Source: Williamsia deligens
Lineage (GTDB): Bacteria; Actinomycetota; Actinomycetes; Mycobacteriales; Mycobacteriaceae
Direction: 5' to 3'
DNA: 64,000 nt
Assembly (NCBI RefSeq): GCF_024171765.1
Contig: NZ_JAMTCI010000002.1
Span: 124,001-188,000 of the forward strand
The position numbers and the translations under genes are program-made. This document shows positions 1-64,000 of the stretch, in pieces (position 1 is the stretch's first letter; every line of letters starts with the position of its first letter). A model generated the notes under the pieces. That model did not search any database. It was not told where the DNA came from and saw nothing but the letters and a program-made list of their open reading frames with translations.

Positions 1-93
1 GGTGCCCATCGCGCCATCGCCCACGAGGACCCGCTTGGCCATCGCGTCGAGGAACGCCGAGTCGTACGAGTCGGTTCCAGTGGAGACAGACAT
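1..93 (-). CDS. metH: Methionine synthase MetH, N-terminal fragment
   Basis: Cobalamin-dependent 5-methyltetrahydrofolate:homocysteine methyltransferase, last step of methionine synthesis. Only the first 31 codons lie in the window. They start at ATG 93 and read into the typical MetH opening, an Asp-Ala-Met...Arg stretch followed by Val-Gly-Asp-Gly-Ala-Met-Gly-Thr, the beginning of the homocysteine-binding barrel. The gene runs off the left edge. It is divergent from the PAC2 gene with a 51-base gap; metH next to a PAC2 gene is also the arrangement I recall from mycobacteria. The gap is too short for a cobalamin riboswitch and none is seen. The product call rests on few residues plus synteny. 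Confidence 0.85.
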   Translation of the reverse strand, partial: MSVSTGTDSYDSAFLDAMAKRVLVGDGAMGT

Positions 94-132
94 GGTGCTC
101 AGGGTAGTTCGCTCCCTCTCGGTCATCGGTCG

Positions 133-144
133 TAGGCTGGATCG
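133..144 (+). promoter_or_regulatory. Leaderless promoter of the PAC2 gene (-10 TAGGCT)
   Basis: TAGGCT at 133-138 ends six bases before GTG 145, the spacing expected if transcription begins at the start codon. No Shine-Dalgarno sequence lies in between. Confidence 0.5.
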
Positions 145-1023
145 GTGAGCGCTGACCAGACGTCCCCACTGCCCACATTGCGGGCGCCGATCCTGGTCGC
201 GGCCTTCGAGGGCTGGAACGACGCAGGTGATGCCGCCAGTGGCGCGGTCGAGCATCTTGCGCTGATCTGGGATGCCCTCCCCCTCGTCGAGATCGACTCC
301 GACGACTACTACGACTTCCAGGTCAACCGTCCCATCGTAAAGCAGGTCGACGGCGTGACGCGACGTATCGAGTGGCCGGCCACGTCGATCTCGTGGTGCA
401 GCCCTCCCGGATCCGACCATGACGTGGTGTTGCTGCGCGGTATCGAACCGAACATGCGCTGGCGACAGTTCTGCGCGGAGATCATCGACGTGGCGCGTCG
501 GCTCGAGGTCCAGACGATGGTGATCCTCGGCGCGCTGCTGGCCGATGCGCCCCACACCCGCCCGGTCCCGGTGTCGGGAACGGCCTACAGCCCCGACTCC
601 GCGACGGCCTACAACCTCGAGGAGAGCCGCTACGAGGGGCCCACCGGGATCACCGGCGTCCTGCAACACGCGTGCGTCGCCGAGGGCATCCCCGCCGTCT
701 CGTTCTGGGCCGCGGTCCCCCATTACGTGTCCACCCCGCCCAACCCGAAGGCCACCGTCGCACTGCTGGCCCGGGTGGAGGACGTCCTCGACCTCGAGGT
801 CCCTCTCGGTGACCTGCCCGCGCAGGCGCAGGAGTGGGAGGAGGCCGTGACCGAGATGACCGAGGACGACGAGGAGATCGCCGAGTACGTCCGTGGCCTC
901 GAGGAGCGTGGGGACGCCGAGGTCAACGTCGAGGACGCGATGAGCAAGATCGACGGGGACGCCCTCGCGGCCGAGTTCGAGCGCTATCTCCGGCGTCGCG
1001 GCCCCGGCTCGTTCGGCGGCTGA
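145..1023 (+). CDS. PAC2 family protein
   Basis: 292 residues, usual length for the actinobacterial PAC2 (proteasome assembly chaperone 2-like) family. The family signature Ala-Phe-Glu-Gly-Trp-Asn-Asp-Ala-Gly is at about residues 19-27, and the C-terminal third is very acidic. Actinobacteria have 20S proteasomes, and PAC2 homologs are discussed as proteasome-linked, but the exact role is not established and nothing here settles it. The GTG start at 145 is chosen because a -10-like box lies just upstream and the N-terminus then matches the family. It stands alone on the plus strand between divergent metH and the nir operon. Confidence 0.85.
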   Translation: MSADQTSPLPTLRAPILVAAFEGWNDAGDAASGAVEHLALIWDALPLVEIDSDDYYDFQVNRPIVKQVDGVTRRIEWPATSISWCSPPGSDHDVVLLRGIEPNMRWRQFCAEIIDVARRLEVQTMVILGALLADAPHTRPVPVSGTAYSPDSATAYNLEESRYEGPTGITGVLQHACVAEGIPAVSFWAAVPHYVSTPPNPKATVALLARVEDVLDLEVPLGDLPAQAQEWEEAVTEMTEDDEEIAEYVRGLEERGDAEVNVEDAMSKIDGDALAAEFERYLRRRGPGSFGG

Positions 1024-1063
1024 GCGCACTTCACCACGTCCCCGCGTGCCGGGTGAGTTGCCG

Positions 1064-1090
1064 ACAACCCAGCCGTTACGGCGTGGCAAA
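1064..1090 (+). promoter_or_regulatory. Candidate GlnR operator upstream of the nir operon
   Basis: Three half-sites at exact 11-base spacing: ACAAC (1064-1068), GTTAC (1075-1079) and GCAAA (1086-1090). GlnR of actinobacteria binds repeated GTNAC-N6-GNAAC-like half-sites and is known to control nirBD in mycobacteria and streptomycetes. The middle half-site is perfect; the outer two each deviate. The array ends 33 bases before the first start codon of the operon (1124). Confidence 0.6.
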
Positions 1091-1123
1091 GGTCGGTTGA
1101 CCTCACCCCGACAGGGTGTGCCC

Positions 1124-1468
1124 ATGTCCACACCCCACTTCCTGCAGGGCGTGTTCCCGTTCACGGGCACCGGCCTCGCCACGTCGGCACCCCTCGACGC
1201 GTCGCTGCGCTACGTCGTCCCGTCCGGGCTGACCGCGCAGCCGCTGTACTTCCGCGGCGGCAACTCCTCCGACGAGCTCGTGCACGTGTCGCTCACCTGC
1301 GACGGCGAGGTCATGCGCATGTTCCCGATGGGCGCGCGGGCGTCGGTGAACATCCCGCTGCGGGTGGTGCAGGACGTCGACCCGGACTCCGTCCTCGACC
1401 TGGTGTTCGCGGCGCCGGACGGCTGCTCGGGCGAGATGGTGGTCGATTTCGGGATGGTGGTCTTCTGA
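1124..1468 (+). CDS. Small conserved protein preceding nirB
   Basis: 114 residues, no membrane segment or signal peptide and no cysteine pair or other metal-binding motif; composition suggests a compact beta-rich soluble protein. I do not recognise a named family with certainty. It is probably the first gene of the nitrite reductase operon: its stop codon lies at the point where nirB translation begins and a GlnR-like array sits just upstream. That context suggests a helper or regulator of nitrite assimilation, which is inference only. The ATG at 1124 is chosen; an open frame extends further upstream but would run through the GlnR-like site. Confidence 0.7.
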   Translation: MSTPHFLQGVFPFTGTGLATSAPLDASLRYVVPSGLTAQPLYFRGGNSSDELVHVSLTCDGEVMRMFPMGARASVNIPLRVVQDVDPDSVLDLVFAAPDGCSGEMVVDFGMVVF

Positions 1469-1503
1469 CCGCCGCACCGTCCGGGGACCGGCAGCGACTG
1501 CTG

Positions 1504-3978
1504 GTGGTCGGCAACGGGATGGCCGGCGCACGCACGGTCGAGGAGATCCTCGCCCGCGGCGGACGGGACCGGTTCGCGGTCACCATGATCGGCGACGAGC
1601 CGTACGGCAACTACAACCGGATCATGCTCTCGCACGTGCTGGCGGGCGAGCAGTCCCTGGACGACGACGAGCTGATGCTCAACCCCATGAGCTGGTACGC
1701 GCAGAACGGCATCACCCTGCACGCGGGTGACCGGGCGGTCGCGATCGACCGCTTCGCGAAGTCGGTGACCTGTGAGAGCGGGCGCGAGATCGGGTACGAC
1801 GTGCTCGTCATCGCCACGGGTAGCCTCACCCACTTCCCCAACATGGACGGACTGCGCGAGCCCGACGGTCGGCTCGCCCGGGGCGTGTTCGGGTTCCGCA
1901 CGATCGCCGACACCAACGGGATGCTGCAGATGGCCACCGCCGGTGACGACGTCCGCGCCGTGGTCGTCGGAGGCGGACTGCTCGGACTCGAGGCCGCCTA
2001 CGGCCTGCGCACGCAGGGCGTCGACGTCGACGTCGTGCACTCCCCCGGCCATCTGATGAACCAGCAGCTCGACGCGCACGGGGGCCGGGTGCTGCGGCGC
2101 AGGATCGAGTCGCTCGGGGTTGGCGTGCACACGTCGAGGCGCACCACGGCGGTGCTGCGCGATCCCTCCGGTGACGTGACCGGTGTGACGTTCACCGACG
2201 GCAGCCGTCTCGACGCGGACATGGTGGTGGTGACGGCCGGGATCCGTCCCAACGTGGAGTTGGCCCGTCGTGCCGGTCTCGTCATCGAGCGCGGCATCGT
2301 CGTCGACGACCAGATGCGGTGTGAGGACGAGAGTTCGGTGTACGCGGTGGGCGAGTGCGCCCAGCACCGCGGTGAGGTCTACGGCCTGGTGGCGCCGCTG
2401 TGGGAGCAGGCCGCGGTGCTCGCCGACGTCCTCACCGGCACCGACCCGACGGCGAGTTACCACGGGTCGCGTCCGTCGACGAAGCTCAAGGTGGCCGGGG
2501 TCGACGTCGCCGCGATGGGGGTGCAGGGACCCGAGCGGGAGGACGACGAGTTCGTCCAGTTCTACGAACCCCGCAGTGGCACCTACAAATCGGTCGTCGT
2601 CCGCGACGACAAGCTGATCGGCGCGATGCTGCTCGGCGACATCAGCAAGGCCGCCTTCCTCACGCAGGCGTTCGACGAGAAGGTCGCACTGCCCGCCGAA
2701 CGCATCAGCATGTTGTTCGACATGGGCACCCCGTCGGCGTCGACCGGCGCCGCCGAACTGGCCGACGACGCGCAGGTGTGCAACTGCAACGGCGTCACCA
2801 AGGGCGCCATCGTCGAGTCGGTGCGGGCCGGCGCCTGCAGCGTCGCCGACGTCGTCGCCCGGACCCGCGCGGGCAAGGGGTGCGGCTCGTGCAAGGGCAT
2901 GGTCTCCGACATCGTCGCGCTGGCCGCCGGTGGGGACCTCGCCACCGACGAGGCCGCGGAGCGTTACGTGCCGTGCATCCCGATGACCAAACCCGAACTG
3001 CTCGGGGCGATCCGGGCGTCGAACCTGCGGTCGGTGTCGGAGGTGTTCGCCGCGCTGGCCCCCGACGGCGAGGACGCCACGGCGAAGATGCCGTTGGCGT
3101 CGCTGCTGCGCATCGTGTGGGGTCCCGACTGGACCGACGAGCGCGGCGCCCTGTTCATCAACGACCGCGTACACGCGAACATCCAACGGGACGGGACGTT
3201 CTCGGTGGTCCCGCAGATCGCCGGCGGCGTCACCACGCCGGATCAGTTGCGCCGGATCGCCGACGTGGCCGAGAAGTACTCCGTGCCGATGGTGAAGATC
3301 ACCGGTGGACAGCGGATCGACCTGCTCGGTGTCCGCAAGGAGGATCTGCCTGCGGTGTGGGAGGACCTCGACATGCCGTCGGGGTTCGCCTACGGCAAGA
3401 GCATGCGGACGGTGAAGACGTGCGTCGGCACGGACTACTGCCGTTTCGGGCTCGGTGACTCGACGGCGCTCGGCATCGCGGTCGAGAAGCGCTTCATGGG
3501 TCTGGAGACGCCGGCGAAGCTGAAGCTGGCCGTCACCGGGTGCCCGCGCAACTGCGCCGAGGCGTTGTGCAAGGACATCGGTGCCGTGGCCGTCGGCGAC
3601 GCCGGGGCGGCCGCCGACCGCTGGGAGATCTACGTGGGCGGTGCGGCCGGCGCGCATGTCCGCAAGGGCGACCTGCTCGCCACGGTCGAGTCCGGGGACG
3701 AGGTCATCCGGATCATCGGACTGTTCATCCAGCACTACCGCGAGCAGGCGAGGTGGCTCGAACGGACCTACGCGTGGGTGCCACGGGTCGGGATCGACGA
3801 GCTGCGGGCGGTTCTCGTCGACGACCGCGACGGCATCGTGGCCGGCCTGCAGGACCGCATCGAGGCGTCCGTCGCCGGGTACCGCGATCCCTGGCGCGAG
3901 CGGACGGCACCGCGGTCCCCGGCGCAGTTCGCGTCGGCCCTGCCGCTGCTGCCCCTGCCGATGGTCCCGGCCCGATGA
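1504..3978 (+). CDS. nirB: Nitrite reductase [NAD(P)H], large subunit NirB
   Basis: Reduces nitrite to ammonium in the cytoplasm with NAD(P)H, using FAD, Fe-S clusters and siroheme. Numbered from GTG 1504 (824 residues): FAD-binding Gly-x-Gly-x-x-Gly at 3-8, NAD-binding Gly-rich loop near 156-165, BFD-type [2Fe-2S] cysteines C426, C428, C460 and C463, then the nitrite/sulfite reductase half-domain and the siroheme/[4Fe-4S] ligands C640, C646, C680 and C684. All expected ligands are present. The GTG at 1504 removes the first beta strand before the FAD loop; an upstream CTG at 1465, overlapping the previous stop as CTGA, would restore it and may be the true start. The stop overlaps nirD as ATGA. 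The GlnR-like array upstream fits induction under nitrogen limitation. Confidence 0.95.
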   Translation: MVGNGMAGARTVEEILARGGRDRFAVTMIGDEPYGNYNRIMLSHVLAGEQSLDDDELMLNPMSWYAQNGITLHAGDRAVAIDRFAKSVTCESGREIGYDVLVIATGSLTHFPNMDGLREPDGRLARGVFGFRTIADTNGMLQMATAGDDVRAVVVGGGLLGLEAAYGLRTQGVDVDVVHSPGHLMNQQLDAHGGRVLRRRIESLGVGVHTSRRTTAVLRDPSGDVTGVTFTDGSRLDADMVVVTAGIRPNVELARRAGLVIERGIVVDDQMRCEDESSVYAVGECAQHRGEVYGLVAPLWEQAAVLADVLTGTDPTASYHGSRPSTKLKVAGVDVAAMGVQGPEREDDEFVQFYEPRSGTYKSVVVRDDKLIGAMLLGDISKAAFLTQAFDEKVALPAERISMLFDMGTPSASTGAAELADDAQVCNCNGVTKGAIVESVRAGACSVADVVARTRAGKGCGSCKGMVSDIVALAAGGDLATDEAAERYVPCIPMTKPELLGAIRASNLRSVSEVFAALAPDGEDATAKMPLASLLRIVWGPDWTDERGALFINDRVHANIQRDGTFSVVPQIAGGVTTPDQLRRIADVAEKYSVPMVKITGGQRIDLLGVRKEDLPAVWEDLDMPSGFAYGKSMRTVKTCVGTDYCRFGLGDSTALGIAVEKRFMGLETPAKLKLAVTGCPRNCAEALCKDIGAVAVGDAGAAADRWEIYVGGAAGAHVRKGDLLATVESGDEVIRIIGLFIQHYREQARWLERTYAWVPRVGIDELRAVLVDDRDGIVAGLQDRIEASVAGYRDPWRERTAPRSPAQFASALPLLPLPMVPAR

Positions 3979-4316
3979 CCGCGACCGTCGAGCAGCGGTG
4001 GACGACCGTGGGTGACACGAGCGACCTGACCCCCGGCGAGGGACGCGCCTACGTCGTCGACGGGAGGCAGATCGCGGTGTTCCTGCTCACCGACGGGTCG
4101 GTGCGGGCGTCGGATGCGGTGTGTCCGCACCGTGGCGGACCGATCGCCGACGGTCAGGTGGACTCCCGGCACGTCGTGTGTCCGTTGCACCAGTACGCCT
4201 TCCGGTTCGCCGACGGCGGGTGCACCGACCCCGCGATCGCCGCGCTCACGATGTACCCGACGCGGGTGACCGGCTCCGCGATCGAGGTGGCCGTACCGGA
4301 CCGCCCGGTCAGCTGA
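3975..4316 (+). CDS. nirD: Nitrite reductase small subunit NirD
   Basis: 113-residue Rieske-like partner of NirB. The ligand pattern is complete: C50-x-H52 in Cys-Pro-His-Arg-Gly-Gly and C69-x2-H72 in Cys-Pro-Leu-His, so it probably carries a Rieske [2Fe-2S] cluster; some NirD proteins (for example in E. coli) lack these ligands. The start codon overlaps the nirB stop as ATGA, so the two subunits are translationally coupled. Its last 8 bases overlap the convergent gene on the other strand. Confidence 0.93.
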   Translation: MTATVEQRWTTVGDTSDLTPGEGRAYVVDGRQIAVFLLTDGSVRASDAVCPHRGGPIADGQVDSRHVVCPLHQYAFRFADGGCTDPAIAALTMYPTRVTGSAIEVAVPDRPVS

Positions 4317-4623
4317 TCCGTTCGATCGACACCACCGGTGTGGTGATCCGCCACGTCCGCACATCGGGATCGTCGACGGCGCGCACCCAGAACTGTGCGG
4401 ACTCACCGATGCGACAGGACTTCACCCCCAGCAGCGGTATGTCCTCGCTGTCGCGGCGCAGCTGGCTGACCGCCCACGCGTCGGCGTCGGGCGGCGGACC
4501 GCCCACCCCGGGCGCACGCAGCAGGGTCATCTCCTCGAAGTCGAGCAGATAGGTCGACGTCCGGGTGACGACCGTCCACACACCCTCGGAGGTGTCGGGG
4601 TCCAGTTCCGTGCGATGGGCCAC
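4309..4623 (-). CDS. Conserved hypothetical protein downstream of mshC
   Basis: 104 residues, soluble, no recognised motif. It reads as a mixed alpha/beta protein with a Thr-rich beta segment in the first 30 residues and a second one at the C-terminus. It starts 9 bases after the mshC stop, so it is very likely cotranscribed with it, and its end overlaps nirD by 8 bases in convergent orientation. A role linked to mycothiol is possible only by position. I know of no experimental function. Confidence 0.7.
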   Translation of the reverse strand: MAHRTELDPDTSEGVWTVVTRTSTYLLDFEEMTLLRAPGVGGPPPDADAWAVSQLRRDSEDIPLLGVKSCRIGESAQFWVRAVDDPDVRTWRITTPVVSIERIS

Positions 4624-4632
4624 GACGGAAAC

Positions 4633-5874
4633 CTAACGCAGCTCGACCCCGAGGAGGGCGTCGACCGCCACGGCGATGCGCGCTCCCGCATCGGTGTCGG
4701 ACCCGATCCCCCGGGACACGTCCGTCGCCCACCCGTCGATCGCGGCGAGCGCCTTCGGGGTGTCGAGGTCGTCGGCGAGGTGCGTACGGACGCGGGTGAT
4801 GACGTCGGTGGGGTCCGGTCCGGTGCCCCGCGCGACCGCCTCGCGCCACCGGGTGAGGCGGTCGACGCCGGCCGCGAGGACCGCGTCGTCCCACATGCGG
4901 TCCGCGCGGTAGTGCTCGGCGAAGACCGCGAGACGGATCGCGCCCGGGTCGACCCCGGACGCGGTCAGCCGCGACACGAACACGAGGTTGCCCAGGCTCT
5001 TCGACATCTTCTCGCCGTCGAGCCCGATCATCCCCGTGTGCACGTAGTGGCGGGCGAAACGTCGTTCGCCGGTGACGGATTCGGCGTGTGCGGCCGAGAA
5101 CTCGTGGTGGGGGAAGATCAGGTCGCTGCCGCCGCCCTGCACGTCGAGCGGGGCGCCGAGCCGGTTCAGCGCGATCGCCGCGCACTCGATGTGCCATCCC
5201 GGGCGTCCGGGCCCGTGCGGGGAGTCCCACGACGGTTCCCCGTCCCGCGCCGCGCGCCAGATCAGCGCGTCGAGGGGATCACGTTTGCCGGGACGATCCG
5301 GGTCGCCACCCCGTTCGGCGAAGAACGTCTCCATCGTCGGCCGGTCGTAGTTGGACTCGTAGCCGAACTGCGGGGTGGCATCGGTCCGGAAGTAGATGTC
5401 GGGGTGCTCGGCGTCGTCGACGACATAGGCGGCGCCGGAGTCCACGAGCTTGCCGACGATCTCGACCACCTCGTCGACGGATTCGACGGCACCGATGTAG
5501 TTCCGGGGAGGGATCACCCGCAGGGCGGCCATGTCGTCCCGGAAGAGCGTGGTCTCGCGCTCCCCCAGGTCCCGCCAGTCGATGCCGTCGCGGGCCGCGC
5601 GCTCGAACAGCGGGTCGTCGACGTCGGTGACGTTCTGCACGTAGTGCACGTCGTGTCCGGCGTCGAGCCACATCCGCTGGATGAGGTCGAAGGTCAGGTA
5701 CGTCGCAGCGTGTCCGAGATGTGTCGCGTCGTAGGGGGTGATGCCGCAGACGTACATCGTCGCCGTGGGTCCGGGCGTGACCGGTCGGATCTGCGCGTCG
5801 GAGGTGTCGTAGAGCCGCAGTTGCGGACCGTCACCGGGGACTGATGGGACCTCGACGTGCGACCAGGACTGCAT
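4633..5874 (-). CDS. mshC: L-cysteine:1D-myo-inositol 2-amino-2-deoxy-alpha-D-glucopyranoside ligase MshC
   Basis: ATP-dependent ligation of cysteine to GlcN-Ins, the third committed step of mycothiol synthesis. 413 residues, the usual MshC length. It is a class I cysteinyl-tRNA synthetase relative: zinc-ligand Cys C43, HIGH-like His-Leu-Gly-His at 52-55, further zinc ligands around C231 and H256, and KMSKS at 289-293. It lacks the tRNA-binding C-terminal extension of CysS, which separates the two families. Upstream is the SCO1664-like gene (60-base gap); in M. tuberculosis a cysQ gene lies here, absent in this window. Confidence 0.95.
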
Positions 5875-5934
5875 GCCATCACCCTATGGAAGGCGTCTGA
5901 GTGCCCCGCGGACGGGCACTCGGAACGCAGACTC

Positions 5935-6777
5935 TCAGAAGGCCGGCCAGGGGATGGGGCGGGAACGGTCGGGTGTCGGCATCTCCGGGACCTCGACCAG
6001 GAACTCGGCCCGTTCGCGCAGCGCGGCCACCTCGGCGGGGGTGATCAGCGTGCTCAGTTCGCGCACCAGCTCGCCACCGTCGGACGCGAGCGCGTCGCAG
6101 AGGCCGACGATGTCGGACACGAGGTGCGCCGGCACCACCTCCCCGGCCCAGCCCCACAGCACGGTCCGCAGCTTGTCCTCGACGTGCAGACAGATGCCGT
6201 GGTCCACGCCGTAGACGTTGCCGTCGAGCCCCTCGAGGACGTGACCGCCCTTGCGGTCGGCGTTGTTGATGACGACGTCGAGGACGGCCATCCGCTGCAG
6301 GCGGGGGTCGTCGGCGTGGACCAGCGTGACCTCCTCGCCGCGGGCGTCGTACGCCTCGAGGACGCGCTTGTAGTCGTCGGGCACGAGTTCGGTCGGACAC
6401 AGGTCGACGAGGTCGAGACGGTCGGGCACCTCGTCACGCGGCTCGGGGGTGTCGATCCACCGCTGCACCATCCCGGGCCCGAACTTCCCGTCGCGCAACA
6501 CCGTCTCGGGGATGACCGACCACCCGAGGGCGGTGCTGATGCGGTACGACGCGACCTCACGGCCGGCGAGCGTCCCGTCGGGGAAGTCCCACAGCGGCTG
6601 TTCGCCGCGGACCGGCTTGTAGACACACCGCAGTCGCTGGTCCCCGAGAACCGCGTCGCAGACGAGCGTCGCGTTGCTGGCCGAGCGGACCTGACCGATC
6701 AGCTCGAGCTCGCCGGTCGTGAGCAGTGTGACGACGTCCGTCGGGGTCTCGTCGGGCAGATCGGACGCCGACGTCAT
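5935..6777 (-). CDS. SCO1664 family protein (PI3/4-kinase-like fold)
   Basis: 280 residues. It belongs to the actinobacterial SCO1664 family, which is remotely related to phosphatidylinositol 3/4-kinases: a Lys in a Val-Tyr-Lys-Pro motif near residue 54 for nucleotide binding, and an Asn-Asn-Ala-Asp-Arg-Lys-Gly-Gly stretch near 162-169 followed by Asp-His-Gly resembling the kinase catalytic and metal-binding loops. The substrate is unknown. The start overlaps the stop of the DUF3090 gene as ATGA, and the pair travels together with a histidine phosphatase in many actinobacteria, hinting at a shared phosphotransfer pathway (inference). Confidence 0.88.
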   Translation of the reverse strand: MTSASDLPDETPTDVVTLLTTGELELIGQVRSASNATLVCDAVLGDQRLRCVYKPVRGEQPLWDFPDGTLAGREVASYRISTALGWSVIPETVLRDGKFGPGMVQRWIDTPEPRDEVPDRLDLVDLCPTELVPDDYKRVLEAYDARGEEVTLVHADDPRLQRMAVLDVVINNADRKGGHVLEGLDGNVYGVDHGICLHVEDKLRTVLWGWAGEVVPAHLVSDIVGLCDALASDGGELVRELSTLITPAEVAALRERAEFLVEVPEMPTPDRSRPIPWPAF

Positions 6778-7472
6778 GGACGCGCGGGGCCCGGGCCGTC
6801 GTCGGGATCGTCGTCACCGTCGTCGGGATCGTCGCCGAGCTCGCCCTCGATGGCGTCGCGCAGGGTGGGATCGTCGAAGACGTCGGGGTCGACGAACTCC
6901 ACGGACTTGTCGAACGCGACGTCCCGCTTGAAGCCGTTCGTGCGCACACAGATGTGTCCGGTCGCGTCGAGGGGCTGTCCGCAGAGCGGGCACGGCTCCC
7001 GGCCGGCCGAGATGACACGCGTCGACCGGGCGGCGAACTCCCGTGCAGCCGCGGTCGAGAGGAACACGCGGACGGCGTCGGGCCCCTCGTCGGTGTCGTC
7101 GAGGACGACGCTCTCGTCGAAGTCGCCCTCGGTGATGGCGAGCAGCTCGACGACGACGGCCTCGGACTCGGCGTCCCATCCCAGACCCATCGTGCCGACG
7201 CGGAACTCGGCGTCGACGGGCATGGTCAACGGCTTCAGATCGCCGATCTCGTCGTCCTCGGGGGGCAGCGGCGTGCCGAAGCGACGGTGGATCTCCTCGA
7301 GGAGCGCACCGATGCGCTCGGCGAGGATCTGCACCTGCTGCTTCTCCAGCAGGACGCTCACCACCCGTGCCTCGTGAGTGGCCTGCAGATAGAACGTGCG
7401 GTCACCCGGCGTCCCCACCGTCCCCGCGACGAAACGGTCCGGGCTGCGGAACACATGGATCGCCCTGGGCAT
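6774..7472 (-). CDS. DUF3090 family protein
   Basis: 232 residues from ATG 7472; a GTG three bases earlier is also possible. GAGGAGG lies a few bases upstream. The N-terminal region (Pro-Arg-Ala-Ile-His-Val-Phe...Pro-Asp-Arg-Phe-Val-Ala-Gly) is characteristic of DUF3090. A Cys-Pro-Leu-Cys-Gly-Gln-Pro-Leu knuckle followed by His-Ile-Cys near residues 180-195 looks like a small zinc-binding site, and an Asp/Gly-rich tail follows. The function is unknown. It is coupled by ATGA overlap to the SCO1664-like gene and lies 26 bases after the phosphatase stop. Confidence 0.88.
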   Translation of the reverse strand: MPRAIHVFRSPDRFVAGTVGTPGDRTFYLQATHEARVVSVLLEKQQVQILAERIGALLEEIHRRFGTPLPPEDDEIGDLKPLTMPVDAEFRVGTMGLGWDAESEAVVVELLAITEGDFDESVVLDDTDEGPDAVRVFLSTAAAREFAARSTRVISAGREPCPLCGQPLDATGHICVRTNGFKRDVAFDKSVEFVDPDVFDDPTLRDAIEGELGDDPDDGDDDPDDGPGPARP

Positions 7473-7498
7473 CACACCTCCTCACAGCTCGTTGTCGA

Positions 7499-8218
7499 TT
7501 ATGGCCGGACCGGCTCGGCGGCGGCGCCCGTCGACCCGCCGATCACGGCGTCGTCGGCCGCAGGCGCCGCTCCCTCCGCCGGTTTCGGCGGCGGGGCGGG
7601 CACCGGTGGTCGGCCCCCGGTGCTGTTCACACCGTGCACGTAGGGGCGCGTGGAGGAGTACCGGACGACGCTCATCGACGACGGCTCGACCACGATGCGC
7701 TGGAACGAGTCGAGGTGGACGCCCATCGCATCGGCGACGATCGCCTTGATCACGTCGCCGTGGGTGCACGCCACCCAGACACCGGACCCGTCGGGCCCCC
7801 CGAGGCGGGCGTCGAGGTCACGGATGGCCCGGACCGCGCGGCACTGCACGTCGGCGAGACCCTCACCGTCGGGGAAGACCGCCGCGGAGGGGTGCTGCTG
7901 CACGGTCTTCCAGAGGTCCTCGCCGACGAGGTCGGTGATCTTGCGGCCCGTCCACGAGCCGTAGTCGACCTCGACCAACCGGTCCTCGACGATCGGGACG
8001 ATCCCCCGGGCCTGCGCGAGGGGCGCGACGGTCTGTTCGCACCGCGTGAGCGGGGACCGGACGATGCCCACGAGGTCGACCACGTCGGCGAGACGGTCCA
8101 CCACGGCGTCGGCCTGACCGCGGCCGGTCTCGTCGAGTTCGACCCCTGCGCTGCGTCCGGCGAGGACACCGGAGGTGTTCGCGGTCGAGCGCCCGTGGCG
8201 CAGGAGGATGACGGTCAC
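7499..8218 (-). CDS. Histidine phosphatase family protein (MSMEG_4193 type)
   Basis: 239 residues. Phosphoglycerate mutase-like fold: Leu-Leu-Arg-His-Gly-Arg-Ser near residues 5-11 with the catalytic His, and a second His in a Thr-His-Gly-Asp-Val motif near residue 152. The C-terminal 40 residues are a Pro/Gly/Ala-rich tail outside the domain. The start is GTG 8218. The substrate is unknown. It is part of a run uppP, phosphatase, DUF3090, SCO1664-like and mshC on the same strand with gaps of 60 bases or less, so a common transcript is likely. Confidence 0.88.
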   Translation of the reverse strand: MTVILLRHGRSTANTSGVLAGRSAGVELDETGRGQADAVVDRLADVVDLVGIVRSPLTRCEQTVAPLAQARGIVPIVEDRLVEVDYGSWTGRKITDLVGEDLWKTVQQHPSAAVFPDGEGLADVQCRAVRAIRDLDARLGGPDGSGVWVACTHGDVIKAIVADAMGVHLDSFQRIVVEPSSMSVVRYSSTRPYVHGVNSTGGRPPVPAPPPKPAEGAAPAADDAVIGGSTGAAAEPVRP

Positions 8219-8278
8219 GTGATCACAGTAGGCACTGTGCCGCGCGGGTGCGCTCGGGTGGGCTCCGGTGTCGCCCGC

Positions 8279-9109
8279 TCAGGTCGCGCTGACCACGCCG
8301 CTCGCGAGCAGGATCAGGACGATCACGCCGATCAGCACCCGGTAACCCACGAACCAGTTCAGCGAGTGCCGCTCGACGAACCTCAGCAACCACGCGATCG
8401 ACGCGTAGCCGATGACGAAGGCGATGACCGTCGCCACCAGCAGCTGAGGACCCGAGGCCTCGAGGCCCTCCCCACTGGGCGAGAAGGCGTCGGGGAGGCT
8501 GAACAGACCCGATGCCGTGACGGCCGGGATGGCCAGCAGGAACGAGAACCGGACCGCGGCGGCCCGCTCCAGGCCGAGGAAGAGGCCCGCGCTGGCGGTG
8601 GCCCCGGACCGCGAGACGCCGGGGATCAGGGCCAGGCACTGCGCCAGACCCATCGTCAGCCCGTCGCGCAGCGTCAGCTCCTCGATGGGACGCCGTCGGC
8701 TGCCGTAGCGTTCGGCCAGCACGATCACGCCGGAGAAGACGATGAGCATGACGGCGATCAGCCACAGATTCCGTGCGCCGGTACGGATCTCGTCCTTGAA
8801 GACGATCCCGAGGATGCCGATCGGGATGGTGGCGAAGATCACGTACCACCCGATGCGGTAGTCGAGACCGCGCTCCTGGGGCGAGAACAGGCCTCGGGCC
8901 CAGGCGATCACGATGCGCACGATGTCGCGCAGGAAGTACAGGAGCACCGCGGCCTCGGTGCCGAGCTGGGTGACCGCGGTGAACGACGCGCCGGCATCGT
9001 CGCCGAAGAAGACACCGGACACGATCCGTAGATGCCCCGACGAGCTGACCGGCAGGAACTCCGTGAGGCCCTGGACGGCCCCGAGAACGATGGCCTGGGT
9101 CCACGTCAT
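8279..9109 (-). CDS. uppP: Undecaprenyl-diphosphatase UppP (BacA)
   Basis: 276-residue multispanning inner-membrane enzyme that dephosphorylates undecaprenyl (or decaprenyl) diphosphate to recycle the lipid carrier for peptidoglycan and arabinogalactan; overproduction gives bacitracin resistance in other bacteria. The two family motifs are intact: [13 protein letters not shown] near residues 14-26 and Pro-Gly-Val-Ser-Arg-Ser-Gly-Ala-Thr in the second half. About eight hydrophobic segments are visible. ATG 9109 gives the standard N-terminus; a GTG at 9121 would add four residues. No clear ribosome site helps to decide. Confidence 0.94.
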
Positions 9110-9195
9110 GGCGTCGGTCACGGCGAGGATCGTACGACACGGACATCGGCACGCCGCCCACGAGCGCCGTCGGCGGCGTACAGCACTATGGACAC

Positions 9196-10236
9196 ATGCT
9201 CGCCCACCGCCGCCGCCTGTCCGCCGCCCTCCTGGTCGTCGTGGCGGCCGCCGGGGTCCTGAGCGCCTGCGGGTCCGACAGCAGCTCGCAGCGGAGCGAC
9301 GTCGCCACCACCGCCCCCCAGACACCCTTGGCGGCACCCGCCCTGGGGACGCAGGCCCCGTCGGGGACCGTCGTGCCGGCCCCGGCGTCGTCCACGATCG
9401 TCCTCGACCCCACGGGGCGTCGCGTGGTGGTCCTCGGCGCCGACCGCGCGTCCCTGGCGGTCTATTCCATCGCCGACCCGCGCAGACCCGTTGCGCAACG
9501 GTCGATCCCGCTGCCCGTCGCCGTCGACGCCCTCGGTGCGCTGCGCAACGGCGTGGTGATCGCGGCCGCACCCGACAGGCTGCTGAGCATCGACCTCGCC
9601 GCGGGGACCGTCGCGTCGAGACAGGTCCCGGTGTCACAGCCGTTGTCGCTGGCGCGGCTGACCGACGGCCGCGTCGCGATCGGCAGTGCCGGCGGGGATC
9701 TGACCGTGGTGTCCGCCGCCGGGGACGACGGCCGCGTCGTACGCATCGGTGGTCTGGTCCGTGGCGACGAGCTCGCCGTCCACCCACGCGCCGGACGCGA
9801 CGATCAGGTGCTCGTGCTCGACCGCGCGCAGTCGTCGGTGACCGCGGTCGACGTCGGCGACGGATCCCTCGGCGAGGCCCTGCGCGCGGGCGACGGCGCC
9901 ACGAACCTGGCGGTGGACCACTACGGCCGGTTCCTCGTCACCGACACCCGGTCCGGGGATCTCACGGCGTTCTACGGCGACCCGATCATCATGCGGTTCC
10001 GCTATCCCGTGGCCGCCGGACCGTACGCCGTAGGATACGACGACACCCGGAACCTGGCCTGGGTCGCGACCACGGGGGACAACGGCCTCGTCGCGTTCGA
10101 CCTGGCCTCCGGGATCCCGGTGCAGCGGAAGCAGTCGACCACCGTGCGTCAGGCCGACGCGCTCGCCGTCGACAACAGCACCGGGGTGGTCTATCTGGTC
10201 TCGGCGCGGGGTGACGGCCTGCAGGCCGCGTACTGA
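9196..10236 (+). CDS. Lipoprotein with beta-propeller-like repeats (LppL-like)
   Basis: 346 residues with a classical lipoprotein signal: positively charged start, hydrophobic stretch, and lipobox Leu-Ser-Ala-Cys with the lipidated C25, so it is predicted to be anchored on the outer face of the plasma membrane. The rest reads as YncE/WD-like beta strands with repeated Asp-Pro-Thr-Gly-Arg and Ala-Val-Asp motifs, as in seven-bladed propellers. Position next to DUF5703 and pyrD matches LppL of M. tuberculosis, whose function is not known. It is divergent from uppP. Confidence 0.85.
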
Positions 10237-10256
10237 CGGCCGGCGGAGGGAGCGAC

Positions 10257-10538
10257 ATGCGCAGATCGGGATCGACGGGCGGGCGCGCCCCCGGGTTCCC
10301 CGCCGAGTGGTCGGTGGCCACCCGCGGTGACTACGAGTACGTACCGCTGCGGCTGCCCCCGGACGTCACACGGTTGACGGCGTCGATCCGGCTCGCCATC
10401 GAGGCCGAGTTCGGGGGCTGGGAGATCTCCCGGGTACGGCTGTACTCCGACGGGACCCGCAAGGTGCTCCTGAAGCGGCGTCGACCGCGCACCGGGCCGG
10501 GTGCCGCACCCTCCGACGGCCACCGGGGTGACGAGTGA
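10257..10538 (+). CDS. DUF5703 family protein
   Basis: 93 residues. Central block Tyr-Glu-Tyr-Val-Pro-Leu-Arg-Leu-Pro, then [13 protein letters not shown], typical of the short DUF5703 family, with a basic Lys/Arg cluster near residue 75. The ATG is preceded by GGAGGGAG at good distance. The stop overlaps the pyrD start as GTGA, so translation is coupled. Possibly a nucleic-acid or ribosome-associated protein judging by its basic charge, but this is a guess. Confidence 0.85.
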
Positions 10539-11653
10539 TCGCAGCGCTCTACCGCCTGCTGTATCCCCTGGCGCTGCGGGTGATGTTCCTCGTCGACCCG
10601 GAGCGGATCCACACCGTCGCCTCGCACGTCCTGTCCGGCGTGCTGTCGCGACGGCCGGTCGCGGCGATCGCGGCACGGGTCTTCGCCCGCCACGATCCGA
10701 TCCTGGCCACGACGGTGTTCGGGGTCGACTTCCCCGCCCCGCTGGGTCTCGCGGCCGGGTTCGACAAGGACGCGCGCGCCGTGGACGCCTGGGCGGGACT
10801 GGGTTTCGGCTTCGCCGAGGTCGGTACCGTCACCGGGGCCGCGCAACCGGGCAACCCCACTCCCCGACTGTTCCGCCTGCCCGCGGATCGGGCTCTGGTC
10901 AACCGCATGGGTTTCAACAACCACGGTGCGGCCGCCGCCGCGTTCCGCCTGGCGAACCGTCGCCGCGGCCCGGCGACGGTGCCCGTCGCCGCCAACATCG
11001 GCAAGACGAAGGTGGTCGACGCCGCCGATGCCGTCGAGGACTACCTGCTCAGCGCCCGCCTGCTCGCACCCGTGGCCGACCTCCTCGTCGTCAACGTGAG
11101 CTCACCGAACACCCCCGGCCTGCGGGACCTGCAGGCCGTCGCGTCGTTGCGTCCACTGCTGACGGCGGTCCAGAGGGCGGTCGACATCCCGGTCCTGGTC
11201 AAGATCGCACCGGATCTCTCGGACGACGACATCGACGCCATCGCCGATCTCGCCGCCGAGCTCGGTCTCGACGGCATCGTCTGCACCAACACCACGATCG
11301 GCCGCGCGGGCCTGCGCACGGCGTCGTCGGAGGTCGAGGCCATGGGCGCCGGCGGCCTGTCGGGCGCACCTCTCGCCGACCGGTCCCTCGAGGTGCTGCG
11401 ACGGCTGTACGCCCGTGTCGGCGATCGGATGCCGTTGGTGTCGGTCGGCGGCATCGAGACCGCGGATCAGGCGTGGGAGCGCATCCGCGCGGGCGCGTCG
11501 CTGCTGCAGGGCTACACCGGTTTCATCTACGGCGGGCCGATGTGGGTCCGCGACATCCACGACGGGCTGGCCGCGCGGTTGCGCGACAACGGTTTCGCGA
11601 CGCTCGTGGACGCCGTGGGGAGCGAGAACGCCCCCCACGCGCGTCGGGCGTGA
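10535..11653 (+). CDS. pyrD: Dihydroorotate dehydrogenase (quinone), class 2
   Basis: Membrane-associated flavoenzyme that oxidises dihydroorotate to orotate and passes electrons to quinone, fourth step of pyrimidine synthesis. 372 residues. Class 2 features: an N-terminal hydrophobic helix (about 1-40), a Gly-Leu-Ala-Ala-Gly-Phe-Asp-Lys-Asp FMN-binding motif near 69-77, Asn-Arg-Met-Gly-Phe-Asn-Asn, and a [10 protein letters not shown] motif with the catalytic Ser. The GTG start overlaps the DUF5703 stop. Confidence 0.96.
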
Positions 11654-11661
11654 GGGGCGTT
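11627..11661 (+). terminator. Hairpin over the pyrD stop codon
   Basis: AACGCCCC (11627-11634) pairs with GGGGCGTT (11654-11661), extended inward by CACGC/GCGTG. The pyrD stop lies in the 3' arm. No U-run follows, so it would be a GC-only terminator. A 12-base perfect palindrome GTTCCGCGGAAC (11659-11670) adjoins it in the gap between two convergent genes. Confidence 0.5.
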
Positions 11662-11684
11662 CCGCGGAACGGCGAGATGTCAGA

Positions 11685-12224
11685 TCACTCGGCGGGCTGC
11701 TCGTAGGTCGCGTGGATGATGCCGCGGGCGATCGCATGGCTGAACAGGTTGAAACCCAGGAACGCGGGCGTGGCGCCGTCGGGCAGCTCAAGCGACTCGA
11801 CATCGACCGCGTGCACGACGAGGAAGTAGCGGTGCGGCCCGTGTCCGGGCGGCGGCGCAGCGCCGACGAAACGCTTCATGCCACCGTCGTTCGCGAGGGT
11901 GACCGCACCCGACGGGAGACCACTGCCGGCCTCGTCACCGGCGTTCTCCGGTAGCGACGTGGTGGAGACGGGGATGTCGGCGACGGCCCAGTGCCAGAAC
12001 CCGGACGCGGTGGGCGCATCGGGGTCGTAGACCGTGACGGCGAAGCTCTTGGTCTCCGGCGGGAAGCCCGACCAGCTCACCTGCGGTGAGACGTCCTCGC
12101 CACCGGCGCCCATGAGGCCGCTGACCTGCTCACGGCTCAACGCCGAACCGTCGGTGAAGGTCTCCGACGTCACGGTGAACGTCGGCAGGTCCGGGAGTGC
12201 GTCGTACGGGTTGTAGCTCGACAT
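11685..12224 (-). CDS. YbhB/YbcL family PEBP (Raf kinase inhibitor-like) protein
   Basis: 179 residues, matching bacterial phosphatidylethanolamine-binding protein homologs (about 160-180). Signatures: Ser-Pro-Gln-Val-Ser-Trp-Ser-Gly near 50-57, Asp-Pro-Asp-Ala-Pro-Thr...Phe-Trp-His-Trp near 72-84, and Gly-Pro-His-Arg-Tyr-Phe near 133-138, which form the anion-binding pocket. No signal peptide. The biological ligand is unknown. The ATG at 12224 gives the family N-terminus. It is convergent with pyrD and followed upstream by the M20 peptidase gene, as in mycobacteria. Confidence 0.92.
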
Positions 12225-12316
12225 GTCTGGAAGGCACATCCTCTCGTCTCGACGGCGCGCGGACACGCGCCTCCACGGTCGACAACGGTGTTCGTGCCCC
12301 GAGCCTTCCCGAACGG

Positions 12317-13657
12317 TCAGCTGTGGAGCAGGAAGTGCTCGAGGACCTGCACGCCGAACAGCAGGCCGTCGACGGGGACGCGCTCGTCGACGCCGTGGAA
12401 CAGCGCGGCGAAGTCGAGGTCGGGCGGGAGCTGCAGCGGCGCGAACCCGAAGCAGCGGATCCCGAGCTTGGCGAACGCCTTCGCGTCGGTGCCGCCGGAG
12501 AGCATGTACGGGACGGTCCGGCCGTCGGGGTCGAACGCCAGGATCGCGTCGTTCATCGCGTCGACGAGATCCCCGTCGAACGTGGTCTCGTAGGAGTCGA
12601 GTTTCGTGACCCATTCGCGGGTGACGTCGGGTCCGATGATGTCGTCGACCTCGGCCTCGAACTGCGCCTGTCGTCCGGGGAGCACGCGGCAGTCGACCAC
12701 CGCGGTCGCCGTCTGCGGGATCACGTTGGCCTTGTAGCCGGCGTCGAGCATCGTCGGGTTGGCCGTGTCGCGCAGCGTCGCGCCGACGATGCGGGCGATG
12801 GAGCCGAGCTTGAACAGCGTCGTCTCGAGGTCGGGTGCGTCGGCGTCGAGCTGCAGGGTCGACTCCTGGCTGACGGCGGCGAGGAATTCGCCGACCGACT
12901 CGGTCATCACCAGGGGGAACGTGTGCCGTCCGAGCTTCGCGACCGCCTCGGCGAGGATAGTCACCGCGTTGTTCTCGTGGAGGAACGACCCGTGACCGGC
13001 GGTGGCCGTCGCGGTCAGCTTCATCCACGCGATGCCCTTCTCGGCCGTCTCGACGAGGTAGAGCCGCTTCGTGCCACCGTCGGGGGTGTCGACGGTCAGC
13101 GAGTACCCGCCGACCTCGCCGACCGCCTCGGTGACGCCCTCGAACAGGTCCGGGCGGTTCTCGACGAGCCAGTGCGAGCCCCACTTCCCACCGGCCTCCT
13201 CGTCGGCGAGGAAGGCGAACAGGATGTCGCGCGGCGGGACGGTGCCCTCGCGGGCGAACTGGCGGGCCAACGCCAGCGCCATCCCGACCATGTCCTTCAT
13301 GTCGATGGCGCCGCGACCCCAGACGTATCCGTCCTTCACCGATCCGGAGAACGGGTGCACACTCCAGTCCTCGGGCCGGGCCGGGACGACGTCGAGGTGG
13401 GTGTGCAGCAGCAGCGTCCCCCGGTCGGGGTCGGCACCGCGCAGGCGCGCGAACACGTTGCCGCGCCCGGGTTGTCCCGATTCGACGTACTCCGTCTCGT
13501 ACCCCGCCTCGCCGAGTTGCTCGGCGACCCAGCGGGCGCACTCCTCCTCCCCCGCCGTGGTCTGGAGTTCACCGGTATTGGAGGTGTCGAAACGGATCAA
13601 CCTGCTGACCAGGTCGACGACCTCGTCGACGGCGCGGGGCGTGGTGGCATCGGTCAC
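12317..13657 (-). CDS. M20/M25/M40 family metallopeptidase (DapE/ArgE-like)
   Basis: 446 residues, start GTG 13657. Two-zinc hydrolase motifs: His-Thr-His-Leu-Asp-Val-Val-Pro near 85-92, Gly-Arg-Gly-Ala-Ile-Asp-Met-Lys-Asp near 113-121, and Asp-Glu-Glu-Ala-Gly-Gly near 151-156, providing the metal ligands and catalytic Glu. A dimerisation domain follows, and a Ser-Gly-Gly-Thr-Asp-Ala motif with a late His close the active site. It probably removes acyl or aminoacyl groups from a small peptide or amino-acid derivative; the substrate cannot be named. Cytosolic. Confidence 0.92.
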
Positions 13658-13721
13658 CTGAGCATTCCTATCACCGTCGCGCCGGTGTCGATCGGTGGCG
13701 AACGTGTCCGGCCCGGGAGAT

Positions 13722-13750
13722 TTGGGGCCGCGCGTGCGGTCGGTTAGTGT
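13722..13750 (+). promoter_or_regulatory. Promoter of the tRNA-Leu gene
   Basis: TTGGGG at 13722-13727 and TAGTGT at 13745-13750 are separated by 17 bases and lie about 30 bases before the mature tRNA. Confidence 0.45.
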
Positions 13751-13781
13751 TGTCGACGCGCCGCCGAGAGGCGGCGTCCCT

Positions 13782-13867
13782 GTCCGGGTGGCGGAATGGC
13801 AGACGCGCTAGCTTGAGGTGCTAGTGCCCTATTAACGGGCGTGGGGGTTCAAGTCCCCCTCCGGACA
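13782..13867 (+). tRNA. tRNA-Leu (anticodon GAG)
   Basis: 86 bases folding as a class II tRNA. The acceptor arm GTCCGGG pairs with TCCGGAC at the 3' end, followed by discriminator A13867. The anticodon stem CTAGC/GCTAG encloses the loop TTGAGGT with anticodon GAG, reading CUC and CUU. A long variable arm CCCTATTAACGGG and a T arm with GGTTCAAGTCC are present. CCA is not encoded. Confidence 0.96.
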
Positions 13868-13877
13868 CACTTTCTTC

Positions 13878-14414
13878 TCAGCGTCCCCTGCGGGCGATCG
13901 CGTCCGCCGCAGCGGACACCGTCTCGTCGATCTCACCGGTCGCGTCCACCGTCACCGCGTTCTCGTCGGACCCCGGGTTCTCGAACGTCTCGAGTTGCGA
14001 GGTGAGCATCGCGACCTTCATGTAGTGACCCGTGCGGGACTCCAACCGCCGGCGAAGTTCCTCCTCCGGCACCGCCAACTCGACGAACACCACGCCACCG
14101 TCGGCGCGCCCCAGGAGCTCGCGGTAGCTGCGCCGCAACGCCGAACACGCGAAGACCGTCGACCTCCCCGCCGCCGACTCCTCGTCGCACCATGCGACGA
14201 CCGCGTCGAGCCACGGCCGACGGTCGTCGTCGGTGAGAGGTGTCCCCGCGGCCATCTTGTCGATGTTGGCCTGGGGGTGGAGGTCGTCGGCGTCGCAGAA
14301 CGACCGGTCGAGGCGCCGGGCCAGACGCGACGCGATGGTGCTCTTCCCGGATCCGCTCACCCCCATCACACAGATGTGACGGTCGGTCGGTGCGGCGTCC
14401 GCGGCGTCGTGCAC
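13878..14414 (-). CDS. Gluconokinase
   Basis: Phosphorylates D-gluconate to 6-phosphogluconate for the pentose phosphate pathway. 178 residues from GTG 14414. P-loop Gly-Val-Ser-Gly-Ser-Gly-Lys-Ser near residues 19-26, then Cys-Asp-Ala-Asp-Asp-Leu-His and Lys-Met-Ala-Ala-Gly-Thr-Pro-Leu-Thr-Asp-Asp-Asp-Arg, diagnostic of GntK-type gluconokinases, and Cys-Ser-Ala-Leu-Arg-Arg-Ser-Tyr-Arg. Longer upstream starts are open but would overlap the promoter and start of the divergent SDR gene. No gluconate transporter is nearby. Confidence 0.92.
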   Translation of the reverse strand: MHDAADAAPTDRHICVMGVSGSGKSTIASRLARRLDRSFCDADDLHPQANIDKMAAGTPLTDDDRRPWLDAVVAWCDEESAAGRSTVFACSALRRSYRELLGRADGGVVFVELAVPEEELRRRLESRTGHYMKVAMLTSQLETFENPGSDENAVTVDATGEIDETVSAAADAIARRGR

Positions 14415-14479
14415 ACCCTCTTGTAGCACGCGGGAGCACGGTCCGACGCGCACAGTTGGGCGTCTGACCCCTACTTTCC

Positions 14480-14493
14480 TAGACTGTCTGCTC
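14480..14493 (+). promoter_or_regulatory. Leaderless promoter of the SDR gene (-10 TAGACT)
   Basis: TAGACT at 14480-14485 ends eight bases before GTG 14494, and there is no ribosome-binding sequence between them. Confidence 0.5.
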
Positions 14494-15945
14494 GTGACGG
14501 TGGAGACGAACACGGAGGGAATCGCCCCCGAGGACCTGGAGCTGGTGCGCCGCGTGCTCGAGCAGGCGGGCGACCTCGATCCCCGTCACCCGGATTCGGT
14601 CGCGGTGCAACGCGCTGTCGGTGCGATGTTCAAGCAGGTCAAGCGGACACGGCGGGACCAGGCACGTCAGGCCCGCCTCGACGCCGACCGCGCTGTCATC
14701 GACGCGACCGCGACGGGTTCCCCGGATCGGATCGACGACGAGACGGCCGGGCTCCCGCTGTCGGCGACGGCGTCGGGTGTCGCGGGGCACCTGGTGCGGG
14801 CGCAGGGGTGCTACATCTGCAAGCAGGACTACACGCAGGTCGACGCGTTCCACCACCAGTTGTGCCCCGACTGCGTGCGCACGAACGGTGACCGCCGTGA
14901 GCAGCGGGTCGACCTGACCGGCCGCCGGGCGCTGTTGACCGGTGGGCGGGCCAAGATCGGCATGCATGTCGCGCTGATGCTGCTGCGCGACGGGGCCGAG
15001 CTGACCATCACCACCCGCTTCCCCACCGACGCGGCCCGCCGTTTCGCCGCTCACCCGGACGCAGGCGACTGGCTGCACCGGTTGCGCATCGTCGGCATCG
15101 ATCTGCGTGACCCCGCGCAGGTCGTGGCCCTCGCCGACGAGGTCGCCGCCGGTGGTCCCCTCGACATCCTCATCAACAACGCCGCGCAGACGGTCCGTCG
15201 GTCCCCCGGGGCCTACCGCTCGCTCACCGACGCCGAGCAGGCACCGCTCACCGGTGCGGCCGCGGAGATCCCCGTGCTCACCGTCGGTGAGACGCAGCCC
15301 CACCCGACGACACTGCTGACCGCCGCCGACACCCACGGTCCCGCCACGGACGTCGCCGCCCGCGCACTGGCGAACGCGGCACTGCTCGGCGGGTCGGCGT
15401 CGCCGGCACGCATCGCCGACGGCACCGCGGTCGACGCCGGCGGTCTGCTCCCCGATCTCGTCGCCACCAACAGCTGGGTGGCCGCGGTCGACGAGGTGGA
15501 CCCGCTGGAACTGCTCGAGGTGCAGCTGTGCAACAGCGTCGCGCCGTTCATCCTCCTGTCCCGTCTGACACCGGCCCTGCGCGCATCGCCGGCCCGGCGG
15601 CGGTACGTGGTGAACGTGTCGGCGATGGAGGGTGTGTTCTCCCGCCGCTACAAGGGCGCCGGACATCCACACACCAACATGGCCAAGGCGGCGCTGAACA
15701 TGTTGACCCGCACGACCGCCGGCGACCTCGCCTCCGACGGTGTGCTGGTGACCGCCGTCGACACCGGATGGATCACCGACGAGCGCCCTCACGTGTCGAA
15801 GATGCGCCTGGCGGAGGAGGGGTTCCGCGCCCCGCTGGACCTCGTCGACGGTGCCGCACGGATCTACCACCCGATCGTGGACGGTGAGAACGGGATCGAC
15901 CTGTACGGGTGTTTCCTCAAGGATTTCGAGGTGCACCCGTGGTGA
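14494..15945 (+). CDS. SDR family protein with N-terminal CxxC-x14-CxxC zinc-ribbon-like region, catalytic Tyr missing
   Basis: 483 residues, about twice the SDR norm. Residues 1-100 are helical and basic; C106, C109, C124 and C127 form a CxxC-x14-CxxC zinc-knuckle pattern; from about 142 an SDR Rossmann domain follows. The nucleotide loop is Thr-Gly-Gly-Arg-Ala-Lys-Ile-Gly (149-156), with Lys where the middle Gly normally sits, and Asn-Asn-Ala-Ala replaces Asn-Asn-Ala-Gly. In the active site S376 and K398 are present, but the Tyr of Tyr-x-x-x-Lys is Thr394. Normal dehydrogenase chemistry is therefore doubtful. An insertion of about 80 residues lies in mid-domain. It starts with GTG and is coupled by GTGA overlap to the DinB-like gene. 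Substrate and role unknown. Confidence 0.85.
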   Translation: MTVETNTEGIAPEDLELVRRVLEQAGDLDPRHPDSVAVQRAVGAMFKQVKRTRRDQARQARLDADRAVIDATATGSPDRIDDETAGLPLSATASGVAGHLVRAQGCYICKQDYTQVDAFHHQLCPDCVRTNGDRREQRVDLTGRRALLTGGRAKIGMHVALMLLRDGAELTITTRFPTDAARRFAAHPDAGDWLHRLRIVGIDLRDPAQVVALADEVAAGGPLDILINNAAQTVRRSPGAYRSLTDAEQAPLTGAAAEIPVLTVGETQPHPTTLLTAADTHGPATDVAARALANAALLGGSASPARIADGTAVDAGGLLPDLVATNSWVAAVDEVDPLELLEVQLCNSVAPFILLSRLTPALRASPARRRYVVNVSAMEGVFSRRYKGAGHPHTNMAKAALNMLTRTTAGDLASDGVLVTAVDTGWITDERPHVSKMRLAEEGFRAPLDLVDGAARIYHPIVDGENGIDLYGCFLKDFEVHPW

Positions 15946-16433
15946 CCGCACTCGGTGACGCCGCCGTCGGCCTCATCGAGGAGAACCTGACCGCCGTCCG
16001 CGACATCGTCGTCGGTCTCGGTGACGAGCTCGCCTCCACGAGACCCGCACTCGCCGGGGCGAATCCGCCCACCGGCATCGCCGTCCATTGCGCCGGCCTG
16101 GTGAATTTCTGGCTCGGCAGCGTCATCGGGGGCGAGAAGATCCCCCGCGACCGCGACAGCGAGTTCACGACAACCGGTCCCGTCGACGAGATCGCCTCTC
16201 TCGTCGACGAACTGCTCCCGCGCGTGCGGGGTTGGGTGGACATCGGCCTCACCGAGGGCGCTCGGGACCGTACCGCGACGGGGTCCACCCGCACCGCTGA
16301 CTCCATCCGCGCCGCGTCCGTCGAGTGGATGCTGCTGCACGTGGTGCGGGAGTTGTCGCAGCACCTCGGCCAGCTCGAGCTGACCCGCGACGTCCTGATG
16401 TCGTCGGCCGGTCGCGCCGACGAGCACCGCTAG
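15942..16433 (+). CDS. DinB/DUF664-like protein
   Basis: 163 residues, predicted four-helix bundle. His in Ala-Val-His-Cys-Ala-Gly-Leu-Val near 49 and a late pair in Leu-His-Val-Val-Arg-Glu-Leu-Ser-Gln-His near 133-142 match the three-His metal site of the DinB superfamily, which in actinobacteria includes mycothiol-dependent S-transferases and maleylpyruvate isomerase-like proteins. A mycothiol-linked role is plausible since mshC is present, but not shown. The start GTG 15942 (or 15939) overlaps the SDR stop. Confidence 0.8.
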   Translation: MTALGDAAVGLIEENLTAVRDIVVGLGDELASTRPALAGANPPTGIAVHCAGLVNFWLGSVIGGEKIPRDRDSEFTTTGPVDEIASLVDELLPRVRGWVDIGLTEGARDRTATGSTRTADSIRAASVEWMLLHVVRELSQHLGQLELTRDVLMSSAGRADEHR

Positions 16434-16442
16434 GGTCGACGG
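16431..16442 (+). promoter_or_regulatory. Leaderless promoter of the nucleoside hydrolase (-10 TAGGGT)
   Basis: TAGGGT at 16431-16436 begins with the stop codon of the preceding gene and ends six bases before GTG 16443. Confidence 0.45.
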
Positions 16443-17510
16443 GTGGTCACCCCAGTCCCGGTGTTGCTCGACTGCGACACCGGCATCGACGATTCCCTCG
16501 CGATCCTCTACCTGTTGTCGCACCCGTCGGCGGAGCTCGGCCCTGTCGTCTCGACCGCGGGCAACGTCCCGGCGGATGTCGTGTGCGCCAACAACCTCGC
16601 GTGGATGTCGCTCTGTGGTCGCGACGACATCGAGGTCTGTCTCGGTGAGGTATCACCGTTGGTCGCACCTCTGCGCACCACCGAGGACACGCACGGACCG
16701 TTGGGTGTCGGGTACGCCGAGCTCCCGCCGGGCGTGACGACGGCGTCCTCGCGTTCCGGGGTCGACGCGTGGATCGAGACGACGGCGGCGCGTCCCGGTG
16801 AGATCGTCGGGTTGGTGACCGGGCCGTTGACGACCCTCGCCCGCGCGATCCAGGCCGACCCCGGCCTGCCGACACGCCTGCGTCGCCTCGTCATCATGGG
16901 CGGCGCGTTCGGTCATCCCGGCAACACGACACCGACCTCGGAATGGAACGTCGCCGTCGACCCCGAGGCGGCGAAGGTCGTCTTCGCCGCGTTCGGCGTC
17001 GACGGTGCACCCGAACCGATCGTCTGCCCCCTGGACCTGACGGAGTCGATCGTGTTCACCCCGGACCATCTCGGGCGGCTCGCCGCCGCGGCCGGCAGCG
17101 AACCCGTCGAGCAGCCGACCCCCGAGGACGACCACGGCACGCGGTCCGTCGCCTCCAACGTCGTGGTCCGGCACGTCGTCGACGCCGTGCGGTTCTACTT
17201 CGAGTTCCACGCCGACCACGACGAGGGCTACATCGCCCACATGCACGATCCGTTCGCGGCGGCCGTGGCGCTCGATCCCGCGATCGTCGGCACGCGTGCC
17301 GCCGTGGTGGATGTCGAGATCGACGGGACACTCACCCGGGGTACGACGGTCGCCGACACCCGGGGCATGTGGGGTCGACCGGTCAACGCCCGCATCGCCG
17401 AGTCGACCGACGCCGACGCGGTTCTCGACGACATCGTCGACCGCATCGCGGAACTGGCGTTGCGGGTGCAGGCACGGATCGACGATCAGCCCGGTGGGTT
17501 GCGTCCGTAG
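16443..17510 (+). CDS. Nucleoside hydrolase (inosine-uridine preferring type)
   Basis: Hydrolyses the N-glycosidic bond of ribonucleosides to base and ribose for salvage. 355 residues. The calcium and ribose site Asp-Cys-Asp-Thr-Gly-Ile-Asp-Asp is at 10-17, a Gly-Pro-Leu-Thr-Thr-Leu motif near 122-127, Ile-Met-Gly-Gly-Ala-Phe near 151, and Trp-Asn-Val-Ala-Val-Asp-Pro-Glu-Ala with a later His-Asp-Pro for the active-site His and Asp. Its final 25 bases overlap the convergent glycosyltransferase gene. Base preference cannot be read. Confidence 0.92.
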   Translation: MVTPVPVLLDCDTGIDDSLAILYLLSHPSAELGPVVSTAGNVPADVVCANNLAWMSLCGRDDIEVCLGEVSPLVAPLRTTEDTHGPLGVGYAELPPGVTTASSRSGVDAWIETTAARPGEIVGLVTGPLTTLARAIQADPGLPTRLRRLVIMGGAFGHPGNTTPTSEWNVAVDPEAAKVVFAAFGVDGAPEPIVCPLDLTESIVFTPDHLGRLAAAAGSEPVEQPTPEDDHGTRSVASNVVVRHVVDAVRFYFEFHADHDEGYIAHMHDPFAAAVALDPAIVGTRAAVVDVEIDGTLTRGTTVADTRGMWGRPVNARIAESTDADAVLDDIVDRIAELALRVQARIDDQPGGLRP

Positions 17511-18580
17511 AAGTCGAGGTGCGCCTGTGCAGCGGCCTCCCAGGTGAGCGACTGTGCGAGCCGGCGACCCGGTCCGGGGTCCGGTGATCCGCCGGTGACG
17601 CCCTGCGTCAGCGCATCGGCCAGTCCGGGGATGTCGGCGGCGTAGGAGACGCTGTCGCCGAACACCTCTCGCAACACCGGCAGGTCGCGGGTCACCACGG
17701 GCCGCCCGGCGGCGAGTGCCTCCATCGCGGCCAGCCCGAAACCCTCCTTGACCGACGGGAACGCGAACACGTCGCATGCGGCGACCAGGGACGGGAGTCG
17801 ATCCTCGGCGACGGGGCCCAGCACCGTCGGGTGGGCACCGAGTTCGTGCGCCCGCCGGTCGAAGGCCGCCCGGTACTCGCGGTAGTCGAACAGCGTCTCG
17901 CCGCCCGCGATCACCAACCCGAGGTCGGGATGGGTGACCCGCATCGCGGCCCACGCCTCGAGCAGGTCGAGAGTTCCCTTGCGGGGTTCGATGCCGCCGA
18001 CGGCGAGAACGAAGTCCCCCAGCTGATCTCGCCACCGCGTCCGTGCCGCGACGGCGGCGTCGTCGTCGGCCGCGGCTGCGGCGAACCTGCCGGCGTCGAC
18101 GCCGTTGGGGATGACGGTGGGGGTCAGGCCCCAGCCGTCGCGGACCTCGGTCGCCACCGCGGCCGAGACACAGATGTGGGCGTAGGGCTCCACGACCGCC
18201 TTCTCGTGGCAGCGGACGAGGACCGGTGTCGTGAAGGTGTCGAGGTGGTGGATGGTGCGGATGCAGCGGCCCACGGCGTTCGCGCTGATGCAGTCCTGGG
18301 CGTGGACGATGTCGAACTCGCGCGGGTCGACGGCGGCGCCGAGCGTGGCGATCGAGGCCACGATGCGGTCGGTGACCGACTGCCCCTCGCGGTCGGGGAA
18401 CGGCACGAGGCGTATGTCGACTCGCGGGTCGACGGGCCGGAAGAACCCGGGGTCACCGCCGCGTGCCAGTGACCACACGGTGACGTCGGCGCCGGCATCG
18501 GCCAGCGCCTCCGCGAGGTTCAACGTGTGGACCACTCCACCGCGGGGTCGTGTCGAGTAGGTGAGCAGCGCGATCTTCAC
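17486..18580 (-). CDS. MSMEG_0565 family glycosyltransferase (GT4-like)
   Basis: 364 residues, GT-B fold. N-terminal Gly-Gly-Val-Val-His-Thr-Leu-Asn-Leu acceptor loop near residues 14-22; C-terminal donor site with Gly-Gly-Ile-Glu-Pro-Arg-Lys-Gly near 203-210 and Pro-Ser-Val-Lys-Glu-Gly-Phe-Gly-Leu-Ala-Ala-Met-Glu-Ala, the E-x7-E motif of GT4 enzymes. This family is found with Nit1 nitrilase clusters, so a glycosylated product or intermediate is likely. GTG start overlaps the upstream stop as GTGA. It is the last gene of the nine-gene unit and overlaps the nucleoside hydrolase end by 25 bases. The sugar and acceptor are unknown. Confidence 0.88.
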   Translation of the reverse strand: MKIALLTYSTRPRGGVVHTLNLAEALADAGADVTVWSLARGGDPGFFRPVDPRVDIRLVPFPDREGQSVTDRIVASIATLGAAVDPREFDIVHAQDCISANAVGRCIRTIHHLDTFTTPVLVRCHEKAVVEPYAHICVSAAVATEVRDGWGLTPTVIPNGVDAGRFAAAAADDDAAVAARTRWRDQLGDFVLAVGGIEPRKGTLDLLEAWAAMRVTHPDLGLVIAGGETLFDYREYRAAFDRRAHELGAHPTVLGPVAEDRLPSLVAACDVFAFPSVKEGFGLAAMEALAAGRPVVTRDLPVLREVFGDSVSYAADIPGLADALTQGVTGGSPDPGPGRRLAQSLTWEAAAQAHLDFYGRNPPG

Positions 18581-19452
18581 GTCATCATCCGATCGGCCCC
18601 GGACGGGTCGGCGGTCTCGACTCCGACCCGGTAGGTGTCCTCGCGTCGTTCTCTGAGGTGGTCGAGAACACGACGCGCACGGGCGATCTCGGCGGCGATG
18701 TCCATCGTGACGGTGGCCACCCCGCCTTTCGACCGCGTCGTGGCGAGGACCTCCCCACCGGGGCCGACCACCTTGGCCTGGCCGAGGAAGCGCAGGCTGC
18801 CCATGACGCCGGTCTGGTTGGCGGAGACCACGACCACCTGGTTCTCGGCGGCTCGTGCCGCGTCGTACAGGTCGAAGAGGCGGGACTGCCGATCCGCCGG
18901 CAGCTGGGAGGCGCGGTCGGTGATGCTGGCCGGCCACGCCGAGAGAGTGGCGACGACGTGCGCACCGTCGAGTGCGAGGGTCCGCGCCGACTCGGGGAAG
19001 GTCTTGTCGTAGTCGATGAGCATCCCCATGCGTCCGACCGGGGTGTCGAACGCCGCGAACCGGTCCCCGGGGACGAAAGCCTGTGCCTCGCCCACGGGTT
19101 GGTGCACCTTGCGATGCACGCCGAGCACACCGTCCCCCGTCAGGCAGACGGCGGTGTTGTGGAGGCGGCCGCCCTGCGCCCCCTCGGTGAGACCGAGGCA
19201 CACGGTCATGTCGCCGGCGGCGGCCGCGATGGAGCCGAGTTCGTGGCCGTCGACGTCGACCGGTGGGGGCAGCTCCGTGAGGTCGGGGTCACGCAGATCG
19301 CCTATGTAGCCTCCGAGGCAGGCGTGCGGCAGGACGAGCAGTGCGACACCGTCGCGCCGGGCGGCCTCCACGATGCCGAGCACCTTCGCCACGGACCGGT
19401 CGAGGTCGCGGCCGAAGTGGGCGGCGACGGCGCCGAGGACGATCGGGGTCAC
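18577..19452 (-). CDS. Carbon-nitrogen hydrolase-fold protein lacking catalytic Glu and Cys (pseudo-nitrilase)
   Basis: 291 residues, clearly a nitrilase-superfamily fold and a close relative of the intact nitrilase at 25741-26622: shared blocks include Arg-Lys-Val-His-Gln-Pro, Leu-Ser-Ala-Trp-Pro-Ala, Gly-Ser-Leu-Arg and Ala-Lys-Val-Val. Of the Glu-Lys-Cys triad only K115 remains. The Glu position is H43 (Leu-Pro-His-Ala-Cys) and the nucleophile Cys is D147 (Leu-Ile-Asp-Tyr-Asp-Lys). Both substitutions need at least two base changes, so they are not simple read errors. The gene is intact and coupled to its neighbours, which suggests a conserved non-nitrilase role such as a partner subunit or binding protein. 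Start GTG 19452, 10 bases after the GNAT-AIR gene. Confidence 0.88.
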   Translation of the reverse strand: MTPIVLGAVAAHFGRDLDRSVAKVLGIVEAARRDGVALLVLPHACLGGYIGDLRDPDLTELPPPVDVDGHELGSIAAAAGDMTVCLGLTEGAQGGRLHNTAVCLTGDGVLGVHRKVHQPVGEAQAFVPGDRFAAFDTPVGRMGMLIDYDKTFPESARTLALDGAHVVATLSAWPASITDRASQLPADRQSRLFDLYDAARAAENQVVVVSANQTGVMGSLRFLGQAKVVGPGGEVLATTRSKGGVATVTMDIAAEIARARRVLDHLRERREDTYRVGVETADPSGADRMMT

Positions 19453-19462
19453 GGCGGTGCTC

Positions 19463-20944
19463 TCACGCCCGGCCGAGGCCGGTGACCGAGGCCGCGATCG
19501 CCACCGTCTCGACGCCGTCGGGCCACCTGAGACGCACGCCCGGCTCGGCGGTGAGATGTCCGCAGGCGGCGCTGACGACGCCGCCGGGCAGCGTCGCGGC
19601 CGGTGCGTCGGCTGCGTCGCCGGAGTCGGCGGTCAGCATCCCGAATCCGGGGAAGCAGGTCAGCCAGGACCCCATGTCGGCCCCGGACGGTCGTGGAGTG
19701 GCGGCCACGTCGATGCAGGCGCCCGTCCCACCGGCCTCGGCGAGCATCCCGGTGGTCCCGACGACACCCGCCATGGACACGTCCTTCGCCGCATGGGGCG
19801 ACATCCGCGCGACCAGGCCCGTCAGCGCCCGGAGATCCTGTGGTGGACGCGCAGAGGTCGAGTCCCACTGCGCGCCGGTGTACCCCGGCCTCCATCCGCC
19901 GGTGAGGTCGGCGGTGAGCCGCAGAATGTCGCCCACTCGCCCTCCTCCACCGGGCACGGGGGTGGACGTCCGACCCAGAGCGGTGACGGCCACCGACGCC
20001 GGCACCCCGACCTGGGTGTGTCCCCCCAGCACGGGGACGTCCCACGCCGCCGATGCGGCGGCGACACCACGGATGATGCGGGTCAGTTGTGAGGTGGTGC
20101 GGGCTCCGACCGCGTCGAGCAGGGCTGTCGGGGCCGCTCCCATCGCGATGAGGTCGTTGAGGTTGACCAGGACCGAACACCATCCCGCCCACCACGGGTC
20201 CCTGTCGACCATCGACGGCAGGATCGCGTCACACGCGGCCACGACGTCCGTGCCGGGCACGGGCACACCGTCGTCGCCGACGAACCCCCGCGGTCCCAGA
20301 CCGGCGGGATGCCCGCGCAACGGCTCCAGGACGTCGGCCAGGAACGCCTTGGCACCGTCCGCGGTGCGTTGCAGCCGGTCCATCGGACGACGCATGTGGA
20401 CATGGGGCACACTGCCTATCGCCGTGTCACCGTGCGACGTCCACCCGAGTCGGTGGAAGAGACCACGATGGCGTGCGTTCACACAGGCGTCGAACCGGAG
20501 GACGCCACGGTTCTCCGCGTGGGCGACAGCCGCACGCACGAGCGCCGAAGCGATCTCGGTGCCGCGTCGGTGGGGGGCGACCACGAGGCGGCTCCCGGTC
20601 CACCAGCCGAGGTCGTGCTCCCCCACCGGCGCGATGCGGACCCCGCCGACGACGTCGCCGTCGGCGTCCACGGCGACGAGCACCACCGTCCGCTCGTCGA
20701 GGTCGATCTCGTCGACGTCGCTGTGCGAGAACACCTGCTGGGTGTCGACGAACACCGCACGGCGGAGCTGTCGGTACTGCGCGTGCTGCGCGGCGGTCTC
20801 GGCGGTGGTGACGAGGAACCCGGGGCTGCGCGCACCGCGAGGGCTTGGCAGGCCCTCCAGGATCGACATCGGCCCGGTGGTCGCGAGGCGGGACACCACA
20901 TCGGCGTCGATCGTGCCGTCGATGGTCTGCCCGCCGCCGATCAT
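19463..20944 (-). CDS. MSMEG_0567/Sll0787-type fusion: GNAT acetyltransferase plus AIR synthase-like domain
   Basis: 493 residues. About 45-165 is a GNAT domain (Arg-Leu-Val-Val-Ala-Pro-His-Arg-Arg-Gly-Thr-Glu-Ile acetyl-CoA loop, Gly-Trp near 158). About 185-490 resembles AIR synthase/selenophosphate synthetase proteins, with an Asn-Leu-Asn-Asp-Leu-Ile-Ala-Met-Gly-Ala-Ala-Pro motif and a Gly-Gly-His-Thr-Gln motif for ATP and metal. In Synechocystis and Pseudomonas Nit1 clusters these are two separate genes (NitE and NitF). The start overlaps the radical SAM stop as ATGA. It suggests acetylation and ATP-dependent phosphorylation or cyclisation of one intermediate; the chemistry is unproven. 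Confidence 0.9.
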   Translation of the reverse strand: MIGGGQTIDGTIDADVVSRLATTGPMSILEGLPSPRGARSPGFLVTTAETAAQHAQYRQLRRAVFVDTQQVFSHSDVDEIDLDERTVVLVAVDADGDVVGGVRIAPVGEHDLGWWTGSRLVVAPHRRGTEIASALVRAAVAHAENRGVLRFDACVNARHRGLFHRLGWTSHGDTAIGSVPHVHMRRPMDRLQRTADGAKAFLADVLEPLRGHPAGLGPRGFVGDDGVPVPGTDVVAACDAILPSMVDRDPWWAGWCSVLVNLNDLIAMGAAPTALLDAVGARTTSQLTRIIRGVAAASAAWDVPVLGGHTQVGVPASVAVTALGRTSTPVPGGGGRVGDILRLTADLTGGWRPGYTGAQWDSTSARPPQDLRALTGLVARMSPHAAKDVSMAGVVGTTGMLAEAGGTGACIDVAATPRPSGADMGSWLTCFPGFGMLTADSGDAADAPAATLPGGVVSAACGHLTAEPGVRLRWPDGVETVAIAASVTGLGRA

Positions 20945-21996
20945 CCGCCCACCGCCGGTAGGACGCTGCACGCACCGCAGGCGGCACATCCGGCGCGCTG
21001 GTCCGCTCCGGCCATCCCGGCGACCACCAGACCGTCGGCGACCGCGCGGGCGACCTTCTCGTACACCGCTGCGTCCGGGGGGCCGGCGCGATCGATCTCG
21101 ACGGCCAGTGACCCGGGATGCGGACGGTACGGGACCACGAAGGGATAGACGCCCATGTCGATGAGTTCGCCTGCCCCTGCGACCATCTCGTCGGGATCCT
21201 CGCCGAGGCCGACGATGAGGTAGGTCGAGACCTGGTTGTGCCCGAACACCCGGACGGCCTCCGCCCAGGCCGCGCGGTACTCCGCCAGCGGGACGGTCGC
21301 CTTCCCGGGCATCCACCGACGCCGGACGTCGTCGTCGAGGGATTCGACGTGGATGCCGATCGCGTCGGCGCCGGCGTCGCGGAGTTCGGTGATGACGGCG
21401 AGATCGGCCGGAGGCTCGCACTGCACCTGGATCGGGAGCTCCGGTACCGCTGCACGCACCGCGCGGACGCAGCGGGCGAGATGCACCGCACCCCGGTCAC
21501 GCCCGTTCGAGGTCCCGGTCGTCATCACCATCTGCGTCACGCCGTCGAGATCGACCGCGGCCCTGGCGACATCCGCGAGGTCCGACGGACGTTTCACCGC
21601 CACCGTCGATCCCGCGCGCAGCGATTCCTCGATGGTGCAGAACCGACACCGCTGATCGGGGGCGTAGCGGACGCAGGTCTGCACGACGGTGGTGGCGAGG
21701 ACGTCGCGACCGTGCAGGCGTGCGATCTTCTCGTAGGCCACGCCGTCCGCGGTGTGGCCGTCGTAGAAGCGTGGTCGCGCGATCGTCTGGACCGTCATGC
21801 CGGTCTCCGACCCGTCCATGAGGATCCGGTCGCCGTCGAAGACATACGGGCTGAGCGGGTTCCGCGGTATCGCCGCATGGAGTCCGTCGACGACGAGATG
21901 ACCGTCGGCACTGGGCCCGGCGCCCGCACCGCGGGACACCGGTGGGTCGCCGCGGATGCCGAGCAGGGCCAGGTCGACGCGGGTGGAGACCGACAT
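20941..21996 (-). CDS. MSMEG_0568 family radical SAM protein
   Basis: 351 residues. The cluster motif is unusual: C108, C117 and C120, a C-x8-C-x2-C spacing instead of C-x3-C-x2-C. A second cysteine group C337, C340, C343 (CxxCxxC) near the C-terminus could bind an auxiliary Fe-S cluster. Glu/Asp-rich and Gly-rich strands typical of a partial TIM barrel follow the motif. It corresponds to NitD of the Nit1C cluster, which has been tied genetically to cyanide assimilation in Pseudomonas; the reaction is not known. It begins 6 bases after the MSMEG_0572-type gene and overlaps the fusion gene downstream. Confidence 0.92.
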   Translation of the reverse strand: MSVSTRVDLALLGIRGDPPVSRGAGAGPSADGHLVVDGLHAAIPRNPLSPYVFDGDRILMDGSETGMTVQTIARPRFYDGHTADGVAYEKIARLHGRDVLATTVVQTCVRYAPDQRCRFCTIEESLRAGSTVAVKRPSDLADVARAAVDLDGVTQMVMTTGTSNGRDRGAVHLARCVRAVRAAVPELPIQVQCEPPADLAVITELRDAGADAIGIHVESLDDDVRRRWMPGKATVPLAEYRAAWAEAVRVFGHNQVSTYLIVGLGEDPDEMVAGAGELIDMGVYPFVVPYRPHPGSLAVEIDRAGPPDAAVYEKVARAVADGLVVAGMAGADQRAGCAACGACSVLPAVGG

Positions 21997-22002
21997 CGTC
22001 GA

Positions 22003-22527
22003 TCAGACCATGTAGGTGGAGTTGATGATCGCGCCCTTGCGGGCGTAGTGGATCACCGCGTCCTGGACGTCGAGCGGGTGCGCCGGGATGACGCCGGCGA
22101 TGAGGTCTTCCTCGCGTCCGCCGTGCAGGGCGAGGCCGAAGCGGCAGCAGTAGACGGTGCCGCCCTCGCCGATGAAGGTCTCCAGCGAGTTGTTGATGTT
22201 CTGCTCACCCGGGAACCCCGAGTCACCGGTCGTCGGGAACCCCCGTGTCGCCAGACAGTTGATGGCGCCGGGACCGTAGAAGTAGATGGCGGACTCGAAT
22301 CCCTTGCGCAGGGCGCGGGTCGCCTGCAGGACGGCGACGAAGCTGACCGACGACTCGTGGGCGATGCCGTGGACCATCGTGAAGTAGGTCTCGCCGTCCT
22401 CCGCCTGGTAGTCGGGGAAGAGTTTCGTCCCACCGTAGATGTTCGAACCCTTCGGCAGCGACGGGTGCGGGATCTCGGCGAGGGACGTGGCGATGTTGGC
22501 GGCGATGGTGTCGTCGATCTCGGACAT
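22003..22527 (-). CDS. MSMEG_0572 (Sll0783) family nitrogen starvation response protein
   Basis: 174 residues. Compact alpha/beta protein with Tyr-Phe-Tyr-Gly-Pro-Gly-Ala near 89-95, a Tyr-Cys-Cys-Arg-Phe-Gly motif near 131-136 and a conserved C-terminus ending in Asn-Ser-Thr-Tyr-Met-Val. Sll0783 in Synechocystis is strongly induced by nitrogen starvation and affects polyhydroxybutyrate; the biochemical role is unknown. Start ATG 22527 is preceded by GGAGG inside a GGAGGACCTCC palindrome that abuts the start codon. A 113-base gap separates it from the upstream ligase gene, so an internal promoter is possible. Confidence 0.92.
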   Translation of the reverse strand: MSEIDDTIAANIATSLAEIPHPSLPKGSNIYGGTKLFPDYQAEDGETYFTMVHGIAHESSVSFVAVLQATRALRKGFESAIYFYGPGAINCLATRGFPTTGDSGFPGEQNINNSLETFIGEGGTVYCCRFGLALHGGREEDLIAGVIPAHPLDVQDAVIHYARKGAIINSTYMV

Positions 22528-22640
22528 GGAGGTCCTCCGGGGCAGAATCGGTGTGGAACCGCGAGCCGGGGTCCGGCCCTCGTGGACACCAGTCAACGGT
22601 GATCCGGTTGCACAGTGGTTCTGTGCGGAACAACGCTGCG

Positions 22641-24137
22641 TTACAACGAGACTCGTGTGTTGCCACGAGGTTTCGGTGTGCGCACGGTCCGCCGCACCTT
22701 GCCGGCGCTGTCGCGGATGGGGCGCCGTTGGACGTCGATCCGTCCCGCCGCGCAGTGGCGGCCGAGCACCGCGTGCGCGAACGTGCGGACAGATGCGTCG
22801 ACACCGTCGTCGGACCCGTCGATGTCGACGACGGCGTGCAGGGCCGGCCGGCCTCCGTCGGCGGGGTGCACCACGCAGTCCGCGACCGCGGCGTGGGTCA
22901 TCAGCTCCGCCTCCACTGCGGCGAGGTCCACGGTGCGTTCGCCGCACGGGATGCGGTCGGTCGCGCGGCCGACCAGGTGGAGATAGCCGTCCTGGTCGAG
23001 GAATCCCAGATCGCCTGCGGTGTCCCAGCCGTCGGCCGTACGAGCAGACCGTCCACCGACGTAGTCGTAGCGGGGCGGCCCACCGCGACGCATCCAGACG
23101 GTCCCCACCTCCCCCGCGGGCAGCGTGCGGCCCGCGTCGTCCCGGATGCTGATAGCGGTGTCGCCGACACCGCGACCGACGCTGCCGGGTCTTCTCAGCC
23201 ACTCGTCCCCACGGATCATGGTGAGCCCGAACGATTCGCTGCTGGCGTAGACCTCGACGACGCGCTCCGCGCCGAGCCAGTCGATGAGCGCCTGCTTGTC
23301 CGCGGGATCGCACGGGCCGCCGATGTGCAGCACGGTCTGCAGGGTCGGCAGATCGGCGCGCGTCGAGGCCGGGACGCGGACGAGGCGCCGCAAGAGTGTC
23401 GGGGAGGCGAGGGCCCAGGTGACCTCGTGTCGACGGATGACGTCGGGGAGCTCGGCGACCGGCATGCCGGTCGCCAGGACGATCCGGTGGTCGGTCATCA
23501 CGCCGCGCATCGCGTAGGTGAACGCGGCGGAGTGCCACAGGTCGGAGGTGATGAGCTGCACCGACCGCCGCGGGAGGAAGTCCGCGATCGGCCGGTCGGG
23601 GTCGAATCGTGCCGGTGCGGTGGAACGCACGATCTTCCGCGTGCCGGTGCTGCCGGAGGTGGTCGTGGCCTTCCACGACCTGGCCGCGATCCCGGACGTC
23701 GCGACCGTGTCGGTGGACGGGGCCGGCGTGGTCGGCACGTCCCCTGCGGGAACACACGGGAGGGCCGACCCCGGCGGCCGATGGCCGATCACCGCGGTCG
23801 GACACGCCAGGGCGTCGAGATGCCGCCGTTCCGTCACCGACATCCGCGGGTCGACGGGGAGAGGGGTGGCCCCGGCCGTCCAGACGGCGACCGTCGCGAC
23901 GACGGCGTCGATGGTGGTGGGCATGGACACGGTGACGAGATCGTCGCGGCTCACGCCGATGACCTGCAGCCGTCGAGCGAGTGCGGCGGCGGCCGTCGCG
24001 AGGGCACGCGCCGTCATGGTCGTGCCCGTGCGGGCGTCGACCACCACCACGTCCTCGGGTCGGCGACGGGCGCGGTCGGCGACGAGGTCGCCGATGGACC
24101 TCTCCCCCGTCGCCGATCCGAATGCGTCCGGTGTCAT
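22641..24137 (-). CDS. AMP-forming acid-CoA ligase-like protein in the Nit1 cluster
   Basis: 498 residues of the ANL superfamily. ATP loop Thr-Thr-Ser-Gly-Ser-Thr-Gly-Thr-Arg-Lys near 180-189, a Tyr-Ala-Ser-Ser-Glu-Ser motif, Thr-Ala-Gly-Asp-Leu-Gly with the ribose Asp, and a late Gly-Lys-Val-Arg with the catalytic Lys. The C-terminal domain ends soon after. It starts one base after the flavoprotein stop, so it is clearly part of the operon. It activates an unknown carboxylate as an adenylate; whether the acceptor is CoA, a carrier or an amine cannot be read. No carrier protein gene is present nearby. Confidence 0.88.
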   Translation of the reverse strand: MTPDAFGSATGERSIGDLVADRARRRPEDVVVVDARTGTTMTARALATAAAALARRLQVIGVSRDDLVTVSMPTTIDAVVATVAVWTAGATPLPVDPRMSVTERRHLDALACPTAVIGHRPPGSALPCVPAGDVPTTPAPSTDTVATSGIAARSWKATTTSGSTGTRKIVRSTAPARFDPDRPIADFLPRRSVQLITSDLWHSAAFTYAMRGVMTDHRIVLATGMPVAELPDVIRRHEVTWALASPTLLRRLVRVPASTRADLPTLQTVLHIGGPCDPADKQALIDWLGAERVVEVYASSESFGLTMIRGDEWLRRPGSVGRGVGDTAISIRDDAGRTLPAGEVGTVWMRRGGPPRYDYVGGRSARTADGWDTAGDLGFLDQDGYLHLVGRATDRIPCGERTVDLAAVEAELMTHAAVADCVVHPADGGRPALHAVVDIDGSDDGVDASVRTFAHAVLGRHCAAGRIDVQRRPIRDSAGKVRRTVRTPKPRGNTRVSL

Positions 24138-24138
24138 C

Positions 24139-25422
24139 TCATCCGTTCGCGGCGAGGCGCAGTCCGCTGCGTGTCCCGATCCTGCCGCCGATCACCTCCG
24201 CCACATGGCGGGCGTCGGTGTCGATGCCGAGGAACCGGCCCGAACCCCACGTGTGCATCCACGGCAGGCCGATGAAGCTGAGACCCGGGACCTCGGTGAC
24301 GCCGCGCGTCTGCATGGGACGCCCCGCGCCGTCGAAGGCGCTGGCCTCGATCCACGACCAGTCCGGCCGGTAGCCGATGCACCAGATCACCGTGGTGATC
24401 CCGGCGGCGTCGATGTCGATGCTGGTGGGATCGGTGGCGGGTTCCCACACCGGGCTGTAGCGCGACGGGGCGGGTGCGTCGATGCCCTCACGCTCTATGA
24501 AGCGGTCGATGTCGGCGCAGATCGAGTTGTAGGTGGCGTCAGCGGCGTCCAGAGCCGCCGTCAGTGTGGGGGCGGCGTGGAGATGGGTGCCGTCGCAGTC
24601 GGTGAGTGCGCCGTAGAGCTGCATGCCCTCGAGGGCGAAGGCACGCAGGTCGACATCGCGTCCGCCGTCGCGTCCGGTGACGTAGTGGTTGGTCTTCTCG
24701 CGGGCGGGTGCGCCGCCGGGGTACTGGGCGACGGGGGTGTCGTAGAGACCCATGTCCGCCAACCAGGTCATGACGTCCCGACCGCGGTACCTCCGGGCGA
24801 CCCGCGGCGCCCCACCGACGGCGAGGTGCACGGAGCGGCCGGCGAGGTGGAGGTCCTCGGCGATCTGCGCGCCGGATTGGCCGGTGCCGACGACGAGGAC
24901 GGCGCCGTCGGGCAGGTCTGCGGGGTTGCGGTACTGCTCGGCGTGCATCTGGTGGACGCCGGCAGGGATGCGGGCGGCGAACGGTGGGATCACGGGCACC
25001 TGATAGCCGCCGGTGGCGACGACGACCTCGTCGCACGTCAGCTCCGTCGGCTCGCCCCCGTCCGTCGGGTTCAAAGACAGCGCGAAACCGCCCGTGGTGT
25101 CGTGACGGAGTCGGGTGACGGTGGTGTGCGTGCGCACCGGCGGGCGGGATTTCTCCAGCCACCGGTCCAGCCACGCGACCACCTCGTCGCGGGTCATGAA
25201 CCCGTCGGGGTCCTCCCCGTCGTAGGCGTGGCCCGGCAGACGGCAGTGCCAGTTCGGGGTCACGAGTGTGAACGCGTCCCAACGGGTGTCGGCCCAGTGG
25301 TGCATCGGGGTCTCGGATTCGAGCACGACGTGGTCGACACCGGACTGCGCGAGATACCAGCTGACGGACAGCCCCGCCTGCCCGCCACCGACGATCGCGA
25401 CGGTGACGTGATCGGCGCTCAT
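24139..25422 (-). CDS. MSMEG_0569 family flavin-dependent oxidoreductase
   Basis: 427 residues. FAD loop Gly-Gly-Gly-Gln-Ala-Gly at 12-17, a second dinucleotide loop Val-Gly-Thr-Gly-Gln-Ser-Gly near 183-189, and a C-terminal Gly-Tyr-Arg-Pro-Asp-Trp region, as in flavin monooxygenases of the FMO/CzcO type that use NADPH. It corresponds to NitH of the Nit1C cluster. Probably oxygenates an N- or C-centre of the cluster intermediate; the substrate is unknown. Start overlaps the preceding stop as ATGA. Confidence 0.92.
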   Translation of the reverse strand: MSADHVTVAIVGGGQAGLSVSWYLAQSGVDHVVLESETPMHHWADTRWDAFTLVTPNWHCRLPGHAYDGEDPDGFMTRDEVVAWLDRWLEKSRPPVRTHTTVTRLRHDTTGGFALSLNPTDGGEPTELTCDEVVVATGGYQVPVIPPFAARIPAGVHQMHAEQYRNPADLPDGAVLVVGTGQSGAQIAEDLHLAGRSVHLAVGGAPRVARRYRGRDVMTWLADMGLYDTPVAQYPGGAPAREKTNHYVTGRDGGRDVDLRAFALEGMQLYGALTDCDGTHLHAAPTLTAALDAADATYNSICADIDRFIEREGIDAPAPSRYSPVWEPATDPTSIDIDAAGITTVIWCIGYRPDWSWIEASAFDGAGRPMQTRGVTEVPGLSFIGLPWMHTWGSGRFLGIDTDARHVAEVIGGRIGTRSGLRLAANG

Positions 25423-25748
25423 CGGCGGGCCCCGGCTGATGTGGCCGAGGAGGTCTCGGCGGGGAGCGGAGGATGCATCGCGAGGACGGTCATGATCGCG
25501 TCGGCCGCGAAATCCGCTGCACGCTCGGTGATGTGCTCGGCGGTGGCCATCGCCGAGGTGCACGCGAACCCGTACTTCGCGCGGACACGCTCGGCGGCCA
25601 CTGCGAGGGCCTCGGTCGCACGCGTGGTGAAGTCGGTGACGGTGTAGTCGGAGCCGGCCTGCAGGTGATCGTGCATGACCAGGCTCGGCGAGTAGCAGTC
25701 GTCGAGGGTGCCGTCGGGCCAGCGGACGGTCACTGTCATCTCAGGCAT
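25419..25748 (-). CDS. MSMEG_0570 family nitrogen starvation response protein
   Basis: 109 residues. Begins Met-Pro-Glu-Met and carries Val-Arg-Trp-Pro-Asp-Gly near 8-13 and Cys-Tyr-Ser-Pro-Ser near 18-22, typical of this small family (NitG type). ATG 25748 is chosen because the Met-Pro-Glu-Met opening is common in the family as I recall it; it overlaps the nitrilase end by 8 bases. ATG 25739 would avoid the overlap. No enzymatic motif; it may be a carrier, chaperone or subunit. Confidence 0.88.
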   Translation of the reverse strand: MPEMTVTVRWPDGTLDDCYSPSLVMHDHLQAGSDYTVTDFTTRATEALAVAAERVRAKYGFACTSAMATAEHITERAADFAADAIMTVLAMHPPLPAETSSATSAGARR

Positions 25749-26622
25749 GGGTCAGATTCCCCCGGGTCAGGGCCTCGTAGACGTCGGGGCGGCGGTCGCG
25801 CAGGTGGAACATCCCCGCGCGCATCGCGGCGAACGTGCCGTCGATGTCGACGTCGGCGATCGCGAGGCCGGAGTCGAGGAGAGTGGTGGCGAGGACGTTG
25901 CCGCCCGGGTCGACCACCTTGGCGTTGCCCACATACCGCAGCGAGCCGAATGTCCCCGACTGGTTCGACGCCACCCAGAACACCTGGTTGTCGAGGGCGC
26001 GGGCCGAGTCGAACAGGTTGAAGCGGTAGGTCCACCGGTCCTGCTGCAGGTCCTCGGCGGTGGCCGTCCGAGCCGCAGGCCACGCCGACAGGCTCGCGAT
26101 GATCTGCGCGCCGTCGAGCGCCATCACCCGGGCGGCCTCTGGAAATGCTTTGTCGTAACAGATCTGGAGACCCACCCGGCCGACTGGCGTGTCGAACACG
26201 CCGTAGGCGTCCCCGGACGCATACGACAGGTTCTCCCCCAGCGGCTGATGCACCTTGCGGTAGTTGCCGTAGACGCCGCTCCCGTCGAGCACGGCCGCGG
26301 CGTTGAACCGTGTCGGGGTACCGGACTCGTCGTCGGCGAGTTCGCAGAACCCGATCGCGACGAGCATGTCTCCGGCGATCTCCCCCACCCGTGCCAGTTC
26401 GGGGCCGTCGAGGGTGATCGCGGGCGGGAGCGAGACCGCCGAATCTCTCTGCTTGTCACCGTGATTGCCCAGCGACGAGAGGTAGCCGCCGATGGCCGCC
26501 TCCGGCAGGACGAGGAAGTCGACGTCGCGGGCACGGGCCTGGGCGACGAGATCGCTGATGAGGGCGTAGTTCTGGTCGAGGTCACGCGTGAAGTTGGCGG
26601 ACGCTGCGGCGATGGTGGTCAT
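25741..26622 (-). CDS. Nit1-type nitrilase (carbon-nitrogen hydrolase)
   Basis: Converts nitriles to carboxylates and ammonia. 293 residues with the full catalytic triad E41 (Leu-Pro-Glu-Ala), K123 (Tyr-Arg-Lys-Val-His-Gln-Pro) and C155 (Gln-Ile-Cys-Tyr-Asp), plus the helper Glu E130. First gene of the Nit1C-type cluster; the corresponding NitC in Pseudomonas fluorescens has been linked to growth on cyanide as nitrogen source. An AGGAGAG ribosome site lies six bases before ATG 26622. A GlnR-like operator lies 66-81 bases upstream, consistent with nitrogen-limitation control. Confidence 0.92.
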   Translation of the reverse strand: MTTIAAASANFTRDLDQNYALISDLVAQARARDVDFLVLPEAAIGGYLSSLGNHGDKQRDSAVSLPPAITLDGPELARVGEIAGDMLVAIGFCELADDESGTPTRFNAAAVLDGSGVYGNYRKVHQPLGENLSYASGDAYGVFDTPVGRVGLQICYDKAFPEAARVMALDGAQIIASLSAWPAARTATAEDLQQDRWTYRFNLFDSARALDNQVFWVASNQSGTFGSLRYVGNAKVVDPGGNVLATTLLDSGLAIADVDIDGTFAAMRAGMFHLRDRRPDVYEALTRGNLTHA

Positions 26623-26687
26623 CGCACTCTCCTGGGATAGGGACGAACACACCGATGTGTGCTCGGTGTCCAGTAAGCGGTCCGAGT

Positions 26688-26703
26688 GTTGCGTGGTGGT
26701 TAC
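26688..26703 (-). promoter_or_regulatory. GlnR operator upstream of the nitrilase cluster
   Basis: On the minus strand GTAAC-CACCAC-GCAAC, matching the GTNAC-N6-GNAAC pair bound by actinobacterial GlnR without a mismatch at the key positions. It lies 66-81 bases before the nitrilase start codon. No further half-site is found at 11-base spacing on either side. Confidence 0.65.
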
Positions 26704-26784
26704 GTCGAGAACAAACGATCGCTGCGCACACCTCACCGTCGACACGTCCCGGTCACGAGAGGTGGTCTGAGCCGCGACTTGCGG

Positions 26785-28341
26785 TCAGAAGGGTGGCGGA
26801 TTCGCGTCCTCCGCACGCTCGACCGCGCGGAGGTGTGCGGCGCGTTCTGTATGGCGACTGGTCGCCAGTGTGGTTCTCGCAGAGTGGTTCTCGGGTCTTC
26901 TGGGCGGTCCCAGCGCCGGGAAGATGTCCACCGCGGTGTAGGCATTGCCGAGGAACATGTGCCCGGTGGGGGATTCGAAGAACGCCTCGCCCAGTGGTGA
27001 CTGGTAGTCGCGCCACTGTTTGTCGAAGGTCTTGATGCGGTGGTGAAACCGGCACAGCGGTTTCAGATTCGCTTGCGTCGTCGGGCCGCCGGATTCCGGG
27101 TCGCGGTGGTCGAACGGAGTGGTGTGGTCGAGGTCGACGTCCCATGCCGGTGCCGAGCAGCCGGGGAACGTGCAGCAGAGCTCGCTGCATCGGATGAGCG
27201 CGGCGAGCTTCTTGGATGGGATGTAGGTCGATGCTGATCGGGCGGCCTGGGTGGCGTCGTCGCGGCGGAGAAACTCTTTCTCGGCGTCGGCGAACAGGCC
27301 GCGCATGGTGTCGGCGTCGATGATCCCGCGGCCGTCGAGGTAGCCGGGGTCGTCGTCCAACCCGAGCAGCGTCGACAGGTTCGCCACGATGTGGAACATC
27401 GGTCGCGCCGGACCCACAGCAGGTGTGCTCGGCTGAGCGGCAGGGACATCGGTCGGCGCGGGATCGACATCGACATCGGTGGTGCAGGCATCGCAGCCGC
27501 AGGTGAGGTGGTCGAGTCCGGCGGCGAGAGCGATCAGGGCGTCCGCGCGGCGCTGAGCACGAGTTCGCGGATCGCCGGAGTGGACGGCGTCGGCCATGGC
27601 CGACAACCGGGTGTCGATCGCGGTGGCGTCGATGTCGGGAAGGGTGGCGGTCACTCGCGAGGCGCCAGGCTGGAAGCGGTCGGGACGGATCGTGACGTCG
27701 CGGTCGGCACGAACACGTTCCCGGCGCCGGATCAATGCATCCGGGTCAATCAGTGCGACGATGCGGTCGACAAGTGCGATCAGCCGGGCCCGCGACAGTG
27801 GCGGCCGCTCGAACAACGCTTGGGCGATGTGGGTGTCGACGATCTTGACCAGCTCGGGATCGACCACGAGTTTCGTGCGACCGCAGATCAGCAGAAACCC
27901 GGCCAGGTCGATCCGGCCGACCGCCAATGCTTGGGCGGTGAACACCAACCGATACCGGGCGGTGTCGCCGGCGACGACGTACTCCCGCGCCTTCGACGCC
28001 GGCACGTTCAGGACGGCACCGACCTCGACGGTCGCACGCTCCAACCCATCCGGACCGTACTCAGCCCTGGGGTCGCGTCCTGCGAGATGGTCCATCCCCG
28101 CAGCGAGGAGTTCGTCGAGCGACTCTCGTTGTCCGGAGTCGTGTTCGGCGACCTCGATCAGGTAGTCCTCGCACCGTTCGTCGTGGATGAGCGAGGCGGC
28201 ACACAGCATCCGATAGTCCGCCGACGAGGTGATCGCCCGACAATGCGAGAGAACCTCCACCAGCTCATGAGCGGGGAGCGCCGAGTCCGCAGCCAACGAC
28301 GCCACCACACCCGAGGTGTCGAGGATCCCCGTCTCGCTCAT
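26785..28341 (-). CDS. DUF222 and HNH endonuclease domain protein (13E12 repeat family)
   Basis: 518 residues from ATG 28341. The long N-terminal part is the helical DUF222 region. The C-terminal HNH nuclease has Cys-Cys-Thr-Phe-Pro-Gly-Cys, Asp-Leu-Asp-His-Thr-Thr-Pro-Phe, and Cys-Arg-Phe-His-His-Arg, so zinc and catalytic His are present. An additional Cys-Gly-Cys-Asp-Ala-Cys motif sits mid-protein. This family is repeated many times in Mycobacteriales genomes (REP13E12-type) and may be mobile, but no inverted repeats or target duplication were seen here. An upstream ATG at 28371 is possible; ATG 28341 is preferred because a -10-like box precedes it. Confidence 0.88.
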   Translation of the reverse strand: MSETGILDTSGVVASLAADSALPAHELVEVLSHCRAITSSADYRMLCAASLIHDERCEDYLIEVAEHDSGQRESLDELLAAGMDHLAGRDPRAEYGPDGLERATVEVGAVLNVPASKAREYVVAGDTARYRLVFTAQALAVGRIDLAGFLLICGRTKLVVDPELVKIVDTHIAQALFERPPLSRARLIALVDRIVALIDPDALIRRRERVRADRDVTIRPDRFQPGASRVTATLPDIDATAIDTRLSAMADAVHSGDPRTRAQRRADALIALAAGLDHLTCGCDACTTDVDVDPAPTDVPAAQPSTPAVGPARPMFHIVANLSTLLGLDDDPGYLDGRGIIDADTMRGLFADAEKEFLRRDDATQAARSASTYIPSKKLAALIRCSELCCTFPGCSAPAWDVDLDHTTPFDHRDPESGGPTTQANLKPLCRFHHRIKTFDKQWRDYQSPLGEAFFESPTGHMFLGNAYTAVDIFPALGPPRRPENHSARTTLATSRHTERAAHLRAVERAEDANPPPF

Positions 28342-28354
28342 GTGTTCGATCGTA
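28342..28354 (-). promoter_or_regulatory. Leaderless promoter of the DUF222/HNH gene (-10 TACGAT)
   Basis: On the minus strand TACGAT (28354-28349) ends seven bases before ATG 28341. No ribosome-binding sequence is present. Confidence 0.45.
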
Positions 28355-28411
28355 CGGGGACGCACCGACAAGATCGAGATGTTTTGTGGTGCCTGTGGAC
28401 AACCGCAGACG

Positions 28412-29401
28412 TCAGCGGGCGTCGAAGGCGGCGACGATCTCCTGAGCGCCCAGCGCAGGGGTGAGGTCGCCGGCGCGGACTGCTTCCTCGGCCCGTCGAC
28501 GTGCCTCGCGGACAGCGGGATCGGAGTCGAGTCGGGCCGTGAGGATGTCGGTGACCATCGCCCACATCCACCGCACCTGTTGTCGCCGTCGACGCTCTGC
28601 GAACTCCCCGGCGTCGGCGAGGACGCGCTTGTGCTCCATCACGGTGTCCCAGAACTCGGTCACACCGACGTCCTCGATCGCGCTCATGGTGAGGACGGGG
28701 GGCTGCCACAGGGCGTCGTGCGGGTACAGCAGGTGCAGCGCACCGCGGAGTTCCCGTGCGGCCGATCGGGCGTCGCGCTCGTGCTTGCCGTCGGCCTTGT
28801 TCACCACGACGACGTCAGCGAGCTCGAGCACACCCTTCTTGATTCCCTGCAGCGAATCACCGGTGCGGGCGAGGGTGAGGAAACAGAAGCTGTCGACCAT
28901 GTTGGCGACGGTGACCTCGGACTGGCCGACGCCGACGGTCTCGACGATGACGACGTCGTAGCCGGCGGCCTCGAGCACCAGCATGGTCTCGCGCGTCGCC
29001 TTCGCGACACCACCCAGCGTGCCGGAGGTCGGCGAGGGACGGATGTAGGCGTCGGGGTGCACGGACAGACGACCCATCCGTGTCTTGTCCCCGAGGATCG
29101 ACCCTCCGGTCTTGGTCGACGACGGGTCGACGGCGAGCACCGCGACGCGGTGGCCCTTCTCGATGAGGTGCATGCCGAGCGCCTCGATCGTCGTCGACTT
29201 CCCCACGCCCGGGACGCCGGTGATGCCCACCCGATAGGAGTTCCCGGCGTGGGGAGTCAGCTCGAGCAGCATCTCCTGCGCCGCCGCGCGATGCTCGGGT
29301 CGTGTCGACTCGACGAGAGTGATGGCCCGTGCGAGCCGGGACCGGTCCCCCGCTCGGACGGCAGCGGCCAGCTCACCGGGATCGATGGTCGGTGCGGGCA
29401 T
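28412..29401 (-). CDS. meaB: Methylmalonyl-CoA mutase-associated GTPase MeaB
   Basis: 329 residues. G3E-family GTPase that loads and protects cobalamin on methylmalonyl-CoA mutase. P-loop Gly-Val-Pro-Gly-Val-Gly-Lys-Ser at 62-69, Asp-Pro-Ser-Ser near 96-99, Glu-Thr-Val-Gly-Val-Gly-Gln-Ser-Glu near 154-162 (switch region) and Asn-Lys-Ala-Asp near 200-203 for guanine. Starts 11 bases after the mutB stop, so it is the third gene of the mutAB-meaB operon. In M. tuberculosis a mazEF4 pair interrupts this operon; none is present here. Confidence 0.95.
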   Translation of the reverse strand: MPAPTIDPGELAAAVRAGDRSRLARAITLVESTRPEHRAAAQEMLLELTPHAGNSYRVGITGVPGVGKSTTIEALGMHLIEKGHRVAVLAVDPSSTKTGGSILGDKTRMGRLSVHPDAYIRPSPTSGTLGGVAKATRETMLVLEAAGYDVVIVETVGVGQSEVTVANMVDSFCFLTLARTGDSLQGIKKGVLELADVVVVNKADGKHERDARSAARELRGALHLLYPHDALWQPPVLTMSAIEDVGVTEFWDTVMEHKRVLADAGEFAERRRRQQVRWMWAMVTDILTARLDSDPAVREARRRAEEAVRAGDLTPALGAQEIVAAFDAR

Positions 29402-29412
29402 GGGCGGGTGGT

Positions 29413-31695
29413 CTACCGCCCTGAGTCCGCGGACACCGCACCCGGGAGGTCGTGGCCCAGTTGTATGCCCAGTTTCGACACCAGCTCGACAGCACTGTCG
29501 GCGATCACGGTTCCCGGCGGGAAGATCGCCGTTGCACCCGCGGCGTAGAGCGCGTCGAAGTCGCCCGGCGGGATCACGCCGCCGACGACGATCATGATGT
29601 CCTCACGACCGACGGCGGCGAGTGCGTCGCGCAGCGCGGGCACCAGCGTCAGGTGGCCCGCGGCCAGAGAGCTGACGCCGACGACGTGCACGTCGTTGTC
29701 GGCGGCCTGACGGGCGACCTCGTCGGGTGTCTGGAACAGCGGACCCACGTCGACGTCGAAGCCGAGGTCGGCGAAGGCGGTGGCGATGACCTTCTGGCCC
29801 CGGTCGTGCCCGTCCTGGCCCATCTTCGCGATGAGGACACGCGGACGACGACCCTCGGCCTCGGCGAACGCGGAGACGATGCCCATCGCCGCGTCGATGT
29901 TGCCCACCTGGCCCGCCTCCTGCCGGTACACCCCGCTGATCGTCCTGATCTCCGCCTGGTGACGACCGTAGACCTTCTCCAGCGCCTCGGAGATCTCGCC
30001 GACCGTGGCCTGATGGCGCGCGGCCTCGATCGCCAGAGCCATCAGGTTGTCGTCGAGCGAGCCTCCCCGCCCGGACTCGGCTGCGGCACGGGACAGTTCT
30101 GCCAGGGCCCGCTCGACCGCGCCGCTGTCCCGGTCCGCGCGCAGGCGCGCCAGCTTCTCCAGCTGCTCGGCCGCCACCTTGCTGTTCTCGACCTTGAGGA
30201 CCTCGACCTCCTGGTCGGACTCCGACTGGTACTTGTTGACGCCGATCACCGGCTGCCGACCCGAGTCGATACGCGCCTGGGTGCGCGCGGCCGCCTCCTC
30301 GATGCGCAACTTCGGGATGCCCTCGTTGATGGCCTTGGCCATGCCGCCGGCCTCGGCCACCTCCGCGATGTGGGCGCGGGCGCGGGTGGCGAGCTGATGG
30401 GTCAGCCACTCGACGTAGTACGAGCCGCCCCACGGGTCGATCGGCCGTGTCGTCCCCGACTCCTGCTGGAGCAGGAGCTGGGTGTTGCGGGCGATCCGCG
30501 CCGAGAAGTCCGTCGGCAGGGCGAGCGCCTCGTCGAGGGCGTTGGTGTGCAGCGACTGCGTGTGCCCCTGCGTCGCGGCCATCGCCTCTACACACGTGCG
30601 GGCGACGTTGTTGAACGGGTCCTGCGCGGTCAGCGACCAGCCGGAGGTCTGCGAATGCGTCCGCAGGCTCAGCGATTTCGGGTTCTTCGGCGAGAACTCC
30701 GCGACCAGCTCGCTCCAGATGAGGCGTGCTGCCCGCAGTTTCGCGACCTCCATGAAGAAGTTCATGCCGATGCCCCAGAAGAACGACAACCGCGGCGCGA
30801 ACTTGTCGATGTCGAGGCCGGCGTCGAGACCCGCGCGGATGTACTCCACGCCGTCGGCGAGGGTGTACGCGAGCTCGAGATCGGCTGTCGCCCCTGCTTC
30901 CTGGATGTGGTAGCCGGAGATGGAGATCGAGTTGAAGCGCGGCATCTTCTGCGACGTGTACGCGAAGATGTCGGAGATGATCCGCACCGACGGTTCCGGT
31001 GGGTAGATGTAGGTGTTGCGGACCATGAACTCCTTGAGGATGTCGTTCTGGATGGTCCCGGCGAGCTTCTCCGGCGGCACGCCCTGCTCCTCGGCGGCCA
31101 CGACGTACAACGCGAGGATCGGCAGCACCGCGCCGTTCATGGTCATCGACACCGAGACCGACCCCAGGTCGATGCCGTCGAAGAGCTGGCGCATGTCGAG
31201 GATCGAGTCGATCGCGACACCGGCCATCCCGACGTCACCGGCCACCCGCGGGTGGTCCGAGTCGTACCCACGGTGCGTGGCGAGGTCGAACGCCACCGAC
31301 AGTCCCTTCTGGCCGGCCGCGAGGTTGCGACGGTAGAAGGCGTTGGACTCCGCGGCGGTGGAGAACCCCGCGTACTGGCGGATCGTCCACGGCTGGTTGA
31401 CGTACATCGTCGGGTACGGCCCGCGCAGGAACGGCGCCGTGCCGGGGACGGAGTCGATCGGATACCCCTGCGCGGCGACCTCGTCCCGGTCGGTGCGGGC
31501 GAACACGGGCGGGACGTCGATGCCCTCCGGGGTCGTCCAGGTGACCTGTTCGGCGGTGTACCCGTTGGCCTGGGCGCCGGACGCGGTGAGGGCGTCGATG
31601 TCCTCGCGAGCCGGTGACGCGGTGGCAGCGGCGTCGGAGGTCAGCGGCACCTCGGCGAAACTGCCGATCGTGCGGGCGTCGTCCTGTGTGGTCAT
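29413..31695 (-). CDS. mutB: Methylmalonyl-CoA mutase large (alpha) subunit MutB
   Basis: Adenosylcobalamin-dependent isomerisation of methylmalonyl-CoA and succinyl-CoA, linking propionate, odd-chain fatty acids and methyl-branched lipids to the TCA cycle. 760 residues. N-terminal TIM barrel (to about 560) with the substrate-channel Tyr region, and C-terminal B12 domain with D628-x-H630-x-x-G633, H630 being the lower cobalt ligand. It is the catalytic subunit. Start overlaps the mutA stop as ATGA. Confidence 0.96.
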
Positions 31696-33641
31696 GCGGG
31701 GACCCCTGCGCTGTCGTCGGCGGACTGCTCGGTGAGCAGGTCGAGGATGTCGGTGAGTGCGGCGACGGCGTCGATGCCCATCGCGAGGTGTCCGTCGGGT
31801 CGGCGTTCACCCTCGAGGTCGGCGGTCACCTTCTGGCCGCCCGCCATCAGGACCCTGGTCACCCCGGCCGAGCGCAGGGCGGCGACCGCGTCACCGGCCT
31901 CGTCGCCGTAGCGCTTGTCGGTGCCGCAGACGACGGCGATGCTCGCCCCGGCTTCGCGGACCGCGGCCGCGAGGTCGGCACCGGGTCCGGGGTCGATCAC
32001 CGCCACGCCACCCGCGGCGAGCAGGTTGGCCGTGAACGTCGTGCGCGGGGTGTACTCGGCCACACTGCCGAGCGGCGCCAGCAGCACCGAGGGACGGTTG
32101 CCGGTGGCGCCGACGTGCGCGTCGGATCGGTCCCGAAGGGCCTCGAACGCAGCGGCGTACCGGGAGACCCGGCGCCCGGTCCCGGCGGTGTCACCCGCGA
32201 GGGGCTTCTCGGCGATGTTCGGGAACTCGCTGACCCCGGTGATCGCCACACGGCGATGGGCGATGTCGTCCGCACGACGTTCCCGCGTCGCGGCGATCGT
32301 CGCGCTCAACGCGCCGGAGGTCAGGGCGTCGCGATAGCCGCCCTGAGCCTCCACGTCGGTGAAGACCGCCCAGGCCGCCTCGGCGGTGGACCGGGTCAGG
32401 GCCTCGACGTACCAGCTGCCCGCAGCGGGGTCGAGTACGCGTCCGAGGTGGGACTCCTCGAGCAGCAGCAACTGGGTGTTGACGGCCATCCGGTCGGCGA
32501 ACGCGCGGGACACCCCGAGCGCGCCGGTGGGCACGGCCGCGTCGAACGGGGTGACCGTGACCTCGTCGGCCCCGCCGATCCCGGCACCGAAGGCGGCGAG
32601 GGTGGTGCGCAGCATGTTCACCCACGGGTCGCGCTGGGTCATCATGGCCGCCGACGTCACCGCGTGCTGGGGCGCGCCCGCGTGGTCGGGTGCACCGAGG
32701 ACCTCGGCGACCCGCGCCCAGACCTGGCGCGCGGCACGGAACTTCGCGATGGTCTCGAACTGCTGGTCGGTGGCGGCGAACCGGAACGCGATGGTGTCGA
32801 GGACGTCGGCGACGTCATGTCCCGCCGCCACACCGGCGCGCACGTAGGTCAGGCCGGCGGCGACCGCGGCGCCGATCTCCTGGGCGTCGGACGCACCGGC
32901 GTCGTGGAAGACGGTGCCGTCGACGACGATGGCGCGGATCGGCTCGGGGCGGGCGATGGCCTCGCCGGTCAGGGCGACGGCCTCGTCGTGACCGATGGTG
33001 TCGACCCCCGCGAACTGGGCGGTCAGCGTGTCGACCCCGAGGGTGACGACGGTGGTGGAGGCCTCCGGTGCCGGTGACGTCGTCGACGCGGGCGCCGCGG
33101 CACGGGCGTCGAGGAGGTCGAAGAGGGCGTGGGCGGTCGCCGTGGTGGCGGTCCCGGCGTCGAGGGTCAGCGGTGCGAGATCGAGCAGGACGCCGTCGAG
33201 GATGCGGGGCAGGTCGGTCGGGTCCGTCGTCGGCGTCAACCAGATGGCGCTGGAGCCCGTGGTCAGGGACTCCAGGATCGCGGCGTTGACCTCGGACGGG
33301 TCGGCGTCGGGCGCCCCCGCCCGCGTCGTGACGTGCCAGCCCCGCATGACGTCCCGGGTCGCGTCGCGCCCGCGCACGTAGGGGAACTGCCCGGGGAGCG
33401 GCGCCTCCGGGATCTCGTCGAGACGGGTGTAGAGCGGCTCGATCGTCGTGTCGTCGTAGGTCGTCGTCCGCAGGTGTGCCGCGGCGGGTCGACTGATGTC
33501 GGCGGCGTCGACACGACGTGACTTGGCCAGCACACCCGCGACCGCCTCGTCCCAAGCCTGCACCGCGGCGGCGGGCGACGTCTCGGCGGAGTCGCCTTCT
33601 GCTGCGGTGTTCTCTGCGGACACGTCGGGGGGTGGGGCCAC
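31692..33641 (-). CDS. mutA: Methylmalonyl-CoA mutase small (beta) subunit MutA
   Basis: 649 residues. Same overall architecture as MutB, but the C-terminal domain lacks the Asp-x-His-x-x-Gly cobalamin signature, as expected for the non-catalytic subunit. GTG 33641 is preceded by AGGGAG seven bases upstream. The first 30 residues are Ala/Glu-rich and poorly conserved. It heads the mutA-mutB-meaB operon and is divergent from the TVP38 gene across about 150 bases, where no further gene is seen. No cobalamin riboswitch is evident in the leader. Confidence 0.95.
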
Positions 33642-33776
33642 TGCGAACTCCCTCGGTCGGCGGCGACGATCGGGCGATCGCGTCCGGTTTCCTCCTGTGT
33701 TCTATCGCATATCACCATGAGACGGCCATCACACCCGCATGAACGCTCGGTCGGTCGGCCGATCGGAGACGGCGGG

Positions 33777-33790
33777 TAGCCTCGCAGACC
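33777..33790 (+). promoter_or_regulatory. Leaderless promoter of the TVP38 gene (-10 TAGCCT)
   Basis: TAGCCT at 33777-33782 ends eight bases before GTG 33791, with no ribosome site. Confidence 0.45.
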
Positions 33791-34516
33791 GTGGTGAACG
33801 GGATCCGGCGGTGGTGGAAACCGGCGGCCCTGGCGATCGCCTTCATCGCGATCCTCGTGGTCGTCGGGATCGTCGGACTACCCGGTGTGGATCGGTTCCG
33901 GGCGTGGTCGGACTCGGCCGGCCCCTGGTTCGTCGTCGCGTTCTTCCTGGCCTACGCCGTCATCTGCGTCGCGCCGATCCCGCGGACCGTCTTCACCCTG
34001 TCCTCCGGCGTCCTGTTCGGGCCCGTCACCGGTCTGCTGGTGGCCGTGGGGGCGACCATGATCGCAGCGGTTGTGGCGTTCGTCCTGGTCCGGTCGGCCG
34101 GGCGGGAGGCCGTGGCACCGCGTCTCACCCACCCGGCGGTCCGTGCGGTCGACCGGCGTCTGGCCCGGCGCGGATGGCTCGCCGTCGGATCGTTACGGCT
34201 GATCGCGCCCGCCCCGTTCTCGGTCATCAACTACTGCGCCGCGCTCTCGCGGGTGGGACTGCTCCCCTACACCGTGGCGACGGCCGTCGGCATCCTGCCC
34301 GGCACCGTGTCGGTGGTCGTGCTCGGCAGTGTCCTGTCCGGGAGTGCGCACCCGGCCGGCCTGGCGATCTCGATCGCCGGTGTCGTCCTCGGGGTGGTCG
34401 GGCTCGTGGCCGACTCGATGCTGCCCGTCAAGGACGACGACTCGACTGTGGACAGTCCTGCCTCACGCCTTGACCCGGGGATGACGGAGACTCCCGCTGC
34501 CGCCGATAAAGCCTGA
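33791..34516 (+). CDS. TVP38/TMEM64 (SNARE-associated, DedA-like) membrane protein
   Basis: 241 residues with five or six membrane segments. The family region includes Ile-Pro-Arg-Thr-Val-Phe-Thr-Leu-Ser-Ser-Gly-Val-Leu-Phe-Gly near 64-78 and Arg-Leu-Ile-Ala-Pro-Ala-Pro-Phe-Ser-Val-Ile-Asn-Tyr near 136-148, the two re-entrant loops of the VTT fold. DedA/TVP38 proteins are implicated in lipid scrambling and membrane homeostasis. The tail after 215 is acidic and cytosolic. Start GTG 33791 (or 33794). Divergent from mutA as in M. tuberculosis. Confidence 0.9.
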   Translation: MVNGIRRWWKPAALAIAFIAILVVVGIVGLPGVDRFRAWSDSAGPWFVVAFFLAYAVICVAPIPRTVFTLSSGVLFGPVTGLLVAVGATMIAAVVAFVLVRSAGREAVAPRLTHPAVRAVDRRLARRGWLAVGSLRLIAPAPFSVINYCAALSRVGLLPYTVATAVGILPGTVSVVVLGSVLSGSAHPAGLAISIAGVVLGVVGLVADSMLPVKDDDSTVDSPASRLDPGMTETPAAADKA

Positions 34517-34556
34517 AGGCTTGATAGACCCATATAAACCTTGGTACCTTGACCGG
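34509..34556 (+). promoter_or_regulatory. Promoter of the SatD-like operon with overlapping inverted repeat
   Basis: -35 TTGATA (34521-34526) and -10 TACCTT (34545-34550), 18 bases apart; the -10 ends six bases before GTG 34557, so the message is probably leaderless. A perfect inverted repeat AAGCCT-GA-AGGCTT (34509-34522) spans the stop codon of the upstream gene and touches the -35 box. It could be an operator, a short terminator, or both. Confidence 0.5.
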
Positions 34557-35150
34557 GTGTTCGTCATGACGGTCGACCAACGTCGGAGTCGCCGCGAGCG
34601 GGACCGGGTGCCGGACCTCGTGGCGCGCTTCACGCAGACCCCTCTGCTCCGACCGTTCGACCGAACCGCCGGCGACGAGGTCCAGGCGGTGACCGACGAT
34701 CCCGAGGTCGTCGTCGACGTCGTGATGGAGCTCGTCGCGCTGGGTGGGTGGAGTGTCGGTGTCGGTGTCGGTGCCGTGGAGGAGCCTCTCCCCATGGTCA
34801 CCCGAGCGGGACGCGGACCCGCCTTCGAGGCCGCGCGCACAGCCGTCACCCGCGCCAAGCGCGCGCCGGGCAACGTGAGTCTCGCCGGGGGCGACCCCTC
34901 CCGCGCCGCGGACGCCTCCGCTGTCCTCGCCCTGCTGGCCATCGTCGTCGCGCGCCGGTCACCCGAGGGCCACGAGGCTGTCGCGCTGGTGCGCTCGGGG
35001 GTGTCGCAGAGTGACATCGCCGAGCAGCTCGGCATCAGCAAGCAGGCGGTGTCGCAGCGGTTGTCGGTGGCCGAGTGGCAGGCCGAACGGGACGGACGAG
35101 CGGCCGCCGTGCACCTCGTCGCCGCGGTCGAGCGGGCCGAGGCCGCATGA
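34557..35150 (+). CDS. SatD-like protein with C-terminal helix-turn-helix
   Basis: 197 residues from GTG 34557. N-terminal half resembles the SatD family (Asp-Gln-Arg-Arg-Ser-Arg-Arg opening, Gly-Asp-Glu-Val-Gln motif, Thr-Arg-Ala-Gly-Arg-Gly-Pro-Ala-Phe near 80-88). The C-terminal part, near 150-178, has Gly-Val-Ser-Gln-Ser-Asp-Ile-Ala-Glu-Gln-Leu-Gly-Ile-Ser-Lys-Gln-Ala-Val-Ser-Gln, a clear sigma-like or MarR-like helix-turn-helix. Probably a DNA-binding regulator of itself and the membrane protein that follows, to which it is coupled by ATGA overlap. Stimulus unknown. Confidence 0.8.
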   Translation: MFVMTVDQRRSRRERDRVPDLVARFTQTPLLRPFDRTAGDEVQAVTDDPEVVVDVVMELVALGGWSVGVGVGAVEEPLPMVTRAGRGPAFEAARTAVTRAKRAPGNVSLAGGDPSRAADASAVLALLAIVVARRSPEGHEAVALVRSGVSQSDIAEQLGISKQAVSQRLSVAEWQAERDGRAAAVHLVAAVERAEAA

Positions 35151-35698
35151 CCGTCACGCTCACCGCGCTGGTGATCTGCGCTCTCGTCACCACGGTCTCG
35201 ACGGCGGTCCGGAACCGCGGCGGACGCGCCGCAGCGGTGGTCGTCGCCACGGTGACGCTGGCGACCGCCGCCATCGCTGCGGCCATCGCCTCCCCCGCCC
35301 ACGGTTCCGTCCGCGACATCGTCGTCACGCTGGTCGTCGTCATCGGCGCATTCGGTGGTGCGACGCTCGTCCCCGTCGTCTTCGACCTGGTCGAGGTCGA
35401 CAGCCGCGATCGCACGGCGCCGCCGGCAGCCGGCGACGACGCGCCGGACACGACCGACCCTGCACACACGCCGCTGCGGGGCGGCCGGGTGATCGGCGTG
35501 ATGGAACGCCTGGCGGTCGTCGGCGCCCTCATCGCCGGCTGGCCCGAGGGGATCGCGGTGGTGCTCGCCGTCAAAGGCCTCGCGCGCTACCCCGAGATCC
35601 GTGACCAGCACGCCGGCGAGCAGTTCATCATCGGCACGTTCGCGTCGGTTCTCTGGGCTGTCGCCGCGGCGGGGGTGGCCCGCCTGGCCCTCACCTGA
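35147..35698 (+). CDS. Membrane protein partner of the SatD-like regulator
   Basis: 183 residues with about four hydrophobic segments (near 3-20, 30-48, 54-72 and 160-180) and a hydrophilic Asp/Pro/Thr-rich loop near 80-115. The C-terminal part (Lys-Gly-Leu-Ala-Arg-Tyr-Pro-Glu-Ile, then Glu-Gln-Phe-Ile-Ile-Gly-Thr) resembles the end of DUF3307-type membrane proteins that often sit beside SatD genes. Function unknown. Starts on the ATGA overlap with the regulator. Confidence 0.78.
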   Translation: MTVTLTALVICALVTTVSTAVRNRGGRAAAVVVATVTLATAAIAAAIASPAHGSVRDIVVTLVVVIGAFGGATLVPVVFDLVEVDSRDRTAPPAAGDDAPDTTDPAHTPLRGGRVIGVMERLAVVGALIAGWPEGIAVVLAVKGLARYPEIRDQHAGEQFIIGTFASVLWAVAAAGVARLALT

Positions 35699-35707
35699 GG
35701 CGGGACC

Positions 35708-36925
35708 TCACGGCGTCGGGGTGTCGCCCGCCGACGCGTCGTCGGCGGGTGGGTCGTCGCTGCTCGTCGACGGTGCCACCGGCGTCTTCCGGCTCTCGAG
35801 GCCCGGCGAGGCGGCACGTGCCTCCATCTCCGGTGCGACCGGCTTGCGGGCGACCGCTCCCGCCTCCGCGACGGCCTGAGCCACCTTCGGATCCGGCGCG
35901 AGATCGAACCAGTCGTCGACCTCGGAGTCGTCGCTCTGCGGCGACGCCGCGTCGTCGGACGGCTCGTACCGGAAGATGCCGTCGTCACCCTGGTTCGCGA
36001 ACGACCGCGCGAAACCCTGCAGCGCGGAACCGAAGTCCGACGGGACCACCCAGACCGAGTTGCCCTCGCCCGCCGCCATCTCGGGGAGCTTCTGCAGGTA
36101 CTGGTAGGCCAGCAACTCCGGGGTGGGCTTGGCCGCCTTGATCGCGGCGAACACCTTCTCGATCGACTTGGCCTCGCCCTGGGCGTTCAGGTACTGGGCG
36201 GCACGTTCACCCTGCGCACTGAGGATCCGCGACTGGCGATCGGCCTCGGCGGCCAGGATGGCCGCCTGCTTCGCGCCCTCGGCGGAGAGGATCTGGCTCT
36301 GCTTGTTGCCCTCTGCCGTCTTGATCGACGACTCCCGCTGGCCCTCGGCGGTCAGGATCATCGCCCGCTTCTCGCGGTCGGCCTTCATCTGCTTCTCCAT
36401 CGACTCCTGGATCGACGGCGGCGGCATGATGCTCTTGAGCTCCACACGTGCGACCCGCAGACCCCACCGACCGGTGGCCTCGTCGAGCACACCTCGTAGC
36501 TGGGCGTTGATGGAGTCGCGTGAGGTCAACGTCTCCTCCAGGGTCATACCGCCGACCACGTTGCGCAGGGTCGTGGTCGCGAGCTGCTCGACACCGATGA
36601 TGTAGTCGTTGATCTCGTACACCGCGGACTGCGGGACCGTCACCTGGAAGTAGACGACGGTGTCGATGGACAACGTCAGGTTGTCCTCGGTGATCACCGG
36701 CTGCGGCGGGAACGAGACCACCTGCTCGCGCAGATCCACCCGGGCGCGGATCCGGTCCACGAACGGCACCAGCAGCGTCAACTGGCCCGACACCGTCTTG
36801 GTGTACCGGCCCAGTCGTTCGATGACCGCGGCTTCGGCCTGCGGGATCAACGCCACCGACCGGAACAGGATCACGAACGCCAGAACCACCAGCACCGCGA
36901 CGACGACGATCACTCCGACTTCCAT
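35708..36925 (-). CDS. SPFH domain (stomatin/prohibitin, QmcA-like) membrane protein
   Basis: 405 residues. One N-terminal membrane anchor (about 3-25), then the SPFH/band-7 domain (about 28-190), a long Ala/Glu/Gln coiled coil (about 190-270) with Ala-Glu-Gly repeats, and an acidic, Ser/Pro-rich tail. These proteins form large ring assemblies in membrane microdomains. It pairs with the NfeD gene just upstream (58-base gap), the classical stomatin-NfeD operon. The disordered C-terminal tail of about 90 residues is longer than in enterobacterial QmcA. Confidence 0.92.
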   Translation of the reverse strand: MEVGVIVVVAVLVVLAFVILFRSVALIPQAEAAVIERLGRYTKTVSGQLTLLVPFVDRIRARVDLREQVVSFPPQPVITEDNLTLSIDTVVYFQVTVPQSAVYEINDYIIGVEQLATTTLRNVVGGMTLEETLTSRDSINAQLRGVLDEATGRWGLRVARVELKSIMPPPSIQESMEKQMKADREKRAMILTAEGQRESSIKTAEGNKQSQILSAEGAKQAAILAAEADRQSRILSAQGERAAQYLNAQGEAKSIEKVFAAIKAAKPTPELLAYQYLQKLPEMAAGEGNSVWVVPSDFGSALQGFARSFANQGDDGIFRYEPSDDAASPQSDDSEVDDWFDLAPDPKVAQAVAEAGAVARKPVAPEMEARAASPGLESRKTPVAPSTSSDDPPADDASAGDTPTP

Positions 36926-36983
36926 GGCACGCTCCCAATCTGTTGTGGCCCCATCGTGGTTCGGCTGGGACCGGGCCGGACTC

Positions 36984-37412
36984 TCAGGACTTCCAGACCA
37001 CCGCGGTGGCGCCGTCGATCTCCATCACCATCACGTCCTCGCCCTCGGCGAACACGTCGCCCGCATGCAACGGACGCGCCGACCAGATGCCGCCGGCAAG
37101 ACGCACCTGGCCACCGTGCGCGTCGACGACGGAGGTGACGACAGCCGTCTTCCCCTGCAGCGCTTCGGCATTCGTGGCCAGCATCGGACGACGCAGGAGA
37201 TGGCGGCGGGCGACGGGACGCACGGTGGCCAACAACAGGACGCTGACCGCCGCGAACACCACACCGTCGACGACGACGGGCAGCTCGAGGAAAGCGGTGG
37301 TGCCCGACGCGGCGATCGCCCCACCCGCGAGCATCAGCAGCACGAGCTCGCCGCTGAGGGCCTCGGCACCGACCAGGACCAACGCCGCGATCAACCAGAT
37401 GATCGCAGCCAT
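36984..37412 (-). CDS. NfeD family protein
   Basis: 142 residues: two or three membrane segments in the first 65 residues, then a C-terminal OB-fold domain (Gly-Lys-Thr-Ala-Val-Val...Gly-Gln-Val-Arg-Leu-Ala-Gly, then Trp-Ser-Ala-Arg and Gly-Asp-Val). It is the short, protease-less NfeD type. Partner of the SPFH protein, likely tethering it in membrane domains. Confidence 0.92.
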   Translation of the reverse strand: MAAIIWLIAALVLVGAEALSGELVLLMLAGGAIAASGTTAFLELPVVVDGVVFAAVSVLLLATVRPVARRHLLRRPMLATNAEALQGKTAVVTSVVDAHGGQVRLAGGIWSARPLHAGDVFAEGEDVMVMEIDGATAVVWKS

Positions 37413-37502
37413 GCCTCCATGGTGCCAGAGACCAGACGCGTGTCCAGATCACGCACGCGCGGCCGAAAACGCCCCCGGGGTCCCACCCGTCGCCGCTGCG
37501 GT

Positions 37503-38339
37503 CTAGCTGTCGCCGCTCGCGGCGGTCACGAAGTCGATCAACTCCTCGACACTGCGCACCAACTCCACCCGGACGTCGCGGTAGTCGCTCACCGCCCGGT
37601 TCACCCGACGCCACCCCTCGGTCGGTGTGCCCCAGCCCAACCGGTGACACACACCGGCCTTCCACTCCTCCGACCGCGGCACGCGCGGCCACTCGGCGAT
37701 GCCGAGCACCTCGGGCTTCACGGCCTCCCAGATGTCGATGAACGGGTGGCCACAGACCAACACGTCGGGACCGACCTCCTGGGTCAACCGGCTCTCCTTG
37801 CTGCCCGACACCAGGTGGTCGACCAGCACACCCGCGCGTCGCGACGGACCCGGCGCGAAGTCCGCGAGTACCTCGTCGAGGTTGTCGAGGCCGGCGAGAC
37901 CCTCCACGACGACCCCTTCGGCACGAAGGTCGTCACCCCAGATGCGTTCGACGAGCGCCGCGTCGTGCACCCCCTCGACGAAGATGCGGCTGGCCCGTGC
38001 GACCCGCGCCCGCCGCGACGCGGGGGCCACCGACCCCGACGCCGTCCGTGCCGGGGCCGCCGTCCGTGCCACCGGGCGACGCAACGTCACCGGGGCGCCG
38101 TCGACGAGGAACGCCGCGGGACGCATCGCGAACACGCGCGTGGCGCCGCGCCGGTCCTCCAGACGCACGTACTCGCCGTCGTAGCCGCGTTCGAACCCCA
38201 CCACGGCCCCGCAGAAACCGGTGCCGGCGTCCTCGACCACCAGGTCACGCTCGGCGTCGATCTCCGGGACCACGGGTGCGGACCGCCGCCGTCGTGCGGC
38301 GGCGTCGAGGACATCGAATCCATAGCGGTCGGGTGACAT
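37503..38339 (-). CDS. DUF3097 family protein
   Basis: 278 residues. Opens with Asp-Arg-Tyr-Gly-Phe-Asp-Val-Leu, typical of DUF3097. The central part carries Phe-Val-Glu-Gly-Val-His-Asp-Ala, Val-Leu-Val-Asp-His-Leu-Val and Gly-His-Pro-Phe-Ile-Asp-Ile-Trp; the Glu-Gly and Asp-His motifs recall a TOPRIM fold, suggesting nucleic-acid or nucleotide chemistry (inference). An Arg/Ala/Ser-rich linker lies near 95-115. ATG 38339 is taken as start; a longer frame exists but lacks support. Function unknown. Confidence 0.85.
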   Translation of the reverse strand: MSPDRYGFDVLDAAARRRRSAPVVPEIDAERDLVVEDAGTGFCGAVVGFERGYDGEYVRLEDRRGATRVFAMRPAAFLVDGAPVTLRRPVARTAAPARTASGSVAPASRRARVARASRIFVEGVHDAALVERIWGDDLRAEGVVVEGLAGLDNLDEVLADFAPGPSRRAGVLVDHLVSGSKESRLTQEVGPDVLVCGHPFIDIWEAVKPEVLGIAEWPRVPRSEEWKAGVCHRLGWGTPTEGWRRVNRAVSDYRDVRVELVRSVEELIDFVTAASGDS

Positions 38340-38441
38340 CACCCCGCGACGGTAGGAGACCGCCCGGCGCGTCGGTGGGTGCCACGCCGGGCGATCGCCG
38401 CTGCTCATCCGCGTGCGCGGCGGTGTCCCCGCCGCCGTCGC

Positions 38442-38454
38442 TATCGTGTCCGTG
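38442..38454 (+). promoter_or_regulatory. Leaderless promoter (-10 TATCGT)
   Basis: TATCGT at 38442-38447 ends seven bases before ATG 38455; GTG 38452 is an alternative start. Confidence 0.45.
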
Positions 38455-39279
38455 ATGAGTGAGACGACCGAACACCTGGTGCCGGGGGGCCTGCCCGCCC
38501 TCGCGGCGCTGGCCACCTGGGGTGCCGTGTGGCGCGCCGGACGATGCGCCCCCGACGATGTCGTCGACGCCCTGGTCGACGTCGCACCGGCTCACCGCGT
38601 GGTGGCCGCCGATCCCGACGCCGCCGCCGTCATCGATCTCACCGCCGCCGAGGTCGGTACCGGTGCACTGTTGCGGGCGATCCGACAGGCCGCCCGCATC
38701 CGGCTGCTGCTCCCCTCACCCGGGGACACACTCGGCCTGACCGGCGCAGCGCTCGGGGACGCACTCGACCAGGGTCAGATCCTCGTCCTGTGGCGCTCCG
38801 AGGACTCGGACGAGGCCATCGGGATCTCCGCGCGCACGGTCGCCACGGGGTCCATGTCGTGGACGGTCCGATCACTGGGGTCCGTGATCCGGCTCCCCGA
38901 CAGGGATCTCGGCGAGGCCGAGTTCCTGATGCGCGAGACGATCCGGGACGCCACCGCCGTCCTCGCCCGCCTCGGTGGCGTCGAGTCGGCGGGCACACCC
39001 GTCGACCTGCGAACGCGTCTGGCCGCGCACACGCTGGCCGAGACCGTCGACGTACCACCGCAATCCGGCGACCGCGCGATCCGGGTCGTCGGTCAGACGG
39101 CCCAGATCGCGGCGATCCTGCGCGTCGCCGTGGAACTGCGGCCCCGCACCGGGCTGTCGGCGACGGGCCAGGATCGCGCGGACGCCGCACTCGACGACCT
39201 GGCGCGCTCGGTACGTGCCGCGCGGATGACGGCGTTGAACGCCGTCGTCGCCGAGTCGGACCGCTCCCCGCGCGTCTGA
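38455..39279 (+). CDS. Conserved hypothetical protein beside hemH
   Basis: 274 residues, Ala-rich, predicted soluble. Not recognised as a named family. Residues 1-170 read as an alternating alpha/beta domain with a Leu-Pro-Ser-Pro-Gly-Asp-Thr stretch near 82-88; residues 170-274 are mainly helical and could pack as a bundle. It has no cysteine and no signal peptide. It lies between divergent DUF3097 and convergent hemH, so it is probably a single-gene transcript. The function cannot be inferred from context. Confidence 0.75.
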   Translation: MSETTEHLVPGGLPALAALATWGAVWRAGRCAPDDVVDALVDVAPAHRVVAADPDAAAVIDLTAAEVGTGALLRAIRQAARIRLLLPSPGDTLGLTGAALGDALDQGQILVLWRSEDSDEAIGISARTVATGSMSWTVRSLGSVIRLPDRDLGEAEFLMRETIRDATAVLARLGGVESAGTPVDLRTRLAAHTLAETVDVPPQSGDRAIRVVGQTAQIAAILRVAVELRPRTGLSATGQDRADAALDDLARSVRAARMTALNAVVAESDRSPRV

Positions 39280-39295
39280 CGCACGGGGCGGCCGC

Positions 39296-40375
39296 TCAGG
39301 ACGGGCGTCGCGGACGCACCACAGGACAGCACCCGGGTGCGCACCGTTCGCCGTTGTCCGTGCATCCCAGGCCGCTGCTCTGTGTCGTCGCACCCGCGAG
39401 CTGGTCGCGGATGAGCTCGACGATCATCGCGACGTAGCGCGGGTCGGTGCCCACCGTCGCGGCGCGTGCCATCGGCATGCCGAGTTCGCCGGCCTTCTCG
39501 TCGGCCTCGGTGTCGAGGTCCCAGACCACCTCGAGGTGGTCGGAGACGAACCCGATCGGGGACACCACGGCCGCGGGGACTCCGTCGGTGTGGATCGCCT
39601 CGAGATGGTCGACGATGTCGGGTTCGAGCCACGGCACCTGCGGGGGTCCGGACCGCGACTGCCACACGACGTCGTGTCCGGTGATGCCCGCGGCCTGTGC
39701 CACCGCGGCCGAGGCGGCGGCGACCTGTCGGCTGTAGAGGTGCCCACCCTGTTCCGGCGGACCGGCGACCTCGTCGGCGGCCGTCGGCACGGAGTGCGCC
39801 GTGAACACGACGCGCGCCGAGTCCGCGACGTCCTGCGGCAGCTGGGCGCGAGCCGCGGTGAGCGCGTCGGCGCCGGCCGCGATCATCTCCGGGCGGTCCC
39901 AGTAGTGCGGCAGCTTGCGCAGGGTCATCGGATCGGCGGCGGCAGCGGGACGACGATCGGTGAGAGCGCTCAACCCGCGGGCGATGTCCTCGTGGTACTG
40001 CGCGCACCCCGAGTAACCACCCCACGCCGACGTCGGGAAGACCAGCACCCGGCGGTGTCCCGCGTCGAACATCTCGACGACGGTGTCCTCGACCATCGGA
40101 TGCCAGTTGCGGTTGCCGAAGAAGACCGGGAGGTCGATGTCGTTCTCGCCCAGCGCCGCCCGCAGGCGGTCGATGATGTCGAGGTTGAGCCGGTTGATCG
40201 GTGAGACGCCGCCGAAGTGCATGTAGTGCTCGGCGACCGACTCCAGACGCTCGCGGGGCACCCCCCGACCGCGGGTCACGTTCTCCAGGAACGGCATCAC
40301 GTCGTCGGGGCCGTCGGGACCGCCGAACGACAGCAGCAGGACCGCGTCGTACCCGGAGGTGCTCGGGGTCGTCAT
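39296..40375 (-). CDS. hemH: Ferrochelatase (coproporphyrin ferrochelatase type) HemH
   Basis: Inserts ferrous iron into (copro)porphyrin IX in heme synthesis. 359 residues. Catalytic His in Thr-Ala-His-Ser-Val-Pro-Thr and Glu in the later conserved block are present. The C-terminus has C338, C345, C349 and C350, and a further Cys in Gly-Cys-Ala-Gln-Tyr; actinobacterial ferrochelatases are known to hold a [2Fe-2S] cluster with such cysteines. The start overlaps the inhA stop as ATGA, giving the fabG1-inhA-hemH operon. Confidence 0.95.
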
Positions 40376-41208
40376 GACCCGGTGAACCCCTCGGGGAACC
40401 AGGTGTTGTGGCTGGCGCCCCCGTCGACGTAGATGATCGACCCGGTGGTGCCGGGCAGCCAGTCGGACAGCAGTGCGCAGATCGACTTCGCCACGACGGT
40501 GGGGTCGTCGACGTTCCACCCGATCGGCGACGCGCCGTCCCAGTACTCGTTGAGCATGTTGAGCTGCTTGGCGTCGTCCGTCGCCGTGCCCGCGATGGCC
40601 TTGGCGGCGAGCGTCTTGATCGGGCCGGCGGCGACGAGGTTCGACCGGACGCGCTTGGCCTCGCCGACCTCGCGGGCGACGTAACGGTTGACGGCCTCCA
40701 GCGCGGCCTTAGCCACGCCCATCCAGTTGTAGTACGGCATCGCGGTGCGCGGGTCGAAGTCCATGCCGACGATGGACCCGCCCTCGTTCATCACCGGCAG
40801 CACCGCGCGGGCCAGTGACGCATAGCTCCACGCGGAGATCTCGAACGACTTGGCGGCGTCCGGACCGGGGGCGTCGAGGAAGGGCACGGCGTCGGGTCCC
40901 ATCAGGTTCTTGGGCGCCATCGCGATCGAGTGCAGGACACCGTCGACCCCTTCGGGTGCCAGCTCCCGGACCTTGTCGGCGAGTTCGCCGAGGTTCTCCT
41001 CGTTCGTGATGTCCAGACCGATCGCGGGTGGGACCTCCTGCGGGAGACGGCGGGCGATCCGGTCGATGAGGCGCAGACGCTCCGGGATGCCGGTGATGAT
41101 CACCTTCGCCCCCTGCTCCTGGGCGACAGACGCCGCGTGGAACGCGATCGACGAGTCGGTGATGATGCCCGTGATCAGGATCGTCTTGCCCTCGAGCAGT
41201 CCGCTCAC
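40372..41208 (-). CDS. inhA: NADH-dependent enoyl-[ACP] reductase InhA
   Basis: Last step of each FAS-II elongation cycle toward mycolic acids; target of isoniazid and ethionamide in mycobacteria. 278 residues against 269 in M. tuberculosis. NADH-binding Gly-Ile-Ile-Thr-Asp-Ser-Ser-Ile-Ala near 14-22, S94 in Leu-His-Ser-Ile-Ala, and the catalytic Tyr/Lys pair at Y160 and K167 (Y158 and K165 in M. tuberculosis numbering). GTG 41208 has AAGGAG eight bases upstream. It follows fabG1 after 44 bases. Confidence 0.96.
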
Positions 41209-41252
41209 TGGTGAACTCCTTGCTGGTGGTGGGTGATTCGGGTCGTGCGGTG

Positions 41253-42071
<819 letters not shown>

Positions 42072-43046
42072 TCACGGCAACCGGCGGTTCATCGCGATCG
42101 CCCCGATGGCCGCGACGAGCACCAGGATCGTGCCGGCGATCACCCACGGCCGCGAGTTGTCGCCGCGCTGCGTCTCGTAGCCGATCTGCTGCTGCAACGT
42201 GTCGTACACCCGGGTCAGCTCACCGAGTGTCGACGCCGTGAAGAACTCGCCGCCGGACAGGTTCGCGATCCGTTCCAGCGAGGCGTCGTCGACCGGCACC
42301 GGGATCCGGTCACCCTCGAGATCGACGGTGCCCGTGAGGGTTCCGAAGGAGATGGTGTTGACCGGGATCTTCTCCTCCTTCGCCTTGCGGGCGGCGGTGA
42401 AGGCCCCCCGGGGGTCGTCCGGGTCGTCGGGGACGGTCTCCTTGCCGTCGGACTCGAGGACGATCCGCGCCGGCGGTGCCCCCTTGTCGCCGCCGAGGAC
42501 CGCGTTGAGCGTCTTGATCTGGTCGATGGCGGCGAAGATGCCCTCACCGGTGGCGGTCTTGTCCGCCAGCTGGAGTTTGTCGATCGCCTGCTTGGCCGCG
42601 TCGTGGTCGGGGGTCGGCGAGACCAGCGTCGCCGCGGTCCCTGCGAAGGAGATGAGGCCGAGGTTGATCCCGTCGGTCAGGTCGTCGGCGAACTTCTTCG
42701 CGGCCGTCTGGGCGGCCTGGATGCGGGTCGGCGCGACGTCCGTCGAGTTCATCGACCGCGACACGTCGATGACGAGGATGACGGTGGCCTTGTTGCGCGG
42801 CACCCGGCGGTCGGCCTGAGGGCCCGCGAGCGCGACGGTGAGCAGGATGAGCCCGACGAGCATGAGCGCGATCGGCGCGTGCCGGAACCGGTTGCGTTGC
42901 GGCGGGACTACCGAGTCCAGGAGATCCAGGTTGGCGAAGCGGACCGCACGCGAGTGCCGGCGGCGCTGCATGTAGACGTACCCGGCGCCCAGGCCGGCGA
43001 CCACGAGCAGCAGGAGCAGCCACCAGGGTGTGGCGAGCACGCTCAT
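42072..43046 (-). CDS. VWA domain membrane protein (MoxR-associated)
   Basis: 324 residues. N-terminal membrane segments (about 5-25 and 58-75), a von Willebrand A domain with the metal site Asp-Val-Ser-Arg-Ser near 94-98 and Thr and Asp residues later, and a C-terminal membrane helix (about 298-318). The gene set MoxR AAA+ ATPase, DUF58 and VWA is a chaperone-like system in many bacteria; here it precedes fabG1. The start shares one base with the DUF58 stop (TGATG). Confidence 0.9.
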   Translation of the reverse strand: MSVLATPWWLLLLLVVAGLGAGYVYMQRRRHSRAVRFANLDLLDSVVPPQRNRFRHAPIALMLVGLILLTVALAGPQADRRVPRNKATVILVIDVSRSMNSTDVAPTRIQAAQTAAKKFADDLTDGINLGLISFAGTAATLVSPTPDHDAAKQAIDKLQLADKTATGEGIFAAIDQIKTLNAVLGGDKGAPPARIVLESDGKETVPDDPDDPRGAFTAARKAKEEKIPVNTISFGTLTGTVDLEGDRIPVPVDDASLERIANLSGGEFFTASTLGELTRVYDTLQQQIGYETQRGDNSRPWVIAGTILVLVAAIGAIAMNRRLP

Positions 43047-43996
43047 CAGCGGCCACCCGGCGCCGCACCGGCGTGCAGCCCGCGACGTCGCCGGGCGACG
43101 AAGCGGACGACGTCGGCGATCCAGTCACGGTCGGTGCGCAACGACATCGTCGGAGCCCCGCATGTCCGCAGGATGCGGTGCACGTCGGCCTGATGGGCGG
43201 CGGCCGCGCGGGCGTAGTCCGCGCGAACGGTGGCGGTGATGGTCAGCTCCCGGGTCTGACCGCTCTCCGCGTCGCGGAGGATGATCTCGCCGACGTCGGG
43301 GAGCTCGAGGTCGCGGGGGTCGAGGACCTCCACGCCGAGCACCTCGTGGTGACCGGCCACGGCGCGCAGGGGGCGGTCCCAGTCGATCGGACCGAGGAAG
43401 TCGCTGACCACCACCGCGAGTCCCCGGCGGCGCTGGGGTCGGCGGAGCGCGTCGACGGCGCCGGCGAGATCACCGCGCACGCCTTCGGCGCCCCGTCGGG
43501 CAGTGGCGATCGTCGAGAGCAGGGTCATGGCGTGCGCCCGACCGGACCGGGCCGGGACGCGGGTGATGGTGTCGCCGGTGGCCACGATCGCACCGATCCG
43601 GTTGCCACCGCCGAGGGTGAGGTGGGTGATCGCCGAACACGCCGCGACAGCGAGGTCGCGTTTGGTCCCGCCGGTGGTCCCGAAGTCGAGGCTGGCCGAC
43701 ATGTCGACGACCAACCACGTCTCGAGCTCCCGGTCGGCGACCATCTGCCGGACGTGCGGGTGGGTGGTGCGCGCGGTCACCGACCAGTCCATGCGCCGGA
43801 CGTCGTCGCCGGGCTGGTACATCCGCGCCTCGCCGGGCTCCGACCCGGGGCCCGGGATCAGGCCCAGGTGATCGCCCTGCAGGACGCCGTCGAGCTTGCG
43901 CCGGACCGTGAGCTCGAGCGTCTTCAACGCCGCGGTCAGCGTGGGGTCGTCGAGCGCACCCCCGCCGAACGACGGCAACCGGTCAGCGTCGGCCAT
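43046..43996 (-). CDS. DUF58 domain protein (MoxR-associated)
   Basis: 316 residues. The characteristic Tyr-Gln-Pro-Gly-Asp-Asp-Val-Arg-Arg-Met-Asp-Trp-Ser-Val-Thr-Ala-Arg block is near 68-84, followed by a VWA-like region with Asp-Met-Ser-Ala-Ser near 105-109. No membrane segments. Probably an adaptor for the MoxR ATPase. The ATG at 43996 lies inside the end of the moxR frame (14-base overlap). Confidence 0.9.
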   Translation of the reverse strand: MADADRLPSFGGGALDDPTLTAALKTLELTVRRKLDGVLQGDHLGLIPGPGSEPGEARMYQPGDDVRRMDWSVTARTTHPHVRQMVADRELETWLVVDMSASLDFGTTGGTKRDLAVAACSAITHLTLGGGNRIGAIVATGDTITRVPARSGRAHAMTLLSTIATARRGAEGVRGDLAGAVDALRRPQRRRGLAVVVSDFLGPIDWDRPLRAVAGHHEVLGVEVLDPRDLELPDVGEIILRDAESGQTRELTITATVRADYARAAAAHQADVHRILRTCGAPTMSLRTDRDWIADVVRFVARRRRGLHAGAAPGGR

Positions 43997-45185
43997 CGGC
44001 GACGGCGCCGGGCGCCGGCGGCGGGTTCTGCGGGTACGGGTTCTGCAGACCCTGGTTCGGGACACCGGGGTTCTGCGGACCCTGGTTCTGGGGGCCCGCG
44101 GTCATCGGCTGCTGCTGCGGCGGTACGCCGTTCGGTGCCGGGACGGGGCCGCCGACCGGCTGCGAGGCGACCTGCGGCAGCCCCACGGTCTGCAGGATCC
44201 GCGTGATGACGGTGTCGGCGTCGACCTCGTCGGCCAGGGCGTCGTAGCTGAGCACCAGGCGATGCCGGAGGACGTCGGGGATGATCTCGACGACGTCGGA
44301 CGGGATCACGTAGTCACGGCCGCGGACCAACGCGAGCGCCCGCGCGGCCGCGACGATGCCCAGGGTGGCTCGCGGCGATGCGCCGTAGGCCAGCCACCCG
44401 GCGACGTCGGTGAGCCCGACGGTCTCGGGACGACGGGTCGCGGTGATCACCCGGACGACGTAGTCGACGAGAGCGTGGTGGACGAACACCCGTGACGCCA
44501 GGTCCTGCAGGCGGACGGTGTCCTCGGGGTCGAGCACCTGGTGGGCGACCGGGGGGCGTGTCCCCATCCGGTAGACGATCTCGCGTTCCTCCTCCACCGA
44601 CGGGTAGTCGACGAGGACCTTGAACAGGAAGCGGTCGCGCTGCGCCTCGGGCAGCGGGTAGACGCCCTCGTTCTCGATCGGGTTCTGCGTCGCCATCACC
44701 AGGAACGGGTCGGGCATGGGGAACGTCTCGCCGCCGATGGACAGGTGGCGCTCGGCCATGACCTCCAGCAGCGCCGACTGCACCTTCGCGGGCGCACGGT
44801 TGATCTCGTCGGCCAGGAGGAAGTTGGCGACGACCGGGCCGAGCTCGGTGTCGAAGGTCTCGCGTCCCTGCCGGTAGATCCGGGTGCCGATGAGGTCGGT
44901 GGGGACGAGGTCGGGGGTGAACTGCACGCGCGAGAACGACCCACCGATCACCCGGGCGAACGTCTCGACCGCGAGAGTCTTGGCGACACCGGGCACACCC
45001 TCGAGGAGGATGTGTCCCCGCGCGAGCAGACCGACGAGGATCCGCTCGACGAGGGCGTCCTGCCCGACGATGACCCGCTTCACCTCGAACATCGTCCGCT
45101 CGAGCAGCTTCACGTCGGCCTCGGTCAGAGCGCCCGACCCGTCCTGCTCGGATCGGGTCCCGCCACCGTCGTGCGTCTGCGTCAC
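43983..45185 (-). CDS. MoxR family AAA+ ATPase
   Basis: 400 residues. Walker A Gly-Val-Pro-Gly-Val-Ala-Lys-Thr at 63-70, Walker B Leu-Leu-Ala-Asp-Glu-Ile-Asn-Arg near 124-131, sensor 1 Ala-Thr-Gln-Asn-Pro near 163-167 and Arg finger region. The last 50 residues are a Pro/Gln/Asn/Gly-rich disordered tail with repeated Pro-Gln-Asn units. GTG 45185 is preceded by GGAGGAAG. First gene of moxR-DUF58-VWA. Confidence 0.92.
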   Translation of the reverse strand: MTQTHDGGGTRSEQDGSGALTEADVKLLERTMFEVKRVIVGQDALVERILVGLLARGHILLEGVPGVAKTLAVETFARVIGGSFSRVQFTPDLVPTDLIGTRIYRQGRETFDTELGPVVANFLLADEINRAPAKVQSALLEVMAERHLSIGGETFPMPDPFLVMATQNPIENEGVYPLPEAQRDRFLFKVLVDYPSVEEEREIVYRMGTRPPVAHQVLDPEDTVRLQDLASRVFVHHALVDYVVRVITATRRPETVGLTDVAGWLAYGASPRATLGIVAAARALALVRGRDYVIPSDVVEIIPDVLRHRLVLSYDALADEVDADTVITRILQTVGLPQVASQPVGGPVPAPNGVPPQQQPMTAGPQNQGPQNPGVPNQGLQNPYPQNPPPAPGAVADGRR

Positions 45186-45310
45186 GCGTCTTCCTCCACC
45201 GGTCGTCCGCTCTGGGGTGTGTCGTCCGGCACCCACCGGACGACGGTCGTTCCCGAGGGTAGCGGTCGTGCGGGCTGACGCCGCGACGACGAACGGCCGC
45301 GGCGTGTGGC

Positions 45311-46948
45311 CTATCCGGTCAGTCGGACGACGTAGGGCATCGCACCGCTGGTGCGCAGCGGGGAGATCTTGACGACGGATCCCGACTCGGGCGCCTCCAC
45401 CATCTGGTTGTTGCCCAGGTACATCGCCACGTGCTGGCTGGCGTTGGGCCCGTAGAAGATCATGTCGCCGCGCTGCATCTGCGACAGCGGGACGTGCGGA
45501 CCCGACGTGTACTGGTAGCCGGTGTAGTGCGGCAACGAGATCCCGATGCCGGCGAAGGCGTACATCATCAGGCCCGAGCAGTCGAAGCCCACCTTGTTGT
45601 AGTCGCCGTAGCTGTCGGCCACGCCGCCGTCCCGGATGCCCTTCGTCGGTCCGCTGGCGTTGCCGCCACCCCACGAGTAGGGCACACCGAGCTGCGACAG
45701 CGCCCTGTTCACCACGATCTCGACCGCAGCCGTCCCGGTGACGCCGGGCGTCACCGACGTCGCGCCGCCACCGCCGGACCCGCCGCTGGACGTGCCCGAA
45801 CCGCCACCGGACCCGTCGATGTCGGTGTGGGAGCCGGTGATCGAGGCGATCACCTGGGCGACGACCTGCTGTGCGGCGTCGACGGCCAGCTTGGCGGCGG
45901 CCTGCGCCGCCACCTGGAACGCGGACTGGGCGGCCGAGACGACCGCGTCGCGCAGGGGGTCGATCGGGGACGCTGCGTTCACCCGGCCCGGGATGACGGC
46001 CGCGACACCACCCGGCGTGGGCGAGGGTGCCCCGGGGGCGGGCGCGGCGGCCGGTGTCGCACCGGGGACGGTGGCCGGTGCTGCCGCGGGGACCCGTCCG
46101 CGCAGTGCGTCGAGTTGCTGCTGCGCCGCGTCGCGCGCCGCCGTCAGCTGGGCCTTGGTCGCCGACTCGGTCTTCGCCGCGGCGACGGTCTGGGCGATCG
46201 CCGAGACGGCGTCGTTCTTGCGCTGCGCGGCGGCCTCGGCGGCACGCGCCGCCTGCTTGCGTGTGGCCGACGCCGTCGCGACACGGTTGGCCTTCTCGTT
46301 GCGGGAGACCTTCAGACGCTGGATCGTCGCCTGCTGATCGCGCGTGAGCTGCGCGATGACGCCGGCGCGGTCGAGCACCGCGGCCGGGTCGCCCGAGGCG
46401 AACATCCCCGCGAGCGACGCCTGATTGCTTCCCTGGCGATAGAGGTCGCGGACGAACGTGTCGAAACTCTTCTGCGCGGAGGCGATCTGGGCGTCGGCGC
46501 GCTGCAGTGCGCTGGTGGAGCCGTTCACGGCCAGCACCGACAGGCGCTCCTGGTCCCGTGACGTCTGCAGGTCGACCAGGGCCCGGTTCGCGGCCTCCCG
46601 CTTGATGGCCAGAGACGCGTCGATGTCGGCCATCCTCTGGTCGACATCGGCGATCTGGTTGATCAGGCCCGCGATCCCGGACGGACCACGGGGTGCGGGA
46701 GCGGCCGGCTCGGCGACGACCGCGCCTGCGCCGGCCCCGAGGAGCCCCAGGGCGACGAGCAGGGTGACGACGGTGGTGGTGACGACCCGGGTGAGGGTCG
46801 ACGACGCCGGGAGCGATTCGGGAGGTTCACCCGGGCGGAGACCGGAATCCGGTTGCGCGCGCAGGCCGGCACTCGACATGGACGGGTGGCGGCGCGGGTC
46901 ACCGGGATGAAACGACTCCCGGCGACCGCATGCGGAACGTCGCCTCAC
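45311..46948 (-). CDS. NlpC/P60 peptidoglycan endopeptidase, RipA-like
   Basis: Secreted D,L-endopeptidase that cuts peptidoglycan stem peptides for cell separation. 545 residues from GTG 46948, chosen because AGGGAG lies six bases before it; ATG 46879 is an alternative. A hydrophobic export segment lies near 55-80 behind a long basic N-terminus. Residues 90-260 form an Ala/Gln-rich coiled coil, followed by a Pro/Ala linker and a Gly/Ser stretch, and the NlpC/P60 domain. Catalytic C457, H506 and E518 have the same spacing (49 and 12) as C383, H432 and E444 of M. tuberculosis RipA. Only one such gene is present; ripB is not seen. Start of the region upstream is rich in possible regulatory sites. 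Confidence 0.92.
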   Translation of the reverse strand: MRRRSACGRRESFHPGDPRRHPSMSSAGLRAQPDSGLRPGEPPESLPASSTLTRVVTTTVVTLLVALGLLGAGAGAVVAEPAAPAPRGPSGIAGLINQIADVDQRMADIDASLAIKREAANRALVDLQTSRDQERLSVLAVNGSTSALQRADAQIASAQKSFDTFVRDLYRQGSNQASLAGMFASGDPAAVLDRAGVIAQLTRDQQATIQRLKVSRNEKANRVATASATRKQAARAAEAAAQRKNDAVSAIAQTVAAAKTESATKAQLTAARDAAQQQLDALRGRVPAAAPATVPGATPAAAPAPGAPSPTPGGVAAVIPGRVNAASPIDPLRDAVVSAAQSAFQVAAQAAAKLAVDAAQQVVAQVIASITGSHTDIDGSGGGSGTSSGGSGGGGATSVTPGVTGTAAVEIVVNRALSQLGVPYSWGGGNASGPTKGIRDGGVADSYGDYNKVGFDCSGLMMYAFAGIGISLPHYTGYQYTSGPHVPLSQMQRGDMIFYGPNASQHVAMYLGNNQMVEAPESGSVVKISPLRTSGAMPYVVRLTG

Positions 46949-47273
46949 AGATGACTCCCTCGCAGAACGGACTTGCGATCGGCGGTGACGACGCCACGGC
47001 GTCCGCCGATCATCGACCCACCCCCGAAGTGCGTCACGGCAGGTGTCAACTTCCCCATCGACACCACCAATGACATGTCGAACCGTACGCCACAAATGCC
47101 CCCGCGGAAACACGAGTAACAAATTACAATCGCGTGATTACCTGCGGAAACACCGCCGGGAGGGCCGATCGACGGCCTGAGCACCGGAACCACATGGACG
47201 TGATTCGATGCGTGATCGCACATCATGGATGCACGAGAGCAATCACTATTCGGCGGAGATCCTCCGCCGCGCG
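46949..47273 (-). promoter_or_regulatory. Upstream region of the RipA-like gene with direct repeats and AT-rich inverted repeat
   Basis: 325 bases without a gene. A 10-base direct repeat GCGGAAACAC occurs at 47104-47113 and 47144-47153, exactly 40 bases apart. Between them is an AT-rich island (47116-47141) holding GTAAC, ATTAC and ATTAC. The GTAAC/ATTAC elements resemble half-sites of MtrA, which controls ripA-type genes in related bacteria. No riboswitch fold, including the ydaO/c-di-AMP type found upstream of some cell-wall hydrolase genes, was recognised. Confidence 0.45.
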
Positions 47274-47900
47274 TCACCGGGGCGGAGGAGAACTCTCCGG
47301 GGAGGTGTCGCCGACGCCATCGGTGGTCACGTCGCGGTCCGCGGCGGCCGGGACGGCGGGCTCGGCACCGCGTCGTCGTACCTGCAGGACCCGGGCGACG
47401 ACGGCCGCGACGGCGACCACCGCGATGAGCACCAGCGTCACCACGGTCCACGGGATCTGGGTCTGGACGGTCATCCGGTCGAGCATCTGCTGGGCGCCCT
47501 GCGCGGGTTGCGACACGGTGAGGTTGTCCTGCGCCTGTTCCAGCTGGACCCGGCTGAAGTCGTCCGATGCGGTGCCGACGGTGTCGGGACCGAAGACGAC
47601 CACCGTGCCGCCGGTCTGCTTCTGCAGTGCGGTCGCGATGTCGCGGTAGTAGGTGAACTTGGGCTGCGCCTTGTCCAGGACCACGAAGTACATGTCATGT
47701 CCCGACGACTTCGCCTCGGAGACCACCCGCAGCAGCCCGGGGGTGTCGTCGGCCGGTGCGTCGACGTGGTCGTCGGCGAGGTTCTTCTCGATGGCCCGCA
47801 GGTCGATGTCATCGGGGATCACGGTCAGCGCCGGTGCCGAGTGCAGGATCCCCCGCAGGTCGGTGGGACCCGTGCCGGCGAACGCCGGATCGAACGACAT
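47274..47900 (-). CDS. Rv1476-like membrane protein (DUF6676 type)
   Basis: 208 residues. The N-terminal 150 residues are soluble and alpha/beta, a single membrane helix lies near 155-177, and a short charged tail follows. Position between the RipA-like gene and acnA matches Rv1476 of M. tuberculosis. The family is conserved in Mycobacteriales, function unknown. ATG 47900 has GAGGAG upstream at good distance. An extracytoplasmic N-terminal domain with no signal peptide would require N-out insertion, so orientation is uncertain. Confidence 0.82.
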   Translation of the reverse strand: MSFDPAFAGTGPTDLRGILHSAPALTVIPDDIDLRAIEKNLADDHVDAPADDTPGLLRVVSEAKSSGHDMYFVVLDKAQPKFTYYRDIATALQKQTGGTVVVFGPDTVGTASDDFSRVQLEQAQDNLTVSQPAQGAQQMLDRMTVQTQIPWTVVTLVLIAVVAVAAVVARVLQVRRRGAEPAVPAAADRDVTTDGVGDTSPESSPPPR

Positions 47901-47955
47901 GGCCGATGACTCCTCGGGGCACGGGGTGCGGGCGGTGCACGACCACCCGGACTGA

Positions 47956-50979
<3,024 letters not shown>

Positions 50980-50998
50980 GTCGGGCCGACCCGACACC

Positions 50999-51036
50999 CG
51001 TACGCCCCGGTTCTCCCCCGAGAGCCGGGGCGTACG
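50999..51036 (+). terminator. Long hairpin between acnA and acnR
   Basis: The 17-base arms 50999-51015 and 51020-51036 pair fully except for one G-U, closing a loop of four C. No U-run follows. It may act as a partial terminator or an RNA-stability element setting the acnA:acnR ratio. Confidence 0.6.
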
Positions 51037-51071
51037 GACATCATCACCGTTTCGCAGGAAGGGGCGCCGTC

Positions 51072-51644
51072 GTGCCACGGGTGAGTGACGACCATCTGGC
51101 CGCACGTCGTCGGGAGATCCTCGACGGCTCCCGTCGATGCTTCGCCGAGCACGGGTACGACGGCGCGACCGTCCGCCGCCTCGAGGAGGCGACCGGGCTC
51201 TCGCGCGGCGCGATCTTCCACCATTTCCGTGACAAGGAAGCCCTCTTCCTGTCGCTGGCGCACGAGGACGCCGAGCGGATGGCCGACGTCGCGGCCGAGC
51301 AGGGACTCGTCCAGGTCATGCGCGACATGCTCGACCACCCCGAGGACTTCGACTGGCTCGGCACGCGGTTGGAGATCGCGCGCAAGCTCCGATCGGACCC
51401 GGATTTCCGGTCCGAGTGGGTGGCACGGTCCATCGATCTCGAGACGGCGACGATGGCCCGCCTGGAACGTCAGCGCAGTGCCGGTCGCCTGCGCGACGAT
51501 CTGCCGACAGGCGTCATCGTGGCCTATCTCGATCTCGTCCTCGACGGACTCATCACCCGCCTCGCGTCGGGCCACCGCGGCCGCGATCTGCACGCCGTCC
51601 TCGATCTCGTCGAGGAGTCCGTCCGCCGACCCCGGGGCGAATAG
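51072..51644 (+). CDS. acnR: TetR family transcriptional repressor AcnR
   Basis: 190 residues. N-terminal TetR helix-turn-helix (about 12-60) with Gly-Leu-Ser-Arg-Gly-Ala-Ile-Phe-His-His-Phe-Arg-Asp-Lys, the AcnR recognition helix; ligand-binding helical domain behind it. AcnR of Corynebacterium represses acn and binds citrate/magnesium. Start GTG 51072 with AAGGGG upstream. The location directly after acnA and the matching operator at the acnA promoter make the assignment strong. Confidence 0.93.
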   Translation: MPRVSDDHLAARRREILDGSRRCFAEHGYDGATVRRLEEATGLSRGAIFHHFRDKEALFLSLAHEDAERMADVAAEQGLVQVMRDMLDHPEDFDWLGTRLEIARKLRSDPDFRSEWVARSIDLETATMARLERQRSAGRLRDDLPTGVIVAYLDLVLDGLITRLASGHRGRDLHAVLDLVEESVRRPRGE

Positions 51645-51676
51645 GTCCGTCGCAAAGCGACACTTCTGCGAATCTG

Positions 51677-51712
51677 TTCCATCGTCGGCATAGGTGTGGT
51701 TATCCTGTCGCC
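51677..51712 (+). promoter_or_regulatory. Leaderless promoter of the acyl-CoA synthetase gene
   Basis: TTCCAT (51677-51682) and TATCCT (51701-51706) are 18 bases apart; TATCCT ends six bases before ATG 51713, with no ribosome site. Confidence 0.5.
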
Positions 51713-53236
51713 ATGTTCCCAGGAGTGTTCGCGGCGACGACGCCGGACAAGCCCGCAGCCATCCTCCCGGCGACGGGTGAGCAGATCACCTACGCCGAAC
51801 TCGACGAGCGCTCCATCCGGCTGGCGAACCATCTCCGGGAACTCGGACTCCGCCGCGGTGACTGCATCGCGCTCGTGTCCACCAACGACCTGCGGGTCTT
51901 CGAGGTCTACTGGGCCGCACTGCGGTCCGGGCTCTACATCACGCCGGTGAGCCATCACCTGACCGCCGCCGAGACGAACTTCATCCTCGGCGACTGCGGT
52001 GCGCGTGTCCTGTTCGCCTCCGCGGCGTCGGCCGGTGCTGTCGCCGACGCCGCGGAGGTCACCACCCTCGAACACCGCATCGCCTGGGGCGGCATCGACG
52101 GCTTCGAGTCCTACGACGACGTGCTGGCGAGTGCGTCCCCCGAGAAGCCCGCGAGCCAGCCCCGCGGCCACGACATGCTCTACTCGTCGGGCACCACCGG
52201 CCGCCCGAAGGGCATCCAGCCCCCGTTGCCCGAGGGCGAGGTCGACGAGGTCCCCGACATCTACACGGTGATCTTCTCCGGGATGTACGGGTTCGACGCC
52301 GACACCGTCTACCTCTCCCCCGCGCCGCTGTATCACGCTGCGCCGCTGCGATATTGCGGGATGACCCAGTCGGTGGGCGGGACCGTCATCGTGATGGACC
52401 GTTTCGATCCCGAGGAGTCGCTGCGGCTCATCGAGGCGTACGAGGTGACCCACAGCCAGTGGGTCCCGACCATGTTCGTCCGGATGCTCAAGCTGCCGGC
52501 GGAGGTCCGCGACCGCTACGACGTCTCGTCGATGACGGCCGCGATCCACGCCGCCGCGCCGTGTCCCGTCCACGTCAAGCGCGCCATGATCGACTGGTGG
52601 GGCCCGGTCATCTACGAGTACTACTCGTCGACGGAGGCGATCGGCGGCACCTTCATCAACTCGGAGGAGTCGCTGGCCCACCCCGGATCGGTCGGCAAAC
52701 CGCTGCTCGGCGTCATCCACGTGTGTGACGACAGCGGTGCGGAGCTGCCCGTCGGCGAGACCGGGACGGTCTACTTCGAACGCGAGGCCCGGGCCTTCGA
52801 GTACCACAACGATCCCGAGAAGACCTCGGCCGCAGAGCATCCCGACCACCCGCTGTGGGCCACCACCGGCGACATCGGGCATGTCGACGACGAGGGCTAC
52901 CTCTACCTGACCGACCGCAAGGCGTTCATGATCATCTCCGGCGGGGTGAACATCTACCCGCAGGAGGCCGAGAACGTCCTCATCGCACACCCCGCCGTCT
53001 TCGACGTCGCCGTCATCGGCATCCCGAACGACGAGTTCGGGGAAGAGGTGAAAGCCTGCGTCCAGCTCGAGGACGGATACACCGCCTCCGACGAGCTCGC
53101 CGCCGAACTCGACACCTTCACCCGTGAGCAGCTCGCGGCCTACAAGGCCCCGCGCAGCTACGACTTCGTCGACGAACTCCCCCGCACGCCGACCGGCAAG
53201 CTGGTCAAGGGGAAGCTCAAGGCCGCCTACATCTGA
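51713..53236 (+). CDS. Acyl-CoA synthetase (FadD-like, AMP-binding)
   Basis: 507 residues. ATP loop Ser-Ser-Gly-Thr-Thr-Gly-Arg-Pro-Lys-Gly near 156-165, Tyr-Tyr-Ser-Ser-Thr-Glu near 302-307, Thr-Gly-Asp-Ile near 384-387, hinge Asp-Arg-Lys near 400 and C-terminal Pro-Thr-Gly-Lys-Leu-Val-Lys with the catalytic Lys. Likely activates a fatty or aromatic acid to its CoA ester. The specificity cannot be read. A single gene with its own promoter, between acnR and the convergent ABC-F gene. Confidence 0.92.
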   Translation: MFPGVFAATTPDKPAAILPATGEQITYAELDERSIRLANHLRELGLRRGDCIALVSTNDLRVFEVYWAALRSGLYITPVSHHLTAAETNFILGDCGARVLFASAASAGAVADAAEVTTLEHRIAWGGIDGFESYDDVLASASPEKPASQPRGHDMLYSSGTTGRPKGIQPPLPEGEVDEVPDIYTVIFSGMYGFDADTVYLSPAPLYHAAPLRYCGMTQSVGGTVIVMDRFDPEESLRLIEAYEVTHSQWVPTMFVRMLKLPAEVRDRYDVSSMTAAIHAAAPCPVHVKRAMIDWWGPVIYEYYSSTEAIGGTFINSEESLAHPGSVGKPLLGVIHVCDDSGAELPVGETGTVYFEREARAFEYHNDPEKTSAAEHPDHPLWATTGDIGHVDDEGYLYLTDRKAFMIISGGVNIYPQEAENVLIAHPAVFDVAVIGIPNDEFGEEVKACVQLEDGYTASDELAAELDTFTREQLAAYKAPRSYDFVDELPRTPTGKLVKGKLKAAYI

Positions 53237-53257
53237 GTCGACTCACGCGAGTCCGAG

Positions 53258-54886
<1,629 letters not shown>

Positions 54887-54970
54887 GACGGTCAAGTCTA
54901 CGGAGACACGCAAACCGGATCTGTGGGCCGAGCCCAGGATCACCAGGCCGGGGCACTCGTGGGACTCGAC

Positions 54971-54984
54971 TACCGTCGTCGGGT
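54971..54984 (+). promoter_or_regulatory. Leaderless promoter of the SDR-crtL pair (-10 TACCGT)
   Basis: TACCGT at 54971-54976 ends eight bases before GTG 54985. Confidence 0.45.
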
Positions 54985-55770
54985 GTGACCGATGTGACAT
55001 CCCCCGCCCCGTCCTCCCGCCCGTTGTCCGGCCGCACGGCCCTGGTGACCGGCGCCAGCCGCGGTATCGGCCTGGCCACGGCCACCGAACTCGCTGTCCG
55101 CGGGGCCGTGGTCACGATCACGGGCCGCAAACCCGACGCTCTCGCCGCGGCGCAGGAGTCCATCGCCGCTGCTGCCCCCGACGCGGACGTGCGCACGGTC
55201 GTCGCGAACACGGGGTCCGCCGACGATCGCCGTGCGGCGGTCGCCGAGGCGGCACGCGACCGGGGAACGGTCGACATCCTCGTGAACAACACCGGCATCA
55301 ATCCGGTCTACGGGCCACTGATGGACGCCGACCTCGACGCGGTCCGCAAGATCTTCGACGTCAACGTCGTCGCCGCCCTCGGGTTCGTCCAGGAGTGCTT
55401 CCGGGCGGGGATGAGCCGCACCGGGGGTGCCGTCGTGAACATCGCCAGCACCGCCGGCCTGCGGTCCACCGGGGTCATCGCCGCCTACGGTGCGTCGAAG
55501 GCCGCGTTGATCCGCCTCACCGCAGAGCTGGCCGCCGAGCTGGGTCCCGGGATCCGGGTGAACGCGATCGCCCCGAACATCGTCAAGACGCAGTTCGCCG
55601 AGGCCCTCTACAGCGCCGACGAACAGGCCGTCGCCGCACGGTTCCCGATGAAGCGCCTCGGCACACCACCCGACGTCGCGAACCTGGTCGCGTTCCTCGT
55701 CGACGACGCGTCGGGGTGGATCACCGGTGAGACCGTGACCCTCGACGGCGGGCTCCTCGCCGGTGGCTGA
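54985..55770 (+). CDS. SDR family oxidoreductase (FabG-like)
   Basis: 261 residues. Complete classical SDR: Thr-Gly-Ala-Ser-Arg-Gly-Ile-Gly near 23-30, Asn-Asn-Thr-Gly near 97-100, catalytic Ser in Asn-Ile-Ala-Ser-Thr, Tyr-Gly-Ala-Ser-Lys, and a C-terminal Leu-Asp-Gly-Gly. Substrate unknown; Arg after the loop suggests NADPH use. It overlaps the following gene by 8 bases, so the two are cotranscribed. Confidence 0.92.
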   Translation: MTDVTSPAPSSRPLSGRTALVTGASRGIGLATATELAVRGAVVTITGRKPDALAAAQESIAAAAPDADVRTVVANTGSADDRRAAVAEAARDRGTVDILVNNTGINPVYGPLMDADLDAVRKIFDVNVVAALGFVQECFRAGMSRTGGAVVNIASTAGLRSTGVIAAYGASKAALIRLTAELAAELGPGIRVNAIAPNIVKTQFAEALYSADEQAVAARFPMKRLGTPPDVANLVAFLVDDASGWITGETVTLDGGLLAGG

Positions 55771-56953
55771 CCGCCCGGACGCGCGCCACGACCTCGTCGT
55801 CGTCGGTGCCGGCCCCGCGGGGCGGGCCGTTGCGCACCGGGCCGCGGCCGCAGGCCTCGACGTCGTCGTCGTCGATCCGCACCCCGGGCGGCGGTGGACG
55901 GCGACCTATGCCGCATGGCGCGACGAACTTCCCCCGTGGCTGTCGTCGGAGACCGTGGCGTCGACCGCTCCCGTCGTCAGCGTCTTCACCGGGCGTCGGC
56001 ATCGCATCGCGCGGCCCTATGTCGTCCTCGACTCCGACATCCTGCGATCGGACCTCTCGGGCGGCTACGCCGAGTGCGCCGGGATGGTTGCCGGCGTCGA
56101 CACGCGGGCGGTCCTGCTGGCGGACGGTCGTGTGTTCGCGGGGTCGACCGTGATCGACGCCCGCGGCTCGGACCCCACCGGCCCGGTGCAGACGGCGGCG
56201 GGTGTGTTCGTCGACGCCGGCGACGCCGCAGCGGTCCTCGGGGACGAGGCGGCCGTGCTGATGGACTGGCGCGATCCGGACGGTCGCCCCCTGGGGCGCC
56301 CCACGGTCGGCTCGGACGGACGGACGCTGCCCCCGACGTTCCTGTACGCGATCCCGATGGGCGACGGGACTGTGCTGCTGGAGGAGACGTGTCTGGCGGC
56401 GGATCCCCCTGTGCCCGTGACCGAGCTGCGGGCACGGCTGCTGCGGCGTCTGGCCCGTACCGGTGTCGACCCCGGCCGGGTGGCCGACGCCCCCCGTGAG
56501 TCGGTGCGGTTCACCCTCGACGGGGGTGGCGACCGTCCGTGGCGTCCCGGCCCGACGCGCTTCGGCGCCGCGGGTGGCCTGATGCACCCGGCGACCGGGT
56601 ACAGCGTCGCGACGTCACTGCGACTGGCCGACGACGTCGTCGGCGCCGTGGTCGACGGTCGTGACGTGACCGACGCCCTGTGGCCGTCGTCGGCACGCGC
56701 GGTGCACGCGTTGCGGCGGCGTGGCCTCAACGTGATCCTCGGGCTCGACGCCGCGGCGACCGTCGACTTCTTCGACGGGTTCTTCCAGCTCGACCCGACC
56801 CGGCGCGACGCCTACCTCAGTGAGCGCGACGACCTCGGGGCCGTTGCCGCGGCGATGGCGGCACTCATGCCGATCGTCGGTGCGGGCGCCGCGATCCGCA
56901 TCGCGCGCGGCGCCGTGCGGCGTCCGGCCTGGAGCGTGCCCGGTCGCCACTGA
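55763..56953 (+). CDS. Lycopene cyclase-like FAD-dependent protein (CrtL type)
   Basis: 396 residues. FAD loop Val-Val-Gly-Ala-Gly-Pro-Ala-Gly near 13-20 and the cyclase signature Gly-Ala-Ala-Gly-Gly-Leu-Met-His-Pro-Ala-Thr-Gly-Tyr-Ser-Val-Ala near 268-283, the carotenoid-binding region. These enzymes fold the ends of lycopene into beta-ionone rings without net redox change. No crtE, crtB or crtI is nearby, so the pathway must be elsewhere if this is a true cyclase. Coupled to the SDR gene. Confidence 0.88.
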   Translation: MADRPDARHDLVVVGAGPAGRAVAHRAAAAGLDVVVVDPHPGRRWTATYAAWRDELPPWLSSETVASTAPVVSVFTGRRHRIARPYVVLDSDILRSDLSGGYAECAGMVAGVDTRAVLLADGRVFAGSTVIDARGSDPTGPVQTAAGVFVDAGDAAAVLGDEAAVLMDWRDPDGRPLGRPTVGSDGRTLPPTFLYAIPMGDGTVLLEETCLAADPPVPVTELRARLLRRLARTGVDPGRVADAPRESVRFTLDGGGDRPWRPGPTRFGAAGGLMHPATGYSVATSLRLADDVVGAVVDGRDVTDALWPSSARAVHALRRRGLNVILGLDAAATVDFFDGFFQLDPTRRDAYLSERDDLGAVAAAMAALMPIVGAGAAIRIARGAVRRPAWSVPGRH

Positions 56954-56960
56954 CCGGCGT

Positions 56961-56977
56961 CTCGGGTCGACCCCGAG
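56961..56977. terminator. Short hairpin in the convergent gap crtL/sufT
   Basis: CTCGGG (56961-56966) pairs with CCCGAG (56972-56977) around a 5-base loop, in the 30-base gap between two convergent genes, so it could serve both strands. No U-run. Confidence 0.35.
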
Positions 56978-56983
56978 GAACGA

Positions 56984-57351
56984 TCAGACGGTGAAGCCGA
57001 GCGCCCGGAGCTGCTCACGACCGTCGTCGGTGATCTTGTCCGGGCCCCACGGCGGCAGCCACACCCAGTTGATCTCGATGTCGGTGCACAGTCCGCTCGA
57101 CACGACCGCCGCGCGCGACTGGTCCTCGATGACGTCGGTCAGCGGGCAGGCCGCCGAGGTCAGGGTCATGTCGATCTTCGCGACGGCGTCGGTGTCGACG
57201 TCGATGCCGTAGACGAGTCCGAGGTCGACGACGTTGATGCCGAGTTCGGGGTCGACGACATCGCGCATCGCCTCCTCGACGTCGTCGACGGACGGCAGTG
57301 AGGTCTGCACCTCGGCGGGAACCGCCGCGGGGGCGTCCTGCTGTGCTTCGG

Positions 57352-57355
<4 letters not shown>
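56984..57355 (-). CDS. sufT: SufT (DUF59) iron-sulfur assembly factor
   Basis: 123 residues. MIP18/DUF59 family: Asp-Val-Val-Asp-Pro-Glu-Leu-Gly-Ile-Asn-Val-Val-Asp-Leu-Gly-Leu near 31-46, and Leu-Thr-Ser-Ala-Ala-Cys-Pro-Leu-Thr-Asp near 65-74 with the conserved Cys. Helps transfer clusters to target proteins. Last gene of the sufR-B-D-C-S-U-T unit; start overlaps the sufU stop as ATGA. Confidence 0.94.
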
Positions 57356-59934
<2,579 letters not shown>

Positions 59935-59979
59935 GGAAGTCCTTCGTGGGTCGGGCGTGGGTGGTCGGTGGGGCGGGCG

Positions 59980-61215
59980 TCAGACGCCGGCGGTCTCGAG
60001 TTCGGCCTCGATGGCCGCCTCGAGACGCTCGCGCAGGTCGGGCACACCGATCTTGGCGATGATCTCGGCGAAGAACCCCCGCACGACGAGACGTCGCGCC
60101 TGGTCCTCCGGGATGCCGCGGGCCTGCAGGTAGAACAGCTGCTCGTCGTCGAATCGGCCTGTCGCACTGGCGTGTCCGGCACCGACGATCTCGCCGGTCT
60201 CGATCTCGAGGTTGGGCACGGAGTCGGCCCGGGCGCCGTCGGTGAGGACGAGGTTCCGGTTCAGCTCGAAGGTGTCGGTGCCCTCGGCCTCGGCCCGGAT
60301 CAGGACGTCGCCGACCCAGACGGTGTGGGCCTCGCGCGAACGGTCGGTCGCCCGGCCGGTCGCGTCGACGTCACTCTGCAGGGCGCCCTTATAGACCACG
60401 TTGGACCTGCAGTGCGGCTGCGAGTGGTCGACGAGGAGACGCTGTTCGAGGTGCTGGCCGGCGTCGGCGAAGTAGAGCCCCCACATCTCGGCAGAGCCGC
60501 CGGGACCGTCGAAGTGCACCAGCGGGCTCATCCGCACCAGGTCGCCGCCGAGGCTGACCGCGAAGTGGCGGATCGCCGCGTCCCGACCCAGGCGGACGTG
60601 GTGGGTGGCGACGTGGACGGTGTCGTCGGCCCAGTCGTGGACGTCGACGACGGTCAGCGCCGCACCGTCGCCCACGACGAACTCGATGTTCTCCGCGTAC
60701 GTCCCGCTGCCGACCTGGTCGATGACGACGGTCGCGCGGGAGTGTCGTCCGAGGCGGATCTGCAGGTGGCCGAATGCCACCACACCGGCGCCCGGGCCCG
60801 TGATCGTGACGGTGACGGGATCGGCGACCTCGACCTCGGTGGCCACCGACACGACGGTGGCCTCGGTGAAGCCGGAGTACGCGGCGGCCGCGACACGATC
60901 GAACGGGACGCCGCCCTCACCGAGTCGCGAGTCGTCGCGACCGACGGTCTCGACCGTGACGCCGTCCCCGGCGCCCGTCACGTCGACCGTCGCCGCCCCG
61001 GACGCTGTCGCCGATCCGTCGTGCAGTCCGCGCAGACGGCGGAACGGCGTGAACCGCCACGCCTCGTCCTTCGACGACGGCACCTCGAAGGCGTCGACGT
61101 CGAAGGAGGTGAACAGTTCGCCCTTGTTGGTCACCGGGTGGACGGGGTTCTCCCCCGCCACCGCGCCGATCACACCGGACGGGGTCGTCCCCGAGGGGAT
61201 GCCTGCCGAACTCAA
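59980..61215 (-). CDS. sufD: SufD, Fe-S scaffold subunit
   Basis: 411 residues, beta-helix scaffold protein paired with SufB. Conserved Phe-Asp-Val-Asp-Ala-Phe-Glu-Val-Pro and Asp-Glu-Ala-Trp-Arg near 40-54, [15 protein letters not shown] near 355-369. Start is TTG 61215, overlapping the sufB stop as TTGA; no ATG or GTG in that frame gives the complete N-terminus. Confidence 0.94.
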
Positions 61216-62663
61216 CCGACCGATCCTTCCATCTGCAGCTCGATGAGCCGGTTCAGCTCGAGCGCGTACTCCATGGGCAGTTCCTTGGCGATGGGCTCGA
61301 CGAAGCCGCGCACGACCATCGCCATCGCCTCGTCCTCGGTCAGACCGCGGCTCATCAGGTAGAAGAGCTGGTCGTCGCTGACCTTGGACACCGTCGCCTC
61401 GTGGCCCATCGTGACGTCGTCCTCACGGATGTCGACGTAGGGGTAGGTGTCGCTGCGGCTGATGGTGTCGACCAGGAGCGCGTCGCACTTCACCGTGGAC
61501 CGGCTGCCGTGCGCGCCGCGGTTGATCTGGACCAGTCCGCGGTAGGACGCCCGTCCGCCACCCCGGGCGACGGACTTCGAGACGATGTTGCTCGACGTGT
61601 TCGGCGCGAGGTGCACCATCTTCGAGCCGGTGTCCTGGTGCTGTCCGGGCCCGGCGAACGCCACCGAGAGCACCTCGCCCTTGGCGTGCTCACCGGTCAT
61701 CCACACTGCCGGGTACTTCATGGTGACCTTCGAGCCGATGTTGCCGTCGACCCACTCCATGGTCGCGCCGGCCTCGGCCTTGGCGCGCTTGGTGACCAGG
61801 TTGTAGACGTTGTTCGACCAGTTCTGGATGGTCGTGTACCGGCACCGACCGCCCTTCTTGACGATGATCTCGACGACCGCGGAGTGCAGCGAGTCGGTCT
61901 TGTAGATCGGCGCGGTACAGCCCTCGACGTAGTGCACGTAGGCGTCCTCGTCGACGATGATCAGCGTCCGCTCGAACTGACCCATGTTCTCGGTGTTGAT
62001 GCGGAAGTACGCCTGCAGCGGGATGTCGACGTGGACACCCTTCGGCACGTAGATGAAGCTGCCGCCCGACCACACCGCGGTGTTCAGCGCGGAGAACTTG
62101 TTGTCGCCGGCGGGGATCACGGACCCGAAGTACTCCCGGAACAGGTCCGGGTGCTCCTTGAGCGCGGTGTCGGTGTCGAGGAAGATCACGCCCTGCTGCT
62201 CGAGGTCCTCACGGATCGAGTGGTAGACGACCTCGGACTCGTACTGCGCGGCGACACCGGAGACCAGACGCTGCTTCTCGGCCTCGGGGATGCCGAGCTT
62301 GTCGTAGGTGTTCTTGATGTCGGCGGGCAGGTCGTCCCAGGTGGCCGCCTGCTTCTCGCTGGACCGCACGAAGTACTTGATGTTGTCGAAGTCGATGCCG
62401 TCGAGGTTGCTGCCCCAGCTCGGCATCGGCTTGCGGTCGAACGTCTGCAGCGCCTTGAGACGCGCGGCGAGCATCCACTCGGGCTCGCTCTTCTTCGACG
62501 AGATGTCGGTGACGACGGCCTCGTTGATGCCGCGCTGGGCGCTCGCGCCCGCGACGTCGGAGTCCGACCATCCGTAGCCGTAGGTGCCCAGGGAGGCGAT
62601 GGTCTCCTCTTGCGTCAACGGGGAGGTCGCGCCTGCAGAGGTGCGGGGGTCAGTGACGGTCAT
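61212..62663 (-). CDS. sufB: SufB, Fe-S scaffold subunit
   Basis: 483 residues. Core of the SufBCD complex on which clusters form. Conserved Tyr-Val-Pro-Lys-Gly-Val, Glu-Gly-Cys-Thr-Ala-Pro near 288-293, and Lys-Cys-Asp-Ala-Leu-Leu near 408-413 with the cluster Cys. The length is that of a plain SufB; there is no intein, in contrast to M. tuberculosis SufB. The start overlaps the sufR end by 14 bases. ATG 62663 matches the family. Confidence 0.96.
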
Positions 62664-63495
62664 CGGAGTCCTCTCGATGGGTGGTGGCGGTCGGCGACGG
62701 GGGCTGTACGTCGGCCGCCGGTGATGATCGGTCCCGGCCGGGGCCGGGGGATCGATCGTCCCGGTCGCCCGCAGGGGCGCCGGTGGAGGTCGGGGAGGTG
62801 AGCGGGACATGGGTGGTGCAGGCGCAGTCGCCGTTGGCGATCGTGGCGAGCCGCTGGACGTGGGTGCCCAACAGCGCGGTGAACCGTTCGGTCTCCGCCT
62901 CGCACAGTTCGGGGAACTCGGTCGCGACGTGGCCGACCGGGCAGTGGTGCTGGCAGATCTGGACGCCGTTGCCCACCCGCCGGGTGTCGGCAGAGTATCC
63001 CGACCGCGTCAGCGCCTCGGCAATCTGTCCGGCGGTGCGTTCGACGGCGTCGGGGTCGCTCTCGGCGCGTTCCGGGCTGGTGGGCTCGACGCCGGTCACG
63101 AGATCACCGATGCGATCGGCCGCGAACGCGCGGACGGCGGCGTCGCCGCCGATGTCACGGAGACGACGCATGGCCGCGCCGGCGAGGTCGTCGTAGGCGT
63201 GGGGCAGGCCGCCGCGCCCGCGGGAGGTCAGCCGGAACTGCTTGGCGGGGCGGCCGCGTCCCCGCCGGGCGTACCGCGACGACTCGCCGGATGTCACCCG
63301 CCCGTCGGCGATCAGGGCCTCGAGGTGACGTCGGACACCACCGGCGCTGACCCCCAGCGCGTCGCCGATCTCGCTCGCCGTGCACGGCCCGTGCTCGAGC
63401 AGCAACGCGATCACGGCGGACCGGGTCTGGCCCTCCGCACCGATCGTGACGTGCGGCTCCGCGGAGCGCGCGTCGGCTGACGAGGTTTTCACCAC
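62650..63495 (-). CDS. sufR: SufR, Fe-S-sensing repressor of the suf operon
   Basis: 281 residues from GTG 63495 (63492 also possible). N-terminal winged helix (about 20-90) with [10 protein letters not shown] and Gly-Val-Arg-Arg-His-Leu-Glu. Cluster ligand pattern C181-x3-C185-x12-C198 with further C224 and C226, as in SufR of cyanobacteria and mycobacteria. A Pro/Ser/Asp-rich tail of about 45 residues follows. An inverted repeat sits on its start codon. Confidence 0.93.
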
Positions 63496-63503
63496 ACAAG
63501 TGT
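63494..63503 (-). promoter_or_regulatory. Candidate SufR operator at the sufR start
   Basis: ACAC-TT-GTGT, a perfect 10-base inverted repeat overlapping the GTG start codons and lying just inside the divergent gap to mptB. It resembles the ACACT-containing palindrome reported for mycobacterial SufR. Binding here would block initiation. Confidence 0.5.
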
Positions 63504-63598
63504 CACCTAATTCCGACCACGGTGCCAGCAAGGGTGACCTATCCCCCCGGCACGCGCCCCGCGCGGTCGGGAGAGGCGTGTCCCGCGACGCCGCCGGA

Positions 63599-63610
63599 TA
63601 GTCTGCACTC
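63599..63610 (+). promoter_or_regulatory. Leaderless promoter of mptB (-10 TAGTCT)
   Basis: TAGTCT at 63599-63604 ends six bases before GTG 63611, with no ribosome site. Confidence 0.5.
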
Positions 63611-64000
63611 GTGTCTGACCCCGCGGCGCGCCCGAGCCCCATCGGTGCGCTCACCGGTCGCGCGCGCAGCGCGGCGAGCTACCTCGGGCTGCGCCGACGA
63701 CGCACCGCACCTCCCGCGGATCGACCCGGCGACTACGGCGTCTCGGTCGCCCGCATGCACGACCGCGAACCCGAGGTCGGGCCCCTGCTCCCCGCCGAGA
63801 GCGCCGCGCTGGCCAAGATCCGCGTCTTCGGCGCCGTCGGCTCGATCTTCATCCTGATCGGCTCGCTGGGCACCGGCGCGGTCCCCGTCCTGCAGAACCC
63901 GATCGCCGGGATGCGTCTGTTGTCGCTGCCCTCGCGGATGTGGACCACGGCGCTGACCCTGTCGATCACCGGCACCATCGTCCTCGTCCTCGCCTGGCTC
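63611..64000 (+). CDS. mptB: MptB-like alpha-(1->6)-mannopyranosyltransferase, N-terminal part
   Basis: 130 codons up to the window edge; the gene continues beyond. Charged N-terminus of about 75 residues, then hydrophobic segments (about 77-95 and 115-130), as in the GT-C membrane mannosyltransferases that build the mannan core of lipomannan. Position divergent from sufR is the same as Rv1459c (mptB) in M. tuberculosis, which supports the call; the catalytic loops are outside the window. Confidence 0.75.
   Translation, partial: MSDPAARPSPIGALTGRARSAASYLGLRRRRTAPPADRPGDYGVSVARMHDREPEVGPLLPAESAALAKIRVFGAVGSIFILIGSLGTGAVPVLQNPIAGMRLLSLPSRMWTTALTLSITGTIVLVLAWL

Follow-up and report, generated by a model that had tools for sequence, protein, structure and literature searches.

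A conserved cysteine-less subfamily of the nitrilase superfamily in gpr/Nit1C-type operons of Williamsia deligens and other actinobacteria

Gene content and organization of the operon

The window, meaning the whole 64,000-nucleotide stretch of Williamsia deligens DNA analysed here, contains two nitrilase-related genes, which we call NitA and NitB, on one strand and in the same run of genes (Table 1). From the promoter side, the order of this operon is NitB, MSMEG_0570, MSMEG_0569, the acyl-CoA-ligase-like gene, MSMEG_0572, MSMEG_0568, the MSMEG_0567-type fusion, NitA and MSMEG_0565. The profiles TIGR04047, TIGR04045 with TIGR04050, TIGR04043, TIGR04046, TIGR04042 and TIGR04044 are all matched over their cut-offs, which identifies it as an operon of the gpr/Nit1C type.

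Table 1. Genes, catalytic codons and a putative regulatory site of the operon, in window coordinates.
Feature	Position	Strand	Remarks
MSMEG_0565-family glycosyltransferase	17486..18580	minus	TIGR04047, 458.8 bits (cut-off 259.85); GTG start
NitA	18577..19452	minus	Nitrilase-fold protein (predicted), 291 aa, GTG start
Asp147, codon GAC	19012..19014	minus	Occupies nucleophile Cys position
Glu122, codon GAG	19087..19089	minus	Second Glu of the tetrad, kept
Lys115, codon AAG	19108..19110	minus	Catalytic Lys, kept
His43, codon CAC	19324..19326	minus	Occupies general-base Glu position
GNAT and AIR-synthase-like fusion, MSMEG_0567 family	19463..20944	minus	TIGR04045 and TIGR04050
MSMEG_0568-family radical SAM protein	20941..21996	minus	TIGR04043
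MSMEG_0572/Sll0783-family protein	22003..22479	minus	TIGR04044
AMP-binding acyl-CoA-ligase-like protein	22641..24137	minus	Present in a minority of related clusters
MSMEG_0569-family flavin oxidoreductase	24139..25563	minus	TIGR04046
MSMEG_0570-family protein	25419..25748	minus	TIGR04042; start within NitB end
NitB	25741..26622	minus	Intact paralog, E41-K123-E130-C155
GlnR-box-like site	26688..26703	minus	66-81 bases upstream of NitB; by sequence alone, no better than chance

The GTG start of the glycosyltransferase overlaps the NitA stop by four bases (GTGA), and the MSMEG_0570-type gene begins within the last bases of NitB, the two overlapping at 25741-25748. A selenoprotein read-through has been proposed for MSMEG_0571 in the cited part of PMC6039565; an ordinary stop codon overlapped by the start of the next gene may account for it instead. 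The true start of the MSMEG_0569-type gene probably lies near 25404, since the family match begins at residue 54 of the frame. The acyl-CoA-ligase-like gene is inserted in the operon, and 16 of the 77 peptide-search loci, judged from their listed gene orders, have one. With the consensus that we take to describe the GlnR box, the window yields three matches where 1.37 are expected, a number reached in 19 of 100 shuffles, and a site of this kind precedes NitB in five of 48 related loci, all five from Williamsia; a GlnR box upstream of NitB is suggestive only.

Catalytic positions and family assignment

NitA scores over the curated cut-off of CN_hydrolase (Pfam PF00795), and its predicted model has the nitrilase fold. 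The original prediction, that NitA carries H43-K115-D147 where its operon paralog has E41-K123-C155, was confirmed in the sequence, and the fourth residue of the tetrad, E122, is unchanged in the window. Neither protein reaches the cut-off of the Nit6803 nitrilase profile TIGR04048 (502.6 bits; NitA 27.4, NitB 35.3), which we take to be the subfamily-1 type of the 2005 description of the Nit1C cluster, and a profile search found nothing over that cut-off anywhere in this genome. Both also fall below the cut-off of the N-carbamoylputrescine amidase profile TIGR03381 (410.25 bits; NitA 83.5, NitB 97.9), as does NitA, at 96.7 bits, for the nitrilase profile NF040852 (nitrile_Arch; 500 bits).

Conservation of Asp147 across actinobacteria

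Relatives were collected by profile searches in three overlapping samples, which gave matches in 82 of 301 genomes at family level and 49 of 394 at class level (both at E 1e-60), and in 9 of 396 at phylum level (E 1e-45). So that NitA would not be picked by the residue in question, all recovered sequences of at least 240 aa were grouped on identity after columns 43 and 147 had been masked. NitA emerged as a single group (205 rows, with some genomes represented more than once), in which only the Lys of the Glu-Lys-Cys triad is kept: none of the 205 rows has Cys or Glu at the respective position. Among all recovered sequences of this length, no row outside the NitA group has Asp at position 147; L240, which falls in the NitB group and has Ser in place of the Cys, was left out of NitA. 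Asp147 is found in all 84 NitA genomes of the profile and whole-protein searches, which span 16 families and include the window's own genome; of the 80 NitA genomes of the family sample (family f1), 48 were scored in the masked grouping and 32 were left out. It is likewise found in 80 of 80 NitA records of a peptide-search set, which overlaps the former in organisms and is biased, one of its two search peptides having contained Asp147. The original prediction had named homologs with Glu and Cys restored as evidence against it; no scored member of the NitA group has either residue at its position, so this objection does not arise.

The general-base position behaves differently from position 147. 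Counted by genome (n = 84), the tetrads are D-K-E-D in 69, G-K-E-D in seven, H-K-E-D in six, and Q-K-E-D and D-K-D-D in one each, so the window's His43 is a minority state beside Asp, Gly and Gln. In the peptide-search set, Asp occupies the Glu position in 75 records and His in five (two Williamsia, Smaragdicoccus, a Nocardiaceae bacterium and Dietzia). Lys115 is present in 137 of 137 NitA rows, and Glu122, which corresponds to the second conserved Glu (Glu132 of MtCPA), is Glu in 136, the window included, and Asp in one. Of the 142 NitB-group rows, 141 are E-K-E-C, the exception being L240 (G, N, gap, S), and so are 71 of the 72 NitB matches of the peptide-search set. The 72nd (L102:1308-1820, Williamsia sp. 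1138) is a NitB frame without the N-terminal part that bears Glu and Lys, and the NitA gene adjoining it is intact. One record titled Kitasatospora arboriphila (L069) holds a NitA 73% identical to the window's, and may be mislabelled or contaminated.

Phylogeny and selection

A quick tree built on 86 rows sets the NitA type on one side of a branch with SH-aLRT 94, just below the 95 mark, beside four stand-alone E-K-E-C proteins from other lineages (support 83). With NitA forming a clade, the change from Cys to Asp is best read as a single event, and on this tree the NitA branch would have a single actinobacterial origin, from Glu-Lys-Glu-Cys ancestors. Six changes at position 43 (three to H, two to G, one to Q) are placed on a quick tree of 77 NitA sequences, four of them forced by well-supported branches, and position 147 stays constant across NitA while position 43 wanders. 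This pattern is unlike that of a merely dead site, where drift would be expected at both positions.

The Ka/Ks of the window's NitA against four relatives is 0.15-0.22, indicating purifying selection; other genes of the operon give 0.08-0.17 (NitB), 0.09-0.16 (radical SAM) and 0.23-0.27 (glycosyltransferase). Across 91 loci holding all seven genes, NitA and the radical-SAM enzyme differ in mean identity by no more than 0.02 in each of the four distance bins (most populated bin: 0.69 against 0.70). Compared with NitB, NitA has the higher identity in the two bins of greater distance (most populated bin: 0.69 against 0.60) and in 2740 of 4084 pairs overall, but not in the two closer bins (closest bin: 0.90 against 0.92). 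The more distant NitB of some lineages, with 56-65% identity to that of the window, contributes to this excess.

Residues of the pocket

Pocket positions were taken from sequence alignment to MtCPA, in which Glu48 and Glu132 are assigned to Cys158 activation and substrate orientation in the cited part of PMC4812014. NitA keeps the equivalents of Tyr54, Lys121, His123, Pro125 and Asp160 in 137 of 137 rows, in addition to that of Glu132, and has none for Glu48 and Cys158; we infer from this that covalent hydrolysis has been lost and a Lys-Glu-Asp site remains. Position 189 is Q in 137/137 NitA rows against W in 119/124 NitB rows, position 151 is T in 136/137 against A in 105/124, and position 202 is A against L. 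Position 192 is L in 77/77 and R in 72/72 of two non-redundant sets (NitA and NitB, respectively) that were picked by residue, the evidence lying in the columns other than 43 and 147. The differences at 147, 151, 189, 192 and 202 suggest a site that was altered at several places and then fixed. Position 177, in the stretch between about residues 169 and 188 where the HMM and MAFFT alignments disagree, is V or I in NitA against Arg in 118/124 NitB rows, and Arg191 of NitA is mostly absent from NitB. Arg180 as a counterpart of MtCPA Glu187 was dropped because the two alignment methods disagree. A metal site, hinted at by the exchange of Asp and His at position 43, was also rejected, as Gly and Gln occur there too.

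Gene neighbourhood and distribution

The glycosyltransferase gene lies directly downstream of NitA in 108 of 111 D-type loci, and in loci longer than 8 kb with both genes the two are on the same strand with a gap of -80 to 200 bases (108/108, some genomes being counted twice). The three remaining cases are L200, where no cluster gene was found near NitA, L214, with no glycosyltransferase in the 17 kb of the locus, and L076, which has none by NitA and ends soon after it. Such gene coupling is not proof of a shared step. At L200:8342-9205, a D-K-E-D NitA precedes an aldose-1-epimerase gene, and neither NitB nor the radical-SAM gene was found in its genome.

By a tally of the class-sample listing, a second match, in the NitB range, accompanies NitA in 32 of 33 genomes, and 16 of the 49 matching genomes have a NitB-type gene without NitA, all 16 of them E-K-E-C. 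All 16 NitA-less loci retain the glycosyltransferase, so NitA is not required for it. In the family sample, 80 of 80 NitA genomes have a further match with an E value of 1e-60 or lower among the matches listed, which are partly typed. Of the 99 loci holding both NitA and NitB, 11 have the two side by side, and their matches lie on different contigs in the two genomes checked (those of L040 and L069); an apparent absence of NitB at L040 was discarded on this ground. In one genome (G744), NitA occurs with neither NitB nor the radical-SAM gene at the thresholds used, and the next gene encodes an aldose-1-epimerase, as given above for L200. This distribution suggests that NitA nearly always accompanies the pathway, is unneeded by NitB and is not strictly dependent on it.

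Fourteen loci of one family (L184-L191 and L193-L198, family f104) are without NitA; there, a different FAD enzyme, of 532 and 599 aa in the two examined, takes the place of the MSMEG_0569 type between NitB and the glycosyltransferase. A strict tie of NitA to the MSMEG_0569 flavoenzyme was considered, 14 of the 16 NitA-less loci having the other FAD enzyme, yet rejected on its exceptions: NitA occurs together with the other FAD enzyme in L206 and L224, and L192 and L199 lack NitA but have the 0569 type.

In genus g42, three genomes have a second locus with a NitB-like protein (L239:7025-7807, L240:7304-8095 and L241:7461-8180); it has lost the stretch bearing the catalytic Lys and the second Glu, and its nucleophile position is Cys, Ser or Gly. 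The alternative FAD enzyme adjoins this gene in L240 and L241, and L239 carries a radical-SAM-like frame that is divergent and, judged by eye, seems short of one cluster cysteine. These loci may represent a second, independent lineage of altered nitrilases.

Proposed function of NitA

NitA is a conserved cysteine-less subfamily of the nitrilase superfamily, and not a product of decay. Asp stands for Cys in every close relative examined, so the role of NitA is probably not the textbook reaction: lacking both Cys and the general-base Glu, it would be incapable of the covalent thioester chemistry of nitrilases and amidases. A ligand-binding protein or a new Asp-based chemistry is favoured. The Lys-Glu-Asp pocket would bind a small pathway metabolite, probably other than the substrate of NitB, and would either carry out non-covalent acid-base chemistry on it or hold it for the glycosyltransferase step; NitB would perform Cys-dependent hydrolysis elsewhere in the pathway. 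That a non-covalent pocket of this kind acts on or holds a metabolite near the glycosyltransferase step is our predicted function, for which we see even chances. A bolder reading, which we hold less likely than not, is that NitA is an enzyme whose fold has exchanged covalent hydrolysis by Cys for acid-base chemistry by Asp, Lys and Glu, directed at a nitrogen-starvation metabolite and carried out beside the glycosyltransferase. The original prediction had envisaged chemistry by the His/Asp pair; the Asp is indeed constant, but the His varies, and the set that is constant is Lys-Glu-Asp (Glu replaced by Asp in one).

Somewhat unlikely, in our estimate, is that NitA is purely a ligand-binding or sensor pseudoenzyme, in which Asp147 forms a salt bridge with Lys115 or binds a cationic group. 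A purely structural Asp-Lys salt bridge would yield identical conservation, the pair would compensate itself, and Cys and Glu are lost with the rest of the pocket conserved. The lack in NitA of two NitB arginines (Leu at 192, Val or Ile at 177), together with the gained Asp, fits a less anionic ligand, although the Arg191 of NitA weakens this point, and the retention of K115, E122 and D147 together as a polar set speaks against a pocket that only binds.

The original prediction also raised a subunit of the intact nitrilase, that is, a non-catalytic regulatory or structural partner forming prozyme-like mixed dimers with NitB. The second matches in 32 of 33 and 80 of 80 NitA genomes fit such a partner, as does the shared gene run; in nitrilase-fold oligomers, moreover, the dimer mate helps to wall the active-site entrance, according to the cited part of PMC4812014. 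The idea has lost ground nonetheless, and we consider it improbable: NitB occurs alone in 16 of 49 class-level genomes and NitA alone in one, the genes are rarely neighbours, NitA is intact beside the truncated NitB frame of L102, and its own pocket residues are nearly invariant over 137 rows. An obligate NitA-NitB heteromer is weakened by the same NitB-only genomes and the one NitA-only genome, the phyletic pattern speaking against obligate partnership. Decay or sequencing error, which the loss of two catalytic residues and the clusters without NitA might suggest, is refuted, as originally predicted, by Asp147 in 84 of 84 genomes from 16 families and 80 of 80 records, the Ka/Ks of 0.15-0.22, an identity that tracks the radical-SAM enzyme, the intact frame and the tight gene spacing.

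If NitA is indeed an acid-base enzyme, it would represent a new chemistry for the superfamily, hidden beneath "carbon-nitrogen hydrolase" annotations; three of four Rhodococcus plasmid records, matched by identity alone at 65-66%, are so annotated and the fourth is unannotated. A fixed Asp with a drifting Glu position amounts to a natural experiment on the nitrilase fold without its cysteine, and NitA offers a way to approach the chemistry, still unsolved, of the Nit1C/gpr clusters. We found no description of a Cys-to-Asp nitrilase branch in the open-access PMC literature, subscription journals and non-PMC preprints being outside the scope of the search.

Comparison with known systems

NitA shares with the CN_hydrolase enzymes of PF00795 (MtCPA and the Pyrococcus amidase 6ypa) the fold, the catalytic Lys, the second Glu and, Cys excepted, the sequence of the nucleophile elbow, and differs from them in the Asp that replaces the Cys nucleophile and in a general-base Glu that is lost and variable. 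By analogy only, the isochorismatase/nicotinamidase fold, which is unrelated, is an amidohydrolase fold where loss of Cys accompanies a different chemistry.

The Nit1C cluster is built around another nitrilase type in the cited part of Podar et al. 2005 (PMC1199592). Its YchN-like, radical SAM, GNAT and AIR-synthase-like genes, ORF of about 100 aa and FAD oxidoreductase have counterparts in the window, and a glycosyltransferase is reported there with Nit1C in two betaproteobacteria. The window differs in having two other CN hydrolases, one of them Cys-less, in a genome with no TIGR04048 match over cut-off, and in its extra acyl-CoA-ligase-like gene.

The gpr operon MSMEG_0565-0572 of M. smegmatis consists of the same gene families; according to the cited part of PMC6039565, it is GlnR-induced and its deletion makes nitrogen-starved cells sensitive to peroxide. 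NitA occupies the MSMEG_0566 slot, adjoining the MSMEG_0565-type glycosyltransferase, and from gene order and family we infer that it is the MSMEG_0566 equivalent. The cited part of PMC4222082 lists msmeg_0566 at 8.94 among the nitrogen-starvation-responsive genes of M. smegmatis. The residues of MSMEG_0566 are presumably those of the other mycobacterial NitA proteins in the peptide-search set, all with Asp at the Cys position. The cited part of PMC6039565 presents MSMEG_0566 as a putative aliphatic amidase with a potential contribution to nitrogen assimilation, an unlikely function for the M. smegmatis counterpart should the nucleophile be absent throughout.
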